Assembly (NCBI GenBank): GCA_013314735.1
Contig: JABUFD010000003.1
Coordinates: 434,001-498,000, forward strand
Length of the DNA stretch: 64,000 nt
Direction of reading: 5' to 3'
Source of the DNA: Anaerolineae bacterium
Lineage (GTDB): Bacteria; Chloroflexota; Anaerolineae; Anaerolineales; Anaerolineaceae
Shown in pieces: positions 1 to 64,000 of the stretch (positions are counted from its first letter, which is position 1; every line of letters begins with the position of its first letter). The notes beneath the pieces are model-generated. The model worked only from the letters and a program-made list of their open reading frames with translations. It had not been told where the DNA came from and ran no database searches. The position numbers and the translations under genes are program-made.

Positions 1-542
1 TGCTGTTCAGCCTGGGAACCCCTCTGCTGCTGATCACGGGCGGCCTCAGCGCCAGGCGCAAGGAGGAACCGGCAGCAACCACCGCCGTGCTGGAAGCCGG
101 GTGGATATTTTTCGCGTGTGAATTGACGTGGCTGTGGATCTCACCCAACCTGCGCTTTGGCTATGTGTATGTGCTGTTCCTGTGCGCCTTGGGGCTGGCG
201 CTGCTGGCCGGATGGGCGCTGCGCCTGGTACGCCTGCCCGTTGACTGGGCAGGGCTGTTGGCCGTGCTGCTGGTCACCGGTGTGCTGGCGCTGCTGCTGG
301 TCCGCTCGCTCAGCCTGCACAATCTCCTGTACCGCGCGGCTTTCCCACAGGATTATGCCCTGCGCGCTACCGATGTGTGCACGATCAATGCCGGCACGCA
401 GGAAATTTTCTGCGCGCGCGATTACGGCGAGTGCGGCTACCACGATTTCCCCTGCCACGCCTGGGGCAACGATTACGCGCGCATGGTTGGCGACACCTTT
501 ACCGAAGGTTTTTACCTGGAATTGCCCGAAGCCACGCCCTGA
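1..542 (+). CDS. Membrane protein, C-terminal part (5' end outside window)
   Basis: An open frame enters from the left edge (first full codon at base 3) and runs to a stop at 540-542. The visible part has three or four hydrophobic segments (roughly residues 1-12, 35-75 and 80-100), then a soluble tail with several cysteines in contexts such as TDVCTIN, ARDYGECGYHDFPC and AWGNDYAR. The cysteines suggest an extracytoplasmic disulfide-bonded tail. A GTG at 87 could start a shorter protein, but the frame is open and hydrophobic upstream of it, so I treat the gene as cut by the window. The family is not recognised with confidence; a polytopic membrane enzyme such as a glycosyltransferase-like protein is possible. 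Confidence 0.6.
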   Translation, partial: LFSLGTPLLLITGGLSARRKEEPAATTAVLEAGWIFFACELTWLWISPNLRFGYVYVLFLCALGLALLAGWALRLVRLPVDWAGLLAVLLVTGVLALLLVRSLSLHNLLYRAAFPQDYALRATDVCTINAGTQEIFCARDYGECGYHDFPCHAWGNDYARMVGDTFTEGFYLELPEATP

Positions 543-575
543 TCCTGTTCCTGACCGCGCAGCATGTCCCCTCGA

Positions 576-594
576 CCCTTCGACAGGCTCAGGG
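576..594. repeat. Short dispersed palindromic element CCCTTCGACAGGCTCAGGG
   Basis: The 19-base sequence lies in the 62-base gap between the membrane protein stop and the rtcB stop. It is an imperfect inverted repeat (CCCT...AGGG outside). A related form in the other orientation, CCCTGAGCCTGTCAGGG, occurs at 47317-47333. From memory, near-identical short palindromes are scattered between genes in many bacterial genomes; that recollection could not be checked here. It may also serve as a weak transcription end for the two convergent genes. Confidence 0.45.
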
Positions 595-604
595 TGCGTG
601 AAAA

Positions 605-1780
605 TCAATACGCCCCTTTTTCCCCGCCCATCACCACGATCTTCGGTTCCAGGCGCATCCACACCTCCAGGATGCCGGCCTGCACCTGCGCATCGATCAC
701 CGCGTCGATGTCCTTGTAGGCCTCCCAGGTCTCATCCGCCGCCACGCCGATCGGCAGGATGTCGTGCTGGCGCATATGGCGCTGGAAGGCGTCCGCATCG
801 AACTGCTTGCGCGCGGCCGTGCGTGAACTGGTGCGCCCCGCGCCGTGCGAGGACGAGGCCAGGCTGTCCGGGTTGCCCTTGCCGAGGGTGACGTAACTGG
901 CGGTGCCGGAACTGCCGGGGATGATCCCCACCTGCCCGGCATGCGCCGGGGTGGCGCCTTTACGGTGGATCACGCTTTCGCCTTCCACCCAGGCGTAGTT
1001 GTGATGGTTCTCAAAACGCTGCACCAGCCGCAGCCCGCTGCGCGCCAGGAAGGCATCGTGGATGAGCTCATGGTTCGCCTGGGCGAAATCCCCCATCAGC
1101 TGCATCGCGCGCAGGTATTCGCGCCCGCTGTCACGGTCCAGCCGCAGCCATTCATAGCCATTGGGAATGCCGGGGGTGTGCTGGCGGGTTTCCGCCGCCG
1201 CCAGCCGGATGTAATGCGATGCCACCTTGTAGCCCACCCCGCGGCTGCCGGAATGCGTCATCACCGCTGCCACCGGCATGCCGGAACGCTGGTCCTCGCC
1301 CACCAGGGCATCGAAGAAGTGGTTGCCCGCCCCCGACGTGCCGAGTTGTTCCCGCGCCAGTGAGTGCAGGCCGCGCAGGAGCGGGGTTTCCTGCCAGCGC
1401 GGGTCTGCCAGCACCGGGTGCTGTTTCTGGTTGCCGCGCGGATAATGCGAATTGAGACCGAAATTGGAAGTGGCGCGCATCACCTGCGCGATGTGTTCGC
1501 GTTCCCGCAGAAAGTCATCCGGGGATATGTCCAGCACGCTCACCATCATGCGGCAGGCGATATCGTACCCCACAAAACCGGGGGCGATGGCGTTGTGCAG
1601 CGCCGCCACCCCGCCGATGGGCATGCCGTAGCCCGGGTGCGCGTCCGGCAGCAGGGCGGTGCGCTCCGTCACCGGCAGGCGCTCCACCGTTTCGATCTGG
1701 CGGAAGGTCTCCGCCTCGAAGCTTTCCACCGCGCCAAAATAGGTGTGCGGCGCGCGGCTGCCGCCTGGGGTGTCGGTCAT
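605..1780 (-). CDS. rtcB: RtcB family RNA-splicing ligase
   Basis: 391 aa. RtcB joins RNA 2',3'-cyclic phosphate or 3'-phosphate ends to 5'-OH ends using GTP and Mn2+, in RNA repair or tRNA ligation. The family signature is clear: DAHPGYGMPIGG (about residues 46-57), the metal-binding cysteine in GYDIACRM (Cys76), GTSGAGNHFF with His154, THSGSRGVG with His176, IHRKGATPAH (271-280), IPGSSGTASY, and SSSHGAGR with the histidine (about 312) that is guanylylated in characterised homologues. The C-terminal MGGEKGAY end is also typical. The length suits the shorter RtcB class. It stands alone; no archease gene is visible nearby. The ATG at 1780 follows an AGGA-like ribosome site. The next 200 bases upstream hold no recognisable gene. 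Confidence 0.95.
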   Translation of the reverse strand: MTDTPGGSRAPHTYFGAVESFEAETFRQIETVERLPVTERTALLPDAHPGYGMPIGGVAALHNAIAPGFVGYDIACRMMVSVLDISPDDFLREREHIAQVMRATSNFGLNSHYPRGNQKQHPVLADPRWQETPLLRGLHSLAREQLGTSGAGNHFFDALVGEDQRSGMPVAAVMTHSGSRGVGYKVASHYIRLAAAETRQHTPGIPNGYEWLRLDRDSGREYLRAMQLMGDFAQANHELIHDAFLARSGLRLVQRFENHHNYAWVEGESVIHRKGATPAHAGQVGIIPGSSGTASYVTLGKGNPDSLASSSHGAGRTSSRTAARKQFDADAFQRHMRQHDILPIGVAADETWEAYKDIDAVIDAQVQAGILEVWMRLEPKIVVMGGEKGAY

Positions 1781-1983
1781 CGCAATCCTCCGTGAGCTTG
1801 ATTATATCGCATGGGAAACATGGCAATACGGTACCAATCCCCGGAATTGCCTGGCTGGAGGAAAAGTATCCTGCTGGGTCTTCTGCATTCGCATACAGGT
1901 AAGAATAATCTGGTAGTTTCTTCATTGTGTCCATTACATCATGATTATCCGAATATTTTGCACACAGATTTTGATCACATACG

Positions 1984-2358
1984 TTACTGCGCCGTAATAG
2001 TATAGTCTGTCGGGCTGGCCCCCACTTCCCCGCGCACCTCGCCGAAGGCGGTGTATGTAGTTCTGGAAATCACATCCCCATCCTCATCCAATATCACCGA
2101 ACTGGATTGCAGATGGTCGAATGACCGGCTGCCGCCGCTCAAATGGGAGTTTTCGCGTTGTGAAAACTCCATCAAGGCAATACGCAGTATTGACTCGCGC
2201 ATGGCAAAACGGCCCGTGCCGCCGTGGTAATACATCACCTCGGTTTCGAGTTCGTTTTCATCCACCCGCAGCTCGTAATCATTGCCGAGGAAACATCTAG
2301 TCCCATTGGCATTATATAATACCCAAAAATATTGGAGGGAATTGGGGCTTCGATTCAT
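1984..2358 (-). pseudogene. RHS core remnant (copy D), truncated, no C-terminal domain
   Basis: A 124-aa frame. The first 24 or so residues are unrelated to RHS; then YELRVDENELETEV, YYHGGTGRFAMR, FDHLQSSSVILDE and TTYTAFGEVRGE match the RHS core of the three genes upstream. It stops right after PTDYT, before the GQRSYMDELGLMYYVARWYDP block and before any variable C-terminal domain. It starts at an ATG overlapping the previous lipoprotein stop (ATGA), so it may still be translated. Bases 2030-2208 match 3914-4092 with about nine differences and no gaps by eye, which points to recent duplication. It is best read as the decayed end of the array, with no predicted function of its own. Confidence 0.75.
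2000..2280 (-). repeat. RHS core repeat, copy D
   Basis: The conserved RHS core DNA begins at the GTATAGT corresponding to 3884 in copy C, 6072 in copy B and 8673 in copy A, and ends at the YELRV codons. The copy breaks exactly at the base where copies B and C carry their palindromic insert. Confidence 0.75.
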
Positions 2359-2945
2359 TGGTCTAGTAATCCAATAGGGATATCCAGGAATGCGCCAACA
2401 GGTTGTAGGTCGGTTTCATATTCACCCAACATAATTCCTTTGATCACTACTCGAATATAAGATGGTTCAAATTCATCATGCAAAACAGGGGGGTACACTT
2501 TCAGGGTGTCTGCATAATTGGGGCTTGAATTTCCAGTTAAAATGATTGTGGATGAGTTTTTTTGAGAAAAAGTGGGCATTATCTCAAAATAATCACATCG
2601 GTTTTGGGGCGTATGGGAAGTGGGCAAGTAATATCGGATATCATAATCTTCGGAGAATTTTATGTTAACACCTTCCTGAATTTTTAGCCCCAGAATTATT
2701 CGAGTGGTGCCAGTTTCAGCATAATAAAACTCCATCTCATTTTCTGCCAGTTCGACACTTAGATAAGAATTGACGTATTGATTGCTGATTTGGAAATAAT
2801 CTTCAATAAAATCATTATTGCTATATACACTGGCAACCTGCGTAACTTGGCTTATACAGGAGGGCAGATTGTCAGAAAATTCGTTCCTTGAACAACCACA
2901 TCCGCCTAATAAAATCAACACTATGAAAAACAGCTTGGCTTTCAT
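2355..2945 (-). CDS. Predicted lipoprotein 3 of the RHS array
   Basis: 196 aa from the ATG at 2945, chosen because it follows a GAGG ribosome site and opens a lipoprotein signal (MKAKLFFIVLILLGGCGC) with the lipidated cysteine in LLGGC/GGCGC. Reading further upstream adds 28 residues that do not look like a signal. The mature part is rich in Ser, Tyr, Asn and beta-type sequence with no family recognised. It starts 28 bases after the RHS copy C stop and its TGA overlaps the ATG of remnant D. Its DNA is clearly AT-richer than the RHS cores. By position it pairs with the copy C C-terminal domain; an immunity or partner role is inference only. Confidence 0.7.
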   Translation of the reverse strand: MKAKLFFIVLILLGGCGCSRNEFSDNLPSCISQVTQVASVYSNNDFIEDYFQISNQYVNSYLSVELAENEMEFYYAETGTTRIILGLKIQEGVNIKFSEDYDIRYYLPTSHTPQNRCDYFEIMPTFSQKNSSTIILTGNSSPNYADTLKVYPPVLHDEFEPSYIRVVIKGIMLGEYETDLQPVGAFLDIPIGLLDQ

Positions 2946-2973
2946 CAACTTTTCCTCACAGTTAAGTTTTAGA

Positions 2974-4146
2974 TTAAGGTAAACACGAGCCGGTGATGTT
3001 GAATGCAGCAAGTGACCATTGCTTTTCATACATAAATGTTGGATCGTGGTAGAGTTGAATATTAAAATTGATATTTACATCATTAGGGAATGAAAAATTT
3101 AACTTTTCGATATGGGTAGTGCCTGGCTCTAGGGATACGAAATGCTTATTTGAAACAATAAAACTATCATTATTAACAATAGCTTCATAATCAAACCTGG
3201 TGACATTTTGGTTTGACTGATTGTTAATAGAGAAATTATCTAAGGTCATCTTGTCGCTATACATTGAATATGTTAATGTGACGAACAGATCATCAGTTGA
3301 ATTTTTTAATGAAACAGAAATAAGAAAGGGCTGGATTTGTTCATAAAGAATATTAAGTAATTCGAAGATTCCAGCTACCACACTTAAATCACTAACTCCA
3401 TAATCGATATAGTCAGGCCCCGATACACCGCCATCATCAATATGAATTCCTGCAGGGTTAGGAATCGATAAATAAAAACTTTCAGTTAATGATGATGTGT
3501 TAACATAAAAAGAATCGTAATTGCCTATTTCGCATAAAAAACTAATATCATTACTTTCTATTGCCGTTTTAACCAAAAATTCTCCGGGTAAATAATCCCC
3601 ATCGATTAATGGATCCTGGTCTGTAGGATTGTAATATTCATGTCCACTCGGGTCATTGTACCGGACCGGGTTCCACAAAACGTACGCATATCGATCCCAA
3701 TCACCGGAATTGCCGGGCTGCGGGATCAGGCTGTCCGGCTGGATGAACTGGTTAAGATAAGGATCATACCAGCGCGCGACGTAGTACATCAGCCCCAGTT
3801 CATCCATGTACGACCGCTGGCCATGTGTACGAGTGAAAACCGTGACGGTTTTCACTTTAAAGTCAAAGCTGCGCTTTGACTCAGTATAATCCGTGGGACT
3901 TGTGCCTGTTGTGCCGCGCACCTCGCCGAAGGCGGTGTATGTAGTTCTGGAAATCACATCCCCGCCCTCGTCCAGGATCACTGAACTGGATTGCAGATGG
4001 TCGAATGACCGGCTGCCGCCGCTCAAATGGGAGTGCTCGCGTTGCGAAAACTCCATCAAGGCAATACGCAGTATTGACTCGCGCATGGCAAAGCGTCCCG
4101 TTGGGACTGTGTTGTAACTTAGTTCGGTTTGGGTGGTGGCTTTCAT
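2974..4146 (-). CDS. RHS core fragment (copy C) with a unique C-terminal domain
   Basis: 390 aa from the ATG at 4146, which overlaps the stop of the lipoprotein before it (TAATG). A TTG 15 bases upstream is possible but less likely. The first 15 residues are unrelated; then comes the RHS core from TGRFAMR through DHLQSSSVILDE, TTYTAFGEVRG, GQRSYMDELGLMYYVARW, FIQPDSLIPQPGN, DRYAYVLWNPVRY and DPSGH (about residue 165). An 18-residue insert between TDYT and GQRS is encoded by two palindromes. After DPSGH and a shared DPLIDGD, about 215 residues form a unique AT-rich domain with no motif recognised. There is no signal peptide and no N-terminal YD-repeat shell, so it resembles an orphan rhs tip module rather than a full RHS protein. 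Confidence 0.75.
   Translation of the reverse strand: MKATTQTELSYNTVPTGRFAMRESILRIALMEFSQREHSHLSGGSRSFDHLQSSSVILDEGGDVISRTTYTAFGEVRGTTGTSPTDYTESKRSFDFKVKTVTVFTRTHGQRSYMDELGLMYYVARWYDPYLNQFIQPDSLIPQPGNSGDWDRYAYVLWNPVRYNDPSGHEYYNPTDQDPLIDGDYLPGEFLVKTAIESNDISFLCEIGNYDSFYVNTSSLTESFYLSIPNPAGIHIDDGGVSGPDYIDYGVSDLSVVAGIFELLNILYEQIQPFLISVSLKNSTDDLFVTLTYSMYSDKMTLDNFSINNQSNQNVTRFDYEAIVNNDSFIVSNKHFVSLEPGTTHIEKLNFSFPNDVNINFNIQLYHDPTFMYEKQWSLAAFNITGSCLP
3640..4105 (-). repeat. RHS core repeat, copy C
   Basis: Runs from the DPSGH codons (3640) to the TGRFAMR codons. It is highly similar at DNA level to copy D over 3914-4092 and to copy B over about 3640-3945, including the palindromic insert. Confidence 0.8.
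3823..3883. repeat. Double-palindrome insert in RHS copy C
   Basis: 61 bases stand where copy A has 7 (8666-8672), a net gain of 54 bases or 18 codons, so the frame is kept. It holds two hairpins: 3833-3855, 11-base perfect arms GTGAAAACCGT around a single base, and 3861-3881, 9-base perfect arms AGTCAAAGC around TGC. The same insert is at 6011-6071. It is reminiscent in behaviour, not in sequence, of the in-frame palindromic elements described in Rickettsia. Confidence 0.75.
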
Positions 4147-5138
4147 TAATGGATAATCCAATATGGAGAATAACCATCCTGAATGATCTCCGTTTCCTGT
4201 TTCGTAGTGAAGTCGTACAGGTAGATATTGTTCTGATCAGGGACAGCTTCATTATTGGGTGAATATGGTGACTGTTGACTTATACTGTATACGATCTGGT
4301 TTCCATCTGGTGACCAGGATGCAATCGGCACATACTTAGAGAAATAAAAGTTATAGGTGTTCCAGCCAGAAAATTGCGAAGCCCATCGGATATCGACAAT
4401 CTTCTCTATTTGCTCTGTCTGAAATGTATACACATAGATTCCATCTTTTTTGGTGAAGGCAACCCGTTCACCGGTGGGTGAGATAGCCGGTGCCATGATC
4501 AAATCCGTTGTGAAAATTGTCGTGATTTCACCCGTATCAAGCTCTAACGATTTTAACGCATGGTTTCCGTCTGGCTGCATATCTTGATAATAAATCTTCC
4601 CATCATATTCGCTATTTGTTCCCAGAAAACACTTATTGATGTTTTTTGCCTCTTTATCATTAATGGATAGAATCATTAAAACCTCATATAAGCCTGCCTC
4701 GGTATACTTTGCAAGTACCAAATCTCCATCCATTTCTTTCCCTCCCTGGATTACGGTTAAATAAGAGACATACATAACCGATTCTCCTCCATCTAAAAAT
4801 GAAGCCATATCACACCGATCAAAGTTGTAACCGACTAATTTCGATCCCTGACTATCGACCAAACCGACAGAAAAATCTGGTTGATAAGAATGATACAACA
4901 GGATCGACGTTCGAGAAGCAAATGAGAATCGATGCCAGGAATCTGCCTGAACTTTATCGATTTTATGGTTGTCTACTCGATAAAGACCTAATGCTCCTTC
5001 CTCAGTGCTGAACACAATATCAGTATCATCTAGCTGTTCCTGCATATCTATTGAAAGCGTACGAATTCGATATGTGCAGGAACCAAAAAGGCAAGCCAAA
5101 AGTAGGATGAGGAAAATGTGACTCAACTTAATTTTCAT
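4146..5138 (-). CDS. Predicted beta-propeller lipoprotein 2 of the RHS array
   Basis: 330 aa from the ATG at 5138, which overlaps the RHS copy B stop (TAATG) and follows a GGTGGGAAAAG ribosome site. The signal MKIKLSHIFLILLLACLFGSC ends in a lipobox, predicting an anchor on the outer face of the membrane. The C-terminal half shows TolB/WD40-like blades: AISPTGERVAFTKKDGIYVY (about residues 227-246), IASWSPDGNQIVYSIS and NNIYLYDFTTKQETEI. The DNA is AT-rich relative to the neighbouring core repeats. By position it partners the C39-like domain encoded just before it. Immunity protein, receptor or substrate are all possible; none is proven by sequence. Confidence 0.75.
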   Translation of the reverse strand: MKIKLSHIFLILLLACLFGSCTYRIRTLSIDMQEQLDDTDIVFSTEEGALGLYRVDNHKIDKVQADSWHRFSFASRTSILLYHSYQPDFSVGLVDSQGSKLVGYNFDRCDMASFLDGGESVMYVSYLTVIQGGKEMDGDLVLAKYTEAGLYEVLMILSINDKEAKNINKCFLGTNSEYDGKIYYQDMQPDGNHALKSLELDTGEITTIFTTDLIMAPAISPTGERVAFTKKDGIYVYTFQTEQIEKIVDIRWASQFSGWNTYNFYFSKYVPIASWSPDGNQIVYSISQQSPYSPNNEAVPDQNNIYLYDFTTKQETEIIQDGYSPYWIIH

Positions 5139-6274
5139 TACTTTTCCCACCAAAGTTCCCGATAACTTATCATCATTCCATGCAACCCAAACGGTTTAGC
5201 GAAATCCTGGTTGAAAACAGTTCTACTATAGCGAGAAATTTCAGTGTCATCAGCTGGATCCATAACAAATATGTTATAGGGATCATAGCCAACTACATTC
5301 ACATAATGAAGACTTTCCTGCATATTCAGCACTACCGTCACCGGATTGCGTGTTTCGTTCAGCCGGTTAATGACATCATCGATTGAATTGTTGTATGAAA
5401 AATGGGCAATGCCGGAGATTTGTTCAGAATAAGCCGAATATAAGTTGTAAAAAGCAGCGACACCCCATGGAAAGGTTGCTCCTTTTGTATCTCCAAATTT
5501 CCATATTGGAATATTTAAAGGCAGTCTGGCTAGTGATAATGTCATTGGCGCAGCAAGATCGTCGATAGTAACAAAGGAGTTGTTTTGTGCCATATAGTTC
5601 ATGACCATTGCCAGTGCTGCCACTCCACATTCATTGATGCCTTGTTTCATTAAATAATTTTCAGCATCTCTCAAATGATAGGAGGCATTATATAGTAGAT
5701 CGTATTGGTCATCCGGGCTGAATGTAGATGATGCACTCCCTCTATTTGTCGGAGTATTGAGGATATACTCTTGAAGAATGGGATCGCCATCGATAAGCGG
5801 TATGTTATCATTTGGTATCTCCAGCACATGTCCACTCGGGTCGCTGTACCGGACCGGGTTCCACAGCACATAAGCATATCTGTCCCAATCGGCAGAATTG
5901 CCGGGCTGCGGGATGAGGCTGTCCGGCTGGATGAACTGGTTAAGAGATGGATCATACCAGCGCGCGACGTAGTACATCAACCCCAGTTCATCCATGTACG
6001 AACGCTGGCCATGTGTACGAGTGAAAACCGTGACGGTTTTCACTTTAAAGCCAAAGCTGCGCTTTGACTCGGTATAATCCGTGGGACTTGTTCCCGTTTC
6101 TTTGCGCACCTCGCCAAAAGCGGTGTATGTCGTCGCACTCACCACATCCCCTCCGTCATACACCCGAATGGCAAAGCGCATCGCAGGGCTGGTGTGATAT
6201 TTCGACCAAAATTTGGTTGTAGTATCCATTTTTAATTGGTCACCCTCCACGGAAAACTCGCCTGGCGAAAACAT
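5138..6274 (-). CDS. RHS core fragment (copy B) with a C39-like cysteine peptidase domain
   Basis: 378 aa if the ATG at 6274 is used. A later ATG (about residue 16) has a better-looking but distant GGAGGG site, so the start is uncertain. RHS core: GGDVVSATTYTAFGEVRKE, the 18-residue palindrome-encoded insert, GQRSYMDELGLMYYVARW, FIQPDSLIPQPGN, NPVRYSDPSGH (to about residue 150). The DHLQSSSVILDE part found in the other copies is deleted. The tip has papain-like C39 features: catalytic Cys in GINECGVAALAMVMNYM (about residue 216), His in ESLHYVNVVGYD and Asp in FVMDPADD. It may cleave peptides or process the RHS protein itself. It lacks a signal peptide and the N-terminal shell, and it is translationally coupled to the lipoprotein that follows. 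Confidence 0.8.
   Translation of the reverse strand: MFSPGEFSVEGDQLKMDTTTKFWSKYHTSPAMRFAIRVYDGGDVVSATTYTAFGEVRKETGTSPTDYTESKRSFGFKVKTVTVFTRTHGQRSYMDELGLMYYVARWYDPSLNQFIQPDSLIPQPGNSADWDRYAYVLWNPVRYSDPSGHVLEIPNDNIPLIDGDPILQEYILNTPTNRGSASSTFSPDDQYDLLYNASYHLRDAENYLMKQGINECGVAALAMVMNYMAQNNSFVTIDDLAAPMTLSLARLPLNIPIWKFGDTKGATFPWGVAAFYNLYSAYSEQISGIAHFSYNNSIDDVINRLNETRNPVTVVLNMQESLHYVNVVGYDPYNIFVMDPADDTEISRYSRTVFNQDFAKPFGLHGMMISYRELWWEK
5828..6182 (-). repeat. RHS core repeat, copy B
   Basis: From the DPSGH codons at 5828 to the RFAIRVYDGGDV codons. Compared with copy C it has lost the section from FAMRES to SVILDE, but keeps the insert and everything toward the variable tip. Confidence 0.8.
6011..6071. 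repeat. Double-palindrome insert in RHS copy B
   Basis: Same position and length as 3823-3883. The first hairpin (6021-6043, arms GTGAAAACCGT) is perfect. The second (6049-6069, AGCCAAAGC / GCTTTGACT) has one mismatch, where copy C is perfect. Confidence 0.75.
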
Positions 6275-6284
6275 TCAACAAAAA

Positions 6285-7778
6285 TTATGGACTCCATATC
6301 CCCAAGGGGCTATAAAAATAGTAGTTATTGATGAAGAAGTAAGAACCAGTTTCCAGATCATACATCATTAGCCGCGGGTGATCATCAGCTCTTTGTACAT
6401 AGAATACAATAAATTTGTTTGAATTCGACCATTGGGCAAACTCTACTTCTTCTCTCGCCATGTAACTGGCGGATTCGTCGACTACAATGAGCATTTCTTC
6501 GACAGCATCAGTGACACAGTCAATCTCATTTGTCACAAATGAATATAAACAATATCCACCAGCCGTAGACAATACATATTCGCCAGTTGTTCCAGTTCCA
6601 AAATAACTAAATCCCAATACATCTATTGAGGAAATATAGGTTAAATTATTAATAAACACTTGGTGTAAGTCAAATAATTCATGATGCTGAAAATACTCAT
6701 CAATAACAGCCAATTTCTCTGTCGTCTTTTTGTCCATGCTGTAAATGAAAATTTCGGTTCCCGTTGCATTATCTAATGAATAGAAATCCCATATACTGAT
6801 TGGGTTAAAATAGAATTCGTCCCCCTTGGAATTCCAGGCTCGTTCTTGCCCCAGACCGATTTTCGGCAGCTCTTGAACGATCGAGCCATCTGATATATCA
6901 ATAATGTAATCACCGATTTCAACCAGCGTATTACTATTTGGCAGCCAATTCACAAAAGGCCGATCTACATCAATCTCTTGAATATCATATGAAATTTCTC
7001 GTTGTTTGTGGAAATCATAACCATTAACTTGTATGAAATTCCCAAAACGGTCCTCTTTGAGTTTCACATCAAAGATATAGAATTGCTCATTGGGAGAAAT
7101 ATTTTTTGAATAGTCATATCCAAAGTCACCAATATTTTGCGGGATGAAATAAGCTTCACCATTAATGAGGACAATCTTTTTGACCGGGTATGCACGATCT
7201 GACGCACTGGTAGGTTCGCCTTCAGGAAAAGATTCAACAGCAAACAGTTTAGCTTCCCGTGAAATCGGGTAGCTAACAATTGTTCCAGATGAAAAACCAA
7301 GAATTGAATACTCATCAAAGATTGGATTTACCCATCCGATTCCACGTTCAGGTTCAGTTACCCAAAAATATGCTTTTATCTCTTTTTCCCTGATGGAAAA
7401 TAGAAAAATCTCTTGTGATATGGGATTCACAATTGCGAGATGCCGTTCCCCATTCTCATCCGGCGCAATGCACAAGTATAATTCGCTGTTCGCATTTTTC
7501 ACCCAATCAGGCAGAATTACAGGATTCTTTGTTGCTGTCGGTACTACCGATTCTGTCGGTATGATTGTAGCTGTTGCAACCGGCTGTGGTGTTGCGGCTT
7601 TTGTTGTCGCTTCTGTTTGAGAATTTCCCAATGCTGTGGAATATTGAGGGGTGGTTGTCGGATTTTCCTGGCTTGTCGGTATGTTAGGTGATTCTGCATC
7701 ATTTACAAACCGACATGAACCAATCAGCAGGAACAAGATAAGTCCCAATACGAGAGTTATTCCTTTACTTTTATGCAT
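6285..7778 (-). CDS. Predicted beta-propeller-like lipoprotein 1 of the RHS array
   Basis: 497 aa. MHKSKGITLVLGLILFLLIG leads to a lipobox cysteine (LLIGSC), followed by a Thr/Pro/Ala stalk (about residues 30-90) and a large domain of repeated beta segments such as GERHLAIVNPISQEIFLFSI, KGDEFYFNPISIWDFYSL, NSNKFIVFYVQ and RLMMYDLETGSYFF, suggesting a divergent propeller. The ATG at 7778 is two bases after the RHS copy A stop, with its AGGA ribosome site inside the end of that gene, so the two are probably co-translated. The DNA is AT-rich. By position it pairs with the metallopeptidase-like tip of copy A. Its role as inhibitor or partner is inference. Confidence 0.72.
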   Translation of the reverse strand: MHKSKGITLVLGLILFLLIGSCRFVNDAESPNIPTSQENPTTTPQYSTALGNSQTEATTKAATPQPVATATIIPTESVVPTATKNPVILPDWVKNANSELYLCIAPDENGERHLAIVNPISQEIFLFSIREKEIKAYFWVTEPERGIGWVNPIFDEYSILGFSSGTIVSYPISREAKLFAVESFPEGEPTSASDRAYPVKKIVLINGEAYFIPQNIGDFGYDYSKNISPNEQFYIFDVKLKEDRFGNFIQVNGYDFHKQREISYDIQEIDVDRPFVNWLPNSNTLVEIGDYIIDISDGSIVQELPKIGLGQERAWNSKGDEFYFNPISIWDFYSLDNATGTEIFIYSMDKKTTEKLAVIDEYFQHHELFDLHQVFINNLTYISSIDVLGFSYFGTGTTGEYVLSTAGGYCLYSFVTNEIDCVTDAVEEMLIVVDESASYMAREEVEFAQWSNSNKFIVFYVQRADDHPRLMMYDLETGSYFFINNYYFYSPLGIWSP

Positions 7779-7780
7779 AT

Positions 7781-9616
7781 TTAATATCCTACATAGCTCC
7801 GAATTTTCGAATTCATGAATGTCATTCGGCGTGCGCCTTCATTAACAGTCAGATCGTAACGATTATAGGTCCATGCGATAAACATATCGGCAAATGCCTC
7901 TCGTCGACGATCGTATTTATCCACTTGTCTATGTTGAACCCAGATGTGTTCGCCTGCTGAAGTGCTATTATCCAAGCCAACAAGTGAAGTCCTATAAGGT
8001 TCTTCAATCCACAAATCTGAGTCAAGCCCTGTGACGCCCATATCGTTAAATACGTTTTCGGTAAGGAGTAAATGTCCCAACTCATGTACAACGAGATTTC
8101 GATTCATTAATGCTGCCATACCATTTTCACGAAATTGGGTACTGTAAAATCCATAGAAAGTAATTTCGTTAGATGGTCCTCCTAAACACTGCCCCCCAGC
8201 CCCAGCTAAACCTTTCGTAAAGGTTACATGGTCATAGGCATTAATAAATGCTTCCTGACTGCTACCAGCTCCTGTTACTTCTTGGAATCTCTTTCCAACA
8301 TCGGATACCGCAGTATGTAAAGCCACCAGTTCTGATGTTTTCCAGGTGTCCGTGGTTCCTGCCTTGATTCTCACGTTGTACTTTAACAAACCTAACCAAC
8401 TACTCGCATACGTGTCATATCCCCCACTCGCAATTTTGTTCACACCTCTTGTAAGAGGATCATCTCCCTCAATCTGTGGAATATACCCTGTTGGATCAGA
8501 TAACAATATGGGGTTGAAAAACACATAGGCATATCGGTCCCAACTAGCAGAATTTCCTGGATTGGGTACAAATGAATCCGCCTGGCAAAAGTGCGCCAAA
8601 ACGGGATCATACCAGCGCGCGACGTAGTACATCAACCCCAGTTCATCCATGTACGAACGCTGGCCAGTAAAAGTATAATCCGTGGGACTTGTGCCTGTTT
8701 CTTTGCGAACCTCACCAAACGCTGTATAACTCGTTTTGCTGTACACATCGCCATTCTCTTCCAGGATGACACTGGAAGATTGCAGGTGGTCGGTAAATAT
8801 CCAGTACAGCTCATTCGTCAGGGCGGTCCGGGTGCGCATCGCAAAACGGCCTGTACCGCCGTGGTAATACAGCACCTCGGTTTCGAGTTCGTTTTCATCC
8901 ACCCGCAGCTCGTAATACCCGCCAACATAGTAAGTGGTCACCCCATCCATCTCACTCTTGACCATGACCCCATTGCCGTCATACGTGTAGGCGATGGCGG
9001 AAAAACTCGCCATGCCTGCCGCTTCCGGCGTGGGGGAGGCTTCCGTCGTTTCGGTTGGCGTAAAGGTGGCGGAAGGCGTGGGCGTCTCCGTTTCCGTTGG
9101 AACAATCTCCTGAGTGGCGGTTGGGGTTGGCGAAGGTTCCAGCGTTTCGGTCGGGGTCGGTTCCACCGTTTCGGTGGGAGTCAACGCCAACGTCGGGGTG
9201 AGGGAAACCGCCGGCGTTTCGGTGGGGGTGGTTTCCTGGGTTTCGGGGGGGGACAACTCGGGGGTCCACGTAAGAGTGGGTTCTGCTGTTTCCGTTGGTG
9301 GAATTTCCAGCGTTTCGGTCGGGGTGAAAACCAGTGTCGCTGTCGGGGACGGTTCCGGCGTTTCCGTCAGGGTGGGTTCCGGTGTTTCGGATGGAATCGG
9401 GGTGGAAGTGAGGGTTTCCGTCGGAGTTTCGGTCACGGTCGGGGTTTCTGTGGGTTCCGGCGGAGCGGCTTCGGGTGTGGTGCGGGAAACCGCCACCAGG
9501 CGGTTCTCGTGAACATAGCTCAGGTTGTAGGTGTTGTCATCGATCACCCGCTCCACCTGGTTGCCGTTGGCATCGTATGTATATTCATTGTTGGTGAAAC
9601 TGCATTTGGTTTCCAC
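7781..9616 (-). CDS. RHS protein fragment (copy A) with PTE linker and zinc metallopeptidase tip
   Basis: 611 aa from a GTG at 9616 behind a weak GAAGGGG site. Order: a YD repeat (NEYTYDANGNQVERV and ENRLVAVSR, residues about 10-45); a Pro/Thr/Glu tract of about 160 residues; a second YD stretch (AYTYDGNGVMVKSEMDG); the core YELRVDENELETEV, TDHLQSSSVILEE, TSYTAFGEVRKE, GQRSYMDELGLMYYVARW, FFNPILLSDPTGY (to about residue 380); and a unique tip. The tip has VVHELGHLLL (first zinc His about 511) and REAFADMFIAW downstream, which may supply the third ligand, as in HExxH peptidases. It has no signal peptide and only a stub of the RHS shell, and it begins 31 bases after the galE stop, so the N-terminus has probably been lost. 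Confidence 0.78.
   Translation of the reverse strand: METKCSFTNNEYTYDANGNQVERVIDDNTYNLSYVHENRLVAVSRTTPEAAPPEPTETPTVTETPTETLTSTPIPSETPEPTLTETPEPSPTATLVFTPTETLEIPPTETAEPTLTWTPELSPPETQETTPTETPAVSLTPTLALTPTETVEPTPTETLEPSPTPTATQEIVPTETETPTPSATFTPTETTEASPTPEAAGMASFSAIAYTYDGNGVMVKSEMDGVTTYYVGGYYELRVDENELETEVLYYHGGTGRFAMRTRTALTNELYWIFTDHLQSSSVILEENGDVYSKTSYTAFGEVRKETGTSPTDYTFTGQRSYMDELGLMYYVARWYDPVLAHFCQADSFVPNPGNSASWDRYAYVFFNPILLSDPTGYIPQIEGDDPLTRGVNKIASGGYDTYASSWLGLLKYNVRIKAGTTDTWKTSELVALHTAVSDVGKRFQEVTGAGSSQEAFINAYDHVTFTKGLAGAGGQCLGGPSNEITFYGFYSTQFRENGMAALMNRNLVVHELGHLLLTENVFNDMGVTGLDSDLWIEEPYRTSLVGLDNSTSAGEHIWVQHRQVDKYDRRREAFADMFIAWTYNRYDLTVNEGARRMTFMNSKIRSYVGY
8482..8935 (-). repeat. RHS core repeat, copy A
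   Basis: From the DPTGY codons to the YELRV codons. It is the most divergent copy (FFNPILLSDPTGY in place of LWNPVRYSDPSGH) and lacks the palindromic insert, so it shows the uninterrupted state at 8666-8672. Confidence 0.75.
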
Positions 9617-9646
9617 ATGGCACCCCTTCGTGGTCCTTGCGCCCGG

Positions 9647-10660
9647 CTACTCGTAGCCCAGCACGTCCTTGCGCTTTGCCGCCCAGGTGAGGGCGTCGCG
9701 GATGCCGTCTTCGATCCCCAGTTTCGGCTCCCAGCCGATCCATTCCCTGGCGCGTTCGCAGCTGGCGTAGGAACCGCCCTGGTCGCCGGGGCGGCGTTCT
9801 TCGTCGCGCTGCGGCAGGGGTTGGCCGTAAACATGCTCAAACGCGCTCACCAGCTCGCGCACGGTCACACCCTTGCCGGTGCCCAGGTTGATCACCAGGT
9901 AATTGCTTTCGGGGTTGCCGGCGCGTTCAAACACCGCGTCAAACTGCTCGACGGCGTGGATATGCGCTTCCGCCAGGTCCCACACGTGGATATAATCGCG
10001 CACGCCCGTGCCGTCGCGGGTGGGATAATCGGTGCCGGTAATGCTGAAGTACTCATATTTCCCCAGCACGGTATCCACCATCTTGCCCAGCACCAGCGAT
10101 GGGTAGCGCACATGCAAACCGGTGCGCATGCCGGGGTCAGCGCCGATCGGGTTGAAATAGCGCAAGGCGATCCCGCGCAGGCCGTAAGCGGTGCAGAAAT
10201 CCTGCAGGATCATTTCCATCATGTACTTGGTGCGGGCATAGGGGGAAATTGGTTCCAGCTTGCTGTCCTCGGTCACCAAAAATGCATCCGTGGTGGCGTA
10301 GAGCGAAGCGGAGGAACTGAAGACCACTTTCTTGCAGCCCAGTTCGCTGAGTTTGTGAAAGAGCTTGATCGACTTGCACACGTTGTTTTCGTAGTAGTCC
10401 ATCGGCATTTCCACCGATTCCGGCACGATGATCAACGCCGCGCAGTGGATCACCGCCTCGATATCGGGGTGGTCGGCGAAGATATGCTCCAGCGCGGCTT
10501 CATCGGCGATATCCGCCTTGTAGAAGATGCGCCCGCGGGTGAATTCCGCCTTGCCGGTGATGAGCGAATCCATGATGATCGGAGTGTGCCCGTGATCGAG
10601 CAAATCCGAGCAGATCGTGCTGCCGATATATCCTGCGCCGCCGGTGACCAATACTTTCAT
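9647..10660 (-). CDS. galE: UDP-glucose 4-epimerase
   Basis: 337 aa from the ATG at 10660, chosen because it begins the Rossmann strand (MKVLVTGGAGYIGS) and sits behind AGGAGA. It interconverts UDP-glucose and UDP-galactose in the cytoplasm, using bound NAD. The short-chain dehydrogenase extended signature is complete: GGAGYIGS (7-14), SSSASLYA (115-122), catalytic YARTK with Tyr141 and Lys145, RYFNPIGADP, and YIHVWDLAEAH. It lies 200 bases downstream of a GH42 galactosidase gene on the same strand, which suits galactose use through the Leloir route. The truncated RHS array begins right after its stop. Confidence 0.93.
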   Translation of the reverse strand: MKVLVTGGAGYIGSTICSDLLDHGHTPIIMDSLITGKAEFTRGRIFYKADIADEAALEHIFADHPDIEAVIHCAALIIVPESVEMPMDYYENNVCKSIKLFHKLSELGCKKVVFSSSASLYATTDAFLVTEDSKLEPISPYARTKYMMEMILQDFCTAYGLRGIALRYFNPIGADPGMRTGLHVRYPSLVLGKMVDTVLGKYEYFSITGTDYPTRDGTGVRDYIHVWDLAEAHIHAVEQFDAVFERAGNPESNYLVINLGTGKGVTVRELVSAFEHVYGQPLPQRDEERRPGDQGGSYASCERAREWIGWEPKLGIEDGIRDALTWAAKRKDVLGYE

Positions 10661-10813
10661 GTGCATCTCCTGAACCAAGTTGCGCTGTAACGGGTACAGC
10701 ATTGTATCTATTCCCGCCAATGATAACACGGAACATAGCCGGCGGCGGGAAAATTGTGCACGCGCAGGGCCGGCGGCGGGTTGGCGCCTGCTGCCAGCCT
10801 GCGGGCCGGTGCA

Positions 10814-12850
10814 TCAATCCGCGGCTGCCGCCCCTGCCGCGGAATGGGCCACCGCCGGGGCGCGTTCCCCCAGCACCGCCACGGTGTAGCCGGGCAGGTT
10901 CACATCACCTTCGTAATCACCGCCGGTGATGTACTCGTGCTGGTTGGGCGGGAACTTCACGCGGCGCGTATCGGGGGTGGTATTGACCAGCAGCAGGAAT
11001 TTCTGGCCGGCATCGTTGATGCGTATGCACAGCTCCACCCCGGGTGGCAGGTCTTTGATGGCGGGACGGATCATCTTGAAGGTGAGGATATGGTCCACCA
11101 GCTTGCGCATGGAAACATCATCCAGCACACAGCCGATGTAGTACACCAGCCCGCGCCCCGGCAGGTGGGTGGTGACGGCCGGCTGGCCGTCGATCCAGCC
11201 GTTGAAGCTCTCAAAGCGGGCGGTTTCCACCATGCGCGCCGAGGTGGTCGTTTTCAGTTTTTCCGCCCAATACTGGGCGCTGCCGCGGAACAGGGCGGCA
11301 CTCACCGCCACGGTGCGGTCGAGGGCGTAATACTCCTCCACCTCCACCCCGGTCAGTTCCTGCAGGATGGTTCCCGGCGGGCGGGTGGGGAGCATGGCAT
11401 CACAATGGTCCTTGAAACCCGTGCGGCAGGTGATGATCGCCGTACCGCCGCCCTCGACATATTCCTTCAATCTCAGGGCGCGCGCGTCATCGATCACCGC
11501 CATATAAGGCACCACCACCACCCGGTAGGGGGCCAGGTCGGCCTCAGGTGAGATGATGTCGGTGCGGATGTTACGGTCATGGAACGGCTTGTACCAGCGG
11601 TTGAGCTCGGTGACGTAATCGAAATCCTTGTGGTGGCGCTGGTGTTCCAGCGACCAGCGGCTTTCGTAATCGTTCACAATCGCCACCGGCGGGGTTTCCA
11701 CGCGCGTTCCGGCCAGCACCGCGCCGGCCGCCGCCAGGTCATCACCCAGTTCGGTCACTTCTTCGTAGAACGGGCGCGGCAAACCGGCCTGGTCCACCAG
11801 GCTGCCGTGGTACTGTTCCTGCCCGTTGAGGGCGCTGCGCCACTGCCAGTACAGCACCGCGTCGCAGCCGTGCCCGATCGCCTGCCAGGCGAGCATGCGC
11901 GCCTCACCCTTGTTGAGCTTGTTGCTGACCGGCGCCCAGTTGACGCATGCCGGCTGGGTTTCCATCAGCCAGAAATTTTTATGCTTCATCCCGCGCATCA
12001 GGTCCCACACGGCGGCGCTGGCGGCGGCATCCACATGCCCGGAGCCAACATAGTAATCCTCCGACACCAGGTCGAGTTCCGCCGACAAGCGGTAATGGTC
12101 ATACAGCCCGAACCAGCCCATCAGGTTATGGGTGATCCATTGCGCCTGCGGGATGAACCTGCGCAGGCATTCCACCTGCAAATGCGCGTAACGGCGGTAG
12201 GCTTCGGTGACATACTGGCGGTACGCCATCATCAGGCCGGGGTTGTGCCCGCCACGCGGCAGTTCGATCTGTGTCCAATCGCTGTAGGTCTGGCTCCAGT
12301 AATCGGTGGTCCAGCGCAGGTTCAATTCTTCCAATGTGCCAAATTTTTCTTTCAGGTACGCCTGGAAATCGGCGCGGCAGTGGCCGCAGTGGCATTCCTG
12401 GTTGAATTCGTTGTCCAGCTGCCAGCCGATGATGTGCGGGTTGTCTTTGAAATGCTCCGCCATCGCTTCCACCATACGCCGCGTCAGGTCGTGATATTTC
12501 GGGCTGGAAACACAGTAATGGCAGCGGTTGCCGAACTGCTGCGGGCGGCCGGTAGCATCGACCCGCACAATTTCGGGGTAGCACTGCACCATCCACGCCG
12601 GCGGGGCCGCGGTGGGTGTGCCCATCACGGTGGCGATCCCGGCCTGGGCCAGCATCGCAATCGCGCGGTCCATCCATTCAAAGGCAAAGCGGCCTTCCTC
12701 CGGTTCAAAGCGCGACCAGGCGAACTCGCCCATCCGCACCACGGTAAAACCCGCCGCCTTCATCAGGGCGATATCCTCCGCCCAGCGTTCCTGCGGCCAG
12801 TGTTCGGGGTAATACGCCGCCCCCAGGTGCAATTTGTCGATTCCGTGCAT
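10814..12850 (-). CDS. Beta-galactosidase, glycoside hydrolase family 42
   Basis: 678 aa from the ATG at 12850. The ATG four codons earlier lies in the GGAGG ribosome site and is rejected. It hydrolyses terminal beta-galactosides, probably in the cytoplasm since no signal peptide is present. The GH42 TIM barrel shows the acid/base Glu148 in GWQLDNEFN and the nucleophile Glu297 in FWLMETQPA. The family's metal site is suggested by cysteines at about 110, 153, 155 and 158 (NRCHYC, CHCGHC). The middle trimerisation domain (VVVVPYMAVIDD, GGGTAIITCRTG) and a C-terminal beta domain follow. Length is normal. An Ala-rich tail (AAGAAAAD) ends the protein. Neighbouring galE would handle the released galactose. 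Confidence 0.92.
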   Translation of the reverse strand: MHGIDKLHLGAAYYPEHWPQERWAEDIALMKAAGFTVVRMGEFAWSRFEPEEGRFAFEWMDRAIAMLAQAGIATVMGTPTAAPPAWMVQCYPEIVRVDATGRPQQFGNRCHYCVSSPKYHDLTRRMVEAMAEHFKDNPHIIGWQLDNEFNQECHCGHCRADFQAYLKEKFGTLEELNLRWTTDYWSQTYSDWTQIELPRGGHNPGLMMAYRQYVTEAYRRYAHLQVECLRRFIPQAQWITHNLMGWFGLYDHYRLSAELDLVSEDYYVGSGHVDAAASAAVWDLMRGMKHKNFWLMETQPACVNWAPVSNKLNKGEARMLAWQAIGHGCDAVLYWQWRSALNGQEQYHGSLVDQAGLPRPFYEEVTELGDDLAAAGAVLAGTRVETPPVAIVNDYESRWSLEHQRHHKDFDYVTELNRWYKPFHDRNIRTDIISPEADLAPYRVVVVPYMAVIDDARALRLKEYVEGGGTAIITCRTGFKDHCDAMLPTRPPGTILQELTGVEVEEYYALDRTVAVSAALFRGSAQYWAEKLKTTTSARMVETARFESFNGWIDGQPAVTTHLPGRGLVYYIGCVLDDVSMRKLVDHILTFKMIRPAIKDLPPGVELCIRINDAGQKFLLLVNTTPDTRRVKFPPNQHEYITGGDYEGDVNLPGYTVAVLGERAPAVAHSAAGAAAAD

Positions 12851-12949
12851 GATAACCTCCATCTCAACCAGGCATCTGTCCCGCAGCGGGACCCAGGAGC
12901 GATGCCTCCGCCCTCCCCGGGCTGCGCATGCTGCCTGCAGCCATAATTG

Positions 12950-12974
12950 TACCCCGGGAGTGGTTCCCGGGGTA
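12950..12974 (-). terminator. Hairpin downstream of the DUF2202 gene
   Basis: Perfect 10-base arms TACCCCGGGA / TCCCGGGGTA with a five-base loop, 40 bases past the DUF2202 stop and 100 bases before the GH42 start. There is no T-run after it on the minus strand, so it may be a 3' stabilising hairpin rather than a true intrinsic terminator. Confidence 0.4.
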
Positions 12975-13013
12975 CTGGTTGATGCTGATATTGGTTGGAT
13001 CTGGGATCAGGCT

Positions 13014-13682
13014 TCAGTCATTCAGGTACGACTGGAAGGAAACCAGGTGGTTGTTGAGGGATGCTTTTTGCAGGTTGGTGTACACGCGCACCAGGTCAGC
13101 GTGGGTCACATCGGCCATCAATTCATCATACAGGGCGGCGTCAGCGGTTTCAGCGTCAATTCCGGCCTGGTAGGCTTCGTCCAGCGTGCTGAAGGTGGGG
13201 AAATTATAGATCGAGGGATCGAAGGCGGGGAAGGCAATCCCGTACTTTTCCGCCTGGCGGATGAGGGTATTGGCATGCACCTGCTCGGAGGCGGCAATTT
13301 CCGCGAACGGAGCCACATCCCCGAAGGTCACCATCATCGACTGGTACAGCGCCAGGGCTTTGTATTCTTCTTCGATCGCCAGCACCAGTCCGGCAGCTTC
13401 CGCTTCGCTCAGGGGAGCGAGGGCATAGCCGGCTCCGGCATTCATCCCACGCCCCATCACGGCGCTTTCCAACCAGCGGCCGCCGGCATTGCTGCCCAGG
13501 TTCACCTGCGGTTCCCCATCCAGGTCACAGATGCCATCGCCATCAGGGCGATCATCGGGATCATTGTTGGGGCCGCGGTAGGCATCGTAGGAGGCGGAGA
13601 CCGTACCCACCGGGCTGAACGCCATCAGCGCCAGCGAGAGGACACTCAAAACAGCAACGGCTACGAACAAATTCTTTTTCAT
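13014..13682 (-). CDS. Secreted DUF2202 (ferritin-like) protein
   Basis: 222 aa. A cleavable signal peptide (MKKNLFVAVAVLSVLSLALM, likely cut after VSA at about residue 30) precedes a short Asp/Pro-rich segment (NNDPDDRPDGDGICDLDGEP) that could bind calcium. Then comes a DUF2202 four-helix domain: LSEAEAAGLVLAIEEEYKAL (about 91-110), GDVAPFAEIAASEQVHANTL (121-140) and HADLVRVYTNLQKASLNNHL near the end. The Glu/His residues in those helices match ferritin-like metal positions, but no function has been established for the family that I know of. The ATG at 13682 follows AAGGAG. It appears monocistronic with its own 3' hairpin. Confidence 0.85.
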   Translation of the reverse strand: MKKNLFVAVAVLSVLSLALMAFSPVGTVSASYDAYRGPNNDPDDRPDGDGICDLDGEPQVNLGSNAGGRWLESAVMGRGMNAGAGYALAPLSEAEAAGLVLAIEEEYKALALYQSMMVTFGDVAPFAEIAASEQVHANTLIRQAEKYGIAFPAFDPSIYNFPTFSTLDEAYQAGIDAETADAALYDELMADVTHADLVRVYTNLQKASLNNHLVSFQSYLND

Positions 13683-13813
13683 TGTTAAATTCTCCTTGAA
13701 ATACTAATTTTTATATTCAATTGCTTGAATGTCCTTAGTATAGCCGGGCATTGTAATGCCCCGGTAACTTCAAGGTAAAGAGCATGTAAAGAATCCCGCA
13801 GCAGGGAAGGCGG

Positions 13814-14806
13814 TCAGGAGCGGAAGCGTTTTGGCTTTTCGGTCCACAGCACCTGGCGCGCGGGGGGGAATGCCGCCAGGTGGTCGGCCAGCAGGGCTTC
13901 GGCGCTGGCCTTGAGGGCGGCATAGAACGCGGCGGCATCCGCCGGGCTGCCGCCTTCTGCGCGGAGAGACTTGCCGATGCTGACCTTGAGGCGGAAGCGC
14001 GGCCCGTGCAGGAACACCATCAGCATTACCTGCAAAAACTCCGCCAGGCGCTGCCGGTCGACGCGTATCTTCTGCGCCTGCACCAGTGGATTGCGGAACA
14101 GGAACCCCTCTCCAATCGCCTGGCTGCTGATCACCGGCACCACCTGCAGCCCCGGCACCTTGCGCAGGAACACTTCCAGGCTCTGCGACCAGCGCCCGAT
14201 GTGCTCCACCGGGTTGGAAAAGTAATGCGGATCGGGGTCGATGCTGCCGGTGGGGAACAGCAGCAGCATCCCGCCCTGTTGCAGGTGCGCCAGGGCCTCC
14301 TTCAGCGCGGCAAAACGGGCGCGCGCGTCATCCGGCAGGTCGATCAGGTAGCGCCGCGCTTCGGGCAGGCGCTGCAGGAAATCGACCTCACTGGAGATGA
14401 TCTTGAGGTCATCGCGCCCGGCGTGCCCGGCAATGGCAATGAAATCCATCCCGCCGGGATGGTTGGCGGCGAGGATCAACGGGCCGCTGCGGGGAATGTT
14501 GTCCGCCCCGCGCACCGCCATCTGCGTGAAGAACAGCGGGAAAACCCGTCTTGAAGCGCCATCGGCGCCGAGATATTTCGAGGAAGTATCGAATTCGACC
14601 AGGATGCGGGTGAAGCGGCGCGCCGCCGGGGTCAGCAGCCGCCGCAGCAGCGCGGCCATGCGCCCGCTGCGGTTGAGCTTTTTGACCGCCCGCAGGATCT
14701 CCTCCACCACCAGCGGCGTCAGCGCCGCCACCTGCGGGTCAATTTCCGCCGGGTTCAGCCAGGCAGCATCGGCAATATCATGGGAGGGCGAGGTTGTATT
14801 CGGCAC
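13814..14806 (-). CDS. PlsC-type phospholipid/glycerol acyltransferase
   Basis: 330 aa from a GTG at 14806. The acyltransferase HX4D motif is NHPGGMD (about residues 114-120), followed by the glycerophosphate-binding block around LLLFPTGSIDPDPHYF and a later VVPVISSQAIG. These enzymes transfer acyl chains to lysophosphatidic acid or related acceptors at the membrane. About 75 residues precede the usual domain, and there is no clear membrane helix, so the exact acceptor cannot be named. It is transcribed divergently from azlC, sharing a 180-base upstream region. The C-terminal tail is basic (TEKPKRFRS). Confidence 0.75.
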   Translation of the reverse strand: MPNTTSPSHDIADAAWLNPAEIDPQVAALTPLVVEEILRAVKKLNRSGRMAALLRRLLTPAARRFTRILVEFDTSSKYLGADGASRRVFPLFFTQMAVRGADNIPRSGPLILAANHPGGMDFIAIAGHAGRDDLKIISSEVDFLQRLPEARRYLIDLPDDARARFAALKEALAHLQQGGMLLLFPTGSIDPDPHYFSNPVEHIGRWSQSLEVFLRKVPGLQVVPVISSQAIGEGFLFRNPLVQAQKIRVDRQRLAEFLQVMLMVFLHGPRFRLKVSIGKSLRAEGGSPADAAAFYAALKASAEALLADHLAAFPPARQVLWTEKPKRFRS

Positions 14807-14935
14807 AGGCTTATTCTACCCAACTTGCGCCCGGCAAGTCAACCAGCCGGCAGGGGCTGCCCCCGCGAACACACAGACCCGGAAAGTCGCCACAGACTGG
14901 CGGCGCTTTTTCCATTCCCCGCAGCCATTTTCTCA

Positions 14936-14944
14936 TGATACAAT
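14936..14944 (+). promoter_or_regulatory. Possible extended -10 promoter for azlCD
   Basis: TGATACAAT has a TGn extension followed by a -10-like hexamer (14939-14944), 42 bases upstream of the azlC ATG. There is no recognisable -35. No transcript evidence is available. Confidence 0.3.
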
Positions 14945-14985
14945 CATGCGATTATCGTCAGATTTTTGTTACTGGTGCCCCCCGC

Positions 14986-15720
14986 ATGCAAACCTCCCGC
15001 CCTGCCGAAAAACCATCCCCCCTGCCCCACGCCGAATGGCTGGCCGGCATCACCCGCGCCGTACCGGTGATGCTGGGGTATGTCACCGTCGGCTTTGCCT
15101 ATGGCGTCCTGGCGCAGGATGCCGGGTTGTCTTTGTTCAACGGCGTGCTGATGTCGCTGGCGGTGTACGCCGGTTCGGCACAGCTGATCGGCGCCGGGAT
15201 GTTTGCCATGGCAGCGCACCCGCTCTCGATCATCCTGACCACCTTCATCGTCAACCTGCGCCACCTGCTCATGTCCGCCGCCATCGCCCCGCGCTTGCGC
15301 GATGCCGCAGTACCCTGGACACGGGCCGAGATCACCCTGTTCGGCCTGGAACTGACCGATGAAACTTTCGCCCTGCATGCCAGCACCTTCGCCCGTGAAA
15401 CCCCCTCCAAAGCCAGCCTGTTTGCCAGCAACGCCGCCTCACAGCTGTCGTGGATCATCGGCAGCGCGCTGGGGATGCTGGCCGGTTCCCTCATCGGCGA
15501 TATCCGCCCCTTCGGACTCGATTTTGTGTTGTCCGCCATGTTCATCGCCCTGATCTTTATGCAGCTGCAGCACCGCCGCCAGTTGTTGATTGCCGTACTG
15601 GCCGGGCTGCTTTCCATGCTGCTGCTGGCGGGTGGAATGGCACAATGGAACGTGATCCTCGCCACCGTGGCGACTGCCGCGGTCGGTGTGCTGCTGGAGG
15701 AACCATGGAAAGCGGACTGA
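14986..15720 (+). CDS. azlC: AzlC family branched-chain amino acid exporter, large subunit
   Basis: 244 aa from the ATG at 14986. The frame is open further upstream, but that stretch reads as non-conserved Arg/Pro-rich sequence. AzlC with AzlD exports branched-chain amino acids. The family is recognisable by GITRAVPVMLGYVTVGFAYG, MSLAVYAGSAQLIGAGMF and IVNLRHLLMSAAIAPRL, with about five or six membrane segments. The ribosome site at this ATG is weak. The azlD start lies inside its last codons (16-base overlap), typical of this pair. Confidence 0.9.
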   Translation: MQTSRPAEKPSPLPHAEWLAGITRAVPVMLGYVTVGFAYGVLAQDAGLSLFNGVLMSLAVYAGSAQLIGAGMFAMAAHPLSIILTTFIVNLRHLLMSAAIAPRLRDAAVPWTRAEITLFGLELTDETFALHASTFARETPSKASLFASNAASQLSWIIGSALGMLAGSLIGDIRPFGLDFVLSAMFIALIFMQLQHRRQLLIAVLAGLLSMLLLAGGMAQWNVILATVATAAVGVLLEEPWKAD

Positions 15721-16031
15721 CCGATACCCTCACCATCATCGGGATGATGCTGGTCACCGCCCCGGTGCGCGTGCTGCCGCTGCTGGTGCTCAGCCAGCGC
15801 CGCCTGCCGCGCGTGCTGGAACGCTGGCTGGCGTATGTGCCGGTGGCCGTGCTGGCCGCGATGCTCTTTCCTTCCATCTTCATGCCGGAAGGTTCCCTGG
15901 CGCTGCGCCCGGACAACCTTTTCCTGTGGGCGGCCCTGCCGGCCGGGCTGGTGGCGTGGAAAACCCGCGCCCTGTTCCCGCCCGTGCTGACCGGGGTGGC
16001 CGTCCTGGCGCTGCTGCGGCTGTTCGTTTAG
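15705..16031 (+). CDS. azlD: AzlD family branched-chain amino acid exporter, small subunit
   Basis: 108 aa from the ATG at 15705, behind GGAGG and overlapping the end of azlC by 16 bases. Three or four hydrophobic segments: LTIIGMMLVTAPVRVLPLLV, YVPVAVLAAMLFPSIF and the last 30 residues. VRVLPLLVLSQRRLPRVLER is the usual AzlD N-terminal block. It works with AzlC as a two-component exporter in the cytoplasmic membrane. Confidence 0.9.
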   Translation: MESGLTDTLTIIGMMLVTAPVRVLPLLVLSQRRLPRVLERWLAYVPVAVLAAMLFPSIFMPEGSLALRPDNLFLWAALPAGLVAWKTRALFPPVLTGVAVLALLRLFV

Positions 16032-16052
16032 CGCGCGCCGGCAGGACTTCTC

Positions 16053-16061
16053 TGTTATACT
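16053..16061 (+). promoter_or_regulatory. Possible extended -10 promoter for the MFS gene
   Basis: TGTTATACT gives a TGn extension and TATACT at 16056-16061, 29 bases before the MFS start codon. There is no clear -35 hexamer. Confidence 0.3.
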
Positions 16062-16089
16062 GTATCCATTCCAACCCTGAAGGAACCCC

Positions 16090-17325
16090 ATGACCACCAT
16101 GAACGCGCTTTCCTCTACCGCCGCCAAACCCGCCACCCGCTGGTGGGTCCTGATCCTGGCGGGCATCACCAACGCCCTGGCGGCTGCCGCCCCGGGGATG
16201 AGCATGTCGGTCCTGTTCAGTGAAATTTCCGCCGACCTGGGCCTGAGCCTGGTGCAGATCGGGATTGTGTGGGGGATCGGTTCGCTGCCGATGATCGTTT
16301 CCAGCCTGCTGGCCGGCGGGATCATTGACCGTTTCGGGCCGCGGCGCGTACTCCAGTACGGCGTGATCGTGATCGGCCTCACCGGCGCGCTGCGCGGGTT
16401 TTCCAACAACTTCGGCTTCCTGGTCTTCACCGTGATCCTGATGGGAATGTTCACCCCGGTGGTGACGATGAGCGGGATCAAGCTCAGCCGGCTGTGGTTC
16501 CCGCCGCACCAACTGGGCGCGTCCGGCGGCATCCTCTCGATGGGGATGGCGCTGGGGTTCTTCCTCAGTTCCATGTTCAGCGCCACCCTGCTCTCCCCCT
16601 GGCTGGGCGGATGGCGCAATGTGTTTTTCTTTTACGGCGTCCTCACCGCCGTGCTGTGCATCCCGTGGTTTCTCAGCCCGCAAAGCCCGATTGAACCCGC
16701 ACGGCGCAGCGTGGAAGACGGCGGTACGCATCCCGGTTTCTTCCAGTCCATTGCCTACATCGCCTCCAAACCCAACAGCTGGCTGTTTGCGGTGGTAGCG
16801 TTCGCCCTCACCGGCAGTGTGCAGGCCATGCTTGGTTACCTGCCCACCTACCTGAAAAACAGCGGATGGGAAGCCGCCAGTGCTGACGGCGCCCTCGCCA
16901 CCTTCCACCTGGTGAGCATGCTGTTCGTCATGCCGCTGGCGTTCCTGTCTGACCGCTTCCGTTCGCGCAAGGTGATCACTGCCGCGATGATGGTGATGCT
17001 GATCGTCGGCATCGGCGCCCTCGGTTTTGCCAACGGGCCGTGGGTATGGGTGGCCGTGATCATCTCCGGCATGGTGCGCGACGGCTTTATGGCCGTCTAC
17101 CTGGCGATGGTGATCAACGCCGAAGGCATTGGCCATGAACACGTGGCGATTGCCACTGGGTTCAACTTCATCTTCTCCGGCCTGGGCAATATGCTGATGC
17201 CCGCCCTGGGCAATAACATTGCTGAAAGCAATCCCGGTCTGGCCTTTGCCTTCTGGGCCGCCTGCGGCGTGGTGGGGTTGATCGCAATCCTGCTGGTGAA
17301 GGAACGCCGCACCGCTGTCAACTGA
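16090..17325 (+). CDS. Major facilitator superfamily transporter
   Basis: 411 aa with about twelve hydrophobic segments. The loop after helix 2 carries the MFS signature GGIIDRFGPRRVL, and the mirrored loop in the second half is LAFLSDRFRSRKVI. A central hydrophilic loop (about residues 195-220) separates the halves. It resembles the nitrate/cyanate-type (NNP, CynX) branch in length and in the N-terminal SVLFSEISADLGLS segment, but the substrate cannot be read from sequence. The ATG follows GAAGGAA. It starts 58 bases after azlD, with a possible promoter of its own. Confidence 0.85.
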   Translation: MTTMNALSSTAAKPATRWWVLILAGITNALAAAAPGMSMSVLFSEISADLGLSLVQIGIVWGIGSLPMIVSSLLAGGIIDRFGPRRVLQYGVIVIGLTGALRGFSNNFGFLVFTVILMGMFTPVVTMSGIKLSRLWFPPHQLGASGGILSMGMALGFFLSSMFSATLLSPWLGGWRNVFFFYGVLTAVLCIPWFLSPQSPIEPARRSVEDGGTHPGFFQSIAYIASKPNSWLFAVVAFALTGSVQAMLGYLPTYLKNSGWEAASADGALATFHLVSMLFVMPLAFLSDRFRSRKVITAAMMVMLIVGIGALGFANGPWVWVAVIISGMVRDGFMAVYLAMVINAEGIGHEHVAIATGFNFIFSGLGNMLMPALGNNIAESNPGLAFAFWAACGVVGLIAILLVKERRTAVN

Positions 17326-17434
17326 ACCGCCAGACAGTCAGAACAATCCACCCGGACAGGGTTTCACACCTGCCCGTCCATAGGGTGCTGCCGGGGGATG
17401 ATGGCTGCGCAGGAGGTGAGGAAACAAACCAGGA

Positions 17435-18697
17435 TCAGGAGAGAGGATCTTCCAGCCAATGTGGGCGCAGGCCCTTAATGAAGCCGACAATGATCAGCAT
17501 GGCCAGCCCGCCGGCAAAACCGTTATTGTACAGGTTCATGAACCCATGCAGGCTGCCCACATGCATCGCCATCGGCAGGTGGATCGCCCCTGCCAGGATA
17601 CCCACCAGGAACCCGAAACGCCCCGCCAGCGGTGCCAGGGTGGTGCAAAACAGCGCCGCCAGCAGCGGCCCGGGATCATTGGGTTCCCAGATTTTCGGCA
17701 GGCAGATCAGGTATACCCCGATCATGATCGGCAGGACATTGCGGGGATGCTTGCCCAGCGCGCCAAAGCCAAACACCGTCAGGATGCCGGCGATGGTGGC
17801 ACCGTTGACATCCCCCGCCACCAGGCGCACATAGCCCAGCGCCAGCAGCCCCACCACACCCATATTCACCAGGGTGGTGCCCAAACTGGAACCCGCCACG
17901 TAATCCGATGGCAGCCGTCCCCAGCTTTTGATGATTTGCCGGTACTCGGAAAAGTTGCCGCCCCATGCGAACCCCAGGGCGATCACAGCGGCCAGGAACA
18001 CCACCAGACCCAGGGTCAGCAAGCCGGTGTATTCCGTTGACCAGTAGAATACCGGGGTAATTTCCAGACCGAATCCACGCATCATCATGTACACCACGGT
18101 GGCAACAAACCCGCCGGTGGTGCCAGTGTTGTACAGGTTGTAGCCCATGTGAAAGCTGTAGATGTGGTTCATCAGCGCCGCCAGCAGCATCCCGGCCAGG
18201 ATGCCCAACGCCAGGCCCAGCGCCAGCCAGCCAACCCCGCTGCCAAACCCGAATACCGTCTGGCTGACCACCGGGCCGAGGGTGGTGCCAAACAGCAATG
18301 GGGCGATCAGGTCGCGCATCGGCTTGTGCGAGAACAACGTTTCGTACAGGTAAACCCCCAGCATGGTGGGGAGAATATTAAAGGGATTGTTGCCAAAAAA
18401 GCCAAATCCCGCCAGGGTAAACAGCGCCGCCAGCAGGTAACCGTTGAAGCGCGCTTTCACCAGCCAGGCCGCGGCCAGCCCCATCAGGGATACCAGGCCG
18501 GCATTGAAGAATGCCGCGCCCAGACCGCCCAGGGCAATGTAATCTGTCACCAGGATGCTGCGTGAAGTCAGGATCTGCCATTCACCGCGGATGATCTCTG
18601 CCGGTGAACTGACCGCCAGCGACAGCCCCAGCAAGGCCAGGCCAAACACCAGCACCAACCCTGTAATGCGCCTGCGGTTCTGCCCGGCTGTTTCCAT
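17435..18697 (-). CDS. DUF1576 polytopic membrane protein
   Basis: 420 aa, largely hydrophobic, about 11-12 membrane segments. An internal duplication is visible: GFFGNNPFNILPTMLGVYL (about residues 98-116) matches GALGKHPRNVLPIMIGVYL (about 315-333), and HMGYNLYNTGTTGGFVATV matches HGFMNLYNNGFAGGLAMLI. This inverted or direct repeat architecture and the conserved NLYN motifs suggest a transporter or channel. DUF1576 has no assigned substrate that I know of. It is the last gene of a minus-strand set after SMP-30 (37-base gap). Confidence 0.82.
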   Translation of the reverse strand: METAGQNRRRITGLVLVFGLALLGLSLAVSSPAEIIRGEWQILTSRSILVTDYIALGGLGAAFFNAGLVSLMGLAAAWLVKARFNGYLLAALFTLAGFGFFGNNPFNILPTMLGVYLYETLFSHKPMRDLIAPLLFGTTLGPVVSQTVFGFGSGVGWLALGLALGILAGMLLAALMNHIYSFHMGYNLYNTGTTGGFVATVVYMMMRGFGLEITPVFYWSTEYTGLLTLGLVVFLAAVIALGFAWGGNFSEYRQIIKSWGRLPSDYVAGSSLGTTLVNMGVVGLLALGYVRLVAGDVNGATIAGILTVFGFGALGKHPRNVLPIMIGVYLICLPKIWEPNDPGPLLAALFCTTLAPLAGRFGFLVGILAGAIHLPMAMHVGSLHGFMNLYNNGFAGGLAMLIIVGFIKGLRPHWLEDPLS

Positions 18698-18733
18698 GCG
18701 CCATCTCCTCTGGATGAAAAGCGAGTTTCCGAA

Positions 18734-19615
18734 TTAAAACCCGAATTCCCAGCTGGGCTGGCCTTCCACATCGGTTTCCAGCACGAACAGCCCGCCGGCA
18801 TGGGGATACTGCGCCAGGATTTCATCACTCAACCCGGAACGGGCGGAGGTGATGTAGAGGGTTGTCATGTCCGGTCCGCCGAAACAGCACGAGGTCACCC
18901 GCGGCGCGGGTACGTCCACCCTGGCGATCATCTCGCCGCTGGCCGGGTTCCAGCGCGTGATGCAGTAACCATCCCACTGCGCCAGCCAGATCATGCCTTC
19001 CCTGTCCGTGGTCATCCCGTCCGGTGAGTACGCCCCTTCCGGCAGCTTGAATGCCACGCGGCGATTCTTCGGCAAGCCGGCCCGTCCATCATAATTAAAG
19101 GCATACACCTCTTTGTATTTCGAATCGACATAATACAGCGTCTTGTGGTCCACCGACCAACCCAGCCCATTGGAGGTTTTCACCCCATCTGCCACCGCCT
19201 TTGGCGGGCAGCCTTCACGGTAGGTGTACAGATGCCCCAGCGGGTCACTGGCATGCATGGTACCCACAATGAAGCTGCCGTCCGGCCCGCATTTGCCGTC
19301 GTTGAACCGCGAATTGGTTTCCGTTACACTGGCCAGAATTTCCACCGCTTCGCTCTCCAGGTTGAGCAGGGCAATGTGCAGATCAGGGGCAATGATCACC
19401 AGGTTGGGATCTTCGGTCGGCGCCACCGTGCCGATGTTGCTGAACTGTCCGGAAAGGTCAATCACACGGTCGGTACCGCTGGCGGGGTCAAACACATGCA
19501 CTTCCGCGCGGGTGATATTGACCCAGTACAACTTTCCGCTGCGCGCGTCCCAGGCCGGTCCTTCCCCCAGGTCGGCTCTGGCATCGAGTAATAATTCGGG
19601 GATATAGGTTTTCAT
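18734..19615 (-). CDS. SMP-30/gluconolactonase family protein
   Basis: 293 aa, a six-bladed propeller lactonase or sugar-lactone hydrolase that uses a divalent metal. Expected ligands are visible: Glu18 in LGEGPAW, Asn in TSNGLGWS (about 148) and Asp in SPDGMTTD (about 198). NSRFNDGKCGPDGSFIVGT is a typical substrate-side segment. No signal peptide, so cytoplasmic. Its ATG overlaps the stop of the preceding CPBP gene (ATGA) and the DUF1576 membrane protein follows. A sugar acid or lactone passing through DUF1576 is a reasonable guess, not shown by sequence. Confidence 0.88.
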   Translation of the reverse strand: MKTYIPELLLDARADLGEGPAWDARSGKLYWVNITRAEVHVFDPASGTDRVIDLSGQFSNIGTVAPTEDPNLVIIAPDLHIALLNLESEAVEILASVTETNSRFNDGKCGPDGSFIVGTMHASDPLGHLYTYREGCPPKAVADGVKTSNGLGWSVDHKTLYYVDSKYKEVYAFNYDGRAGLPKNRRVAFKLPEGAYSPDGMTTDREGMIWLAQWDGYCITRWNPASGEMIARVDVPAPRVTSCCFGGPDMTTLYITSARSGLSDEILAQYPHAGGLFVLETDVEGQPSWEFGF

Positions 19616-20634
19616 CGGGGTTCCTCCAGGGTTTCATTCTCCACCGCTGTCGGCAAGGCGCGGCGGGGTTCATACACGGTTAACGGCAGGTGCAGCTTGA
19701 GCGAGCCGTACCGCAGGCGCACATACAACATCGTCAGCAGGCTGCCCAGCAGGATCGCCAGCAGGCCGATGTAGCCAGCTTCGGGGCCGAACGCCCCGCC
19801 GGTCCAGGCTTGTGGGCCGCCCTGGGTGATATCGACCACGCGCGCGCCCATCATCATCCCGCTCACCGGGAAACCGAACACCACCCCCTGGAAGAAATTC
19901 CAGGTGATGTGCACCCCGATCGGGATCGCCAGTTCGCCGGTGAGGATATAGCCCATGCCGAGGAAAATCCCCGCCAGGGCGATATTGAGGGTGCTGACCA
20001 CACTCGCGTTGGGGTTGAAGAAATGCGCCAACCCGAAACCGACCGAGGTCAACACGATTGCCAGTACAACCGCCAGGCGCGGGCGTTTTTGGTGGCCATT
20101 TAACCCCTCTGCCATATTCTTCAGCTGGTAACCGCGGAACAACAGTTCCTCATAAAAACCCACCGCCAGGAAAGTCAACAAACCAAAGCCAAAATGGAGC
20201 AGGAAATTGCCCCCATCGGCGGCAAAACTGCCGCGCACTTCCACCCAACCCAGGCTGCGTTCAACGAAAAAGACCAGCGCCATCAGCGCCGCGCCCAGGA
20301 ACAATCCAAAACCAAAATCAACCCACCAACCGGGCGTGAATCGGAAGCCAAACGCACTGAAGCGGCGCTTGTCGATGAAGCTTCCCAGCAGCCATACCAG
20401 CAGTACCGTTGAAAGCGCGCCCACCACGCCGTTGGCGTACAGCATCAGTGGGGAAGTCAGCAAATCTTCCATCCCATCTCCCCCTGCAGCGGCCATCAGC
20501 AGTCCCACCACCACCAGGGGCACACTGAAAGCGGTGCTGAATGCCAGGTGCCCGACCTGCTGGATCAACAGGCGCCAGGCCATCCGCAGGCGTTTTTCAG
20601 CCGGGTTCCAAAACAGGCGGATCAATGATTCCAT
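19612..20634 (-). CDS. CPBP family intramembrane metalloprotease
   Basis: 340 aa with about eight membrane segments. The CAAX-protease/bacteriocin-processing (ABI) motifs are EELLFRGYQLKN (EExxxR, about residues 162-173), FGLAHFFNPN (His in motif 2) and HITWNFFQG (motif 3). These glutamate/histidine sites coordinate zinc within the membrane. The substrate is unknown. It is the first gene of the CPBP / SMP-30 / DUF1576 operon, overlapping SMP-30 by four bases. Confidence 0.88.
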   Translation of the reverse strand: MESLIRLFWNPAEKRLRMAWRLLIQQVGHLAFSTAFSVPLVVVGLLMAAAGGDGMEDLLTSPLMLYANGVVGALSTVLLVWLLGSFIDKRRFSAFGFRFTPGWWVDFGFGLFLGAALMALVFFVERSLGWVEVRGSFAADGGNFLLHFGFGLLTFLAVGFYEELLFRGYQLKNMAEGLNGHQKRPRLAVVLAIVLTSVGFGLAHFFNPNASVVSTLNIALAGIFLGMGYILTGELAIPIGVHITWNFFQGVVFGFPVSGMMMGARVVDITQGGPQAWTGGAFGPEAGYIGLLAILLGSLLTMLYVRLRYGSLKLHLPLTVYEPRRALPTAVENETLEEPR

Positions 20635-20671
20635 GGCGTTCTCCTCTGGATGGGCTCAGCGTTTCAGCTGG

Positions 20672-22099
20672 TTAATACAGGCTGGTGAAATAGGTTTGTT
20701 CAATCTCCTGCCAGCGTTCGCCGGGGGTGCAGCGCAGCATCGGCCCCAGCAGCGGGTACACGCGCGCGATTTCCTCGCTCATGCGCTGGGCAACGCGCCG
20801 GATGGAAAAATGGGCGTTGGGGGCACTGCGCAATTCCAGCAGGTGGCTGGCAGTACGCAGGTTCAGCGTCAGCAGCACCCGCCGGTTGAAGCCGTTGGGC
20901 ACCACGTAGGAGGCCACCTCCGGGGAAAGGGCAGCCAACGCGCGATAGGTTTCATCCGCGGTCCGCATCGCCTGGTGATAGGTCTCGCCAAAGCCGGCTT
21001 CTGTCATCCAGCGCGGGGTGGCATGGCCCAGCAGTGTGGTCAATGCCTGGGGAGTCTGGGTCATCATGCGATGGCGCTTGAGTTCATAATACGCCCCCTG
21101 GTCCAGGATCAGGTCAAAGGTGAAGAAGGCATGTTCCAGTTCGCGCAGCGGGGTGGTATGGGTTTCACAATCGCCCAGCAACGCCTGTGCCAGGTCCAGT
21201 TTTTCACGGATGGTGCGGGAAGCGATATACGCTGCAGCCTGCTCAAAATCGAGATTGGCATAGCGGTAGAGCACCGCCGCCAGCACCTTGTCTTCAGCGG
21301 AACGGTCATAATCCACCAGGGTGCACCATTGCCTGCCATCAAACGCAATCGCTGAAACCTGCCTGCCGACAGCCGTGAACGTTTCACTGATCTGCTGCAG
21401 GTATGGCAGGGCGTGTGCGTATTTCACCAGGGTGGGTACATTTTTCTCGGCAATTTCCTTGATATCCTCACCCATCCGGCGCACTTCTGCCAGCGGGTGC
21501 GAGAGCATTTTGCACAGGGCATGTTCCAGCGCACGGGCGTTGATCGTCATCCCAACATTGGCCATCGATGCCGCCGGCAGCAGGAAGCGCGCCACATCAA
21601 CATAGTCAGTGCGCAGGCGGCGCTCATAAGCGCTGTCGCTTTCCCCCGCTTTACGCGGGATACGCGTCTGAGCATATTGCTCCAACACGGGCAGGCTGCG
21701 CTGGTAGGTGTCAAACAGCATATGGCAGGTATCGAGGTACCGCTGCTTGAGGGGATGGCCTTCCAGCTCTTCCGGCACAATAAAAGCATCCTCTTCCCAT
21801 TTCTGGTAGCGGGTCGATTTCTCAGTAAAAGAAGCCAGGCGGTTGCCTTCCAGCACTTCCACCGCCAGGCGCGATACATTTTCCACCGCGATGTGCAGCG
21901 TGGCATGTTCCGCCACCGAAGAATGGCCATAGCCCACCACCCACTTCTCATGAAACTGGGCGCTTTTTTCGTCGGTCAGTTCTTCAGCGATATCCCGGAA
22001 TGACTCCGGAGAACGGGAGGTTTTGGCAAAGGTGACGGCGATCGTTTCAGGACTCAGCCGTTGCGGATCCAGTAAATACACCTGTCGCAGCTTGGACAT
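20672..22099 (-). CDS. thyX: Double-length ThyX-like FAD-dependent thymidylate synthase
   Basis: 475 aa, twice the usual ThyX length, with both halves showing the fold. ThyX makes dTMP from dUMP using FAD and methylenetetrahydrofolate. First half: YGHSSVAEHATLHI (57-70) and RLASFTEKSTRY (87-98), the SxxExSxRY end of the ThyX signature, with the leading RHR reduced to GNR; INARALEHALCKM follows. Second half: KRHRMMTQTPQALT, where RHR (342-344) is kept but the SxRY part is lost; LNLRTASHLLELRSAPNAHF ends it. The two halves thus appear to keep complementary pieces of one active site. Its start lies 53 bases inside the end of ribF. Confidence 0.82.
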   Translation of the reverse strand: MSKLRQVYLLDPQRLSPETIAVTFAKTSRSPESFRDIAEELTDEKSAQFHEKWVVGYGHSSVAEHATLHIAVENVSRLAVEVLEGNRLASFTEKSTRYQKWEEDAFIVPEELEGHPLKQRYLDTCHMLFDTYQRSLPVLEQYAQTRIPRKAGESDSAYERRLRTDYVDVARFLLPAASMANVGMTINARALEHALCKMLSHPLAEVRRMGEDIKEIAEKNVPTLVKYAHALPYLQQISETFTAVGRQVSAIAFDGRQWCTLVDYDRSAEDKVLAAVLYRYANLDFEQAAAYIASRTIREKLDLAQALLGDCETHTTPLRELEHAFFTFDLILDQGAYYELKRHRMMTQTPQALTTLLGHATPRWMTEAGFGETYHQAMRTADETYRALAALSPEVASYVVPNGFNRRVLLTLNLRTASHLLELRSAPNAHFSIRRVAQRMSEEIARVYPLLGPMLRCTPGERWQEIEQTYFTSLY

Positions 22100-23021
22100 T
22101 CTGCTCGTATCCTCTCACTTGGTTCACATCCATGCGGATTTGTTCCACCAGCCCGGCAACCGAGGTATAGGTCACCTGGCCGCGCAGGTAGCGGCGGAAC
22201 TCAACTTGGACAATTTTATCATAGATGTCGCGGTCAAAATCGAGGATAAAGGTTTCCACCGTCACCGGCGGATGTTCGGTATGGACAAAGGTCGGATTGG
22301 TACCCACACTGGTCACGGCAGGATACGAAATACCGTCGAGGATCAGGCGCGTCCAGTAGACGCCTTCCTGCAATTTCACCCGCAGCGGGTCGATATCCAT
22401 GTTGGCGGTCGGGAAACCGATCGTGCGGCCGCGGTGCGCGCCGTGCACCACGGGCCCCTCCAGGCGAAATACCCGTCCCAGCATGCGCTCGGCATTCAAT
22501 AAATCACCCTCTCGCAGGGCATCGCGAATGCGTGAGGAGGAAACTATCTCGCCATCCAGCTGCACACGCTCAATCGCGTGCACCGCGAACCCCCGTGCGG
22601 CGCCAATTTGCGTGATGCGTTCCACGGTACCTTCGCGCCCCTTGCCCAGGGTGAACTCCTCGCCCACCCACAATTCGAGCATCCCCAGCTGTTCCTTGAG
22701 CATTTTCAGGAAATCATCGGCACTGACGGCAGCCAGTTCATACGTGAACGGCAGCGTCAAAAGATAGTCCGCGCCAAGTTCTTCAATCAGGTCGCGGCGT
22801 TCTTCGAGGCTGCTGATATAAAAATTGCTCTTCAGGTTCTTAAATAGCACCACCGGCTGCGGGTAAAAGGTGACCACCACCGCTGGCACACCGCGGGTGT
22901 GTGCGCTGTCCACCATCTGGCGGATCAACGACTGATGGCCAATATGAACACCGTCAAAGGAACCAATGGCAATGCAGGCGGCAGGCAGGTTACAACAGGT
23001 CAGCTCACGCGATACGATCAT
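22047..23021 (-). CDS. ribF: Bifunctional riboflavin kinase / FAD synthetase
   Basis: 324 aa from the ATG at 23021; residues upstream of it are not RibF-like. It makes FMN and then FAD from riboflavin. The N-terminal FAD-synthetase domain has IAIGSFDGVHIGHQSLI (HxGH) and the ISSSRIRDALREGD block (about 170-190). The C-terminal flavokinase domain has GRTIGFPTANMDIDP, GVYWTRLILDG and VETFILDFDRDIYDK. It follows truB in the common infB-rbfA-nrnA-truB-ribF order. Its product FAD is the cofactor of the ThyX encoded next, with which it overlaps by 53 bases. Confidence 0.95.
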   Translation of the reverse strand: MIVSRELTCCNLPAACIAIGSFDGVHIGHQSLIRQMVDSAHTRGVPAVVVTFYPQPVVLFKNLKSNFYISSLEERRDLIEELGADYLLTLPFTYELAAVSADDFLKMLKEQLGMLELWVGEEFTLGKGREGTVERITQIGAARGFAVHAIERVQLDGEIVSSSRIRDALREGDLLNAERMLGRVFRLEGPVVHGAHRGRTIGFPTANMDIDPLRVKLQEGVYWTRLILDGISYPAVTSVGTNPTFVHTEHPPVTVETFILDFDRDIYDKIVQVEFRRYLRGQVTYTSVAGLVEQIRMDVNQVRGYEQNVQAATGVFTGSATAES

Positions 23022-23052
23022 GGGGTGCCTTTGGATGGGTGGGAATTGTGCG

Positions 23053-23967
23053 TCAGGAGAGGAACACTTTTTTGGGCTGCCATTCCTGGTCTTCCGATAC
23101 CAGTTCCAGCAATGCCACCAACTCGCCCTGCATGCTGATGGCACGTGCCTGGGCGGGGCTGCCTGCCTCAGCGGGGATGCGGTGACCGTGAGTCACCAGT
23201 TCCACATGTTCATTGTCCAGTTCCACGGTGTGCCAGTCCCCCAGCGCTTCAGCGGCGGGAATCAGGTACTGGTACCAGGTATTTTGTTCAAAAGCATCGC
23301 GCAGCTTGTTGAGGGGGATCGCATCCCGCAAGGTGAATTGTCCGCTCTTGGTCCGGCGCAGCCCGATCAGGTGCGCGCCGCAGCCCAGGTATTCACCGAT
23401 GTCATTCGCCAATGAGCGCACATAGGTGCCGGAAGAGCAGAACACATCCACCACCGCTTCCGGCGGCGCCCATTCCAGTAATTCCAGGTCATAGACCGTG
23501 ATCGTGCGTGGTTCCAGTTCCACCTTTTCACCGCGGCGCGCCATTTCGTACGCTTTACGTCCGCTGACTTTGACAGCGGAATAAGGCGGCGGAACCTGCT
23601 CGATCGGCCCCTCGAAACGCTTCAGCACCGCTTCAAAATCGGCTTCACTGACAGTGGTGTAATCGCCGCGGCGGGTGATATCGCCTTCGGCATCATAGGT
23701 ATCGGTGGCAGCGCCAAGCGAGATCACCGCCTGGTAACGCTTGTCTGATGCAGAAACAAATTCGCTCAGGCGTACGGCCGGACCCACCAGGACCACCAGC
23801 ACGCCAGATGCGCGCGGATCCAGCGTGCCGGTATGCCCGGCGCGGCGGATATGCGTGCCGCGGCGCACAATTTGCACCACGTCATGCGAGGTTAATCCTA
23901 CTGGCTTGTCAATCACCAGCACACCAGAAATGGCATTCATGAGATCTTCGTTCATTTGGTCTTGCAT
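23053..23967 (-). CDS. truB: tRNA pseudouridine(55) synthase
   Basis: 304 aa. It converts U55 of tRNA to pseudouridine. Catalytic Asp lies in GHTGTLDPRASGVL (about residues 44-57). GVLVIDKPVGLTSHDVV at the N-terminus, ISLGAATDTYDAEGD, VPPPYSAVKVSGRKAYEMAR and CSSGTYVRSLANDIG are standard family blocks. A C-terminal extension after residue 225 fits the usual PUA-like tail. It starts four bases after nrnA. Several in-frame ATGs (residues 1, 5 and 10) make the exact start uncertain. Confidence 0.95.
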   Translation of the reverse strand: MQDQMNEDLMNAISGVLVIDKPVGLTSHDVVQIVRRGTHIRRAGHTGTLDPRASGVLVVLVGPAVRLSEFVSASDKRYQAVISLGAATDTYDAEGDITRRGDYTTVSEADFEAVLKRFEGPIEQVPPPYSAVKVSGRKAYEMARRGEKVELEPRTITVYDLELLEWAPPEAVVDVFCSSGTYVRSLANDIGEYLGCGAHLIGLRRTKSGQFTLRDAIPLNKLRDAFEQNTWYQYLIPAAEALGDWHTVELDNEHVELVTHGHRIPAEAGSPAQARAISMQGELVALLELVSEDQEWQPKKVFLS

Positions 23968-23971
23968 AGTT

Positions 23972-24928
23972 TTATCCCGTCTTCTTTTGTTCGATCACTT
24001 GCTTTGTTTCATCCAACACCCGGGGAATCACTTCCTCCAGGGTTCCCTCAATGGTTGCGCCGGCAGCCGGAGCATGCCCGCCGCCGCCAAAATGCAGCGC
24101 CGCACGGGATACATCAAACCCGGGGCGCGCACGCCAGCTGACTTTCACATGCTGCGCATCCTGCTCAATGAACAGCACCGCGACATCGGCATCCCGCACA
24201 GAAGAAAGCAGCGAGATCAACTCGGCATCGTCCTTGCCGGGATAGGCAGCGGCCTTGCGGTCTTCCGCCGTCAGTACCCCCCACAGGATCGAGTCCATTC
24301 GCTGCAGTTTGTCGATCCCTCGTCCCCACAGGCGCACAGCCTCGTAGGTGCGTTCGACCAGCACGCGGTGATAAATATCAGGCATGTCAATGCCGTGTTC
24401 CATCAGGCTGGCAGCGGTATGCAGGGTCTCTGCGCTGACATTGCTGGTGCGGAACCCGATCGTATCGGTGAGGATGCCGGTTAACAGGGCTTCGGCGGTC
24501 TCCCGCGAAAATGGCAGACCCCACTGCGGCAGGTGTTTGGCAATGATTTCCGCGGTGGCGGCGCTGTCTTCCACCAGGTTCACCTGCGCGTAATGCAGGT
24601 TGGTGACATGGTGGTCGATGTTCATTTCCGGCTGGCGTTCCCCCAACACACCACCGGTGCGCTCCAGGTCGGAACAGTCCACCACAACAGCCAGGTCAAT
24701 TTCACCGCTGATTTCCTTCTGCGCCAGCCCGGCATTCTTCAGAAAGCGGTACACCGCTGAAATGCCGTCAGCCAGCACAAACTGAACATCCTTGCCGGCT
24801 TCCTGCAGGGCGGTACCCAGCCCCAATACGGAACCGATGGCATCACCATCTGGACGGATGTGCGAAATCACCGCAATCCGCTGTGCGGCGGCGAACCGCT
24901 CCCGTATCTGCTGATCCAGCAAGGTCAT
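23972..24928 (-). CDS. nrnA: DHH/DHHA1 bifunctional oligoribonuclease / PAP phosphatase
   Basis: 318 aa. NrnA degrades nanoRNAs and dephosphorylates 3'-phosphoadenosine 5'-phosphate. DHH motifs: ISHIRPDGDAIGSVLGLG (about residues 22-39), VVVDCSDLERTG, NIDHHVTNLHYA (about 100-111) and LLTGILTDTIGFR. The C-terminal DHHA1 domain carries the glycine-rich FGGGGHAPAAGA. Overlaps rbfA by four bases (ATGA), so the two are likely co-translated in the nusA operon. Confidence 0.93.
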   Translation of the reverse strand: MTLLDQQIRERFAAAQRIAVISHIRPDGDAIGSVLGLGTALQEAGKDVQFVLADGISAVYRFLKNAGLAQKEISGEIDLAVVVDCSDLERTGGVLGERQPEMNIDHHVTNLHYAQVNLVEDSAATAEIIAKHLPQWGLPFSRETAEALLTGILTDTIGFRTSNVSAETLHTAASLMEHGIDMPDIYHRVLVERTYEAVRLWGRGIDKLQRMDSILWGVLTAEDRKAAAYPGKDDAELISLLSSVRDADVAVLFIEQDAQHVKVSWRARPGFDVSRAALHFGGGGHAPAAGATIEGTLEEVIPRVLDETKQVIEQKKTG

Positions 24929-25320
24929 GCGTTCTGATCCTCTTCCGGGGTTGCGTCATTTTCTGCCGGTGGCTGTTCTTCACGGATCTGATGCAGCAAC
25001 TGCTCTATGCGGTCGGCGCGTTCCGGGGTGGGATCCCAATGGAAACGCAGCACCGGGAAACTGCGCAGCTGAATGCTTTTTGCCAGCCGCCCGCGGATGA
25101 ATCCCGCCGCGCTTTGCAGCCCGGAGAGGACTTCCTCCGCCCGTTCATGCCCTTCCAGGGCGGACACATAAATATCCGCGAAGGACAATTCCCGGTCCAC
25201 TTTCACATCGGTGACAGTCACCCCGCTTACCCGCGGGTCCTGAATTTGATACAACAACAACTCAGTCAACTCTTCGTAGACCCGTTCTGCGATTCGTTCA
25301 ATTCGTACTTTTGATGGCAT
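24925..25320 (-). CDS. rbfA: Ribosome-binding factor A
   Basis: 131 aa, matching the small KH-fold family that aids 16S rRNA 5'-end maturation on the 30S subunit. RIERIAERVYEELTELLLYQ, DPRVSGVTVTDVKVDREL and ADIYVSALEGHERAEEVLSG are typical blocks, and SFPVLRFHWDPTPERADRIE is the C-terminal strand. An acidic tail (EEQPPAENDATPEEDQN) is extra. It lies between infB (84-base gap) and nrnA (overlap). Confidence 0.95.
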   Translation of the reverse strand: MPSKVRIERIAERVYEELTELLLYQIQDPRVSGVTVTDVKVDRELSFADIYVSALEGHERAEEVLSGLQSAAGFIRGRLAKSIQLRSFPVLRFHWDPTPERADRIEQLLHQIREEQPPAENDATPEEDQNA

Positions 25321-25403
25321 GATATCCCTGCCTGTTATTCTTGTTCTCGTGCCGGATTCGCTGCCAGAATTGCGCGCGAATCCGGCCGGTCTGTCTTATT
25401 ATC

Positions 25404-27200
25404 CTATAAAGTGTTGGATTTTTCCACGGTGAAACATTCAATCACATCACCCACCTGGAAATCCTTGAATCCTTTTAAACCAACGCCGCAATCAAACCCC
25501 TTGCGGACTTCATTGACATCATCCTTTTCGTGTTTGAGGGAAGCGGCTTCGCCGGTGAACACCACCTCGCCGTTGCGCACCACGCGCATTTTGGCGTTGC
25601 GCCGCAGCGTGCCGTCACTGACGCGGCAGCCGGCAATCGTGCCCAGCTTGGAAACATTGAACGTCGCCAGCACATTCGCCTTGCCCTGGATCACCTCTTC
25701 GTAGGTCGGTTCGAGCATACCCCGCAGGGCTTTTTCGATATCTTCCGTCAGGCGGTAGATGATGTTGTAGAGGCGTACGGATACGCCTTCCTGTTCCGCC
25801 ATGTGTTTCGCGGCATTATCCACACTGTTGTTGAAGCCGATCACAATCGCATCAGAGGCGGTGGCCAGCATGATATCGCTTTCAGAGATGTTGCCGGTGG
25901 CGGCATGCAGGATATTGAGCTTGATATCGCCTTCCTTGTTGAAGTTCTCCAGCTCTGAAATGATCGGCTGCAGCGAACCCTGCACGTCCGCGCGCAGGAT
26001 CAAACGCAGTTCACGCGCTTCGCCGGCCTTGTAACGGTTGAAGATATCTTCCAGCGTCATCCCACGGGCAGGACCCTGGTTACGCTCCTGTTCAGCCAAT
26101 TTGCGCTCTTCCACCACCGCGCGCGCTTCCTTTTCACTGTCGTACACCTCAAACAGGTCACCAGCCGTTGGCACATCGCCCAGGCCCATCACCTGCACCG
26201 GGGTGGAAGGTCCGGCTTTTTTAATGGGGTTACCGCGGTAATCGAACATGGCGCGGATACGGCCGCAGGAAAATCCCGCGCAAACGGTATCCGCCGCTTT
26301 GAGCGTGCCGTTCTGCACCAGCAGGGTGGTCATCACCCCTTTGGCTTTGTCCACCTTGGCTTCAATCACCGTGCCGAACACCTTGCCATCCGGGTTGGCT
26401 TCGATTTTTCGATCGCCAGCCACCAGCAGGATCGCTTCCAGCAGGTCATCAATGCCCAATTTCTGGGTGGCCGAAACCGGCACGACGATCGTATCGCCGT
26501 CCCATTCATCCGGCACCAAACCGGCATCCGCCAGCTGTTGCTTGGTGTAATCGGGGTTGGCGTCATTGCGGTCAATCTTGTTCATCGCCACGATGATTGG
26601 CACCTGCGCCGCCTGTGCATGAGCGATGGCCTCTTTGGTCTGGGGCATCACCCCATCGTTGGCAGCCACAACCAGAACCACCACATCCGCACCCTGTGCG
26701 CCGCGCGCCCGCATCTGGGTAAAAGCAGCGTGGCCGGGCGTATCGAGAAAGGTGATCTTCTGGTTTTTATGGGTCACCTGGTAGGCGCCAATATGCTGGG
26801 TAATCCCGCCGGCTTCACCGCCGGCAACATCGGTATGGCGGATGGCATCCAGCAGGGAGGTCTTGCCGTGATCCACATGTCCCAAAATGGTCACCACCGG
26901 GGGACGGTTGGTGAGTTTCTTCGGGTCTTCCTGGTCAATCAGCTGGCGCCAACGCGGTTTTTCACCGCCTTCAGTCGGAACAGTTTCTTCTTCATGCACT
27001 TCCGGTTTGGCTTCAATCCCGAACTCGGAGGCGACGATCGCGGCGGTATCGAAATCAACCATCTGGTTGATGTTCGCCATCACGCCGTTTGACATTAAAA
27101 CCTTGATCACTTCGATCGGGCTGACCTTCATTCGCTCAGCCAGTTCACGAACCGTCAAACTATAAGGGAGTTCAACCGCTTGTATTTCACTCTTTGCCAT
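25404..27200 (-). CDS. infB: Translation initiation factor IF-2
   Basis: 598 aa, a short IF-2 with almost no N-terminal repeat region. One IF2_N helical module ([20 protein letters not shown], residues 15-34) is followed by the GTPase: [15 protein letters not shown] (G1, about 107-121), [15 protein letters not shown] (G3), NKIDRN (G4) and [10 protein letters not shown] (G5). Domains II-IV follow, ending in [20 protein letters not shown] and the fMet-tRNA-binding region. It recruits initiator tRNA to the 30S subunit. Sits 155 bases after ylxR. Confidence 0.97.
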
Positions 27201-27355
27201 ACACTACCTCCTGATGTTTCGTCACACCCCAGTTTCGCCGGATACCCGTATGATGGATCCATCCTGCAGGAAGAAGCGGGGTGTGCACCTTCTATGGGGA
27301 TGGATACCCGGTTGCCGATCGTGGCCGGAAACAGGTCCCGGCCGTGTGTCGGCTG

Positions 27356-27634
27356 TTATTCTTCTTTTGTTAAATGCGCGGCATACTCTTCCAGCATGGC
27401 CCGGTCGCGTTCACTCAGTTCAATTTTGAGTGCCTTCGCGATGGCCCCCTCGATGCCTTTTCGCCAGCAGGCCGGATCGTTGTGTACATACACACCGCGC
27501 CCTGCCTTTTTTCCGGTTGGGTCAATTTCGACCCCGTCCGGTGTTCTTACAATGCGCAGCAAGGCGCGTTTTGCCTGGGTTTCCCGGCAACCCGCACAGG
27601 TTCGCTGTGGAACATGTTTTCTCCTTGCTGGCAT
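27356..27634 (-). CDS. ylxR: YlxR/RnpM family RNA-binding protein
   Basis: 92 aa. The DUF448 signature RTCAGCRETQAKRALLRIVR (residues 11-30), GKKAGRGVYVH and HNDPACWRKGI is complete. YlxR proteins bind RNA, and RNase P modulation has been reported for the B. subtilis homologue RnpM. Located 30 bases after nusA and before infB, the standard position. Confidence 0.93.
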   Translation of the reverse strand: MPARRKHVPQRTCAGCRETQAKRALLRIVRTPDGVEIDPTGKKAGRGVYVHNDPACWRKGIEGAIAKALKIELSERDRAMLEEYAAHLTKEE

Positions 27635-27664
27635 TGCGCTCGTCCTTCTTTCATCACAATGGGC

Positions 27665-29593
27665 CTAAAACTCGTCCCATTCTCCCCAGTCATTGTCACC
27701 GCGCTTGTGCTTGCGCTTGACAACGGTCTCACCGCGGTCGGGATCAAATTCCAGCTTGACATTCTTGCGGCCTTTTTTACCGCGGCGCTTCTTGTCGCCG
27801 TCATCGCTGTCGTCGTCCTCATCGCGTTCTTCGAAGTTTTCATCGAAACTGATCTGTTCCAGGCTGACCTCAAAAATTTCCTCGAAATCCAGTTCCTCTT
27901 CCGGTTCCGACGCAGCTTCCTCGACCACCTCTGCCTCGGGCAGGACAGTTTCAACCACCGCATCAACGGGCTGTTCTGCGGCAGCTTCGGCTTCAACAGC
28001 TTCCGGTTCCGCTGCAATCGGCGCTTCTGCCACCACGGCTTCTTCAACGGCAGCAGTTTCAACCACCGGCGCCTCTACAACTTCAGGTACAGGCGGATTC
28101 AGGAACTTGGCTGCCAGGCCGTCCATACTGGCCTGCGCGCGTGGCCCCATGCCTTTGATCGCCATGATCTTTTCGGGATCAAACAGGAAGTCAACCAGCA
28201 CCTGCCCGGTGCTTTCATAGCCGGCTTCCTGCAGCGCATATTGCACGTGTTCCGGCAGCTCGCTGTCGAGGATGTGTTGCTTGAAGGCAGACTGCGGCAG
28301 GCTCTTGCGCACTTCCGCCAGGCGGGCTTCTTGCTCGGGCGTATATTTGGGATGCAGGACATCAAAGATCTTTTTCTCGATCGTATCGACAAATTTGATC
28401 ATACGGGCGTAATCTTCCCCGACCAGCGCCAGGTTGTCAGCCTTTTTCGCCAGCACTTCGCGCACGGCATCCACCTGGGTGGACTCGCTGGTTAGAATTT
28501 CGGCAAAGGCCTCTTCCTGTTCCAGGCGATAGATCAGGTCACTGGAAGCTTCCGACAGGCTCTTGATGTCAATCCGCCAGCCGGTCAGGCGGGCAGCCAG
28601 GCGGGCATTCTGCCCGTCACGGCCAATCGCCAGCGAGAGCTGGTCTTCCTTCACCACCACGGTGGCGGTGCGTGATTTCTCGTTCTTTTCCGTCAGGTAT
28701 ACCCCCACCACCTTGGCGGGGCTGATCGCCTTGGCGATGAACTCGCGCGGGTCTTCGTTCCATTCGATCACATCGATTTTCTCATTGTGCAGCTCGCGCA
28801 CAATCGTCTGGATACGCACACCGCGCATACCCACGCAGGCACCCACGGGATCAATCCCGGGTTGGGTTGCCACCACCGCCACTTTGGCGCGGTGACCCGG
28901 TTCACGGGCGATCGAGCGGATTTCGACGATGCCGTGATAAATTTCAGGCACTTCGTTTTCCAGCAGGCGGCGCAGGAAATTGCTGTGGGTGCGGGACAGG
29001 ATAATCTGCGGTCCGCGCGGATTGTCTTTCACTTCGGCAATCAACGCGCGCACGCGATCATGAATGCGGAAACGTTCACCGGGAATCAGGTCCTTGCGCG
29101 ACAATCCGCCTTCGGCATGTTTTTCCAGCCCCACGGTCAGCCCGGAGGCATTTACCGCCTGCACCACGCCGCTGACAATTTCGCCAACCTGGTCTTCGAA
29201 GTATTTCATCTGGTCATAGCGTTCGGCATCGCGCATGCGTTGCTGGATCACCTGGCGTGCGGTCTGTGCCGCCACCCGGCCGAAATCGTCCGGGGTGCTT
29301 TCCACCAGCACCATGTCGTTGATCTCACAGTTGGGATCCACCAGGCGAGCCTGGTCCAGCAGCACCTCGGTGCGCTCATCGGTAATATAGTCAACGACCT
29401 CTTTTTCGGCATAAATCGCAATACGCCCGGTATCCGAATCAATGCGCGCCTCGACATGCTGAGCGCTGGAAGCATTGACCGACCGGCGGTAAGCAGATAC
29501 CATCGCCGATTCCAATGCGCCCAGGATCACATCACGTGATAAACCCCGCTCTTCCAGCAGTTCGTTGAAAGCCAATACAAACTCGTTCTTCAT
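27665..29593 (-). CDS. nusA: Transcription termination/antitermination protein NusA
   Basis: 642 aa from the ATG at 29593 (GGAG site 8 bases upstream). Order: the N-terminal RNA-polymerase-binding domain (FVLAFNELLEERGLSRDVIL); the S1 domain (VGEIVSGVVQAVNASGLTVG); two KH domains (DPVGACVGMRGVRIQTIVRE and RDGQNARLAARLTGWRIDIK); a helix-hairpin-helix-like C-terminal segment (YALQEAGYESTGQVLVDFLF, IKGMGPRAQASMDGL, about 460-520). The final 120 residues are an Ala/Glu/Val-rich then acidic and finally basic tail (RRGKKGRKN), unusual in length. rimP, normally just upstream, is missing here. A hairpin lies in the leader. Confidence 0.96.
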   Translation of the reverse strand: MKNEFVLAFNELLEERGLSRDVILGALESAMVSAYRRSVNASSAQHVEARIDSDTGRIAIYAEKEVVDYITDERTEVLLDQARLVDPNCEINDMVLVESTPDDFGRVAAQTARQVIQQRMRDAERYDQMKYFEDQVGEIVSGVVQAVNASGLTVGLEKHAEGGLSRKDLIPGERFRIHDRVRALIAEVKDNPRGPQIILSRTHSNFLRRLLENEVPEIYHGIVEIRSIAREPGHRAKVAVVATQPGIDPVGACVGMRGVRIQTIVRELHNEKIDVIEWNEDPREFIAKAISPAKVVGVYLTEKNEKSRTATVVVKEDQLSLAIGRDGQNARLAARLTGWRIDIKSLSEASSDLIYRLEQEEAFAEILTSESTQVDAVREVLAKKADNLALVGEDYARMIKFVDTIEKKIFDVLHPKYTPEQEARLAEVRKSLPQSAFKQHILDSELPEHVQYALQEAGYESTGQVLVDFLFDPEKIMAIKGMGPRAQASMDGLAAKFLNPPVPEVVEAPVVETAAVEEAVVAEAPIAAEPEAVEAEAAAEQPVDAVVETVLPEAEVVEEAASEPEEELDFEEIFEVSLEQISFDENFEERDEDDDSDDGDKKRRGKKGRKNVKLEFDPDRGETVVKRKHKRGDNDWGEWDEF

Positions 29594-29625
29594 GAAAATT
29601 TCTCCGCACTTATCCCATAACACAC

Positions 29626-29650
29626 AAAAAGTGGGGGACACCCACTTTTT
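29626..29650 (-). promoter_or_regulatory. Hairpin in the nusA leader (possible attenuator)
   Basis: Perfect 10-base arms AAAAAGTGGG / CCCACTTTTT with a five-base loop, 32 bases upstream of the nusA start on the minus strand. The T-run is inside the arm, so it could act as an intrinsic terminator in either direction, or as a leader structure for nusA. The gap to the divergent GH13 gene contains no coding sequence. Confidence 0.5.
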
Positions 29651-29811
29651 ACAGTGATGCTCTTTATGAATGAGTACCTTGATTTTAACATAACTCCCAT
29701 GCCTTCGCAAGCCTTTCTATGTATAATCAGGTTAGAAATTTGTAAAACATGCGTGAAATCCCGGCAGGCATTTGCCGGGCGTGCTTGAACACCAATACAA
29801 AGGAGCAACTT

Positions 29812-31428
29812 ATGCAGTCCAACACACTTTGGTGGCGCGACGGCGTCATTTACCAGATTTATCCACGGTCATTCATGGACACCAATGGTGACGGCATGGG
29901 CGACCTGCCCGGCATCATCAGCAAACTGGATTACATTGCCGACCTCGGGGTGGATGCGGTGTGGCTTTCCCCCGTCTATCCCTCGCCGGATGTCGATTTC
30001 GGTTATGATGTCGCCGACTATCGCGGGATTGACCCCAAATTCGGCAGCATGCAGGATTTCGAGACCCTCATCACCCAGGCCCACCAACGCGGCATCCGCA
30101 TCATCCTCGACCTGGTACTGAACCACACCTCCGACCAGCACCCCTGGTTCCTAGAGGCACGCCAATCCACAGACACCCCCACCCACGATTATTACCTCTG
30201 GGCAGAACCCGGCCCCAAAGGCGGTCCGCCCAACAACTGGGCTGCCATTTTCGGCGGCAGCGCCTGGGAATACGAACCCGCCATCAACCAGTATTATTTG
30301 CACCTGTTCTACAAGGAACAACCGGATGTCAACTGGCGCAATCCAACTTTGCACGATGAGTTGCTGGATGTGTTCCGCTACTGGTGCGAGAAAGGTGTTG
30401 ATGGTTTCCGCCTGGATGTTTTCAACCTGTACTACAAACATGCTGACCTGCCCGACAACCCACCCCAGGTTCCACCAACTCCGCCGTTCTTCCGCAAGTT
30501 CGACCAGCAGCAGCACCTGTATGACTATGACCAGCCGGAAATGTTGACCGTGCTGGCCGAAATTCGCGCCATCCTCGACCAGTATCCTGAACGCTTTGCT
30601 GTCGGTGAAACTTTCCCGGAAAATGCGGAATCTGCTGTGAAATATTCCACCTCCGGGTTGCTGCACGAAGCCTTTAACTTCGAATTCACCCACTGCCCCT
30701 GGCTGGCACGTCCCTTCATGGCGGCGGTGCAACGCTATGAATCCCTGCTCGCTCCCGACCAGCACCCGTGTTATGTCCTCGGCAACCATGACCTGGCGCG
30801 CCCCGCGACCCGCTATGCCAAAGGCGAAGATGACAGCCGGCTGAAGGTGGCGGCCGCGCTGCTGCTCACGTTACGCGATACACCCTTCATCTATTACGGT
30901 GATGAAATTGGCCAGCGCGATATCCCGATCAGGAAAAAAGAGGATATCCTGGACCCGATCGGCAAATCGTTTTTCCCCTTTTTCAAAGGCCGCGATGGCT
31001 GCCGTGCCCCGATGCAGTGGAATGCCGCCCCCCAGGCCGGTTTCACCACCGGCACCCCCTGGTTGCCGGTGCATGCCAATTCTGCCACCCGCAATGTGGC
31101 CGCGCAACAGGCGGACCCGGATTCGCTCCTGAATTTTTACAAGCAGCTCCTGGCGCTGCGCAAGGCGCATCCTGCCCTGCACCGCGGCAGCCTGACCTTC
31201 CTGCAGGACAGCGCCAAATTCATCCTCACCTACCTGCGTGCCGCGGAGAATGACATCTGCCTGGTGGCGCTCAATTTCAGCAGCTATGAGCGTGAACTGA
31301 TCCTGGACAATTTCATTCCGCGGGATTGGAATGTGCTGTTATCCACCGAGAAGAACCTTCCCCTGCGCTTCACAGAGGGTGTGCTCACGCTGAAACCCAA
31401 CCAGGTGTTGATTCTGCACCATGCCTGA
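29812..31428 (+). CDS. GH13 alpha-glucosidase
   Basis: 538 aa from the ATG at 29812, behind AAAGGAG. It cleaves alpha-glucosidic bonds in short oligosaccharides, cytoplasmic since no signal peptide is present. The GH13 catalytic triad is present: Asp202 in GFRLDVFNL, Glu266 in FAVGETFPENA and Asp327 in VLGNHDLARP. VYPSPDVDFGYDVADYRGID (about 55-74) and LVLNHTSDQHPWF are the other conserved regions. Length and order suit the oligo-1,6-glucosidase/alpha-glucosidase group; a trehalose- or sucrose-active enzyme cannot be excluded. A TATAAT hexamer at 29722-29727 may serve as its -10. Confidence 0.92.
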   Translation: MQSNTLWWRDGVIYQIYPRSFMDTNGDGMGDLPGIISKLDYIADLGVDAVWLSPVYPSPDVDFGYDVADYRGIDPKFGSMQDFETLITQAHQRGIRIILDLVLNHTSDQHPWFLEARQSTDTPTHDYYLWAEPGPKGGPPNNWAAIFGGSAWEYEPAINQYYLHLFYKEQPDVNWRNPTLHDELLDVFRYWCEKGVDGFRLDVFNLYYKHADLPDNPPQVPPTPPFFRKFDQQQHLYDYDQPEMLTVLAEIRAILDQYPERFAVGETFPENAESAVKYSTSGLLHEAFNFEFTHCPWLARPFMAAVQRYESLLAPDQHPCYVLGNHDLARPATRYAKGEDDSRLKVAAALLLTLRDTPFIYYGDEIGQRDIPIRKKEDILDPIGKSFFPFFKGRDGCRAPMQWNAAPQAGFTTGTPWLPVHANSATRNVAAQQADPDSLLNFYKQLLALRKAHPALHRGSLTFLQDSAKFILTYLRAAENDICLVALNFSSYERELILDNFIPRDWNVLLSTEKNLPLRFTEGVLTLKPNQVLILHHA

Positions 31429-31458
31429 TCCTGGTTTTTGGATATAATCATCCCTACA

Positions 31459-31487
31459 GGCGGCGGGGTATCGCTTTCCCTGCCGCC
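31459..31487 (+). other. Leader hairpin before the epimerase gene
   Basis: GGCGGCGGGG pairs with CCCTGCCGCC (one G-T wobble) around a nine-base loop. It lies between a TATAAT hexamer (31443-31448) and the start codon at 31511, with no T-run, so an mRNA 5' stabilising stem is more likely than a terminator. Confidence 0.45.
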
Positions 31488-31510
31488 CAAACTGCACCAA
31501 AGGACCCTGT

Positions 31511-32443
31511 ATGTTATTTCTCGTTACTGGAACCACCGGATTTTTAGGCGCGGCACTCGCCAACCGCCTGGCCGCTGAAGGCCACCAGGTACGCGGTATT
31601 GACAACCTGTCAACGATTTCGCCCAACTCGCTCTCCCCCACCATCCACTTCACCCGTGGCGATGTCCTCGACCGGCCGAAGCTGTGGACGCTGCTCCAGG
31701 ATGTGGAGTGCATTGTCCACCTTGCCGCCCGTGTGCTGGTACCGGAATCAATGCTGTACCCATCGGAGTACAATACGGTCAATGTCGGCGGTACGGTCAG
31801 TGTGATGGAAGCGGCGCGCGATGCCGGGGTAAAGCGGGTGGTGTTCATCTCCTCCGGTGCCATTTACGGCAACCAGCAGCAGCAGCCGCTCAATGAAGAA
31901 ACCGTACCGCAGCCTTTTTCCCCCTACGCGGTATCCAAACTCTCCGCCGAACACTACGTGCGCACCATCGGACACCATGCCAACATCGAAACCGTGTGCC
32001 TGCGTGTGTTCAACGCGTACGGCCCCGGTCAGCAGGTACCGCCCTCCCACGCCCCGGTGGTGCCGTATTTCCTGCGCCAGGCCAGCCAACGCGGTTCGCT
32101 GATCGTGCACGGCAACGGCATGCAGACCCGCGATTTTGTCTTTGTGGAAGACGTGGTGCAGGCGATGATGGCAGCCGCCTTTACCCCCGGCATCAGCGGC
32201 GAGGTGATCAATGTCGGCAGCGGGGTCGAATCCACCATTCTCGACCTGGTGCACCAGATTGCCGCCATCTTCAATAACGAGCCCGAAGTGATCTACAACC
32301 CGCGCCGCGGCAGCGGACCATCCCGCATGTGTGCCGATATCCGCAAGGCCCAGCGCCTGTTGAACTATGCTCCCCAATTCTCACTGGAAGCCGGCCTGCG
32401 CCGCGCCATCGCGGAGGACCCACAATTACGGGCAGCCCTGTGA
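31511..32443 (+). CDS. NAD-dependent nucleotide-sugar epimerase/dehydratase
   Basis: 310 aa. Extended short-chain dehydrogenase: GTTGFLG at the NAD site (7-13), SSGAIYGNQ (114-122), catalytic YAVSK (Tyr139, Lys143), RVFNAYGPGQ and RDFVFVEDVVQAM. It probably changes a UDP- or GDP-linked hexose, but the substrate is not evident; it is distinct from the galE at 9647-10660. The ATG follows AAAGGA. Its stop overlaps the start of the DNA glycosylase gene (TGATG). Confidence 0.87.
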   Translation: MLFLVTGTTGFLGAALANRLAAEGHQVRGIDNLSTISPNSLSPTIHFTRGDVLDRPKLWTLLQDVECIVHLAARVLVPESMLYPSEYNTVNVGGTVSVMEAARDAGVKRVVFISSGAIYGNQQQQPLNEETVPQPFSPYAVSKLSAEHYVRTIGHHANIETVCLRVFNAYGPGQQVPPSHAPVVPYFLRQASQRGSLIVHGNGMQTRDFVFVEDVVQAMMAAAFTPGISGEVINVGSGVESTILDLVHQIAAIFNNEPEVIYNPRRGSGPSRMCADIRKAQRLLNYAPQFSLEAGLRRAIAEDPQLRAAL

Positions 32444-33078
32444 TGACATCCGTTCCCCGTATCCTTCCCAGGGCATTTTATGACCGCCCGGTGCTGGAAG
32501 TAGCCCGCGACCTGTTGGGGCAGGTACTGGTACATGAATTCAACGGGCAGGTGCTCCGTACCTGCATCCTCGAGACCGAAGCCTATGACGGCGAGGACGA
32601 CCAGGCCTGCCACGCCCGCCGCGGAAAAACCCCGCGCGTGGTACCGATGTACGAAGAAGCCGGGCATGCCTTCATCTACTTCACCTACGGCATGCACTGG
32701 CTGCTGAATGCGGTTACCGGCGCTGTGGGTTACCCGGCAGCCGTCCTGATCCGCGCCGCCTACCCGTTGCAGGGTTTGACCCAGATGGCACAAAATCGCG
32801 CCGGCCAGCCATTTGCGCACTGGTGCGACGGCCCTGCCAAACTGACACGCGCCCTGGCGATCGACGGCAGCCTGAACACCTGCGACCTGTGCCAGGCCAA
32901 CAGTCCACTGCGGATTGAAACCGGCTGGGAACTGCCGCAGGAATGGGTGCGGCGCAGCCCGCGCATCGGCATTGACTATGCCGGCGAACCGTGGCGCAGC
33001 CTGCCCTGGCGCCTTGATATCCCGTATGCCCGGTTCACCGATTGGATGGCACACACCGAACAGCAAGGAGTTTCATGA
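32443..33078 (+). CDS. mpg: 3-methyladenine DNA glycosylase (AAG/MPG type)
   Basis: 211 aa from the ATG at 32443. It removes alkylated purines from DNA. Matches the human AAG family: ILETEAYDGEDDQACHARRG contains catalytic Glu46 and the Tyr48/His pocket residues; AFIYFTYGMHWLLNAVTG and AVLIRAAYPLQG follow; DGPAKLTRALAIDGSLNTCD is the hallmark loop. Coupled to the epimerase before it (overlapping stop/start) and to the MoxR gene after it (ATGA), although no functional link is obvious. Confidence 0.93.
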   Translation: MTSVPRILPRAFYDRPVLEVARDLLGQVLVHEFNGQVLRTCILETEAYDGEDDQACHARRGKTPRVVPMYEEAGHAFIYFTYGMHWLLNAVTGAVGYPAAVLIRAAYPLQGLTQMAQNRAGQPFAHWCDGPAKLTRALAIDGSLNTCDLCQANSPLRIETGWELPQEWVRRSPRIGIDYAGEPWRSLPWRLDIPYARFTDWMAHTEQQGVS

Positions 33079-34031
33079 ACACGATCCAAAGCTATACGCA
33101 ATCCATCATCGACAATATCGAAACCGTTATCATCGGTAAACGTACCGTGATCGAACACCTGCTGGTGGCGATGCTGTGCGAAGGGCATGTGCTGCTGGAG
33201 GATGTACCGGGCGTGGGCAAAACCATGCTGGCGCGTGCCCTCGCCCGCAGCCAGGACGGCAGTTTCAAGCGCCTGCAATGCACCCCCGACCTGCTGCCCA
33301 ATGACATCAGCGGGGTTTCGATCTACAACCAGCACAGCGGCACGTTTGAATTTCACCAGGGGCCGATCTTTGTCAATGTGCTGCTGGTGGATGAGATCAA
33401 CCGTGCCACCCCGCGCACCCAATCCGCCCTGCTGGAAGCCATGCAGGAACGCCAGATCAGCGTGGACGGCGTCACCTATGCCCTGCCGCGCCCGTTCATG
33501 GTGATTGCCACCCAGAACCCGATTGAATATGAAGGCACCTTTCCCCTGCCGGAAGCCCAACTCGACCGCTTTTTGATGCGAATCTCCGTGGGCTACCCTG
33601 ACCGTGAGGCGGAAACCGCCTTGCTGACCCATCTGCAATATACCCACCCCATCGAAACACTCCAACCCGTGGCAGAAGGCGCATTATTGGAAACCTTCCG
33701 CGCGGAAATTGACCAGGTACACGTGGATGATACCCTGCGCGCATACCTGGTGGCGCTGTCACGTGCCACCCGCCAGCATCATGAACTGGCACTGGGCGCC
33801 AGTCCGCGCGCCACCGTGGCGCTGTTCAAGGCCAGCCAGGCATTGGCCGCCATGCACGGCCGCAGCTATGTGCTGCCGGATGACATCCAGCGCCTGGCAC
33901 CGCTGGTCCTGACCCACCGCCTGCTGCCCAGCCCGGATGCCGTCCTGCGGGGCCGTTCCACGGCTGCCATCCTCGAAGAGACTGTGCGCAGTGTTCCCCT
34001 CGAGTTTGACCTGGATCTGGCGCAGGGGTAG
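33075..34031 (+). CDS. MoxR family AAA+ ATPase
   Basis: 318 aa from the ATG at 33075 (AAGGAG site). Walker A is EDVPGVGKTMLARAL (about 46-60), Walker B LLVDEINRATPRTQSALLEA (about 107-126), then MQERQISVDGVTY and the sensor ATQNPIEYEGTFPLPEAQLD. MoxR ATPases act as chaperone-like remodelers alongside DUF58 proteins, exactly the next gene. It overlaps mpg by four bases. Confidence 0.93.
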   Translation: MNTIQSYTQSIIDNIETVIIGKRTVIEHLLVAMLCEGHVLLEDVPGVGKTMLARALARSQDGSFKRLQCTPDLLPNDISGVSIYNQHSGTFEFHQGPIFVNVLLVDEINRATPRTQSALLEAMQERQISVDGVTYALPRPFMVIATQNPIEYEGTFPLPEAQLDRFLMRISVGYPDREAETALLTHLQYTHPIETLQPVAEGALLETFRAEIDQVHVDDTLRAYLVALSRATRQHHELALGASPRATVALFKASQALAAMHGRSYVLPDDIQRLAPLVLTHRLLPSPDAVLRGRSTAAILEETVRSVPLEFDLDLAQG

Positions 34032-34036
34032 CCCGC

Positions 34037-35224
34037 ATGGGCGAAAGCTTCATCGTCTTCCTGATCCTGCTCCTGCTGGTGGGCATTGTCACCCACGAGC
34101 CATTCATCTTTGTGGTCCTTTACCTGTTCATCGGCGCGTTCCTGTTCAGCTACTGGTGGCTGAGGCGCACGGTGGAGCGTGTGGAGATGCGGCGTGAATT
34201 TCCAGACAAAGCATTTGTCGGGGAACACCTGCCGATCCGCATCCGGATCCACAACCGCAGCCGCCTGCCGGCTGTCTACCTGCAATTGGAAGACCAATCG
34301 CCCCCGGAACTGAGCGGCGCGCGACTGGCACAACAGGTCATCAGCCTGCGCGGGCAGGAAAGCGGTGAAATTGCCTATGAACTGGTCACCCACAAGCGCG
34401 GCCTGTACGAGATCGGCCCGGCCATGCTCACCACCGGCGACCTGCTGGGCCTGGTGCAGGAACGGCGAAAACTGCTCCCGCCCCAGACCGTTACCGTGTA
34501 CCCGCGCGTACTCAGCCTGCCGGAGCTGGGCCTGCCGATGCAGGCGCCGCTGGGCATTCTGCGGCACACCTCGCCCATCTTCGAAGATCCCTCCCAACCG
34601 ATCGGCAAGCGTCCCTACCAGCCCGGCGACCCATTGCGGCGCATCGACTGGAAGGCCAGTGCCGCCAGCGCCCGTCTGCAAACCAGGACCTACCAACCCA
34701 GCATCGACCTGAACACCTGCATCCTGCTTGACCTGGACAAACGCGCCTACCCCGGGCGCGACCGCTACCAGGCAACCGAATTTGCCATTGTGCTGGCGGC
34801 TTCCCTTGCCAGCTGGGTCATCCAGCGCAAACAGGCAGCCGCATTGGTCACCAACGGGCTGGACCCATTCGCCCCCGGCCTGCCGCTGCACGAGCTTGCC
34901 CCGCAAAAAGGCCAGGCACAGTTAATGAAAATCCTTGAACTGTTGGCGCGGATCAACGGCAGCCAGCAGCAGCCGGTGATCCCGATGGTTCAGCACAGCG
35001 CGGGAGGACTTTCGTGGGGAGCCACCCTCCTGGTTGTAACCGGGCAGACGGACCTGGCGCTGTTTGAAGCCTTGCTTCCGCTGAAAAAACGCGGGTTGAA
35101 CCCGATCGTTTTTTCCTGCGGCGAAACCCACAACGAGGGACAGGCCTATGCAGAAGCGCTTCGCATTCCCTATTATCCCCTGCACCATGAACTGGAGCTG
35201 GAACGCCTGGGGAGGAAGCCTTGA
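34037..35224 (+). CDS. DUF58 membrane protein
   Basis: 395 aa. Two hydrophobic segments at the N-terminus (residues about 4-40), then a beta-rich part, then the DUF58 signature KRPYQPGDPLRRIDWKASA (about residues 192-210) and a von Willebrand A-like stretch (NTCILLDLDKRAYPGRD). DUF58 proteins pair with MoxR ATPases in envelope or stress functions. It starts five bases after moxR and overlaps the next gene by four. Confidence 0.88.
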   Translation: MGESFIVFLILLLLVGIVTHEPFIFVVLYLFIGAFLFSYWWLRRTVERVEMRREFPDKAFVGEHLPIRIRIHNRSRLPAVYLQLEDQSPPELSGARLAQQVISLRGQESGEIAYELVTHKRGLYEIGPAMLTTGDLLGLVQERRKLLPPQTVTVYPRVLSLPELGLPMQAPLGILRHTSPIFEDPSQPIGKRPYQPGDPLRRIDWKASAASARLQTRTYQPSIDLNTCILLDLDKRAYPGRDRYQATEFAIVLAASLASWVIQRKQAAALVTNGLDPFAPGLPLHELAPQKGQAQLMKILELLARINGSQQQPVIPMVQHSAGGLSWGATLLVVTGQTDLALFEALLPLKKRGLNPIVFSCGETHNEGQAYAEALRIPYYPLHHELELERLGRKP

Positions 35225-36804
35225 CCCCGATCAACCACAACCGGGCGCGGCGCAGCTTGCTGCGTACCCGGCGACAGGCGATCGCCGCCACCAGCGTGAT
35301 TCTCAGCCTGTTAAATGCGCTGATCGCCGCGATCGCCTGCTTCATCGCCAACCATGGCCTCGCCCTGCCGCTCAGTTACAGCGTGGCGGCTTACGTCTTT
35401 TTTGTCTCGCTGGAAACCCTGTACGCGGGCGAGATCGAAAAACGCATTCTGAGAAGTTACGGGCACAGCACAGCCTTCCGACTGGCGGAGTTCGGGGTGC
35501 TGGCGCTGCTGCTGCGACTGCTGCTCCTGGCAACGGGCAATGAAGGCTCCCGCCTGGCAGCCTTCCGCGCCGGCCTGTTGTCACCAGCAGCGGCAGTATT
35601 CAACCCGGAATTCCTTGCCGCCCTGGTGCTGCTGGGGCTGCTGTGGGGATTCTCCCTGCTCAACCTGCATGACATGCAGTCGATCTATAACCTCGATCAG
35701 CGTTCCAGTTGGGAACAGATCGGCAAGGACCAGGCAGACTTGGCCAGAACCCGCCAGGGATTCATCCAGCGCTTCCTGTTCCTCGGCCTGGCCCTGTTGA
35801 CGGGTATGTTCATGAGTGTCAGTGATTGGGGCGGTGAAGGTGCGGCGCAGGTGCAGTACCACGGCACCCCGCCGATCCTGATCGGCGCGATGCTGCTGTA
35901 TTACAGCCTGGTTCTGCTGTTGATGAGCCAGACCCAGCTTGCCCGGCTGCGCACGCGATGGTGGCTGAACGAAAGCACGGTACACCCGCAATTGGGCAAA
36001 CGCTGGGTGCGGGTCAGTGCATTATTCTTTGGCATGCTCAGCCTGGCCGTCCTGGTCTTGCCAACCGGATTCGGCGAGGACCTGCTGGCAATCCTCCAGG
36101 TGCTGCTGCTCTACCTGGCGTCACTGGGGCAGGCACTGATCGCCCTGCTTCTGCTGCCGCTGGCATTGCTGTTTCCGTGGCTGAACGTGCAAACCGAAGC
36201 CATTGAAGCAGCACCCCAACCACCGATCACGGCGCCTACACCGGCGCCAACCCGGCCATTATCCCCCGCCTGGCTGGGTCCAGCCGGGAATATCGTGTTC
36301 TGGGTGGTGCTGGGACTGGCAATCGCCTTTGCGGTGTTCCAATACCTGCGCCAGGAACGCTCACTGCTGCAGGATATACGCAGCTTGTTCCAGTCCATTG
36401 GAAAATGGCTGCGAATGCAATGGCTTGGGCTTGTACACGGATGGCATGCCCTGCAGCAAGACCAGCGCGCCCGCCGCCGCATCCGCGGCACACAAAGCCT
36501 GCGGGGTTCACCCGTTGAGGCAGCAGAACCCCGCCCCACCCCCGATGCGCCGCGCCTGCGCATTTTTGCCCTGTACCGCGCCCTGCTGGCATGGGGCGCA
36601 GAACACGGTACCGCGCGCCGTCCCAGCCAGACCCCGTTGGGATACCAACAAGCACTCGAACAACATCTGCCGGACAATGATGCCATCCCCGCCGTGCGTG
36701 AACTGACGCACCGTTTCGACCAGGCGCGCTACAGCCGCGAACCGATCAGCGATGCGGAGGCACAGGCAGTGGAACAGGATTGGAACCGCAGCCAGCAGGC
36801 ATGA
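35221..36804 (+). CDS. Membrane protein with C-terminal DUF4129 domain
   Basis: 527 aa from a TTG at 35221, with GGAGG five bases before it, overlapping the DUF58 stop. About nine hydrophobic segments up to residue 375 (including YSVAAYVFFVSLETLYAGEI and NIVFWVVLGLAIAFAVFQYL), then a soluble DUF4129 domain: RIFALYRALLAWGAEHG, RRPSQTPLGYQQALEQHLP and LTHRFDQARYSREPISDAEA. DUF4129 is often the C-terminus of transglutaminase-like (TgpA) proteins next to MoxR/DUF58, but no transglutaminase domain is seen here. Confidence 0.82.
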   Translation: MTPINHNRARRSLLRTRRQAIAATSVILSLLNALIAAIACFIANHGLALPLSYSVAAYVFFVSLETLYAGEIEKRILRSYGHSTAFRLAEFGVLALLLRLLLLATGNEGSRLAAFRAGLLSPAAAVFNPEFLAALVLLGLLWGFSLLNLHDMQSIYNLDQRSSWEQIGKDQADLARTRQGFIQRFLFLGLALLTGMFMSVSDWGGEGAAQVQYHGTPPILIGAMLLYYSLVLLLMSQTQLARLRTRWWLNESTVHPQLGKRWVRVSALFFGMLSLAVLVLPTGFGEDLLAILQVLLLYLASLGQALIALLLLPLALLFPWLNVQTEAIEAAPQPPITAPTPAPTRPLSPAWLGPAGNIVFWVVLGLAIAFAVFQYLRQERSLLQDIRSLFQSIGKWLRMQWLGLVHGWHALQQDQRARRRIRGTQSLRGSPVEAAEPRPTPDAPRLRIFALYRALLAWGAEHGTARRPSQTPLGYQQALEQHLPDNDAIPAVRELTHRFDQARYSREPISDAEAQAVEQDWNRSQQA

Positions 36805-36806
36805 AA

Positions 36807-36828
36807 AACCCCGGTGTTACCCGGGGTT
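36807..36828. terminator. Probable bidirectional terminator
   Basis: Arms AACCCCGG / CCGGGGTT around a six-base loop lie just past the DUF4129 stop and before the convergent PD40 gene. The plus-strand side is followed by T-rich but broken DNA (ATTTTCATTTTC); on the minus strand the hairpin is followed by TTTTTCAT. Confidence 0.65.
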
Positions 36829-36856
36829 GATTCAAATTTTCATTTTCAGGAATGGA

Positions 36857-38539
36857 TTATTTGTACGGCATCCACAGCGGCCGGGCTTCAACATCGGCGT
36901 TATCCGTCATCTTCTGTGAATCACTGCCGTCCCTCGCCATCGTCCAGATATCCCACTGTCCGCCGCTGTTGGAGAGATACGTAATGCGGCTACAGAAGGG
37001 CGACCAATCGGGCTGGAGTTCATCCACACCGGCGGTGTTGGTCAGGCGCACAACACCTTCATTGTTGCCGTTGGCGGCCTGCACCGAGGGATCGATGGCA
37101 TACAAATCCCAATCATCGCTGGGGCTGGTGCGCATCGCGAATACAATCCGGTCAAAGAACACTTCAGTGTCCCAATCGTAGCCGGAGCACCAGCGCGGTG
37201 AGTTGATCTCGGTGGTGCTGACATCGTAGAAGGTCAGCCTTGTACCGGGATATGAACTCAGGGCGGCGGACATGCGGTACACGTTCTCAGCACCCAGGGT
37301 GGAGCCGGTAACATAGATGATCTGCGGACTGCCGCTGGTGGTCCAGCTGGGATCATGGTCGTCCCAGGTGGGATCATCACTGATCTGCGTCACCTCACCA
37401 CCCGCGCCATTTACGATCCACAGATTGCGGTCAGTTCCAAATCCGCCGGTCGCCAGGGCAAATACCACCACACGATTCTCAGCAATGCCTTCCTGCAGAT
37501 TTACACTGGGTTCCAGCAGGTTGGCGGAAATGCCGCCGGTGGAAATTTGTTCCACGGTAACGCCTGTGGTATACAGGATACGGTGTATTGGGTTAATTTT
37601 GGAGGGATCACTGAACAGCAGAAAATGGTTGTTAACCTCACCCAACCACCAGCCGGTTGCCGGGCGTGCCTGCGGGTAGCCGCTCATGTTAAGGGTGTAA
37701 TTAACCGTGCCTGACATATTGCGGGAAATGAACCATTCTGCGGTTTCGTCCCCGCCCGTAATGGAATAAGCAATCGGATTATCACGCACGATCTGTGCCT
37801 GAACGGTCTGGGTTACCCGTGCCACCAGGGTGACAGTGGCGATCTGGGTCTGGGTCACCGACTGGGCGGTGGCAGTATTGTGAGCGTTCTGGGTGGCCGT
37901 CATCACCTGGGCCGTGGCGGTCTGGTTGAAGGATTGGGTCTGCGTCAGCACCTGTGCGGTTTGCGTCAACACCTGCGCGGTCTGGGTCTGGCGGCCGGCG
38001 ATCTCTGTCTGCGCGGCAGCCGTGCGCGCCTGGGCCGTCTGGGTGTTGCGCACGTTCTGGGTTTGCTGCAGCACCGCGTTGGTTTTTGCCTGGTTGGTCA
38101 GTGCCACGGCAGCGGTGTTGGTCTTCGCAATCGCGGTCCGTGCCGCATTGGTCAGCACAATCGGGTTCTGGGTGTTGGTAGGGGTACGGGTGGCGGTCGG
38201 CGGCGTCCCGGTAATGGTGGGGCTTAAGGACGGCGTGAAGGTCCGGCTGGGTGTAACCGTCGGCTCGGTGGCCGTGATGGTAGCCGTCAGCGTCTCACTC
38301 GGGCGGATCGTGGCCGTGGCCAAGGCATCCGCTGGCAGGGTGTTGGTGGGCGGTAGTTTCGCCAGGGTATTGGTCGGGCTGGGAAGCACCACCACCGCGG
38401 GCGGCGCCTGCGGCGGAAAGACATTCAGCGGATTGTTGGGGAAGAAGAAGATCACCCCATACAATACCAGCACCCCCGCTGTTGCGGCAAGCACCAGTAC
38501 GCTTAAAATATCCCAGATGGTTGAAGACTTAATTTCCAT
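36857..38539 (-). CDS. Membrane-anchored WD40-like (PD40) protein with TQTA stalk
   Basis: 560 aa. One N-terminal membrane helix (LSVLVLAATAGVLVLYGVIF, residues about 12-31), a Pro/Thr stalk (50-125), then about 140 residues of Thr/Gln/Ala repeats such as TQTAQVLTQTAQVLTQTQ that keep rough seven-residue spacing and contain no Pro or Gly, suggesting a long helical or coiled stalk. The C-terminal half has TolB/PD40 blades: DPTWDDHDPSWTTSGSPQII, SPSDDWDLYAIDPS and DELQPDWSPFCSRITYLSN. It probably projects a propeller outside the cell. The binding partner is unknown. Confidence 0.8.
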   Translation of the reverse strand: MEIKSSTIWDILSVLVLAATAGVLVLYGVIFFFPNNPLNVFPPQAPPAVVVLPSPTNTLAKLPPTNTLPADALATATIRPSETLTATITATEPTVTPSRTFTPSLSPTITGTPPTATRTPTNTQNPIVLTNAARTAIAKTNTAAVALTNQAKTNAVLQQTQNVRNTQTAQARTAAAQTEIAGRQTQTAQVLTQTAQVLTQTQSFNQTATAQVMTATQNAHNTATAQSVTQTQIATVTLVARVTQTVQAQIVRDNPIAYSITGGDETAEWFISRNMSGTVNYTLNMSGYPQARPATGWWLGEVNNHFLLFSDPSKINPIHRILYTTGVTVEQISTGGISANLLEPSVNLQEGIAENRVVVFALATGGFGTDRNLWIVNGAGGEVTQISDDPTWDDHDPSWTTSGSPQIIYVTGSTLGAENVYRMSAALSSYPGTRLTFYDVSTTEINSPRWCSGYDWDTEVFFDRIVFAMRTSPSDDWDLYAIDPSVQAANGNNEGVVRLTNTAGVDELQPDWSPFCSRITYLSNSGGQWDIWTMARDGSDSQKMTDNADVEARPLWMPYK

Positions 38540-38610
38540 AAGCCTGTCCTTTTTTTGATCTCTTGAAGGATCGATTTTTTCTAGGCAAATCTTAAATATT
38601 TTCTAGTTTC

Positions 38611-38640
38611 AGTATACCTTAATACACAATTTGAATACAA
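38611..38640 (-). promoter_or_regulatory. Promoter for the PD40 gene
   Basis: On the minus strand TTGTAT (38635-38640) and TATACT (38611-38616) are separated by 18 bases, a good sigma-70-type arrangement, 72 bases upstream of the ATG. Confidence 0.5.
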
Positions 38641-38745
38641 GCGCGAACGGCATACCTTTCAAAAGCATGGATACCAAACCACACACCAAAATGGAAAGTA
38701 CCACTGGTTCTTCTGGATGCAATTTTCCTGCCAGTCCGGCCGCTG

Positions 38746-39936
38746 CTAGAGCAGGATCAAAGCCTGTTGCGGATGTGACAAAAATTCTGCCCCGTTTTCG
38801 GTCACCACCACATCTTCTTCCAGTCCGATGATGCCGTAACCCTCCAGCACCAGGGTCGGTTCCACCGCGTACACCTGCCCGGCTTCCAGCCGGCCAAACG
38901 GCGTTTGCCCGTAGCGTTCCCAGGCCGGGCCCAGCACAGTACCGCCGTCATGGGTCTCCAACCCCACCTGGTGCCCGGTGGCGTGCATGAATTCCGGGTA
39001 ACCGGCTTCAACCACGATCCTGCGGGCAATGGCATCCACTCCCTGCCCGGTTATGCCGGGTTTCATTGCCGCGGCGGCGGCGTTCAAGGCTATCCGGATG
39101 GTATCAAAAGCACGCTGAACAGCAGCGGGGGCTTCTGTTTCACCCTCACGCAGCAAATACACCACGCGCTGGATATCGGAACAGTATTCATTTTCACGCA
39201 CGCCGAAATCAAAATGGATCACCTGGCCGCGCTGGGCGCGGTTGTCCTTGGGGCTGGCATGCCCCACCACCCCGGCATACCCGGCATTGACCCCGGGACA
39301 GGATTGTTCCGCCCAGGCCGTGGTTAAACCACGCTGCGCCACTTCTGCCAGCATGATCTGCGCGATCTGGGCTTCGCTCATCCCCGGCTTCATCTCCGCA
39401 AAGACCACATCATAGATGGCTTCAGCCGTGGCAACGGACTGGCGCAGGCGGGTCAGTTCTGCCGCGCTCTTGCGCCCACGCAGGGCTGCGATCACTTCGC
39501 CGGCAGAAACCAGGCGTTCCGCGTAGGGCGTTCCCGCCAGGAAATCGAGCAATTTCAGGTACATACCATGGTGCAGGCCGTCGGCAAACACATCATCCCT
39601 GGAGATATTAATGGCAATCGTGCGCGGGTCCAACCGCCGCAGGGTTTCCAGCAGTACTGGTTGGATCGATTGGTCATAACCAAGGATGGTGCCATACGCG
39701 CCGGTGTCATCGGCCAGGGTTTTGTCGAGGTTGCCGGTAATGGCGATCGTTTCACCGCCTGCTGTAACCATCAATACGCTTTCCCAGGTGAGGGTTTGAC
39801 TGCCGAAGATCATCGGCAGCACAGGATCATACCCGGCTGAGGTTTCACGCACAAAAGTCAGCCATACATCAACCCCCTTTTCCCGCAAGATCTCCACTGC
39901 TTGTGCAACTTTTTCCTGAACGATGGTCGCTTTCAT
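38746..39936 (-). CDS. M24 family aminopeptidase (Xaa-Pro dipeptidase-like)
   Basis: 396 aa. A creatinase-like N-terminal domain (to about residue 160) precedes the pita-bread metallopeptidase domain. The five expected metal ligands are present: Asp in IHFDFGVRE, Asp in YCSDIQRVVY, His in HATGHQVGLE, Glu in YAVEPTLVL and Glu in GLEEDVVV. A cytoplasmic dipeptidase removing residues before proline is the likely role, useful after peptide import. The ATG follows AGGAGG. Standalone gene. Confidence 0.9.
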   Translation of the reverse strand: MKATIVQEKVAQAVEILREKGVDVWLTFVRETSAGYDPVLPMIFGSQTLTWESVLMVTAGGETIAITGNLDKTLADDTGAYGTILGYDQSIQPVLLETLRRLDPRTIAINISRDDVFADGLHHGMYLKLLDFLAGTPYAERLVSAGEVIAALRGRKSAAELTRLRQSVATAEAIYDVVFAEMKPGMSEAQIAQIMLAEVAQRGLTTAWAEQSCPGVNAGYAGVVGHASPKDNRAQRGQVIHFDFGVRENEYCSDIQRVVYLLREGETEAPAAVQRAFDTIRIALNAAAAAMKPGITGQGVDAIARRIVVEAGYPEFMHATGHQVGLETHDGGTVLGPAWERYGQTPFGRLEAGQVYAVEPTLVLEGYGIIGLEEDVVVTENGAEFLSHPQQALILL

Positions 39937-40092
39937 TAATCACATCCTCCTCTACCTGAATATGAATGATTATACGCCAGTTTGCATCCTCCTGCAGCAG
40001 GATGCTTCCAGTGCCGGAGGGTGGTTTTTCACCAAGATGTGACATGGCCGCAGTACAATCAACGACAGGACGAATCGAGAAAGGAAAAAGAA

Positions 40093-40980
40093 ATGCAATT
40101 AACAGCCGAATTATTACAATCGATCGAGGACAATCAGTTTCACCTGCCGGATGCGGTGGAACCCACCGCATTCACCGAAGCGTTGATCGAAGGCCTCGCT
40201 TCAATTGACCCCGACATCCGCGAACGCTGCTATACCGTGTTCGGGTACCGGCTGTGGGGCAAGGGCAACCACCCCTACACAGCGGCACAGCGCCTGGAAT
40301 ACGGGCAGCGGTTGTGCAGCCAGGTTCAGGCCACCTGCGGCAGCGTCCCGGGGGATAGTGTTTTCTTCCGCGCTTTTGCTGCATTGATCCTGGCTGAGAT
40401 TGTTGGCGCGGATCTCGAACAGCAGCAGCTTCCGCCACACATCATCCGGCAATGGATGCAAACGGTCCTGGCCTGTTTCACCGCCGAACAGGATTTGCGT
40501 GGGTATGTGGCAGAAAAAGGTTGGGCGCATGCCCTGGCGCATATGGCCGATTTTCTATATGTATGCACCTTGCATCCTGCAATCACCCGGGACGACCTGC
40601 TGCAAATCCTGAACACAATTCAACAGAAGCTCGCTGTCCCGCGGCAGCACGCCCTTGTCTACCAGGAGGATGAACGCCTGTGCCGCCCGGTGCTGGGCGC
40701 TGTGAAAAGCGGGAAGTTATCGATGGAAGACCTGTCGCCCTGGCTGGCAGGTTTTGTACCGGCAGCCAACGGAGCTGCATGGAGCGAAACCATGCAGCAG
40801 CCCGCCCTGGCATATACCCGCCACACCCTGGTCTGCTTCCTGCGCAGCCTGTACCTGCAAATGCAATGGCGCAAAAAAGAGGGAGGCGCGGTTGACCCGG
40901 AATCATGGCAGGCATTCCAGCAGGCGTTGGCAGATACCCTGCAGGAAATTGATCGCAACCTGTATGAACGGCCACTGTAA
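40093..40980 (+). CDS. DUF2785 family protein
   Basis: 295 aa from the ATG at 40093 behind AAAGGA. Helical, HEAT-like in appearance, without signal peptide. DUF2785 markers seen: RERCYTVFGYRLWGKGNHPY (about 44-63), VFFRAFAALILAEIVGADL, VAEKGWAHALAHMADFLYVC and YQEDERLCRPVLGAV. No function has been assigned to this family that I know of. A strong hairpin follows it. Confidence 0.8.
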   Translation: MQLTAELLQSIEDNQFHLPDAVEPTAFTEALIEGLASIDPDIRERCYTVFGYRLWGKGNHPYTAAQRLEYGQRLCSQVQATCGSVPGDSVFFRAFAALILAEIVGADLEQQQLPPHIIRQWMQTVLACFTAEQDLRGYVAEKGWAHALAHMADFLYVCTLHPAITRDDLLQILNTIQQKLAVPRQHALVYQEDERLCRPVLGAVKSGKLSMEDLSPWLAGFVPAANGAAWSETMQQPALAYTRHTLVCFLRSLYLQMQWRKKEGGAVDPESWQAFQQALADTLQEIDRNLYERPL

Positions 40981-41002
40981 TAAAGGAGTCCTTAACCGGC
41001 CA

Positions 41003-41042
41003 TGAGCCATCTGTCGCTCCCGAACGAGCGACAGATGGCTCA
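41003..41042. terminator. Perfect 17-base-arm hairpin after the DUF2785 gene
   Basis: Arms TGAGCCATCTGTCGCTC and its exact complement surround a six-base loop, starting 22 bases after the stop. There is no T-run on either strand, so the role may be mRNA 3' protection, a small RNA or a mobile palindrome. Confidence 0.55.
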
Positions 41043-41146
41043 ACTGACCAGGGGAATCTACCAGGATAGGAATTGATCCTGGAATGAATGGTTATCCAGA
41101 GCCTGTTCCGCCAACAGGAAATACAGGAAAAATGCGGGACGGTGCT

Positions 41147-41908
41147 TTAGATTTCCTTCTTTTGGAACACCAAAGCCGCTGCCAGGAGAAAAACAATGGA
41201 TACACCCACAGTCACCGCCATCGTTCCCCAAACGTCATTGTTGGTTGCGCTTCCTGTGATCAGTGCCATGTTCACATTCCCCAGTGTGGTTGGCAGGTAA
41301 TCGACCATTATCGGGAACGTCCCGGCGATGTAAAGCGCAACCATCACCCCGCCAGCGAGGATCATGGTGATATAACTCTGGTTGGCAAGAACACTGGCAA
41401 AGTTGATCAATGCCAGGAGGAAGGATATGAGCAGCCAGAGCGCTGCCATAGCCACCCAAAAATTCATCGGCGCCTGGTCAGGAAATAAATACTGGGTATA
41501 CCCCCAAAACACTCCGACCGCGATCCAATAACAAAGGCTCCACACCACCCATTGCGCGGTAAACTTGGCCAGCACAAATGCAGATCGGGACAGTCCTTTG
41601 GAAAACATCATCAGCACGGTTCCCTGGTTAATTTCCTGGGCAATATTCCCGCTGAACAGGAACACGATCAGAATCATGACGATCTGGTTCATGTTTTTAA
41701 AGAATTGGGCATACGCATCCACAAATGTCGGCTCCGGAATCTCAAACTGAACCCCAACATCAATGCTTTGAAAGATTTCCGGCATCAATTTCGCTGCCAC
41801 TGGACTTAACATGGCGAAAATTAACACAATGCAGCCCAGTGCGATGCCTTTGAAGTTCTTCCACTGTTCTATCAGTTCTTTCTTTGTGAAAATCCAATAT
41901 CTTCTCAT
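41147..41908 (-). CDS. ABC-2 type transporter permease
   Basis: 253 aa, six hydrophobic segments (first about 24-40, last about 225-247). NQIVMILIVFLFSGNIAQEI and GTVLMMFSKGLSRSAFVLAK (residues about 99-118) are characteristic of ABC-2 permeases. Its ATG overlaps the stop of the ATPase gene (ATGA), so the two form one exporter. The small membrane protein upstream completes a YxlE-F-G-like set. Confidence 0.88.
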   Translation of the reverse strand: MRRYWIFTKKELIEQWKNFKGIALGCIVLIFAMLSPVAAKLMPEIFQSIDVGVQFEIPEPTFVDAYAQFFKNMNQIVMILIVFLFSGNIAQEINQGTVLMMFSKGLSRSAFVLAKFTAQWVVWSLCYWIAVGVFWGYTQYLFPDQAPMNFWVAMAALWLLISFLLALINFASVLANQSYITMILAGGVMVALYIAGTFPIMVDYLPTTLGNVNMALITGSATNNDVWGTMAVTVGVSIVFLLAAALVFQKKEI

Positions 41909-42834
41909 CAGCGTGTTACCTCGATGAACAATTGCTCCAGCTCAGGTTCCTGCACCTCGAATTTTCGCAGTTGGACGCCGCTTTCATTTAATATGCGGAT
42001 CACATCCGTACTGGTCTCCGGCAGGTTTGATGTCGTAATGCGGAAGGTATGGTTCTCTTGCCGCAATTCGGTGATCGACGCAAGTGAAGTTAACATTTCC
42101 ACAAACACCGGTAATGACTCTCCGCCATTCACCTCCAGGGTAATCTTGTCGCTACGGTAATCATCCTTCAGGTCGCTGATATTCCCTTCCAGCACAATTC
42201 TCCCGTTGTTCAAGATACCGATCGTATCACAAATTTTTTCCACATCCGAGAGAATATGGGTTGAAAAAATGATGGTTGTCTGCTCTCTCACATTCGCCAG
42301 AATATCCAGGATCTCCCGCCGTCCCACTGGATCCAGGGCCGAGGTGGGTTCATCGCAGATCAACAGGCGGGGTTCATGCAAGAGTGCCTGCGCAATCCCC
42401 AGGCGTTGTTTCATTCCACGGGAAAATCCCTTCACCTTGCGTTTGGCGGCGCCATCCAGGCCCACCAGCGGTAACAGTTCTTTGATGCGCGCTTTTGTCC
42501 GGGCAGGCGACAAACCGGTCATTTCTCCGCACAGCCGCAGGTATTCCCGCGGTGTCATATACGAATAGAATTCCGGCACATCGGGCAGATAACCCACCAT
42601 TCGGTTGGTATGGGTGTTTCCATACCGCACAGCTTCACCGCAGATGGCAATACTACCGGCATCCGGTTTAAGAAAGCCCAGGATCATTTTCATGGTGGTC
42701 GTCTTGCCGGCACCGTTCTTCCCAATGAAACCAAACACCGATTTTTCACGCACCGTCATATTCAGATCCCGGATGACCTTCAGGTCACCAAAACTCCGCG
42801 ACACAGACCGGATTGAAACAATTTCACTCGTCAT
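41908..42834 (-). CDS. ABC transporter ATP-binding protein (YxlF-like)
   Basis: 308 aa from the ATG at 42834; the residues before it are not conserved. Walker A GKNGAGKTTTMKMILGFL, signature GFSRGMKQRLGIAQALL, Walker B RLLICDEPTSALDPVGR and the H-loop IFSTHILSDVE are all intact. The C-terminal part after about residue 210 is the extension common in ABC-2 exporter ATPases. It energises the permease encoded next. Overlaps the small membrane protein gene by 11 bases. Confidence 0.93.
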   Translation of the reverse strand: MTSEIVSIRSVSRSFGDLKVIRDLNMTVREKSVFGFIGKNGAGKTTTMKMILGFLKPDAGSIAICGEAVRYGNTHTNRMVGYLPDVPEFYSYMTPREYLRLCGEMTGLSPARTKARIKELLPLVGLDGAAKRKVKGFSRGMKQRLGIAQALLHEPRLLICDEPTSALDPVGRREILDILANVREQTTIIFSTHILSDVEKICDTIGILNNGRIVLEGNISDLKDDYRSDKITLEVNGGESLPVFVEMLTSLASITELRQENHTFRITTSNLPETSTDVIRILNESGVQLRKFEVQEPELEQLFIEVTR

Positions 42835-43027
42835 CGTCTGCTTTCCCGATTGTAAAGTAGAGGATGGGGCCAACGATCTGGACAAATGCCAGGATGACCC
42901 ACAGGGTCAGGTTCCCGAATTTAAATTTCTTGTGCTTCAACATGTGAACCAATGCCACGATGGTCAGCGCCAATTCGAGCACCACAATCGGGATCAACAA
43001 AGGCAAATACTTCATGACAATTTCCAT
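42824..43027 (-). CDS. Small PLDc_N-type membrane protein (YxlE-like)
   Basis: 67 aa from the ATG at 43027, the best placed behind AAGGAG; a GTG three codons earlier is also possible. Two membrane helices: LLIPIVVLELALTIVALVHM and NLTLWVILAFVQIVGPILYF, with the K/R-rich loop and GPILYF typical of the phospholipase-D N-terminal (PLDc_N) family. In Bacillus subtilis a similar small protein (YxlE) precedes the YxlF/YxlG ABC pair and is linked to sigma-Y control; no sigma factor is seen here. Confidence 0.78.
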   Translation of the reverse strand: MEIVMKYLPLLIPIVVLELALTIVALVHMLKHKKFKFGNLTLWVILAFVQIVGPILYFTIGKADDDE

Positions 43028-43348
43028 TAACAACACTCCTTCCTTTTGCTCAACATATATTCCGCTGCCAACTATTATCGAACATGCGGGATGCTTCCAT
43101 CCATCTCTCCATATTCTGATTTTACAGCCCGAACCCGCAACAGCAACCGACTGCCCTTTGCAATGAATTCCTTCTTTGCGCGTTTGGCACTCTCCGCCTG
43201 GTGATTTCTCCTCAAATCAGACAAATACCTGGCAAGCATATTCCTGTATATTGTACGGCAAATGGGAGGAAAAGTTTCAAACCAGTTATGGAATAAAAAG
43301 ACCGGGAATCGTCGACGAATCCCGGTCTTTGATGGAATTTATGCTTTG
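43028..43348. other. Intergenic stretch
   Basis: 321 bases without a convincing gene. It carries the leader of the YxlE-like gene and, at its right end, the terminator of the mannosidase gene. Nothing else was recognised. Confidence 0.6.
43295..43330 (-). terminator. Intrinsic terminator of the alpha-mannosidase gene
   Basis: On the minus strand 18 bases past the stop, arms AAAGACCGGGA / TCCCGGTCTTT enclose a 12-base loop and are followed by TTTTTATT. A textbook Rho-independent structure. Confidence 0.85.
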
Positions 43349-46300
43349 TTATTTGACTTTCAATTTCAACGTGCGAAGCTGGAACGCACCAAACGGCAGG
43401 ATGATCTTGCCATCTTCCACTTTGACCTCGGCTACTTCATGCTCGAGCAGGTTCACTTCCACGGCTTCCGCCACATTCAGTCCGATGTGCAGTGCAGCCG
43501 ATGTGCGGGCACCGAAGCTTTCGTACAGGCGTACGATGATCTCATCGCTGTCTTCCGCTTTTTTGACGGTATCGATCACCACCGCGGGGTTGTCCACCGC
43601 GAAGTAGGATTTCACCGCCGGGGCGGTAGACGTACGCTTCACCACCATCGGCACATTGAAGCGGTAGCCTTCACCAACCACACCGGCCTGCTGCAGGCTG
43701 CCGGCATGCGGCATCACCGCGTAGTCGAAGTGGTGGGTGCCCATATCCGCCATCGGATCAGGTGACTTGGGAGCGCGCAGCAGCGAAAGGCGCATCACAT
43801 TGCCCAGGGTGCTGTAACCGTACTTACAGTCATTCAGCAGGCTGACGCCGAAACCGTACTCTGACAGGTCCGCCCACTTGTGGCCGACCACCTCAAAGCG
43901 CGCCATGTCCCACGGTGAGTTGAAGTGGGTCGGGCGGCGCAGGTGGCCGAACTGGATTTCATAGGCGGCGTCCACCGCGCGTACATCAAAGGCGAACTCA
44001 ACCTTGAGGAAACGGTTATCCTCATGCCATTCCACCTTGTTCTTGAAATCAACGTGCTTGCTGGTGGCACTCAGGCGCACCACCTGGTGAATGCTGCTTT
44101 TCTCGCTGATCTTGTAATCGAACGCCACTGCCACGCGGTAGGGGCCATTCTCGATCACTTCACAGGCATGTGCCGGGGCAATTTCCTCGCGGGTTTCCAG
44201 GTGGTAGGCATCCACATCCCATGCGTCCCAGTTGGAGGGTTTGTCTTCAAAGATCACAAACTGGTTGCCCACACCGCCGGCCGCCAGGGTTTCACGCCCG
44301 GCATCCTTGGAGTACAGGCTGAGCAGCTGGCCGCCCTTGTTAAAGCACGCCACCAGGTTATCATTCTCAAGTTCGTAACCGGCTTCCGTTTCCATCAAAG
44401 AAACCTTGCGGGCGGTTTCCTTCACTGGTTCCACCACCGCATAGCCGTAGGACGGTGCGGAAACGATGCCCAGCGGCTTGCCGCAGGCGGAAGTCTGAAT
44501 GGATTCGATCCCTTCCGGCAGTTCAACCACTTCTTCGCGCTCAAACCCGGTGGTGTTGACCACCAGCAGGTTCTTGCCATTGTCATCGGTCGCAAAAGCG
44601 GTCTTGAGGGCTTCAGAACGCAGTTCGCAGCCTTTGTCGAGCACTTTCTTGTAGTCAACGGCCGCGTCATCATATACTTCGGTGATGGAAGAGCCGGGGA
44701 TGATATCATGGAACTGGTTGGTGAGGACAATCTTCCACATCCAATCGAGGTCATCGGTTGGGTAGCGGCCGCCCTTGAGCATCGCCAGCACCGCCAGGAA
44801 CTCGACATCATGGAACATGAATTCGCTCTTGCGGTTATTGCGCTTGGTGAGGGCCTGGGTGGTGTAAGTACCGCGGTGCAGCTCAAAATACAGCTCGCCC
44901 ACCCATTTGACCGGGTTCTTCAGGTCATCGGTCAGGCGCTGGTAGAACTCCTTGGGGGCGCGCATCTGCACCCGGGCCAGCCCGTCAACATCACGCATGC
45001 GGGAAAGCTGTTCGATCATCGCCGTGGTCGGTCCACCGCCGCCGTCGCCGAAACCGTACAGCAGGTAGCTTTCCCTGGAATTTTCATGGTCCTTGTAGTT
45101 CTTGGTAGAATACACCACTTCCTTCACATTCGCCATACTGTTATAGGTATCGGCGGGCGGGAAGTGTGTCAGCACCTGTGAACCATCAATGCCTTCCCAG
45201 ATGAAGGTGTGGGTGGGCAGTTTGTTGAACTGGTTCCAGCTCAGTTTCTGGGTCAGGAAATAATCGATCTCCGCGCCCTGCAGGATTTGCGGCAGGTTGC
45301 CGGAATAACCGAACACATCCGGCTCCCAGAAGTCGATACAATGGAAGCCGAGTTCTTTTTCAAAGAAGCGCTGCCCGAACAGGAACTGGCGCACAAAGGA
45401 TTCACCGCTGGGGATATTGGCATCCATTTCCACCCAGCTGCCGCCGGTGGGAACAAAGCGCCCTTCGGCTGCCTTTTCCTTCATGCGCTCGTACAGGTCA
45501 GGATGCTCGTTTTTCATCCACTCCCATTGCTGCGCCTGGGAAACCGCAAACTTATAATCCGGGTACATGTCCATATAGCGCACCGCGCTGGAAAACGTGC
45601 GGTAGCACTTGCGCTTGGTCTCCGCCAGCGGCCACAGCCAGGCGGTATCAATGTGGGCATGCCCGATGGCGGACATATTGTGCTGCCCGGCGCCGTTTTT
45701 CTCACTGTAGAATTCGGCGGCCATGGCGCGCGCCGGTGCCCAGGTGCTGCGGTCATCGAGGCGGAGCACGTTGCACATTTCGTTGGCAACACGCAGTGCC
45801 TGCCCGCGGCGCGGCAGGTCTTCTGGCAGTTCCTTGGCCATGTCTGCGATCACCACGAAGTCCCAGTACAGGTCCCAGGCTTCACGGTCAAACACCGCAA
45901 TTTCCGCTTTGCGCAGCCAGCCGACCACATGTTCCACATCGGGTCCACCGCCGCCCACCCCAAACAGGGTATTGACGGCCACTTCCACATACAGCACACC
46001 GCTCTCGCCGCCATTGGCGGAAACGGTCAGCTGATAATCGGGGCGGGTCACATTCCAGGGATCATTGATCACACCACCGGTGAGACCCTGCATTGGTTTG
46101 CCATCAATCCACACGGCACCTTCACACATGGCATCGAATAGGAAATGGACTTCCTTGCCCTTCCATTCGGCGGGAACCTGGTACTCCACCCGCACCCAGT
46201 GGGTGGACCACAAAGGGGCGAAGTTGTGCCCGATCTCGATCGGCTGGTAGGTACCTTTCATCGCTTCGGCATAAGTTATGCGGCCTGGCGCGGCAAATGA

Positions 46301-46399
46301 GGTCAGTTGAACAGGTCTTCGGTCCACGTAATGCAGCGATTTTAGCGAGCCTTTCATCGTCTGCAAGCGTTTCACCGTAAGGTCATAATGTTTCTGCAT
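43349..46399 (-). CDS. Alpha-mannosidase, glycoside hydrolase family 38
   Basis: 1016 aa from the ATG at 46399 behind AAAGGAG; the frame upstream is not conserved and contains the -10 site. It hydrolyses alpha-mannosides, cytoplasmic since no signal peptide. The GH38 zinc site is AIGHAHIDTAWLWPLAETKR (His247, His249, Asp251) and the nucleophile Asp361 sits in DFWEPDVFGYSGNLPQIL. LSWNQFNKLPTHTFIWEGID and the long C-terminal beta domains are as in class II mannosidases. It has its own promoter, an upstream palindrome and a strong terminator, so it is probably separately regulated by sugar availability. Confidence 0.94.
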   Translation of the reverse strand: MQKHYDLTVKRLQTMKGSLKSLHYVDRRPVQLTSFAAPGRITYAEAMKGTYQPIEIGHNFAPLWSTHWVRVEYQVPAEWKGKEVHFLFDAMCEGAVWIDGKPMQGLTGGVINDPWNVTRPDYQLTVSANGGESGVLYVEVAVNTLFGVGGGGPDVEHVVGWLRKAEIAVFDREAWDLYWDFVVIADMAKELPEDLPRRGQALRVANEMCNVLRLDDRSTWAPARAMAAEFYSEKNGAGQHNMSAIGHAHIDTAWLWPLAETKRKCYRTFSSAVRYMDMYPDYKFAVSQAQQWEWMKNEHPDLYERMKEKAAEGRFVPTGGSWVEMDANIPSGESFVRQFLFGQRFFEKELGFHCIDFWEPDVFGYSGNLPQILQGAEIDYFLTQKLSWNQFNKLPTHTFIWEGIDGSQVLTHFPPADTYNSMANVKEVVYSTKNYKDHENSRESYLLYGFGDGGGGPTTAMIEQLSRMRDVDGLARVQMRAPKEFYQRLTDDLKNPVKWVGELYFELHRGTYTTQALTKRNNRKSEFMFHDVEFLAVLAMLKGGRYPTDDLDWMWKIVLTNQFHDIIPGSSITEVYDDAAVDYKKVLDKGCELRSEALKTAFATDDNGKNLLVVNTTGFEREEVVELPEGIESIQTSACGKPLGIVSAPSYGYAVVEPVKETARKVSLMETEAGYELENDNLVACFNKGGQLLSLYSKDAGRETLAAGGVGNQFVIFEDKPSNWDAWDVDAYHLETREEIAPAHACEVIENGPYRVAVAFDYKISEKSSIHQVVRLSATSKHVDFKNKVEWHEDNRFLKVEFAFDVRAVDAAYEIQFGHLRRPTHFNSPWDMARFEVVGHKWADLSEYGFGVSLLNDCKYGYSTLGNVMRLSLLRAPKSPDPMADMGTHHFDYAVMPHAGSLQQAGVVGEGYRFNVPMVVKRTSTAPAVKSYFAVDNPAVVIDTVKKAEDSDEIIVRLYESFGARTSAALHIGLNVAEAVEVNLLEHEVAEVKVEDGKIILPFGAFQLRTLKLKVK

Positions 46400-46441
46400 G
46401 GAAATACTCCTTTTATCGGTCACGCAATAGATAGTGCCTTC

Positions 46442-46471
46442 ATTATAAAGCTTTGCCTCCCACCGGTGCAA
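46442..46471 (-). promoter_or_regulatory. Promoter of the alpha-mannosidase gene
   Basis: On the minus strand TTGCAC (46466-46471) and a perfect TATAAT (46442-46447) are 18 bases apart, 43 bases before the ATG. Confidence 0.6.
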
Positions 46472-46478
46472 GTGATGA

Positions 46479-46494
46479 AGTGGATATATCCACT
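46479..46494. promoter_or_regulatory. 16-base perfect palindrome, candidate operator
   Basis: AGTGGATATATCCACT is self-complementary and sits seven bases upstream of the -35 of the mannosidase promoter, between two divergent genes. The size suits a dimeric regulator. No regulator gene is nearby. Confidence 0.5.
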
Positions 46495-46591
46495 ATGACA
46501 GGTGTTAACTGGCGACGCAATTTGCCCGGTGCAATTGGCGGTTGAGTTATGTATAATGGAAGAGAAGACCGCTTAGAAAAGGAAGAATCAT

Positions 46592-47092
46592 ATGAACCGA
46601 AAAAAAATCATTCTGCTCACTATCTCCGCCATTTTCCTGATGGCTTGTGCCTGCCCCCTCACCAGCCTGTTCCAGAGTCTGGTCAGCCCGGAGAACATCG
46701 CTGAAAGCGTCATCGATGCCATTCCCGAAGACCTGACCGAGCAGCTTCCCGGTGAGATGGACGAATTGCTGGAAGAACTGCCGGAAATGGACCCGGAGGA
46801 ATTGGAAGAATTCCTCGACCAGCCGGTGCCGGAAAATATCCCGATCCTGCCGGAACGCGAGAACGACCTGTATTCGATGTCTGGCATGATCACCTACTCC
46901 ACCCAGCTGCCCCAGGCCGACGTGGAAGATTTCTACCGCACCGAGATGACCAAACTCGGCTGGACCGAGGCGGAAGACAACCTGCTGGCTGGCTTCGCCC
47001 TTGAATTTGAAAATGAAACCCAGACCGCCCAGATCATCCTCTCGGATATGGCCGGTGACACCTACATCATGATCACGATCGAGGACAAGTAA
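46592..47092 (+). CDS. Small acidic lipoprotein
   Basis: 166 aa. MNRKKIILLTISAIFLMAC opens a lipoprotein signal with the lipobox at LMAC. A strongly acidic Glu/Pro segment (about residues 40-85, MDELLEELPEMDPEELEEF) acts as a spacer. The C-terminal 80 residues form a beta-alpha domain: GMITYSTQLPQADVEDFYRT and EMTKLGWTEAED look like modules that recur in other predicted lipoproteins of Chloroflexota. Function unknown. A TATAAT hexamer at 46552-46557 may be its -10. A hairpin terminator follows. Confidence 0.75.
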   Translation: MNRKKIILLTISAIFLMACACPLTSLFQSLVSPENIAESVIDAIPEDLTEQLPGEMDELLEELPEMDPEELEEFLDQPVPENIPILPERENDLYSMSGMITYSTQLPQADVEDFYRTEMTKLGWTEAEDNLLAGFALEFENETQTAQIILSDMAGDTYIMITIEDK

Positions 47093-47116
47093 CCTCCCCG
47101 GTGACGGACCGTTTAA

Positions 47117-47155
47117 ACAAGGATCTCGGGATCGCCGTGTCCCGAGACCGTTGTT
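47117..47155 (+). terminator. Hairpin terminator after the small lipoprotein gene
   Basis: Core arms CTCGGGA (47125-47131) / TCCCGAG (47140-47146), extended outward with a few mismatches by AACAAGGAT / ACCGTTGTT. Only a short T-rich end follows. Confidence 0.55.
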
Positions 47156-47316
47156 TCACCAATAATTCACTGAGAATAAGGAGTACCTTTATTGTCTTTA
47201 TTATAGCGCGCGGGGCGTGGAATTCCACCGCAAAAAGGGTAGTTTCACCCAATCTTTACAACAGACTTTGTGAAATATTTCCCTATATTTTAAGCGGGGA
47301 GGGCCGCCCTGAGCCT

Positions 47317-47333
47317 GTCAGGGCTTTTACCAG
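47317..47333. repeat. Short dispersed palindrome, second copy
   Basis: CCCTGAGCCTGTCAGGG is related to the inverted form of the element at 576-594 and lies in non-coding DNA. Confidence 0.4.
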
Positions 47334-47393
47334 GCAGCACAAAGGGGATCCCAAAATCCTGGCAGCCCGACCGTGCACCAGCATCGAACCATG

Positions 47394-47424
47394 AAAAAAA
47401 TAGAACCGCCAATCGGCGGTTCTA
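47394..47424 (-). terminator. Intrinsic terminator of the oligopeptide transporter operon
   Basis: Perfect 10-base arms TAGAACCGCC / GGCGGTTCTA with a four-base loop; on the minus strand the stem is followed by a run of seven T. It lies 41 bases beyond the last gene of the operon. Confidence 0.85.
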
Positions 47425-47464
47425 TCCATTTCCAGAAGGTTGCGGGGATGATATTGAGTACCCC

Positions 47465-48478
47465 CTAAGAAGTTTTGATGCCCCCGGAGGATGTCCCCTC
47501 CTGCGGATGATGACAGGCAATAAAATGTTCCGGCATCAGTTCGCGCAATTCGGGTTCCTCCTGGGAGCAAATCTCGGTTGCGAACGGGCAGCGCGGATGG
47601 AAGCGGCAGCCAGACGGCGGGTTGAGCGCGCTGGGCACATCGCCTTCGAGGATGATGCGCTCGCGCCGGATCTTCGGGTTTGGGATCGGCACCGCCGAAA
47701 GCAGCGCGATCGTGTAGGGATGTGCCGGGTGCTCAAAAATTTCCTCGCGAGTTGAAAGCTCCGCGATCTTGCCCAGGTACATCACCGCCACACGGGTGGA
47801 TATGTGCTCCACCACCCCCAGGTTATGCGCCACAAACAGGTAGGTCAGGTCCAATGAATCCTGCAGGTCCTTGAGGATGTTCAGCACCTGCGCCTGGATT
47901 GACACATCCAGCGCCGACACCGGTTCATCGAGTACGATGAACTTGGGTTCCATCACCAGCGCCCGGGCAATCCCGATCCGTTGGCGCTGGCCGCCGGAAA
48001 ATTCGTGCGGGTAGCGCAGGGCATGGAAGTCCTGCAAACCCACCCGGCTCATCGCCTGGAGCACCCGTTCAAAACGCTCCTGCGCGCTGCCGATGTGATG
48101 GATCTTCAGTCCTTCGGCAATCGATTCTCCGATCGGCAGGCGCGGGTCCAACGAGCCGTACGGGTCCTGGAACACAATTTGCATATCCCGCCGATACGGC
48201 TTCATCTCCCGTTCTTTGAGTGCGAACAGGTTCACGCCCTTGTAATACACCTCGCCCGAGGTGGGTTCGTGCAGGCGCAGCAGGGTATGCCCGGCAGTGG
48301 TTTTCCCACAGCCTGATTCCCCCACCAGGGAGAGGGTTTCGCCTTTTTTAATGGAGAAGCTGATGTTGTCCACCGCTTTCACATTGGCAACCACCCGGTT
48401 CAGGATCCCCCCCTGGATCGGGTAATATTTGACCATGTTACGGACTTCTATCAGGTTTTCGGATTGTGTGGTTTGCAT
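47465..48478 (-). CDS. oppF: Oligopeptide ABC transporter ATP-binding protein (OppF/DppF type)
   Basis: 337 aa. Walker [20 protein letters not shown] (about 53-71), Q-loop [17 protein letters not shown], signature [17 protein letters not shown], Walker [19 protein letters not shown] and H-loop [14 protein letters not shown] are intact. The C-terminal oligopeptide-binding extension with [20 protein letters not shown] and its cysteines marks the OppD/F subfamily. It is the second ATPase of the operon, directly after oppD, and the last gene before the terminator. Confidence 0.94.
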
Positions 48479-48481
48479 CGA

Positions 48482-49534
48482 TTAACCTGCCTTTCCCATT
48501 TCTGCTTTGAGCGGAGCGGTATGGCCAGCCTCCGGACAATCCTGGTACAGCCAGCAGCGCGCCTGGTGCATCTCGCGGTCACCCATTGGTATCAACTCGG
48601 GCTCGCGTTCGGTGCAAATGCCCAGCCCATATTGGTCACGCAGCTCACAGCGATCCGCGAATCGGCAGCCCGGCGGGAGGTTGATCAGGTTGGGCACATT
48701 GCCAGGGATGGTATCGAGGCGGTCCTGTACCACGCCCACCACCGGCACCGAGGCAATCAGTCCACGGGTGTAGGGATGGCAGGGGCACTCGAAGATGGTG
48801 TTCACGTCTGCCACTTCCACCACCCGCCCGGCATACATCACCGCCACGCGTTCCGCCATTTCAGACACCACGCCCAGGTCATGCGTGATCAGGATCACGG
48901 CAGTGTTGAACTCCCGCTGCAAGCCGCGCAGCAGGTCGAGGATCTGCGCCTGGATGGTTACATCCAGGGCGGTGGTGGGTTCATCCGCGATCAACAATTC
49001 CGGCTGCAGCGCCAGCGCCATGGCGATCATCACACGCTGTGCCTGCCCGCCCGACATCTGGTGCGGGTACGATTTCGCCTTGCGCTCCGGGTCGGGAATC
49101 CCGACCACCCGCAGCAGTTCCACCGCCTTCTGGCGGGCTTCTTCCTTCTTCATTTGCCCGTGCACCTGGAACACCTCGGCAATCTGCTCGCCGACCGTGT
49201 ACACCGGATCCAGGCTGGTCTGCGGCTGCTGGAAGATCATCGATATCTGCTTCCCGCGAATCTGGGTCATTTCTCTGTCCGACTTTCCGATCAGGTTCTC
49301 GCCTTTGAAGATAATCTCTCCATCGACGATCTTGCCCGGCGAATCCACCAGCTGCATGATCGAAAAGGAAGTGACCGATTTTCCGCAGCCGCTTTCTCCC
49401 ACCAGGCCAAGGATTTCGCCGTGGCGCAGTTCGAAATCAAGGCCGTCGACCGCTTTCACCACACCGTCATCGGTGTAGAAAAACACTTTCAGGTTCTTTA
49501 CCGCAAGAATGGTTTCATTGTGTTGTTCAGTCAT
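48482..49534 (-). CDS. oppD: Oligopeptide ABC transporter ATP-binding protein (OppD/DppD type)
   Basis: 350 aa from the ATG at 49534, behind GGAAGGAG. Walker [40 protein letters not shown] (Q-loop), signature QMSGGQAQRVMIAMALAL, Walker B LLIADEPTTALDVTIQAQ and H-loop ILITHDLGVVSEM. The C-terminal GCRFADRCELRDQYGLGIC cysteine motif again marks OppD/F. It drives peptide import with OppF through OppB/OppC. Confidence 0.94.
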   Translation of the reverse strand: MTEQHNETILAVKNLKVFFYTDDGVVKAVDGLDFELRHGEILGLVGESGCGKSVTSFSIMQLVDSPGKIVDGEIIFKGENLIGKSDREMTQIRGKQISMIFQQPQTSLDPVYTVGEQIAEVFQVHGQMKKEEARQKAVELLRVVGIPDPERKAKSYPHQMSGGQAQRVMIAMALALQPELLIADEPTTALDVTIQAQILDLLRGLQREFNTAVILITHDLGVVSEMAERVAVMYAGRVVEVADVNTIFECPCHPYTRGLIASVPVVGVVQDRLDTIPGNVPNLINLPPGCRFADRCELRDQYGLGICTEREPELIPMGDREMHQARCWLYQDCPEAGHTAPLKAEMGKAG

Positions 49535-49550
49535 TGTGTTCTCCTTCCCT

Positions 49551-50561
49551 TTAATCATTGCCAGCCTGGTTGAGGCGCGGGTCAATGGCGTCGCGCAGGC
49601 CGTCACCGAGCAGGTTGAACCCCAGCACGGTCAGCATGATGGCGAAGCCCGGGAAAAATACCAGGTGCGGCGCGGTGAATACCTGCGCGCGCTCGGTTCC
49701 CAGCATGGTACCCCATTCCGGCGTGGGCGGCTGTGCCCCCAGCCCCAGGAAGGAAAGCGCCGCGGTTTCGAGAATGGCACCGCCGATACCGAGCGTTGCC
49801 CGCACAATCAGGGGCGGGATCGCGTTCGGCAGGATACGGGAGAACAAAACATGCATCGAGCTGCCCCCCAATGCCTTGGAGGCGGCCACATATTCATTGG
49901 TTTTCACGCTGAGTACGCTGGCACGCACAATGCGCGCGTACCCCGGAATGGAGACGATCGAGATCGCCAGCAGGGCGTTAATGATCCCACGGCCCAACAC
50001 ATTCACAATCGCGATCATCAGCAGCAGGGAGGGAAACGCCATCAGCACATCCAGCAGTCGCATGATGATATTGTCCCAGCGCCCGCCCAAAAAGCCCGCC
50101 AGCGATCCCAAAATTGTGCCGACGGTCAGTGACAGGGAAACCGTAACCACCCCCACCAACAGCGAAATGCGCGCACCGTACAGCACACGGCTGAACTGGT
50201 CACGGACATTGCCGTCAATCCCCATCAAGTGGGTGGGCTGGTCCGCCGGGCAGCACAGGCCTTTGAGACTGCTGCACACCTGCTGTCCCAGGGCCGAGGT
50301 AGTCTCCGGGTCCACCAGGTGAATACAGGGGCCGGACCGTTTTTTAACGTCCTCAATCCCGATCAGCACCTGCAGCGGGTCATAGGGGGCAATCACCGGG
50401 GCAAACACCGCGATCAGGATCATAAAGCCGATCAACCCCATGCCGAACAGCGCGTTGCGCTGGTGAAAGATGCGCCGCAAGGTCAGGCGCCACAATGAAT
50501 TCTGGCGGTAATCCTGGAAGGACTTCTCCCCAATTTTCGTCTTTTTTATCTTCGATGCCAT
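49551..50561 (-). CDS. oppC: Oligopeptide ABC transporter permease (OppC/DppC type)
   Basis: 336 aa with six membrane helices. After the first (GLIGFMILIAVFAPVIAPYD) comes an extracytoplasmic loop with cysteines (RSGPCIHLVD, VCSSLKGLCCPADQPTHLMG), longer than usual. The EAA loop is EYVAASKALGGSSMHVLFSR, followed by ILETAALSFLGLGAQPPTPEWG, a hallmark of OppC/DppC. Translocates peptides with OppB. It starts two bases after oppB ends and is followed by oppD. Confidence 0.93.
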   Translation of the reverse strand: MASKIKKTKIGEKSFQDYRQNSLWRLTLRRIFHQRNALFGMGLIGFMILIAVFAPVIAPYDPLQVLIGIEDVKKRSGPCIHLVDPETTSALGQQVCSSLKGLCCPADQPTHLMGIDGNVRDQFSRVLYGARISLLVGVVTVSLSLTVGTILGSLAGFLGGRWDNIIMRLLDVLMAFPSLLLMIAIVNVLGRGIINALLAISIVSIPGYARIVRASVLSVKTNEYVAASKALGGSSMHVLFSRILPNAIPPLIVRATLGIGGAILETAALSFLGLGAQPPTPEWGTMLGTERAQVFTAPHLVFFPGFAIMLTVLGFNLLGDGLRDAIDPRLNQAGND

Positions 50562-50563
50562 AG

Positions 50564-51643
50564 CTACTCCACCTTGATCCGGGGATCGATCAAACCATAG
50601 GTCAGGTCGACAATTAAATTCAGCAGCACAAAGCTGACAGCAATGAATACGGTGAAGCCCTGGATCACCACGAAGTCACGGGCTGTGATGGCCTCGTACA
50701 TCATTCCCCCCACACCGGCCAGGCCAAACACAGTTTCCGTCAAAACCGCGCCGCCGAACAGCAGGCTGAGCTGCATCCCCACCACGGTGATCACCGGCAG
50801 AAGCGCGTTGCGGAAGGCATGCTTCCAGATTACCGCCCGCCGCAACAAGCCCTTGGCACGGGCAGCTTTGATATAGTCCTGGTTGATCACTTCCAGCATG
50901 CTGGAACGAGTGAAGCGCGCCAGGGTGAGCAGAGAAGTGCTGGCCAGGCACACTGCCGGCAGGATCATATGGTGCAGGTAATCCTTCAGGCTGCTCCAGT
51001 TGCCGGTGATGATATTGTTAAAGAGATACAAATTGGATAAAAATTTCGCCGCGCCGGCCAGGATAGACCCCTTGGCCAGTTCCCAGCCAAACACTTCAAA
51101 AAACGGATCCGGAGACAGGCCCGGTGTTACCCGGCCGGAAGGCGGGATCCAGAACGGTGTGCCGCGCATCACGGTGGCGAAGAAGAACATCAACATCAAC
51201 GCCAACCAGTAGATGGGCATGGATACACCGATATTGGCAATCACCATTAAAAACACATCAAAAAACGAGTTACGCTTCAACGCCGCCAGCACCCCCACCG
51301 GGATGCCGATCACGATCGCCAGCGTCAGCCCGAACGCACCGAGTTCGATCGTTACCGGCAGGCGGTCGATCATGATCTCGGTCACAGAGCGGCTGTAGCG
51401 GATGGATTCGCCGAAATCGCCGCGCAGAATTTCACCGATATAGTTAACCAACTGCACCGGGATGGGATCATTTAATCCGTTTTCTTCCATGAACCTGGCG
51501 CATACCTCGGGGGTCGCTTTTTCACCCAGCATCGCCCGGCAGGGGTCGCCAGGAATCCAACGGGCGAGGGCAAAGGTAACCACAAAAATGCCCAGCACCA
51601 CCGGTATTGCCAGTAATAATCTTCGTACTGTGTATTGGAGCAT
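50564..51643 (-). CDS. oppB: Oligopeptide ABC transporter permease (OppB/DppB type)
   Basis: 359 aa. Begins with the family start LQYTVRRLLLAIPVVLGIFV, RWIPGDPCRAMLGE and later YIKAARAKGLLRRAVIWKHA (EAA loop), FGGAVLTETVFGLAGVGGMM and NLIVDLTYGLIDPRIK at the end. About six membrane helices. The insert of some 30 residues around GRVTPGLSPDPFFEVFGWEL in the large external loop is longer than in classical DppB. It follows oppA after a strong hairpin. Confidence 0.94.
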   Translation of the reverse strand: MLQYTVRRLLLAIPVVLGIFVVTFALARWIPGDPCRAMLGEKATPEVCARFMEENGLNDPIPVQLVNYIGEILRGDFGESIRYSRSVTEIMIDRLPVTIELGAFGLTLAIVIGIPVGVLAALKRNSFFDVFLMVIANIGVSMPIYWLALMLMFFFATVMRGTPFWIPPSGRVTPGLSPDPFFEVFGWELAKGSILAGAAKFLSNLYLFNNIITGNWSSLKDYLHHMILPAVCLASTSLLTLARFTRSSMLEVINQDYIKAARAKGLLRRAVIWKHAFRNALLPVITVVGMQLSLLFGGAVLTETVFGLAGVGGMMYEAITARDFVVIQGFTVFIAVSFVLLNLIVDLTYGLIDPRIKVE

Positions 51644-51688
51644 CGAACACCTGCTTCCCTAACAATAAATCAAACCTACAATTAAGTT

Positions 51689-51722
51689 CGCGGGGTGATC
51701 CTTTTGAGAAGATCACCCCGCG
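51689..51722. other. Intercistronic hairpin between the binding protein and permease genes
   Basis: Perfect 12-base arms CGCGGGGTGATC / GATCACCCCGCG with a 10-base loop. On the coding (minus) strand no T-run follows, so partial read-through and protection of the upstream oppA message, as known for binding-protein genes elsewhere, is the likely effect. The T-run is on the plus strand. Confidence 0.65.
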
Positions 51723-51763
51723 TTTTTCAATCAGGTGAATCTACAAAACTATTTCAACAGGCT

Positions 51764-53421
51764 TTAGTCGCCAATCAGACCCCACAGGTATGACCAGTAG
51801 TCAAAGGCGCCGGTGTTGCCAACATGGTTGGGGCTGTTCAGGTTCAGGCCCATATCCCAGGTGGCGAGGACGTCATTGGCATCAAAGGTGGAACCGTCAT
51901 GGAATTTGACGCCTTCGCGCAGATGGAAGGTATAGGTCAAACCGTCTTCGCTGATATCCCAGCTTTCCGCCAGGGCGGGAGAGGGCTGGCCGGTTTCGTC
52001 ATACTTGATCAGGCCTTCCATACCCTGTACACACGGGGCAACCGATTCGCCGTCAGACTCATCATTGCACATCAGGCTGATCATTTCAGCATTCTGCACC
52101 AGGCTGAGCATACCGCCGTTGGGAGCTTCCACCGTTGACCAGTACACCACGCCAAACGGCGGGCGGGAAACATCTTCGAGGGCGGCAGTGGAGGCATTCG
52201 CGTTCGCACCACGGGCCAGAATCACCATCGGGAGGTTTTCCTTGATGGCATTGTTGGCCTGGGTGTAGAGTTCGGTCAGGCGGTCCGGGTCGGTGAGCTT
52301 GGCAGCTTCCGCGAGGGGTTCATAGATTGCCGGGAATGGATCGCCAAACTGGGGGTTGGCCGCGTTGAAGTGGTAATCCAACGAGTTGGTGACGTGCGGA
52401 TAGTCCATGCCCCAACCCAGGAGGTGCAGACCTTCCAGGTTTCCGGCGGTGGATTCAGCAATGAACTCACCGGATTCCATCACAATCACTTCCACATCGA
52501 TGTTGAGGGTGTCTTTCAGCTGGCTCTGGATATCCACTGCCACGCCGCCCGGTTCGGGCAGATAACCGCGGTAGACATCACGGTAATAGAGCTTGGTGCT
52601 GAAGCCATCCGGGTAACCGGCTTCGGCCAACAGGGCCTTGGCGGCTTCCACATCCTGTTCGTACCAGTCTTCGCCGAGGCCGCAATATTCGATGGTTTCA
52701 TTGCAGAACTGGTTCGGGACCACGGCACCTTCGGGATAGAAGTTATCCACAATGCGCTGCCGGTCCAATGCCATGGCAACAGCCTTGCGCACATTGACAT
52801 CGTCAAACGGCGCCATCTTGTTGTTAAAGCCCATATAGAGCACATCAGCGCCAGATGCCTGTACGAGGCGCAGGTTTGGGTCATTCAGGATGGTTTCCCA
52901 GTCATCCACGTTCGGGGTGGTGATCCAGTCGGCAGTACCGGCCTGCAGTTCGAGCAAGCGGGTGGTGCCTTCTTTGGCCCAGCGCAGGACAAAACCATCG
53001 TTGACGGCTTTCTCGCCCCAGTAGTCATCGAATTTGACATGGTCAGGCTCTCGCCGCGTTTCCACTCGTCCACCATGTAGGGGCCGGTGCCGATGAATTT
53101 ATCCAGCATCTCACCGGAACCGCCCTGGGCTTCGATGTATTCCGAGGGGGAGATCACGAAACCGACAAAGCCGATCTTGGTGATAAGGGCCGGGTTGGTG
53201 TTGCACAGTTCAAATACAACCGTGCTGGCATCGGGGGCGTAGATGCGCTTGATCACATCTGATTCGCCGCAGTTTTCGTTGACGACCTCATACTTGGCTT
53301 CCCAGGGGCCTTCATCGGCCATGGGAGCTTCTTCTTCGGTGGCTTCCTTGGTACCGCAGGCACCAAGAACCATCGCTGCCACCATCAGAAGGGACAACAG
53401 GTAAAACATTTTTTTCTTCAT
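51764..53421 (-). pseudogene. oppA: Family 5 oligopeptide-binding lipoprotein, circularly permuted and frameshifted
   Basis: Starts at the ATG at 53421 behind GGAGG with a lipoprotein signal (MKKKMFYLLSLLMVAAMVLG, lipobox LGAC). The first frame reads to about 53040, DEWKRGESLTM, and the second continues with KFDDYWGEKAVNDG to 51764. One extra base, for example a second G in ATGTC at 53039-53040, would restore a single protein of about 550 residues. The order is unusual: GTGPYMVDEWKRGE, NVRKAVAMALDRQRIVDNFY and LLAEAGYPDGFS come first, and blocks normally near the N-terminus (GLIKYDETGQPSPALAESWD, GLTYTFHLREGVKFHDGSTF) come last. So the protein is circularly permuted relative to DppA/OppA. It may be a sequencing error rather than a dead gene, since the rest of the operon is intact. 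Confidence 0.88.
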
Positions 53422-53750
53422 TTTTCCTCCATACAGAAAATGAAAACCAATAAGGTTACGACACATATACTTGAACACGGGCGCAGCCTTGCGGGTGCCT
53501 CCCGGAATTCACAATTCAAATGTTACGGACAAATGGGAATACAACTGAAAGTGACAATTAATTGGGAGTGATTATAGTACGCAGTGCGGGTTTCGTCAAT
53601 CCAAATGCAGCCGGATTCCACAATTTTGGTGGTTTATCCACTGGATTTGCCGGATATCTGGAAAAAAGACCAATTGCCAGCCCGAAAAATGCCAATAAAC
53701 CGTATAATCAAGATACATCACCACGCTACAACCTGAGGAGGACGAACGCA
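53422..53750. other. Divergent intergenic region between oppA and the lipoprotein gene
   Basis: 329 bases. A TATAAT hexamer at 53703-53708 points toward the plus-strand lipoprotein, but no -35 is well placed. I found no convincing promoter for oppA by eye. AT-rich overall, no gene. Confidence 0.5.
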
Positions 53751-54656
53751 ATGAATCGAAATAAAACCCACTGGCTGATGATCCTGGCATTGTTGCTGCT
53801 GTTCGCCATGGCTTGCAACCTGTCCAATATCCTGCCAAAACCGCAAGAAGAAGCCCCGCAAGAGGATGACGAAGTCAGCCAGTTGGAGTTGAAACTGACG
53901 ATCTCCGCCCTGGAAACTGACCAGGCTGCGGAACCGGAAGAAGAGGAAGAAGCGGCACCCACCACCGCCCCGGAACCCACCCGCACACCCCAGCCCAGCC
54001 TGACCCCCGCACCCACCAACACACCTGCGCCGGTCTATACCCCCACCCTGGCCAACCCGGGATTGATCACCGAGAATGATTATTACACCGAATTCCAGGA
54101 CCTGACCGGCTGGTATGACTTTTATGTATCGCCGGGGGCTCGTCCGGAATACGAGGTCACGCTCGATAACCGCGGGATGAATATCTATGTGAAAACAGGC
54201 GATACCTATGTCTACGCCATCCAGGAAGACCTGTGGTATTACCCGGGTGAACCGGTGTACGTGGAAACTGAAATTTCCACCCTCGAAGGCGCGTATGACA
54301 ACAACCTGGGTGTGGTATGCCGCGTGAATGAATTCGGCTGGTACGAGTTCCTGATCCGTACCAACGGCTACTGGGATTTCTACCGCTATGATGAAGACCA
54401 AGGCTACACCTACCTGGGTGACGGTGGGTCATGGAACATCAACATGAAGCACGAAACCAATGTGGTGGGGATGCTGTGCGACGGTGATGAATTCACCATT
54501 TACATCAACGGCGTGGAAACCAAGACCATCATCGATGACAAATTCGCCGAGGGCGGCGTAGGCCTCAACGTGGGCACGCTGGAATACGGCGGACTGGATT
54601 TCATCGTCCACAACTTCACCGCCGTGAATGACCTTTCCCTGGTCGGATTGCAATAA
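53751..54656 (+). CDS. Predicted lipoprotein with concanavalin-like domain
   Basis: 301 aa from the ATG at 53751, behind GAGGAGG. The lipoprotein signal ends at FAMAC; an acidic stretch (PQEEAPQEDDE, EPEEEEEAA) and a Thr/Pro linker (PTRTPQPSLTPAPTNTPAPV) lead to a C-terminal beta domain of about 190 residues: YTEFQDLTGWYDFYV, YVETEISTLEGAYDNNLGVV, WDFYRYDEDQGYTYL and VGMLCDGDEFTIYINGVETK. The last pattern is typical of a jelly-roll laminin/concanavalin-like (LamG/DUF1080-type) fold, so carbohydrate or surface binding is plausible. Standalone, with a good terminator. Confidence 0.75.
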   Translation: MNRNKTHWLMILALLLLFAMACNLSNILPKPQEEAPQEDDEVSQLELKLTISALETDQAAEPEEEEEAAPTTAPEPTRTPQPSLTPAPTNTPAPVYTPTLANPGLITENDYYTEFQDLTGWYDFYVSPGARPEYEVTLDNRGMNIYVKTGDTYVYAIQEDLWYYPGEPVYVETEISTLEGAYDNNLGVVCRVNEFGWYEFLIRTNGYWDFYRYDEDQGYTYLGDGGSWNINMKHETNVVGMLCDGDEFTIYINGVETKTIIDDKFAEGGVGLNVGTLEYGGLDFIVHNFTAVNDLSLVGLQ

Positions 54657-54675
54657 CCTTTCAAGATCATTCACC

Positions 54676-54716
54676 AAAGCGCCCTGGGATTGGAAACCCG
54701 GGGCGCTTTTTCTTTA
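54676..54716 (+). terminator. Intrinsic terminator
   Basis: AAAGCGCCCTGGG pairs with CCCGGGGCGCTTT (one G-T pair) around ATTGGAAA, followed by TTTTTC. It serves the lipoprotein gene and lies against the convergent URO-D gene. Confidence 0.85.
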
Positions 54717-55778
54717 CTTTGTCCGCCAACACAGCTCTTCGTACACCTGGTTATAGTACAACACATTGTCCACCGGGGTATTGCTGGGTATGTGGTTACC
54801 GACTGCCATCACAAATCCGGGGCATTCCCGCCCGATGTTGATACAGCGCTCCACTTCCCTGCGGATCTCCGCGCGGCTGCCGTACAGCAGGTAGCGGGTA
54901 TCGGCATTGCCCATGATCACATGCGTCTGACCGTAGCGCTCCGCGATCGTTTCCAGGCTGGTGAAGGGTTCAAAGATGAAACCTTCCATCCCCACCGCCG
55001 CCAGGTCGTCCACAAATGGCGTGAAGTTCCCATCCGAGCAGAATAATATTTTCTTCCCGGCGCGTTTCAGCGGTTCGAGGTAACGTTCATAATTCGGAAA
55101 AACATATTTCCGGTACCAGCGCGGCGAGCAGAACGGTCCCGCGCTCCACACAATGTCATCGTGGATCAGGATCACCGGGCTGTCGCATTGCGCCAGGGCG
55201 GTGTAATATTTCATCATCCAATCCGCGTAGCGGTTGGTCATTGCGCCAAATGCAGCAGAATCCTCCCCCATCGCCAGCAGCAGGTCATCCCAACCGAACA
55301 GGTAGATCAGCCCGGAAATCACCGTGATGTACGTACCCACAGTGTGTACCATGTCCGGCAGGCTTGTCATCATCCGATGGTATACCTGGTTGGTCTCATT
55401 CAGTATTTCGGCATGCGTTTTATTGGGCAACCGTTCAAACGGGTCAAAGCGCAGGATTTCCGCCACCGATTGAAACGGACTTTTGCGCGGTTCGCGCCAG
55501 TCAACCCCGCCAGCGGCATACTCCGCGTGTCCCATGTCAGTGTAACAATCCCCCAATTCTTCCAGGCCATAGTTGGTTCCCCATTGAAAATCATACTGCC
55601 ATGCCCGCATGAAAGCCCTGGAGGCAGCCGACTGCTCTTCCGGCGCGCTGTGTTCGTCAACGGGGATGCCGGTTACCGCCCGAACCACCGCCCAATGGCT
55701 CTCCACCGAATATTCTGTGCGCGGGATCCGCGCCGGCATCTGCAAATTCATCGCTGCCATTCCGATCTCGTGGGACAA
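54714..55778 (-). CDS. Uroporphyrinogen decarboxylase (URO-D) family protein
   Basis: 354 aa from a TTG at 55778, with AAGGAGG ending six bases before it. The family covers heme UroD and MtaA/MtbA-type methyltransferases, all TIM barrels. HDDIVWSAGPFCSPRWYRKY (about residues 204-223), KKILFCSDGNFTPFVDDL and VIMGNADTRYLL match the group. The zinc-type H-x-C motif of corrinoid methyltransferases is not intact (FCSDGN), and heme UroD residues near the N-terminus are absent, so neither activity is certain. A corrinoid-related role is possible because a B12-binding protein gene lies 2 kb away. Confidence 0.78.
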   Translation of the reverse strand: MSHEIGMAAMNLQMPARIPRTEYSVESHWAVVRAVTGIPVDEHSAPEEQSAASRAFMRAWQYDFQWGTNYGLEELGDCYTDMGHAEYAAGGVDWREPRKSPFQSVAEILRFDPFERLPNKTHAEILNETNQVYHRMMTSLPDMVHTVGTYITVISGLIYLFGWDDLLLAMGEDSAAFGAMTNRYADWMMKYYTALAQCDSPVILIHDDIVWSAGPFCSPRWYRKYVFPNYERYLEPLKRAGKKILFCSDGNFTPFVDDLAAVGMEGFIFEPFTSLETIAERYGQTHVIMGNADTRYLLYGSRAEIRREVERCINIGRECPGFVMAVGNHIPSNTPVDNVLYYNQVYEELCWRTK

Positions 55779-55877
55779 GGGGCACCTCCTTCAACGGGTA
55801 CAGGAAACGGGATGATTGAATGCTACCCGACAATTCGTATTTCGGCTATCCTGCCAGCCAATTGCTGAAAGTTTTTT

Positions 55878-56324
55878 TCACCGCGGCAACAAGCAGGCCT
55901 CCTGCAGGAAAGCCAGGTCAAACAGCACCGCCTCCACCGTCAGCCCTTCGCACAAATGCTGTCCGGCCAGTTCCGGCGGGAAGCCCTGCGGACGCAGCAC
56001 CGCGCAGCGCAGGCTGCCGAAGCGCGCTTCAAACCCGGCGGCGTACGCGCGGCACAGCTGCACAACCTCGTCCTCCGGTAACCCGAGGTGTTTTCCCTGC
56101 CAGCCAAGGAACAGCAGCATCCCTTCCACCAGGCCGCATTGCGCCCCGTACCCGCCCGCGCCGTGCATGCCCGCAGCGGCATCCCATAACACCGCTGGCA
56201 GGTTGATGCCGGCCTGTTCGCACAACGCTATCAGCGTGGTACGGGCGCAGTTATGGTCGTGCTCCCAATAGGCAGCATGCACCAGCGCCGCCGCCCAGCC
56301 CCAAAGGTCCACGGGGGTTGTCAT
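55878..56324 (-). CDS. C_GCAxxG_C_C-like redox protein
   Basis: 148 aa from the ATG at 56324, behind GGGAGGAAGC, overlapping the kinase stop (ATGA). The pattern HNCARTTLIALCEQAGINLP, then AAAGMHGAGGYGAQCGLVEG, then LCRAYAAGFEARFGSLRC and CEGLTVEAVLF resembles the C_GCAxxG_C_C (PF09719-type) proteins, whose conserved cysteines suggest redox or metal chemistry. Function unknown. Belongs to a run of small genes on the minus strand. Confidence 0.7.
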   Translation of the reverse strand: MTTPVDLWGWAAALVHAAYWEHDHNCARTTLIALCEQAGINLPAVLWDAAAGMHGAGGYGAQCGLVEGMLLFLGWQGKHLGLPEDEVVQLCRAYAAGFEARFGSLRCAVLRPQGFPPELAGQHLCEGLTVEAVLFDLAFLQEACLLPR

Positions 56325-56995
56325 GCTTCCTCCCATCCCCGCAGCAGTTCCGGATGCAGCGGGTCATGGTTGTCGATCAACACATCGGCACGTTCCGCCG
56401 GGCGGCACTGCGCCAGGTACATGCGCTGGCCGGGCACATAGCGCTGCAGGTAGCGCGCACGTACCTGGTCTTCATTGCCGAACAGGTACTGGTCGCGCCG
56501 CGCGGCACGCGCCACGGTTTCTTCAAAATCCACTTGCAGAAAAATCGTGACATCCCAGTACGGCGCCAGTTCCGGGCGCTGCAGGAAAATGCCATCAAAC
56601 AGCAGGATCGCATCCGGCGCTGCGCTGATGGCCAGTGTCTCCAGCGGGGCTTCCACGCGATAATCGTACACGCCGGTACGGCAGGCGCGGTTGGCGCCCG
56701 GCCCCAACGGCCGCAGCAGCACTTCCACCAGGGTGGCATAATCGAACGAATCCTGGTAATACGATTCCGGCGTTGTGCTGCTGTTTTTGTGGCGCAGTGC
56801 GGCGGGATAATGGAAATAATCCACCGATGAGCGCAGGATCTGCCGCCCGCGGCCCTCCATCACCCGCGCCAGGTCATCCGCCAGAATGGTTTTGCCGGCG
56901 GCGTCCACCCCGTCAACCGCCGTCCGCAGCGGATGCCCGGGATCGCGGCCCAGCAGGTACTGAGCCAGGCTTTCCAGCAATTGCGCGCGTTCCAT
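56321..56995 (-). CDS. Uridine kinase-like P-loop protein
   Basis: 224 aa from the ATG at 56995; upstream residues belong to an overlapping reading of the previous gene. Walker A GVDAAGKTILADDL (about 28-41), SSVDYFHYPAALRHKNS and APDAILLFDGIFLQRPEL (Walker B-like) with IFLQVDFEETVARAARRDQY resemble uridine kinase and phosphoribulokinase-type NTPases. A nucleoside or sugar substrate is likely but not defined. Starts four bases after pepE ends. Confidence 0.78.
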   Translation of the reverse strand: MERAQLLESLAQYLLGRDPGHPLRTAVDGVDAAGKTILADDLARVMEGRGRQILRSSVDYFHYPAALRHKNSSTTPESYYQDSFDYATLVEVLLRPLGPGANRACRTGVYDYRVEAPLETLAISAAPDAILLFDGIFLQRPELAPYWDVTIFLQVDFEETVARAARRDQYLFGNEDQVRARYLQRYVPGQRMYLAQCRPAERADVLIDNHDPLHPELLRGWEEA

Positions 56996-56999
56996 CGCC

Positions 57000-57701
57000 T
57001 CACACCACCAGGTCAACCACATTCGCCAGGGGCGTTTCCAGAACCGCGCCGCCGGTGGCTTCCACATGGTAGACGTTGGCATTCGCCCCAAAACGCAGGG
57101 CAAGCGGTTCTTCACCCTCGCGCAGGTGCAGGGCGGCCGCCTCGTCTGCACCGTAACCGGCCGCGGCTGTGCCGGAAGTCACCAGGGCATGGTACCCCGG
57201 GCGGCGTTCAGGCTGGCTGTCATAGTGCGGGCAGAAACTGCCCGGCACGATCCCGGTGCAATCCAGCGCCAGCATTTGCCCGGGCACCGAGTTGCTGACG
57301 CCCTGCTCAAACCAGCAATTGCCGCCTGCGCTGACACCGGCGCACAGGATGCCGTTCTGGTAGGCCTTGCCCAGGATGCGGAACAGGTCCCATTCGCGCC
57401 ACAGCGCCATCATGCTGCGCGTGTTGCCACCGCCCACGAACAGGATGTCCTTGTCCAGCAGGAAGCCTTCCAGGTCAGCGGTGGGCAGGCGAAAGAGTGA
57501 GAGATGGCTTGGCGTTCCCCCCAATGCCAGGATTGCATCATAAAATTCCAGGATCGCTTCGTGCTTGTCAGCCCCGGCGGTCGGCAGCAGGCAGACCCGT
57601 GGGTGTTCCATCCCGCTGGCGCGCAGGATGTATTCCTGCACCTTCGCCATCGTTTTCTCTGGGCCGAATCCGCCGCCGCCCATTGCTATGATCTGTTTCA
57701 T
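57000..57701 (-). CDS. pepE: Peptidase E-like (S51) dipeptidase
   Basis: 233 aa from the ATG at 57701 behind GGAGGCAGG. S51 serine dipeptidases cleave Asp-X dipeptides. Catalytic Ser lies in ILCAGVSAGGNCWFEQG (about 129-145); KQIIAMGGGGFG, DILFVGGGNTRSMMALWRE and LGLVPGSFCPHYD-like IVPGSFCPHYDSQPERR are family blocks. First gene of the minus-strand group pepE / kinase / C_GCAxxG. Its upstream gap contains a 12-base palindrome AATCATATGATT at 57758-57769. Confidence 0.85.
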   Translation of the reverse strand: MKQIIAMGGGGFGPEKTMAKVQEYILRASGMEHPRVCLLPTAGADKHEAILEFYDAILALGGTPSHLSLFRLPTADLEGFLLDKDILFVGGGNTRSMMALWREWDLFRILGKAYQNGILCAGVSAGGNCWFEQGVSNSVPGQMLALDCTGIVPGSFCPHYDSQPERRPGYHALVTSGTAAAGYGADEAAALHLREGEEPLALRFGANANVYHVEATGGAVLETPLANVVDLVV

Positions 57702-57928
57702 GCCTGCCTCCTTGTATTCTGGGCCGATTGGTGAGTAAACCCTATCAACCGTAGGATAATCATATGATTTTTTCAATTATAATTAAGATTCTAACCAGTT
57801 CTGCTGCCGTTTCGCCCGACATTCCCGCAAACCGCAGGTCGATCTGAGACACTGTACCAACTGTAAACTGACGCATTGATTAACCGTTGAAACAATTCCG
57901 GTTCTGTTTACGAAACCAGGAGGTCGCC

Positions 57929-59554
57929 ATGAAAACAATTGTCGCTGCTGCATTGGGGGAATGTGTGCATGTGGCGGGGGTGATGAATTTCCTGCGCCTG
58001 GCGGAATCCGCCGGGTGGCGCACGGTGTTCCTCGGCCCGGCGGTTCCCATCGCCCAGGTGCTGGCAGTGGTGGAAGCGGAACAGGCCGAGCTGGCTGCGG
58101 TTTCCTACCGCCTTACCCCTGAAACCGGCGAGCGCCTGCTGGCGGATTTTGCCGAGGAGGCCGACGCCCTGCGCAGCCGCGGTGTACGCTTTGCCTTCGG
58201 CGGCACGCCGCCAGTGGTGGAGCGCGCACGTGCCCTGGGATTCTTTGAAGCCGCCTTTGACGGCAGTGAAACCACCGAAGATGTACTGGCTTACCTGCGC
58301 GGTGACAACCCCGCCAGCCGCACGGAAACGGATTATCCCCAGGATACCATCGCCCGCATCCGCTGGAAATCCCCCTACCCGATCCTGCGGCATCACTACG
58401 GGCAGCCCACTATGCAGACCACACTGGAAGGCATCGCGCAGATCGCCGAATCGCGCCTGCTGGATGTGATCTCGCTGGGGATTGACCAGGACGCGCAGGA
58501 AAATTTTTTCCATCCCGAACGCCAGGATCCGCGCCGCCGCGGCGCCGGCGGTGTGCCGGTGCGCTCCGCCGATGACTACCGCGCCCTGTACCAGGCCAGC
58601 CGCCGCGGCAATTACCCCCTGCTGCGCACCTATTCCGGCACCGATGATTTCATCGCCCTGGCGGAACTCTACCTGGCCACCATCCGCAACGCGTGGTGCG
58701 CCATTCCGCTCTACTGGTTCAACCGCATGGACAGGCGCGGGCCGTGGGGGTTGGAGGAATCCATCCGCGAGCACCAGCAGGTGATGGCCTGGTACGGTAC
58801 ACGCGCTGTACCGGTGGAACTGAACGAAGCCCACCATTGGGGCATGCGGGATGCCTCGGATGTTATCTTCGTGGTGTCCTCCTACCTCGCCGCCCATAAC
58901 GCGCATGCCTTCGGCGTCAGGGATTACATTGTGCAGATGATGTTCAACAGCCCACCCGGCACCGCGGATGCGATGGACCTCGCCAAGATGGCGGCGCTGC
59001 TGGAATTGATCGCCCCACTGGAATCCGCATCCTTCCGCATCTGGCGCCAAACCCGCACCGGCCTGCTCAGCTACCCGCTCCAGCCGGATGCCGCCCGTGC
59101 GCACCTGGCGGCGAGCATCTACGTCCAGATGGCGCTGCACCCGCATATTGTCCATATCGTCGGACATACCGAAGCGCACCACGCCGCCTCAGCCGCGGAT
59201 GTGATCGAAGCCTGCCAGATGGCGCGGCGCACGATCGAAAACGCCCTCAACGGCCAACCTGACCTGACTGCCGACCCGGCCGTGCAGGCCCGTAAGCAGT
59301 ACCTGGTGGCGGAAGCGCAGATCACCCTCGAAGCCATCCGCCGCCTGGCCGAACCCGGCAGCAATGACCCATTGACCGATCCTGCCGTGCTGGCAAAGGC
59401 AGTCACCACGGGCATCCTGGATGCCCCGCACCTGAAGAACAATCCCTACGCGCGCGGCAGCGTGCGCACCCGCCTGGTCAACGGCGCTTGCGAAAGCGTG
59501 GATGACCATGGCCGTATCCTGAATGAATCACAGCGCCTGGCTGATATTCCATAA
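57929..59554 (+). CDS. B12-binding TIM-barrel protein of unknown specificity
   Basis: 541 aa from the ATG at 57929 behind AGGAGG. Residues 1-115 look like a cobalamin-binding Rossmann domain: ALGECVHVAGVMNFLRLAES holds a CxHxxG variant of the DxHxxG motif with the His kept, followed by FLGPAVPIAQVL and RFAFGGTPPVVE. The rest resembles a TIM barrel: ETDYPQDTIARIRWKSPYPI, LDVISLGIDQDAQENFF, NAWCAIPLYWFNRMDRRGPW and NEAHHWGMRDASDVIFVV. It could be a B12-dependent mutase, or a methyltransferase-like protein; no close characterised family is recognised. Co-transcribed with an opine-dehydrogenase-like gene 15 bases on. Confidence 0.7.
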   Translation: MKTIVAAALGECVHVAGVMNFLRLAESAGWRTVFLGPAVPIAQVLAVVEAEQAELAAVSYRLTPETGERLLADFAEEADALRSRGVRFAFGGTPPVVERARALGFFEAAFDGSETTEDVLAYLRGDNPASRTETDYPQDTIARIRWKSPYPILRHHYGQPTMQTTLEGIAQIAESRLLDVISLGIDQDAQENFFHPERQDPRRRGAGGVPVRSADDYRALYQASRRGNYPLLRTYSGTDDFIALAELYLATIRNAWCAIPLYWFNRMDRRGPWGLEESIREHQQVMAWYGTRAVPVELNEAHHWGMRDASDVIFVVSSYLAAHNAHAFGVRDYIVQMMFNSPPGTADAMDLAKMAALLELIAPLESASFRIWRQTRTGLLSYPLQPDAARAHLAASIYVQMALHPHIVHIVGHTEAHHAASAADVIEACQMARRTIENALNGQPDLTADPAVQARKQYLVAEAQITLEAIRRLAEPGSNDPLTDPAVLAKAVTTGILDAPHLKNNPYARGSVRTRLVNGACESVDDHGRILNESQRLADIP

Positions 59555-59569
59555 CCGAAGGAGAACCTG

Positions 59570-60682
59570 ATGAAAACAGCTGAACGTTTCACCATCATCG
59601 GCGCCGGCAACGGCGGAAAATCGATGGCAGCCCATCTCGCGCTGGAAGGCGCGCAGGTAAAGCTTTATAACCGTACCTACGAGCATATTCATGCGCTTGC
59701 CAAACGCGGCGGGATTGAGCTTGACAGCTACGAAGGCGGCCCGCAGGGATTTGGAAAACTCCAGCTGGCCACCTCCGACCTGGAAGAAGCGGTGCGCGGT
59801 GCCGAAGTGATCATGGTGGTGGTGCCTTCCTCTGCCCACGCCAGCATCGCCGAGCAGCTCTCGCCGTTTCTCACAGATGGACAGATCGTGGTACTGAATC
59901 CGGGCCGTACCTGCGGCGCGATTGAATTCCGCTACCAGCTGGAAAAAAACGGCTGCACGGCCGATGTGGTTGTGGCCGAAACCGAAACCTTTATCTACGC
60001 CTGTCGGGCTGAAGGCCCCGCCCAGGCCTACATCTTCCGCATCAAGGACGCCATCCCACTGGCGGCACTGCCAGCGATCCACAACCAGGCTGTGCTCGAT
60101 GCGCTTTCCGCCGTGTACCCCCAATTCATCGACGGCACCGATGTGCTGCATACTGGATTAAATAACATGGGCGCCATTTTCCATCCCGCCCTGACCCTGC
60201 TCAATGCCGCCCGCATTGAATCCACCCGCGGTGATTTCCAGTTCTATATCGATGGGGTCACCCCGGCAGTGGCATCCGTGCTGAATGCCATCGACCGCGA
60301 ACGGGTTACCGTTGCTTCCGCCCTCGGCATCCGCGCCCGTACCGCCATGGAATGGCTCAAAATTGCCTACAACGTCAGCGGAAATGACCTGAACGAAGCA
60401 ATCCACAACCAGACCGGCTACATGGGCATCAAGGCGCCGGGGACGCTCAACCACCGCTACATCTTCGAAGATGTGCCAATGAGCCTGGTGCCGATTGCCT
60501 CACTGGGGCAGCATTACGGCGTATCGGTGCGCGGCATGGACAGCCTGATCCGCCTGGCGTGTATCATCCACAACACCGATTACTTCCGCCGCGGCCGCAC
60601 GCTGGAAAAATTGGGACTGGCACGCCTCAGCGTGGGGGAAATCCAACGCTATGTGCGGGAGGGAATCCGGGAAGAAGATTAA
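59570..60682 (+). CDS. NAD/NADP octopine/nopaline dehydrogenase family protein
   Basis: 370 aa. Rossmann domain at the start (ERFTIIGAGNGGKSMAAHLA, residues 5-24; EVIMVVVPSSAHASIAEQL; GQIVVLNPGRTCGAIEF), then the family's C-terminal helical domain with DVLHTGLNNMGAIFHPALTL (about 191-210) and AYNVSGNDLNEAIHNQTGYM. Opine dehydrogenases reductively couple an amino acid with a keto acid, or run in reverse. Here the partner is a B12-binding protein, so an amino-acid catabolic route is a reasonable guess. SD GAAGGAG, start ATG at 59570. Its TAA overlaps the stop of the convergent GGDEF gene. Confidence 0.85.
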   Translation: MKTAERFTIIGAGNGGKSMAAHLALEGAQVKLYNRTYEHIHALAKRGGIELDSYEGGPQGFGKLQLATSDLEEAVRGAEVIMVVVPSSAHASIAEQLSPFLTDGQIVVLNPGRTCGAIEFRYQLEKNGCTADVVVAETETFIYACRAEGPAQAYIFRIKDAIPLAALPAIHNQAVLDALSAVYPQFIDGTDVLHTGLNNMGAIFHPALTLLNAARIESTRGDFQFYIDGVTPAVASVLNAIDRERVTVASALGIRARTAMEWLKIAYNVSGNDLNEAIHNQTGYMGIKAPGTLNHRYIFEDVPMSLVPIASLGQHYGVSVRGMDSLIRLACIIHNTDYFRRGRTLEKLGLARLSVGEIQRYVREGIREED

Positions 60683-62976
60683 CGGAAGCCCGTCTGCTTA
60701 CGCCCTTTTTCAGCGTACATATTGCCGTCGGCGTGCTTGAAAATATCGAATAGTTCATCCGAAGTATACGCAGTGCTCACCCCCAATGAAAGGCTGACGG
60801 CCCCTATTCCCGGAATGGGCTCCTGTTGTTGCATGTTTTCGCGGATGCGCCGCAGGGCTGCCGCCGCATGTGCCTCATCCGTATGTGGCAGGAGAATACC
60901 AAACTCATCTCCGCCGATGCGCGCCACGGTATCTTCCTGGCGGAAACTCTGCCGCAAGATTTGGCCGGCCTGCTTCAACAATTCATCACCAGCAGCGTGC
61001 CCGATGGTGTCATTGACGCGTTTCAGCCCGTCCAGGTCTGCCACGATGATACTGACCGGGTAATCCCCTTCAGCCTCCAGCCGTGACATTTCGCTGTCAA
61101 AATGGGCACGGTTGAAAAGCCCGGTCATAACATCATGTGTGCCCATATATCGGATGCGTTGCTCTACCTGCCTGCGTTCGGTGATATCCACCGCGGAAAT
61201 GATTACCCGCGAAAGATCCTGCTCATACCCCGGCACTGCCGACCAGTTCAGACTGACATCCATGCGCCGGCCGTCCAGGGTCTGGTTGACGCTTTCGTGA
61301 TGAAACGTTGTCAGCCCATCGGCAATATACACCAGCTGCTGCCGCATGGTCGGGTAGGATTCTTCGGTAAATATTTGCCCAAGGCTATTCAACAACTGCG
61401 CCTTGCTTTTCGCCCCATACAGGGCAACCGCTGCACGGTTGACATCCAACAATTTCACCTGTGCGGCACACAACGCAACCACGTCCGGATGTTCCAACAG
61501 GTACTGGGAAATGTCCTCAATTCCCTGCTCCTGCAAACCGTCCAGGGTGTGCTTTACCTCGGAAAAATCTTCTTCCCACAGCGACACCGGTGACTCTTCG
61601 AACAGGTTCTGGTAGCGCTGGTTGCTGGCTGAGAGTTCGGTTTCAGCACGTTTACGCTGGATCGCCTGGGCGACCTGGGTGGAAACAAACTCAAACAATT
61701 CCAGGTCATCCAGGGTAAAGCGGATTTCATCCGAATACACCTGGGTGGCCATCACCCCGATCACCTCCTGCTCCACCCGCAGCGGCGCGCCCAGCCAATC
61801 GACCGATTTGGTCCCCACCAGTTCCACCATACCCGAATCGAGCAGCTCATCAAAGCGCTCCGGCGTGATCAGGTCGGCTTTACCGCTGTGCAGGATATGG
61901 GCCGTCAAACCCTTTCCCGGGGTAAACTCCGGCAGATCATCGTCAAATTCATCCACCGAATACGGAAACCGCAGCACGTCTTGCTCTGCATCGTAGAGCG
62001 CGATAAAAAAATTGTGGGCCGGCATCAGTTCCATCAGGATGGAATGAATGGTCCGATAGAGGTCATCCATGCTCTCAGCCGAGACCACGGTCTGGGAAAT
62101 GCGGTAGATGGCATCCTGTACCTGCTCACTGCGCCGATGCTCCCTGATCTCCTGCGCCAGGCCGTCCATGGTTTCACGCAGTTGGAGGGTCATGTCGTTA
62201 AAAGCGGTGGCAAGCACGCCCAGCTCATCTGGACTGCGGACGGGAACCTGGCTTTCCAGGTCTCCCTGTGCCACGCGCACCGCAGCGCGCATCAGGTCCT
62301 TCACCGGCAGGGTCAATTTATTGACCAACCAGTATCCCAGGAGCCACGCAAACGGTACGGTGATGAGCACCGACAACAGGGCGGTCACACGTGCCTGTTT
62401 TTCACTGGCAATGACGGCGGAAGCATCAATCTCAATACCAAGAACACCATCCAGGTTCTGGAACTGGTCGATAATCGGCGCGTAACCGCTTAACGTCGCG
62501 CTGCCATCTTCTCCCACCGAAAGCACATCCTCCACCCGTGGACTGTCGATCCATGCCATGCCGCCGGCCAGAACGGAACTCTCCTTTAAAAATGGATCGC
62601 CAATCGCCGCAGGCGATTCGGCCCCTACGTCCACCACATACATCCAGCTGCCGTCGGGGTTCTGGCGCAGGGTATAGATATGCCGGATAACCTGGCTGGT
62701 GCCGCGGATATCTTCCAGGCGCGTTGTCAGCACGCGGTGGAAAGAACTACCGGCGTCCTCCGCAGAGCGGATCAGCGCATGGAAATCGCCGTCCACCAGC
62801 GGTACAGAAAAACTAACAATATCGACCAGGCGCTGTTGCAGCGCCGCACGCTGGTCCTGGCGAATGCGATAATACAGGCCAAATGCCATTGCGCCAGCCG
62901 CAAACACCACCAACATGGTATAGCCCAGCAGCCACTTGGCGCGCAAATTCAAACGAATACGTCCCCCGTTCGCCAT
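60679..62976 (-). CDS. Membrane diguanylate cyclase with HAMP, GAF, PAS and GGDEF domains
   Basis: 765 aa from the ATG at 62976 (GGTGGGG-type site); an ATG 26 codons earlier is possible. Order: membrane helix (about 14-37), an extracytoplasmic sensing region (38-200), a second helix (ALLSVLITVPFAWLLGYWLV), a HAMP-like segment (LPVKDLMRAAVRVAQGDLES), a GAF-like domain (about 310-470), a PAS domain ending in IISAVDITERRQVEQRI, and the GGDEF domain THDVMTGLFNRAHFDSEM ... DTVARIGGDEFGILLPHTD. The active-site GGDEF is canonical, so it should make cyclic di-GMP. Encoded 25 bases after a solute-binding lipoprotein; the two overlap no other gene. Confidence 0.9.
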   Translation of the reverse strand: MANGGRIRLNLRAKWLLGYTMLVVFAAGAMAFGLYYRIRQDQRAALQQRLVDIVSFSVPLVDGDFHALIRSAEDAGSSFHRVLTTRLEDIRGTSQVIRHIYTLRQNPDGSWMYVVDVGAESPAAIGDPFLKESSVLAGGMAWIDSPRVEDVLSVGEDGSATLSGYAPIIDQFQNLDGVLGIEIDASAVIASEKQARVTALLSVLITVPFAWLLGYWLVNKLTLPVKDLMRAAVRVAQGDLESQVPVRSPDELGVLATAFNDMTLQLRETMDGLAQEIREHRRSEQVQDAIYRISQTVVSAESMDDLYRTIHSILMELMPAHNFFIALYDAEQDVLRFPYSVDEFDDDLPEFTPGKGLTAHILHSGKADLITPERFDELLDSGMVELVGTKSVDWLGAPLRVEQEVIGVMATQVYSDEIRFTLDDLELFEFVSTQVAQAIQRKRAETELSASNQRYQNLFEESPVSLWEEDFSEVKHTLDGLQEQGIEDISQYLLEHPDVVALCAAQVKLLDVNRAAVALYGAKSKAQLLNSLGQIFTEESYPTMRQQLVYIADGLTTFHHESVNQTLDGRRMDVSLNWSAVPGYEQDLSRVIISAVDITERRQVEQRIRYMGTHDVMTGLFNRAHFDSEMSRLEAEGDYPVSIIVADLDGLKRVNDTIGHAAGDELLKQAGQILRQSFRQEDTVARIGGDEFGILLPHTDEAHAAAALRRIRENMQQQEPIPGIGAVSLSLGVSTAYTSDELFDIFKHADGNMYAEKGRKQTGFR

Positions 62977-63001
62977 CAACTGCCCCACCTTGTGATCACG
63001 A

Positions 63002-63895
63002 TCATTCCCCCTCCGGTTCAAGCCATTTTGTTTGCAATTGTACCAGTGTTTCATCCGCCGCCATCGCGGTCAGCTGCTGGTTGATGAAATCCAGCAATTC
63101 CGCCTCACCCGCCGGGACGGCAATTCCCAGCCCGACCCGCGACAGAAATACAGGGTCCCCGTTTTGGTCGCTGACAATCACGATTGATGAGCCGGTATCT
63201 TTTATATAGACCAGGGTATTCAGGTAATCATTAAACACCACATCCACCCGACCTACTTCCAGGTCGAGCAGGGATTCAAGCGTATCCTTGTATTCCACCA
63301 CGTTCAGCGCCGTGCCGTTTTCCAGCAGTTCCTCCGCCAACCTGGCACCGGTGGAACCGATCTTGACACCCACCCGCAGACCGGATAGGTCATTGGTGCT
63401 GCTTATTTCTGCCGCCAATCCGGGTTTGGCTGCCATCACCAGCCCGGTGTCAAGGTAGGGATCGGCAAAATCCACCAGTTCTTCCCGCTCCGCCGTGATA
63501 TACATGGCGGCAATCGTCATATCAACCTTGTGTTCCTGCAGAGCCGGGATCAGGCTGGCAAAAGGCATCTCGACCCATTGTAATTCCACCCCCAGCGCCT
63601 GGGCAATCCGTTGCGCGATATCCACATCCAGACCCACCCATTCACCTGTCTGGGGATCATAATACTCAAACGGTTCTGTGACCGCCGTCCCCACCAGCAA
63701 TACACCATCCGCCTGGATGCGCGCCAGGCCGGACAATGATTCCAGCGGGTTCTCCAGTGCCGAGGTGGCTACAGCGCTCGCTGTTTCCGCCTGCGGTGCA
63801 CACCCCAACACCAACACGGTGAACAGGCACAGCAAAATCACCAGGAGAAACCGGTGGATGATATGGCCTATCATTTTGGGGAAAGATTCGTTCAC
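63002..63895 (-). CDS. Family 3 solute-binding lipoprotein
   Basis: 297 aa from a GTG at 63895; an ATG seven codons later is an alternative and neither has a strong ribosome site. Signal ends at the lipobox VLGC (FLLVILLCLFTVLVLGCAP). Mature protein: VGTAVTEPFEYYDPQTGEWV, GLDVDIAQRIAQALGVELQW, DMTIAAMYITAEREELVDFA, LSGLRVGVKIGSTGARLAEE and DVVFNDYLNTLVYIKDTG, the full amino-acid-binding (SBP_bac_3) pattern. No permease or ATPase follows. Instead the next gene is a membrane diguanylate cyclase, so it may act as its sensor subunit. Confidence 0.9.
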   Translation of the reverse strand: MNESFPKMIGHIIHRFLLVILLCLFTVLVLGCAPQAETASAVATSALENPLESLSGLARIQADGVLLVGTAVTEPFEYYDPQTGEWVGLDVDIAQRIAQALGVELQWVEMPFASLIPALQEHKVDMTIAAMYITAEREELVDFADPYLDTGLVMAAKPGLAAEISSTNDLSGLRVGVKIGSTGARLAEELLENGTALNVVEYKDTLESLLDLEVGRVDVVFNDYLNTLVYIKDTGSSIVIVSDQNGDPVFLSRVGLGIAVPAGEAELLDFINQQLTAMAADETLVQLQTKWLEPEGE

Positions 63896-63899
63896 AATG

Positions 63900-63936
63900 A
63901 CACTTTTCTACTGCAATGATCGTCAAGTAAAAGTGT
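63900..63936. promoter_or_regulatory. Inverted repeat upstream of the solute-binding protein gene
   Basis: ACACTTTT (63900-63907) and AAAAGTGT (63929-63936) face each other across 21 bases, just upstream of the GTG start. A TTGACG at 63921-63926 on the minus strand lies between them without a matching -10. Could be an operator; weak. Confidence 0.3.
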
Positions 63937-64000
63937 GTCCATGCTGCCAGGAGATTTCTGCGAAGGGACTTATTTGTATGATTGTACTTGAAAATTTGCT

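Follow-up and report, generated by a model that had tools for sequence, protein, structure and literature searches.

A tandem array of truncated RHS genes with variable tips and lipoprotein partners in an Anaerolineae genome, probably a row of orphan toxin-immunity modules

What is a row of truncated RHS genes, three of which end in different tips and are each followed by a lipoprotein gene, doing in a genome of the Anaerolineae? The window analysed here is a stretch of 64,000 nucleotides (contig C6, 434001-498000) from an assembly of 4.09 Mb in 13 contigs that is 95.5% complete. Its array is probably made of RHS polymorphic-toxin modules that have been displaced (orphans), a core end, a tip and a cognate lipoprotein immunity gene making up one module; we infer toxicity for the tips and immunity for their partners. 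The features of the array, in window positions, are listed below.

1984-9616, minus strand: the whole array of seven abutting ORFs, in the order A, p1, B, p2, C, p3, D
7781-9616, minus strand: copy A, a 5'-truncated RHS protein of 611 aa (ORF and TIGR03696), made up of a YD-type segment, a Thr/Pro-rich linker, the core (about 8483-8866) and a metallopeptidase-like tip (7784-8482)
6285-7778, minus strand: p1, partner of A, a 497-aa lipoprotein with a signal and lipobox LLIGSC, the remainder being a Thr/Pro linker and then a degenerate TolB-like beta-propeller (profile comparison)
5138-6274, minus strand: copy B, an RHS core fragment with a C39-like cysteine peptidase tip (ORF and Pfam)
4146-5138, minus strand: p2, partner of B, a lipoprotein of about 330 aa with a TolB/DPPIV-like propeller; alternative opening at 5153
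2974-4161, minus strand: copy C, an RHS core fragment with a tip without assigned activity; alternative start ATG at 4146
2355-2945, minus strand: p3, partner of C, a lipoprotein of about 196 aa with lipobox LLGGC; alternative opening at 3029
1984-2358, minus strand: remnant D, an RHS core fragment without a tip (ORF and core repeat)

The alternation of RHS core and lipoprotein genes described by the first-pass annotation is borne out: all seven ORFs lie where it had placed them, and the six junctions, read from the sequence, agree with it (2 nt from the stop of A to the ATG of p1, 10 nt from p1 to B, TAATG at both B/p2 and p2/C, 28 nt from C to p3, and ATGA at p3/D). The four copies of one core were recovered as pairwise repeats, with 91% identity over 300 nt between B and C, 85% over 248 nt between C and D and 95% over 83 nt between A and D; the scores of A, B and C against TIGR03696 exceed its cut-off, and D is a core fragment that ends before the DPxG border. 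The compositional difference also stands, the cores having a GC content of 0.50-0.55 as against 0.33-0.43 for the AT-rich tips and 0.38-0.40 for the lipoprotein genes. The statement that the tips differ completely after DPxG needs correction, as tips B and C and those of a second array in the same genome first have in common a segment of 15-20 aa (...NDxPLIDGD) and diverge beyond it. Since copy A opens 30 nt after the stop of galE, in the identical frame, it has a truncated head and is no full-length RHS gene.

What was found in the three tips agrees with the types proposed for them. Tip A carries HELGH and a distal E-x-x-A-D, and the pattern HExxH...ExxAD is invariant in nine aligned sequences of the tip A type; Pfam gave no match for it. 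Its predicted structure (mean pLDDT 69.5) bears a weak likeness to zincins of the ATLF/PPEP type (PPEP-1/Zmp1; E 0.02 and weaker). An RHS core clearly precedes eight of ten relatives of tip A, and a ninth has a weak partial core match. Tip B matches Pfam Peptidase_C39_2 (4.7e-9). Tip C, which has no Pfam match, shows a weak relationship, 25% over 199 aa, to one tip of the second array. A scan of the genome collection with copy A returned no match, and close relatives of p1, p3 and tip C were not found in the genomes searched, so that those exact pairs are not demonstrable as travelling together. The concatenated tip and partner queries run over 400 genomes had two candidates scored per genome, and the missing relatives of p1 and p3 there are therefore not evidence of absence.

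The same build is found again on contig C11 (locus L009), where three core-tip and partner pairs are accompanied by a remnant, and a lone core remnant lies at C6:162881 (locus L010). TIGR03696 matches eight places in the genome, every one of them a truncated copy, and RHS_repeat and TEN_YD-shell have zero matches in the 95.5%-complete genome. A full-length RHS carrier gene, upstream of the array or elsewhere, was not found in this assembly, which could still miss one; relatives do have such a gene.

Among those relatives, RHS core copies are present in many Anaerolineae genomes, with seven on contig 110 of G014 alone. Several contain full-length RHS frames of 2,371-2,999 aa, a signal-like hydrophobic N-terminus being recognizable by eye in seven of the eight inspected, and some orphan-like modules sit behind full-length RHS genes. 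A distinct same-strand gene directly follows 59 of 61 modules with a complete core end (median gap 2 nt), as it does in the window, where the spacing ranges from overlap to 28 nt. The partners match a strict lipobox in 24 of 61 cases, compared with 7 of 164 other ORFs (p 3e-10). In a tree of core sequences, the seven cores included from our genome form one clade (support 0.999), and seven cores of G021 do likewise; those of G014, G030 and G039 are not monophyletic per genome. This topology is as expected if some genomes duplicate or convert the core while the tips change, and is not proof of exchange.

The kind of tip and the kind of partner go together. Lipoprotein partners accompany all 22 tips with HExxH (17), GxSxG-like (4) or C39 (1) motifs in a first sample versus 10 of 34 other tips (p 3e-8), a count that uses a relaxed lipobox rule set after seeing the misses of the strict one, and 8 of 10 motif tips versus 22 of 77 others in a second, largely separate sample (p 0.0025); since both samples contain related sequences, counted singly, these p-values are optimistic and overstate independence. 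The second sample was drawn by the core alone, with some loci from places in the first (for example L170 and L222), and part of the HExxH set came from tip searches rather than partner searches; lipobox and tip-motif calls were made by regular expressions. Tips outside the enzyme-motif classes more often have membrane or soluble partners. At L032 and L033, tips with GxSxG-like motifs, possibly lipases to judge from these motifs, each have a lipoprotein of about 400 aa behind them.

By profile comparison and motif, p1 and p2 are TolB-like propellers with a lipobox pattern, and their lipid anchoring is predicted: p2 matches Pfam DPPIV_N (2.5e-6) and PD40 (2e-5), and p1 aligns with the propeller profile (hhalign 96.7%). 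For p3 no family was found. HExxH tips are mostly partnered by another kind of lipoprotein, here called LPCW, which has the motif CxLPCWxGITPGxT and conserved cysteines; p1 falls outside it, its match being mainly in the linker. None of six LPCW members scanned rose above the cut-off of any Pfam family, and Foldseek comparison of the predicted LPCW structure (mean pLDDT 77.6) gave weak matches alone, including a putative beta-lactamase-inhibitor protein (E 0.077), and no confident one. The partner of tip B' of the second array belongs to LPCW (E 1.8e-16). B', an HExxH tip, has a relative at the end of a 2,681-aa RHS gene in G004, which is of another genus and where an LPCW member follows too, and the pair of a B'-type tip and an LPCW lipoprotein is found again in a further genome.

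The first-pass annotation had asked whether each tip always travels with its own lipoprotein family. This holds for the family of tip A to the extent that it is usually found with LPCW, and fails for the tip A of the window, whose partner is a propeller lipoprotein; pairing is thus by partner class and not strictly by one family per tip. Partners free of tips had been expected to speak against the array being one of tip-immunity modules, and such partners exist in part. An order-wide LPCW search had an RHS core within 1.5 kb upstream at 15 of its best 30 loci, and with the seed loci removed a core lay just upstream, in the 1.5 kb inspected, at 7 of 21. Propeller lipoproteins occur behind RHS tips in other genomes too, though an RHS core is missing within 1.5 kb of most propeller relatives found. 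At L143 and L153, an LPCW lipoprotein directly follows a TolB-like propeller lipoprotein, an arrangement that suggests clusters of candidate immunity lipoproteins.

Translation signals are unevenly spread over the array. A Shine-Dalgarno-like site is present before A, p1 and p3 and is weak at best before p2; B, C and D have an ATG but no such site upstream, so that the start codon said to be kept by every module does not serve as a distinguishing feature. Across the genomes, a Shine-Dalgarno-like site precedes the chosen start of 26 of 59 partners versus the first ATG of 5 of 30 orphan RHS frames (p 0.011), against 9% at random positions. The overlapping stops TAATG and ATGA could allow coupled translation. 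In the orphan CDI and Rhs modules of Enterobacteria, as here, the toxin fragments mostly lack translation signals, and there the immunity genes have them (PMC3150448, PMC3967940).

The enterobacterial orphans rhs-CT/rhsI and cdiA-CT/cdiI also resemble our array in their tandem build of core fragment, new tip and immunity gene and in the DPxG border (PMC3150448, PMC3967940); they differ from it in that here the enzyme-type tips have lipoprotein partners, the carrier rhs gene was not found and the phylum is Chloroflexota. Polymorphic toxin systems, which are reported to be abundant in chloroflexi, likewise have the order of toxin then immunity gene, cassette arrays and RHS repeats; the account of them mentions lipoproteins once (PMC3482391), and the six LPCW members scanned here have no Pfam family above cut-off. 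Immunity proteins on the envelope side are known elsewhere, among them Tsi1 of Pseudomonas aeruginosa, a partial beta-propeller (PMC3391265), the lipobox-bearing X-Tfi protein XAC2610 (PMC10933484) and a lipoprotein-type immunity protein whose Salmonella effector is zinc-dependent (PMC12992299). Like the partners in our array these proteins are lipobox-bearing or propeller-like, and they are shown or proposed inhibitors of envelope-acting effectors, although the effectors that they go with are proteobacterial and of type VI or type IV, and the likeness drawn here is one of description, not of sequence or fold. In the type VI immunity arrays of Vibrio cholerae, as in our array, old immunity genes stay downstream as new modules arrive; there the old effectors are often lost and the immunity genes kept, whereas here the tips are kept too (PMC5361080). 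The kind of array is thus already known, and its partner families are unfamiliar; the open-access literature searched contained no paper on Rhs toxin-immunity in Anaerolineae.

Several cores are further interrupted by hairpin-forming inserts, as follows (loci L009 and L010 in their own numbering).

4003-4080, minus strand: 78-nt in-frame triple-hairpin insert in core C
2119-2196, minus strand: 78-nt in-frame triple-hairpin insert in core D
6011-6070, minus strand: 60-nt in-frame double-hairpin insert in core B
3823-3882, minus strand: 60-nt in-frame double-hairpin insert in core C
L009, 4557-4634, 4674-4751, 6575-6652, 9092-9169 and 9209-9286: multi-hairpin inserts in the cores
L010, 5146-5223: multi-hairpin insert in the remnant

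The 78-nt three-stem form is present in the L010 remnant and in C', D' and B' of L009 as well. The inserts occupy three core sites, the frame being kept at all of them, and are absent from the head copies A of the window and A' of L009. Their stems (8-9 bp, 11 bp and 8 bp, with small loops) are constant in geometry and vary in sequence, eight base pairs being changed on both sides, and so compensated, among seven of the 78-nt sequences; DNA folding z-scores are -3 to -12. The exact pattern has 11 matches in this genome and 0 in 40 relatives, and when 666 kb were scanned for the geometry, the form was almost confined to this genome. The genome also has weaker copies that are not part of RHS genes (L071 1501-1713, L075 1501-1570, L080 1501-1567 and L081 1501-1570), those of L071, L075 and L081 at or just past the ends of genes for large proteins that end in GRWTAYRTI.I. 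Neither ribosome bypassing nor a role as attC-like sites found support, and the hairpin family is also intergenic. That the inserts are folded-strand recognition sites aiding the movement or exchange of tip-immunity modules, and more than passive repeats, seems improbable to us.

Could the array simply be decaying debris, the unselected tail modules of a functional RHS locus that lost its carrier head? The full-length RHS gene that was not found, the opening of copy A right behind galE, the broken state of D and of the C6 remnant and the inserts in cores B, C and D are all as such decay would leave them. We nevertheless hold this to be unlikely: both arrays have long, uninterrupted reading frames for tips and partners, the catalytic motif of tip A is intact, none of the inserts at the three core sites shifts the frame, and dN/dS between core copies is 0.09-0.28, though this low value may be inherited from an earlier time inside full-length genes.

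It is very improbable that the copies are stand-alone mini-RHS enzymes working in the cell's own nutrition or envelope rather than in conflict, with the lipoprotein as accessory or chaperone. TolB-like propeller and LPCW lipoproteins do occur away from RHS, and the tip A model is weakly like secreted zincins such as PPEP-1/Zmp1, but no export signal is evident in the truncated copies, the core is kept while the tips vary completely, and the partners of other tips are more often membrane or soluble proteins, unlike what a general accessory would show. We give next to no credence to the truncated copies being effectors of another delivery machine in this genome, such as a contractile injection system: RHS repeats are indeed part of toxins attributed to several routes of export, contractile systems included (PMC3482391), but the phage-sheath-type protein PF04984 was not found in the genome by a search that was positive in three control genomes.

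The reading as an orphan tip-immunity array with lipoprotein partners, which the first-pass annotation had put forward, is strengthened by the recurrence of its build in the second array and in many Anaerolineae, by a partner class that tracks tip class, and by the recurrence of one metallopeptidase tip and lipoprotein pair across genera. The route would begin, in relatives, with the export of an RHS protein about 2,400-3,000 aa long that in most cases opens with a Sec-signal-like segment and displays one tip. An incoming tip and immunity cassette would recombine in the common core and become the new end of the carrier gene, displacing the previous tip, together with its immunity gene, to a downstream position; the outcome would be a row of core-tip-immunity, core-tip-immunity. 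A tip acting on extracellular proteins or lipids would have to be countered outside the membrane, and its partner would therefore be a lipoprotein that inhibits it there. As no carrier RHS gene was found here, the most likely use of the array is immunity, through expression of the partner genes, together with a reserve of tips for a carrier that transfer might bring back.

Altogether, orphan RHS arrays are a recurrent feature of Anaerolineae, and the predicted localisation of the partner is tied to the chemistry of the tip in two samples. The LPCW and TolB-like propeller lipoproteins are testable candidate immunity proteins for envelope-acting tips, and a genome where tips and immunity genes persist though no carrier was found would be a natural place to ask if immunity alone is what maintains orphan arrays.

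Follow-up and report, generated by a model that had tools for sequence, protein, structure and literature searches.

Why do two of a row of related Rhs genes carry 18 additional codons at a single point of their conserved core, and why do these codons fold into a pair of near-perfect hairpins? The window, a stretch of 64,000 nucleotides from the genome of an Anaerolineae bacterium, holds on its minus strand a row of Rhs-core genes, copies A, B and C and the truncated tip D, with other genes between them. The NCBIfam model TIGR03696 (Rhs_assc_core) matches A, B and C, and its match in B (residues 50–149) spans the insert, which we call E3. The probable start of C shares bases with the stop codon of the gene before it (TAATG, read from the sequence) and tip D begins in the same manner; because of these overlaps, C and D are probably translated. 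Features of the window that bear on the question are as follows.

1984–2358, minus strand: tip D, an orphan Rhs tip that is truncated and carries E2; its ATG overlaps the upstream stop (ATGA)
2119–2196, minus strand: in-frame E2 of tip D, three hairpins in 78 nt
2974–4161, minus strand: copy C, orphan Rhs tip that carries both E2 and E3; ATG at 4146 is its probable start
3830–3883, minus strand: E3 in copy C, in-frame double hairpin of 54 nt; hairpin 1 at 3832–3856, hairpin 2 at 3861–3881
4003–4080, minus strand: in-frame E2 of copy C, three hairpins in 78 nt, at a second codon position
5138–6274, minus strand: copy B, orphan Rhs tip that carries E3 and, C-terminally, a peptidase C39-like domain
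6018–6071, minus strand: E3 in copy B, in-frame double hairpin of 54 nt; hairpin 1 at 6020–6044, hairpin 2 at 6049–6069
7781–9616, minus strand: copy A, Rhs head gene of 611 aa; no element found
8666–8672, minus strand: empty E3 site in copy A, from the alignment of A, B and C

Aligning the three genes places a net gain of 54 nt (18 codons) relative to A at a single core codon of B and C, with the frame kept. This agrees with the original prediction, whose wider limits (3823–3883 and 6011–6071) shrink slightly to the block given above. The two adjacent hairpins are present as described, and hairpin 1 has perfect arms around a one-base loop in both copies; the arms measure 12 bases, not the 11 first reported. 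On the plus strand it reads AGTGAAAACCGT-g-ACGGTTTTCACT. Hairpin 2, with 9-base arms and a 3-base loop (9/3/9), reads AGTCAAAGC-tgc-GCTTTGACT on the same strand; as had been noted, it is perfect in C and has one arm mismatch in B. The ends of E3 on the coding strand, YGAGTC...ACTCG, were considered as MITE-like terminal inverted repeats; they are imperfect and may merely mirror the hairpins. A short TAC on each side was considered as a target-site duplication, and no such duplication could be established for E1, E2 or E3 (E1 and E2 are described below).

Hairpins of this quality are rare by chance. The window contains three perfect hairpins with arms of at least 11 bases and loops of at most 4, two of which are those of E3, and across 20 dinucleotide shuffles of the window this class was absent from 18 and occurred once in the other two. 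The pattern of hairpin 1, with up to three mismatches, matched the window twice against an expectation of zero. Folded as single-stranded DNA, the two inserts scored z = −7.1 and −6.1, and none of 200 shuffles was equally stable. We regard the double hairpin in B and C as confirmed, a real observation.

Outside these two genes E3 was not encountered. The exact hairpin occurs at only two places in the 4.09-Mb genome, and allowing wider hairpin spacing gave no copy beyond B and C. The insert returned seven blastn matches in its own genome, namely the two inserts, two reverse-strand self-matches and three weak matches that we rejected as E3 copies since they are not hairpins. Among 396 genomes of the class, hairpin 1 with up to one mismatch was found in its own genome and was absent from the 395 others; the exact hairpin gave no match in the viral_contigs and genome_contigs collections, from both of which records of this genome may have been left out. 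In 65 distinct Rhs tips of relatives, the E3 site was uninterrupted in 56 (53 by pattern, 3 by eye) and unreadable in nine, and the insert was seen in none. It had been proposed at the outset that a pair confined to Rhs genes at this one codon, and conserved as protein across distant relatives, would speak against a DNA element. The exact pair is indeed so confined; conservation as protein is not what we see, as the readable tips of relatives lack the insert.

The genome does contain a related kind of element. At two further codons of its Rhs genes, a 78-nt (26-codon) three-hairpin element is present in frame in eight copies; its stems measure 9, 11 and 8 bp, their loops 3, 3 and 4 nt, and 4 nt separate one hairpin from the next (9/3/9-4-11/3/11-4-8/4/8). 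Five copies, termed E2, occupy one codon position; two copies of E1 and a variant, E1′, occupy a second. E1 and E2 align without gaps over the 78 nt and replace host codons rather than forming clean insertions. A covariance model trained on seven rows of this element recovered eight strong copies in the genome, all in Rhs genes and seven of them the training rows themselves, along with weaker matches outside Rhs genes at C8:85099, C8:85230, C10:45791 and C5:10854; the remainder comprised reverse-strand hits and partial hits to the strong copies, plus a single match at E 9. These four intergenic copies have two hairpins each and follow the stop codons of three large genes at a short distance. 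They keep the feet GGAG...CTCC and TTGAC...GTCAT, with one foot changed in the C5 copy, which an exact-feet pattern (seven copies in the genome, all palindromic) accordingly missed. By eye, the genes preceding the C8, C10 and C5 copies have similar C-termini, so the intergenic copies may represent one event that was copied along.

Is E3 kin to this element? Its arm, loop and spacer lengths equal those of hairpins one and two of the 78-nt element, and when E3 is superimposed on columns 1–51 of the E1/E2 alignment all 20 pairs form (19 of 20 in B). Compared with pair-shuffled versions, E3 is identical to E2 at 22 of 51 positions (P 0.02) and at 7 of the first 8 (P 0.0005); the corresponding matches to E1 number 20 of 51 (P 0.05) and 5 of 8 (P 0.02). 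The sequence likeness of E3 to E1 and E2 is modest. A fourth codon position is occupied in an Rhs pseudogene at C11:242k, where a decayed train, E4, is flanked by the Rhs frame on both sides; a stop codon lies in the Rhs sequence before it. The left part of E4, its first hairpin, resembles E3 (19 of 28), and E4 also contains GGTCATTCG, which is common to E1 and E2. By our estimate about one 28-nt match of this quality is expected by chance in the stretches searched, and blastn with most of E4 matched only E4 itself, giving no link to E3. We nonetheless find the kinship of E4 to E3 convincing, the case being carried by place and company and not by score. Since E3 itself sits at one codon of two tandem paralogues, its own mobility rests on this modest kinship to E1, E2 and E4.

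In all, the genome holds about 15 copies: eight strong copies in Rhs genes, two of E3, one decayed and four intergenic. The search for hairpin pairs and empty sites that was originally suggested led to related trains at other codons and between genes, and to the empty site in A. The in-gene copies are confined to Rhs genes, where all of them occupy the conserved core or the stretch just ahead of it, upstream of the C-termini, which vary. Each of the four codon positions shows an element that is in frame, has the gene's orientation and begins in codon phase 1, and the frame used is open; this constancy fits filtering by translation. We favour, at roughly two chances in three, the reading that E3 is a short version, of two hairpins and 18 codons, of a lineage-restricted, low-copy hairpin train that has spread within this genome. 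Such a train would have entered conserved codons of orphan Rhs tips, in frame and in a single orientation, moving as DNA within the genome, a movement that we infer rather than see directly; the host would tolerate it because the reading frame stays open. Alternatively, the hairpins might have arisen in place by template switching and been copied only through Rhs duplication, without any mobile element. Template switching has been cited as a route to perfect palindromes (PMC6649704), and E3 is confined to two tandem paralogues; the recognisable recurrence of the 78-nt element at two codons, and of its feet between genes, makes a purely local origin very doubtful.

The distribution over Rhs genes bears on two further explanations. 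From 14 rows we obtained ten Rhs copies, after dropping two low-scoring rows and merging two split-row pairs. All eight non-head copies carry at least one element and neither of the two head genes does, a contrast that is suggestive only because Rhs genes are duplicated; being duplicates, the copies do not give independent counts. The contrast would suit a role of mRNA hairpins in tuning how strongly the orphan tips are translated compared with the operon's head gene, as would the strength of the hairpins and the stop/start overlaps from which C and D are probably translated. Yet hairpin position and number vary between tips, stems have decayed in several copies, intergenic copies exist and the head/orphan counts come from duplicated genes, and we consider such tuning unlikely. 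A second possibility is that extruded hairpins help head and orphan cassettes to exchange Rhs tips. The position of the in-gene copies, in or just before the conserved core and ahead of the variable C-termini, is what recombination sites would call for, and loop flips (see below) suggest that the hairpins are processed as DNA. Tip exchange was not observed, however, the heads are without elements and the intergenic copies lie outside Rhs genes, so that this role also seems very doubtful to us.

Copies differ from one another as follows. Between E1 and E2, five stem pairs have changed on both sides, all to Watson–Crick pairs, and one on a single side (random-scatter P 2.5e-5); between E1 and E1′ there are four both-sided changes and no one-sided change (P 2e-5). 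In the seven-row alignment that includes E1′, eight pairs differ on both sides where shuffling gives 3.2 on average; none of 500 shuffles reached eight, while 8 of the 500 reached the observed number of pair types; the first alignment, made before E1′ was added, had five both-sided pairs against a shuffled mean of 0.9. Stems also decay, and the E2 copies in the window retain 24 and 25 of 28 pairs. Loops differ in a particular manner. One loop of E2 reads AAC in the three C6 copies (window positions 4003 and 2119, and C6:163k), whereas both C11 copies have GTT; another reads GGTA in one C11 copy of E2 and TACC in the other; and E1 and E1′ differ by TTT versus AAA. These loop pairs are exact reverse complements between near-identical copies.

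Paired arm changes together with inverted loops are the pattern predicted by intra-hairpin templating, in which template switching within the hairpin, or hairpin recombination, would copy one arm onto the other and flip the loop as a side effect. If real, this process would preserve the palindromes of the train with no need for selection on the peptide that it encodes, and paired changes would then be no proof of selection on structure. Could the peptide instead be a functional loop of the Rhs core, with the palindrome as a by-product? As this would require, none of the four codon positions shows a frame shift, and the frame used is open. The peptides of E1 and E2, however, differ at many of 26 residues while their stems remain paired, loop flips alter residues and the peptide is missing from the E3 site of every readable relative tip; we give this explanation hardly any weight. 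The element looks like a tolerated mobile palindrome, not a working part of the protein. One might go further and regard the locked geometry, pair-rewritten stems and flipping loops as a palindrome-driven diversifier that writes new in-frame peptides into orphan Rhs tips, an extension of the favoured reading that strikes us as rather improbable.

Searches beyond this genome found hairpin trains of other kinds. In other genomes, the exact-feet pattern gave one non-palindromic, chance-like match in each of seven, against eight for the reversed control (counted from the listing). The covariance model had matches in seven other genomes, four of which look like chance. A match in G141 (E 1.6e-5) belongs to a separate repeat of that genome with 131 matches, and one in G281 (E 0.017) to a separate triple-hairpin element; kinship is unproven for both, and we set them aside. 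A match in G350 (E 0.007) has two hairpins. The element of G281, a distant genome, is present in about nine copies and has the loop pairs TAT/ATA and GAAA/TTTC. At another codon, Rhs tips of relatives have other in-frame inserts, and 10 of 65 tips match a CPL/ASL...REGE pattern. Judging by these inserts and the triple hairpin of G281, palindromic trains seem common in the class. We found no transposase linked to the elements. A search with PF01797 identified one Y1-type transposase gene in the genome, on C5, and a RAYT/Y1 link was rejected since the 159-bp arrays flanking that gene are different repeats. Rfam 15 gave no match at gathering threshold in the window or in L024, L164, L165 and L166.

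Rhs genes are known hotspots of rearrangement, and the element adds to them a local source of sequence change. As a low-copy family in a genome of a Chloroflexota class, it allows filled and empty sites to be compared, and with both arm-to-arm copying and loop flipping inside reading frames it lends itself naturally to testing whether selection or self-templating preserves palindromes in genes. Such in-frame elements are known but rare, having been described in Rickettsia and, as coding palindromes, in some mitochondria; our literature search did not find them in Rhs genes, which does not prove their absence from print.

How does the element compare with these systems? The trains of REP and BIME elements, associated with RAYT transposases, are similar in their short hairpins, conserved feet and location, in some cases, beyond stop codons. 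The GTAG/GTGG-type 5′ foot of REPs is unpaired and lies outside the stem, whereas the GGAG feet seen here pair with CTCC inside the stem. Tabulated REPs mostly begin with GTAG or GTGG and many reach tens to hundreds of copies (PMC2817692), as against about 15 here, in a genome whose Y1 transposase accompanies other repeats. In Nematomorpha, mitochondrial palindromes are likewise inverted repeats inside translated genes, whose arms conversion or template switching is believed to keep identical; as described, they extend to 284 bp, encode conserved protein in both arms and form no dispersed element (PMC6649704). Hairpin loop inversions in plastids reverse-complement a loop between fixed stems, as here, though in the cases reported they affect non-coding DNA (PMC6005162) and not bacterial coding frames. 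PARCELs are coding repeats with dyad symmetry that have spread within genomes, and by their description differ as tandem amphipathic protein repeats of 25 residues with a protein motif (PMC2996958); none is evident here. The closest likeness is to Rickettsia palindromic elements, palindromic DNA that lies in frame within genes and is translated there, as it could be here (PMC10969869). The resemblance drawn in the original prediction holds for the in-frame translatable insert and the empty paralogues, and fails for size, low copy number and near restriction to one family. Rickettsia elements, according to a review, measure about 150 bp and form ten families in many unrelated genes (PMC10969869); those described here, at 54–78 nt and low copy in one gene family and at places after stop codons, are set apart by that description. 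Our best reading is that the element, while no demonstrated member of the Rickettsia or REP families, probably works like a Rickettsia palindromic element.

The Rhs genes of the window stand in a row (1984-9616, minus strand) in which an Rhs head is followed by non-Rhs genes alternating with orphan tips, and two of these tips start at TAATG or ATGA overlaps. Judged from the sequence, this looks like a row of cassettes with translational coupling.

Rhs tips of relatives carry other small inserts. In 10 of the 65 relatives' tips, from several genera, the Rhs core is interrupted at its W-GE codon by a further short in-frame insert, read as CPLR...REGE or ASLWDKA..., whose DNA is weakly palindromic at best.

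W-GE codon insert: relatives' Rhs tips L030, L031, L034, L035, L042, L149, L155, L161

In L162 and L035, two small inserts apparently follow one another at the same Rhs spot, with RAASLWDKAWGE found in one and RVASLWDKASPTGVLTLRVRCREGE in the other; the arrangement seems like that of successive insertions.

All three stretches with the intergenic hairpin copies also contain the palindrome ATCGAACCGCCA...TGGCGGTTCGAT.

L164:10207-10234, palindrome
L165:5957-5984, palindrome
L166:4719-4746, palindrome

At one locus of the window's own genome (contig C5), a RAYT-like gene and the repeat arrays around it have no relation to the double hairpin; the repeat unit of both arrays is 159 bp long and contains palindromes of the CCCGGAGGGAGG type.

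L182:2345-4171, RAYT-like Y1 transposase gene flanked by two repeat arrays

Hairpin repeats also occur in other genomes of the class. G281 (L183-L191) has about nine copies of a separate triple-hairpin element, the majority outside any long ORF, with TAT/ATA and GAAA/TTTC loops each seen in both orientations and paired changes in some stems. The serial hairpin repeat of G141 (L079-L108; 131 matches) frequently forms arrays whose units are about 155 bp long.
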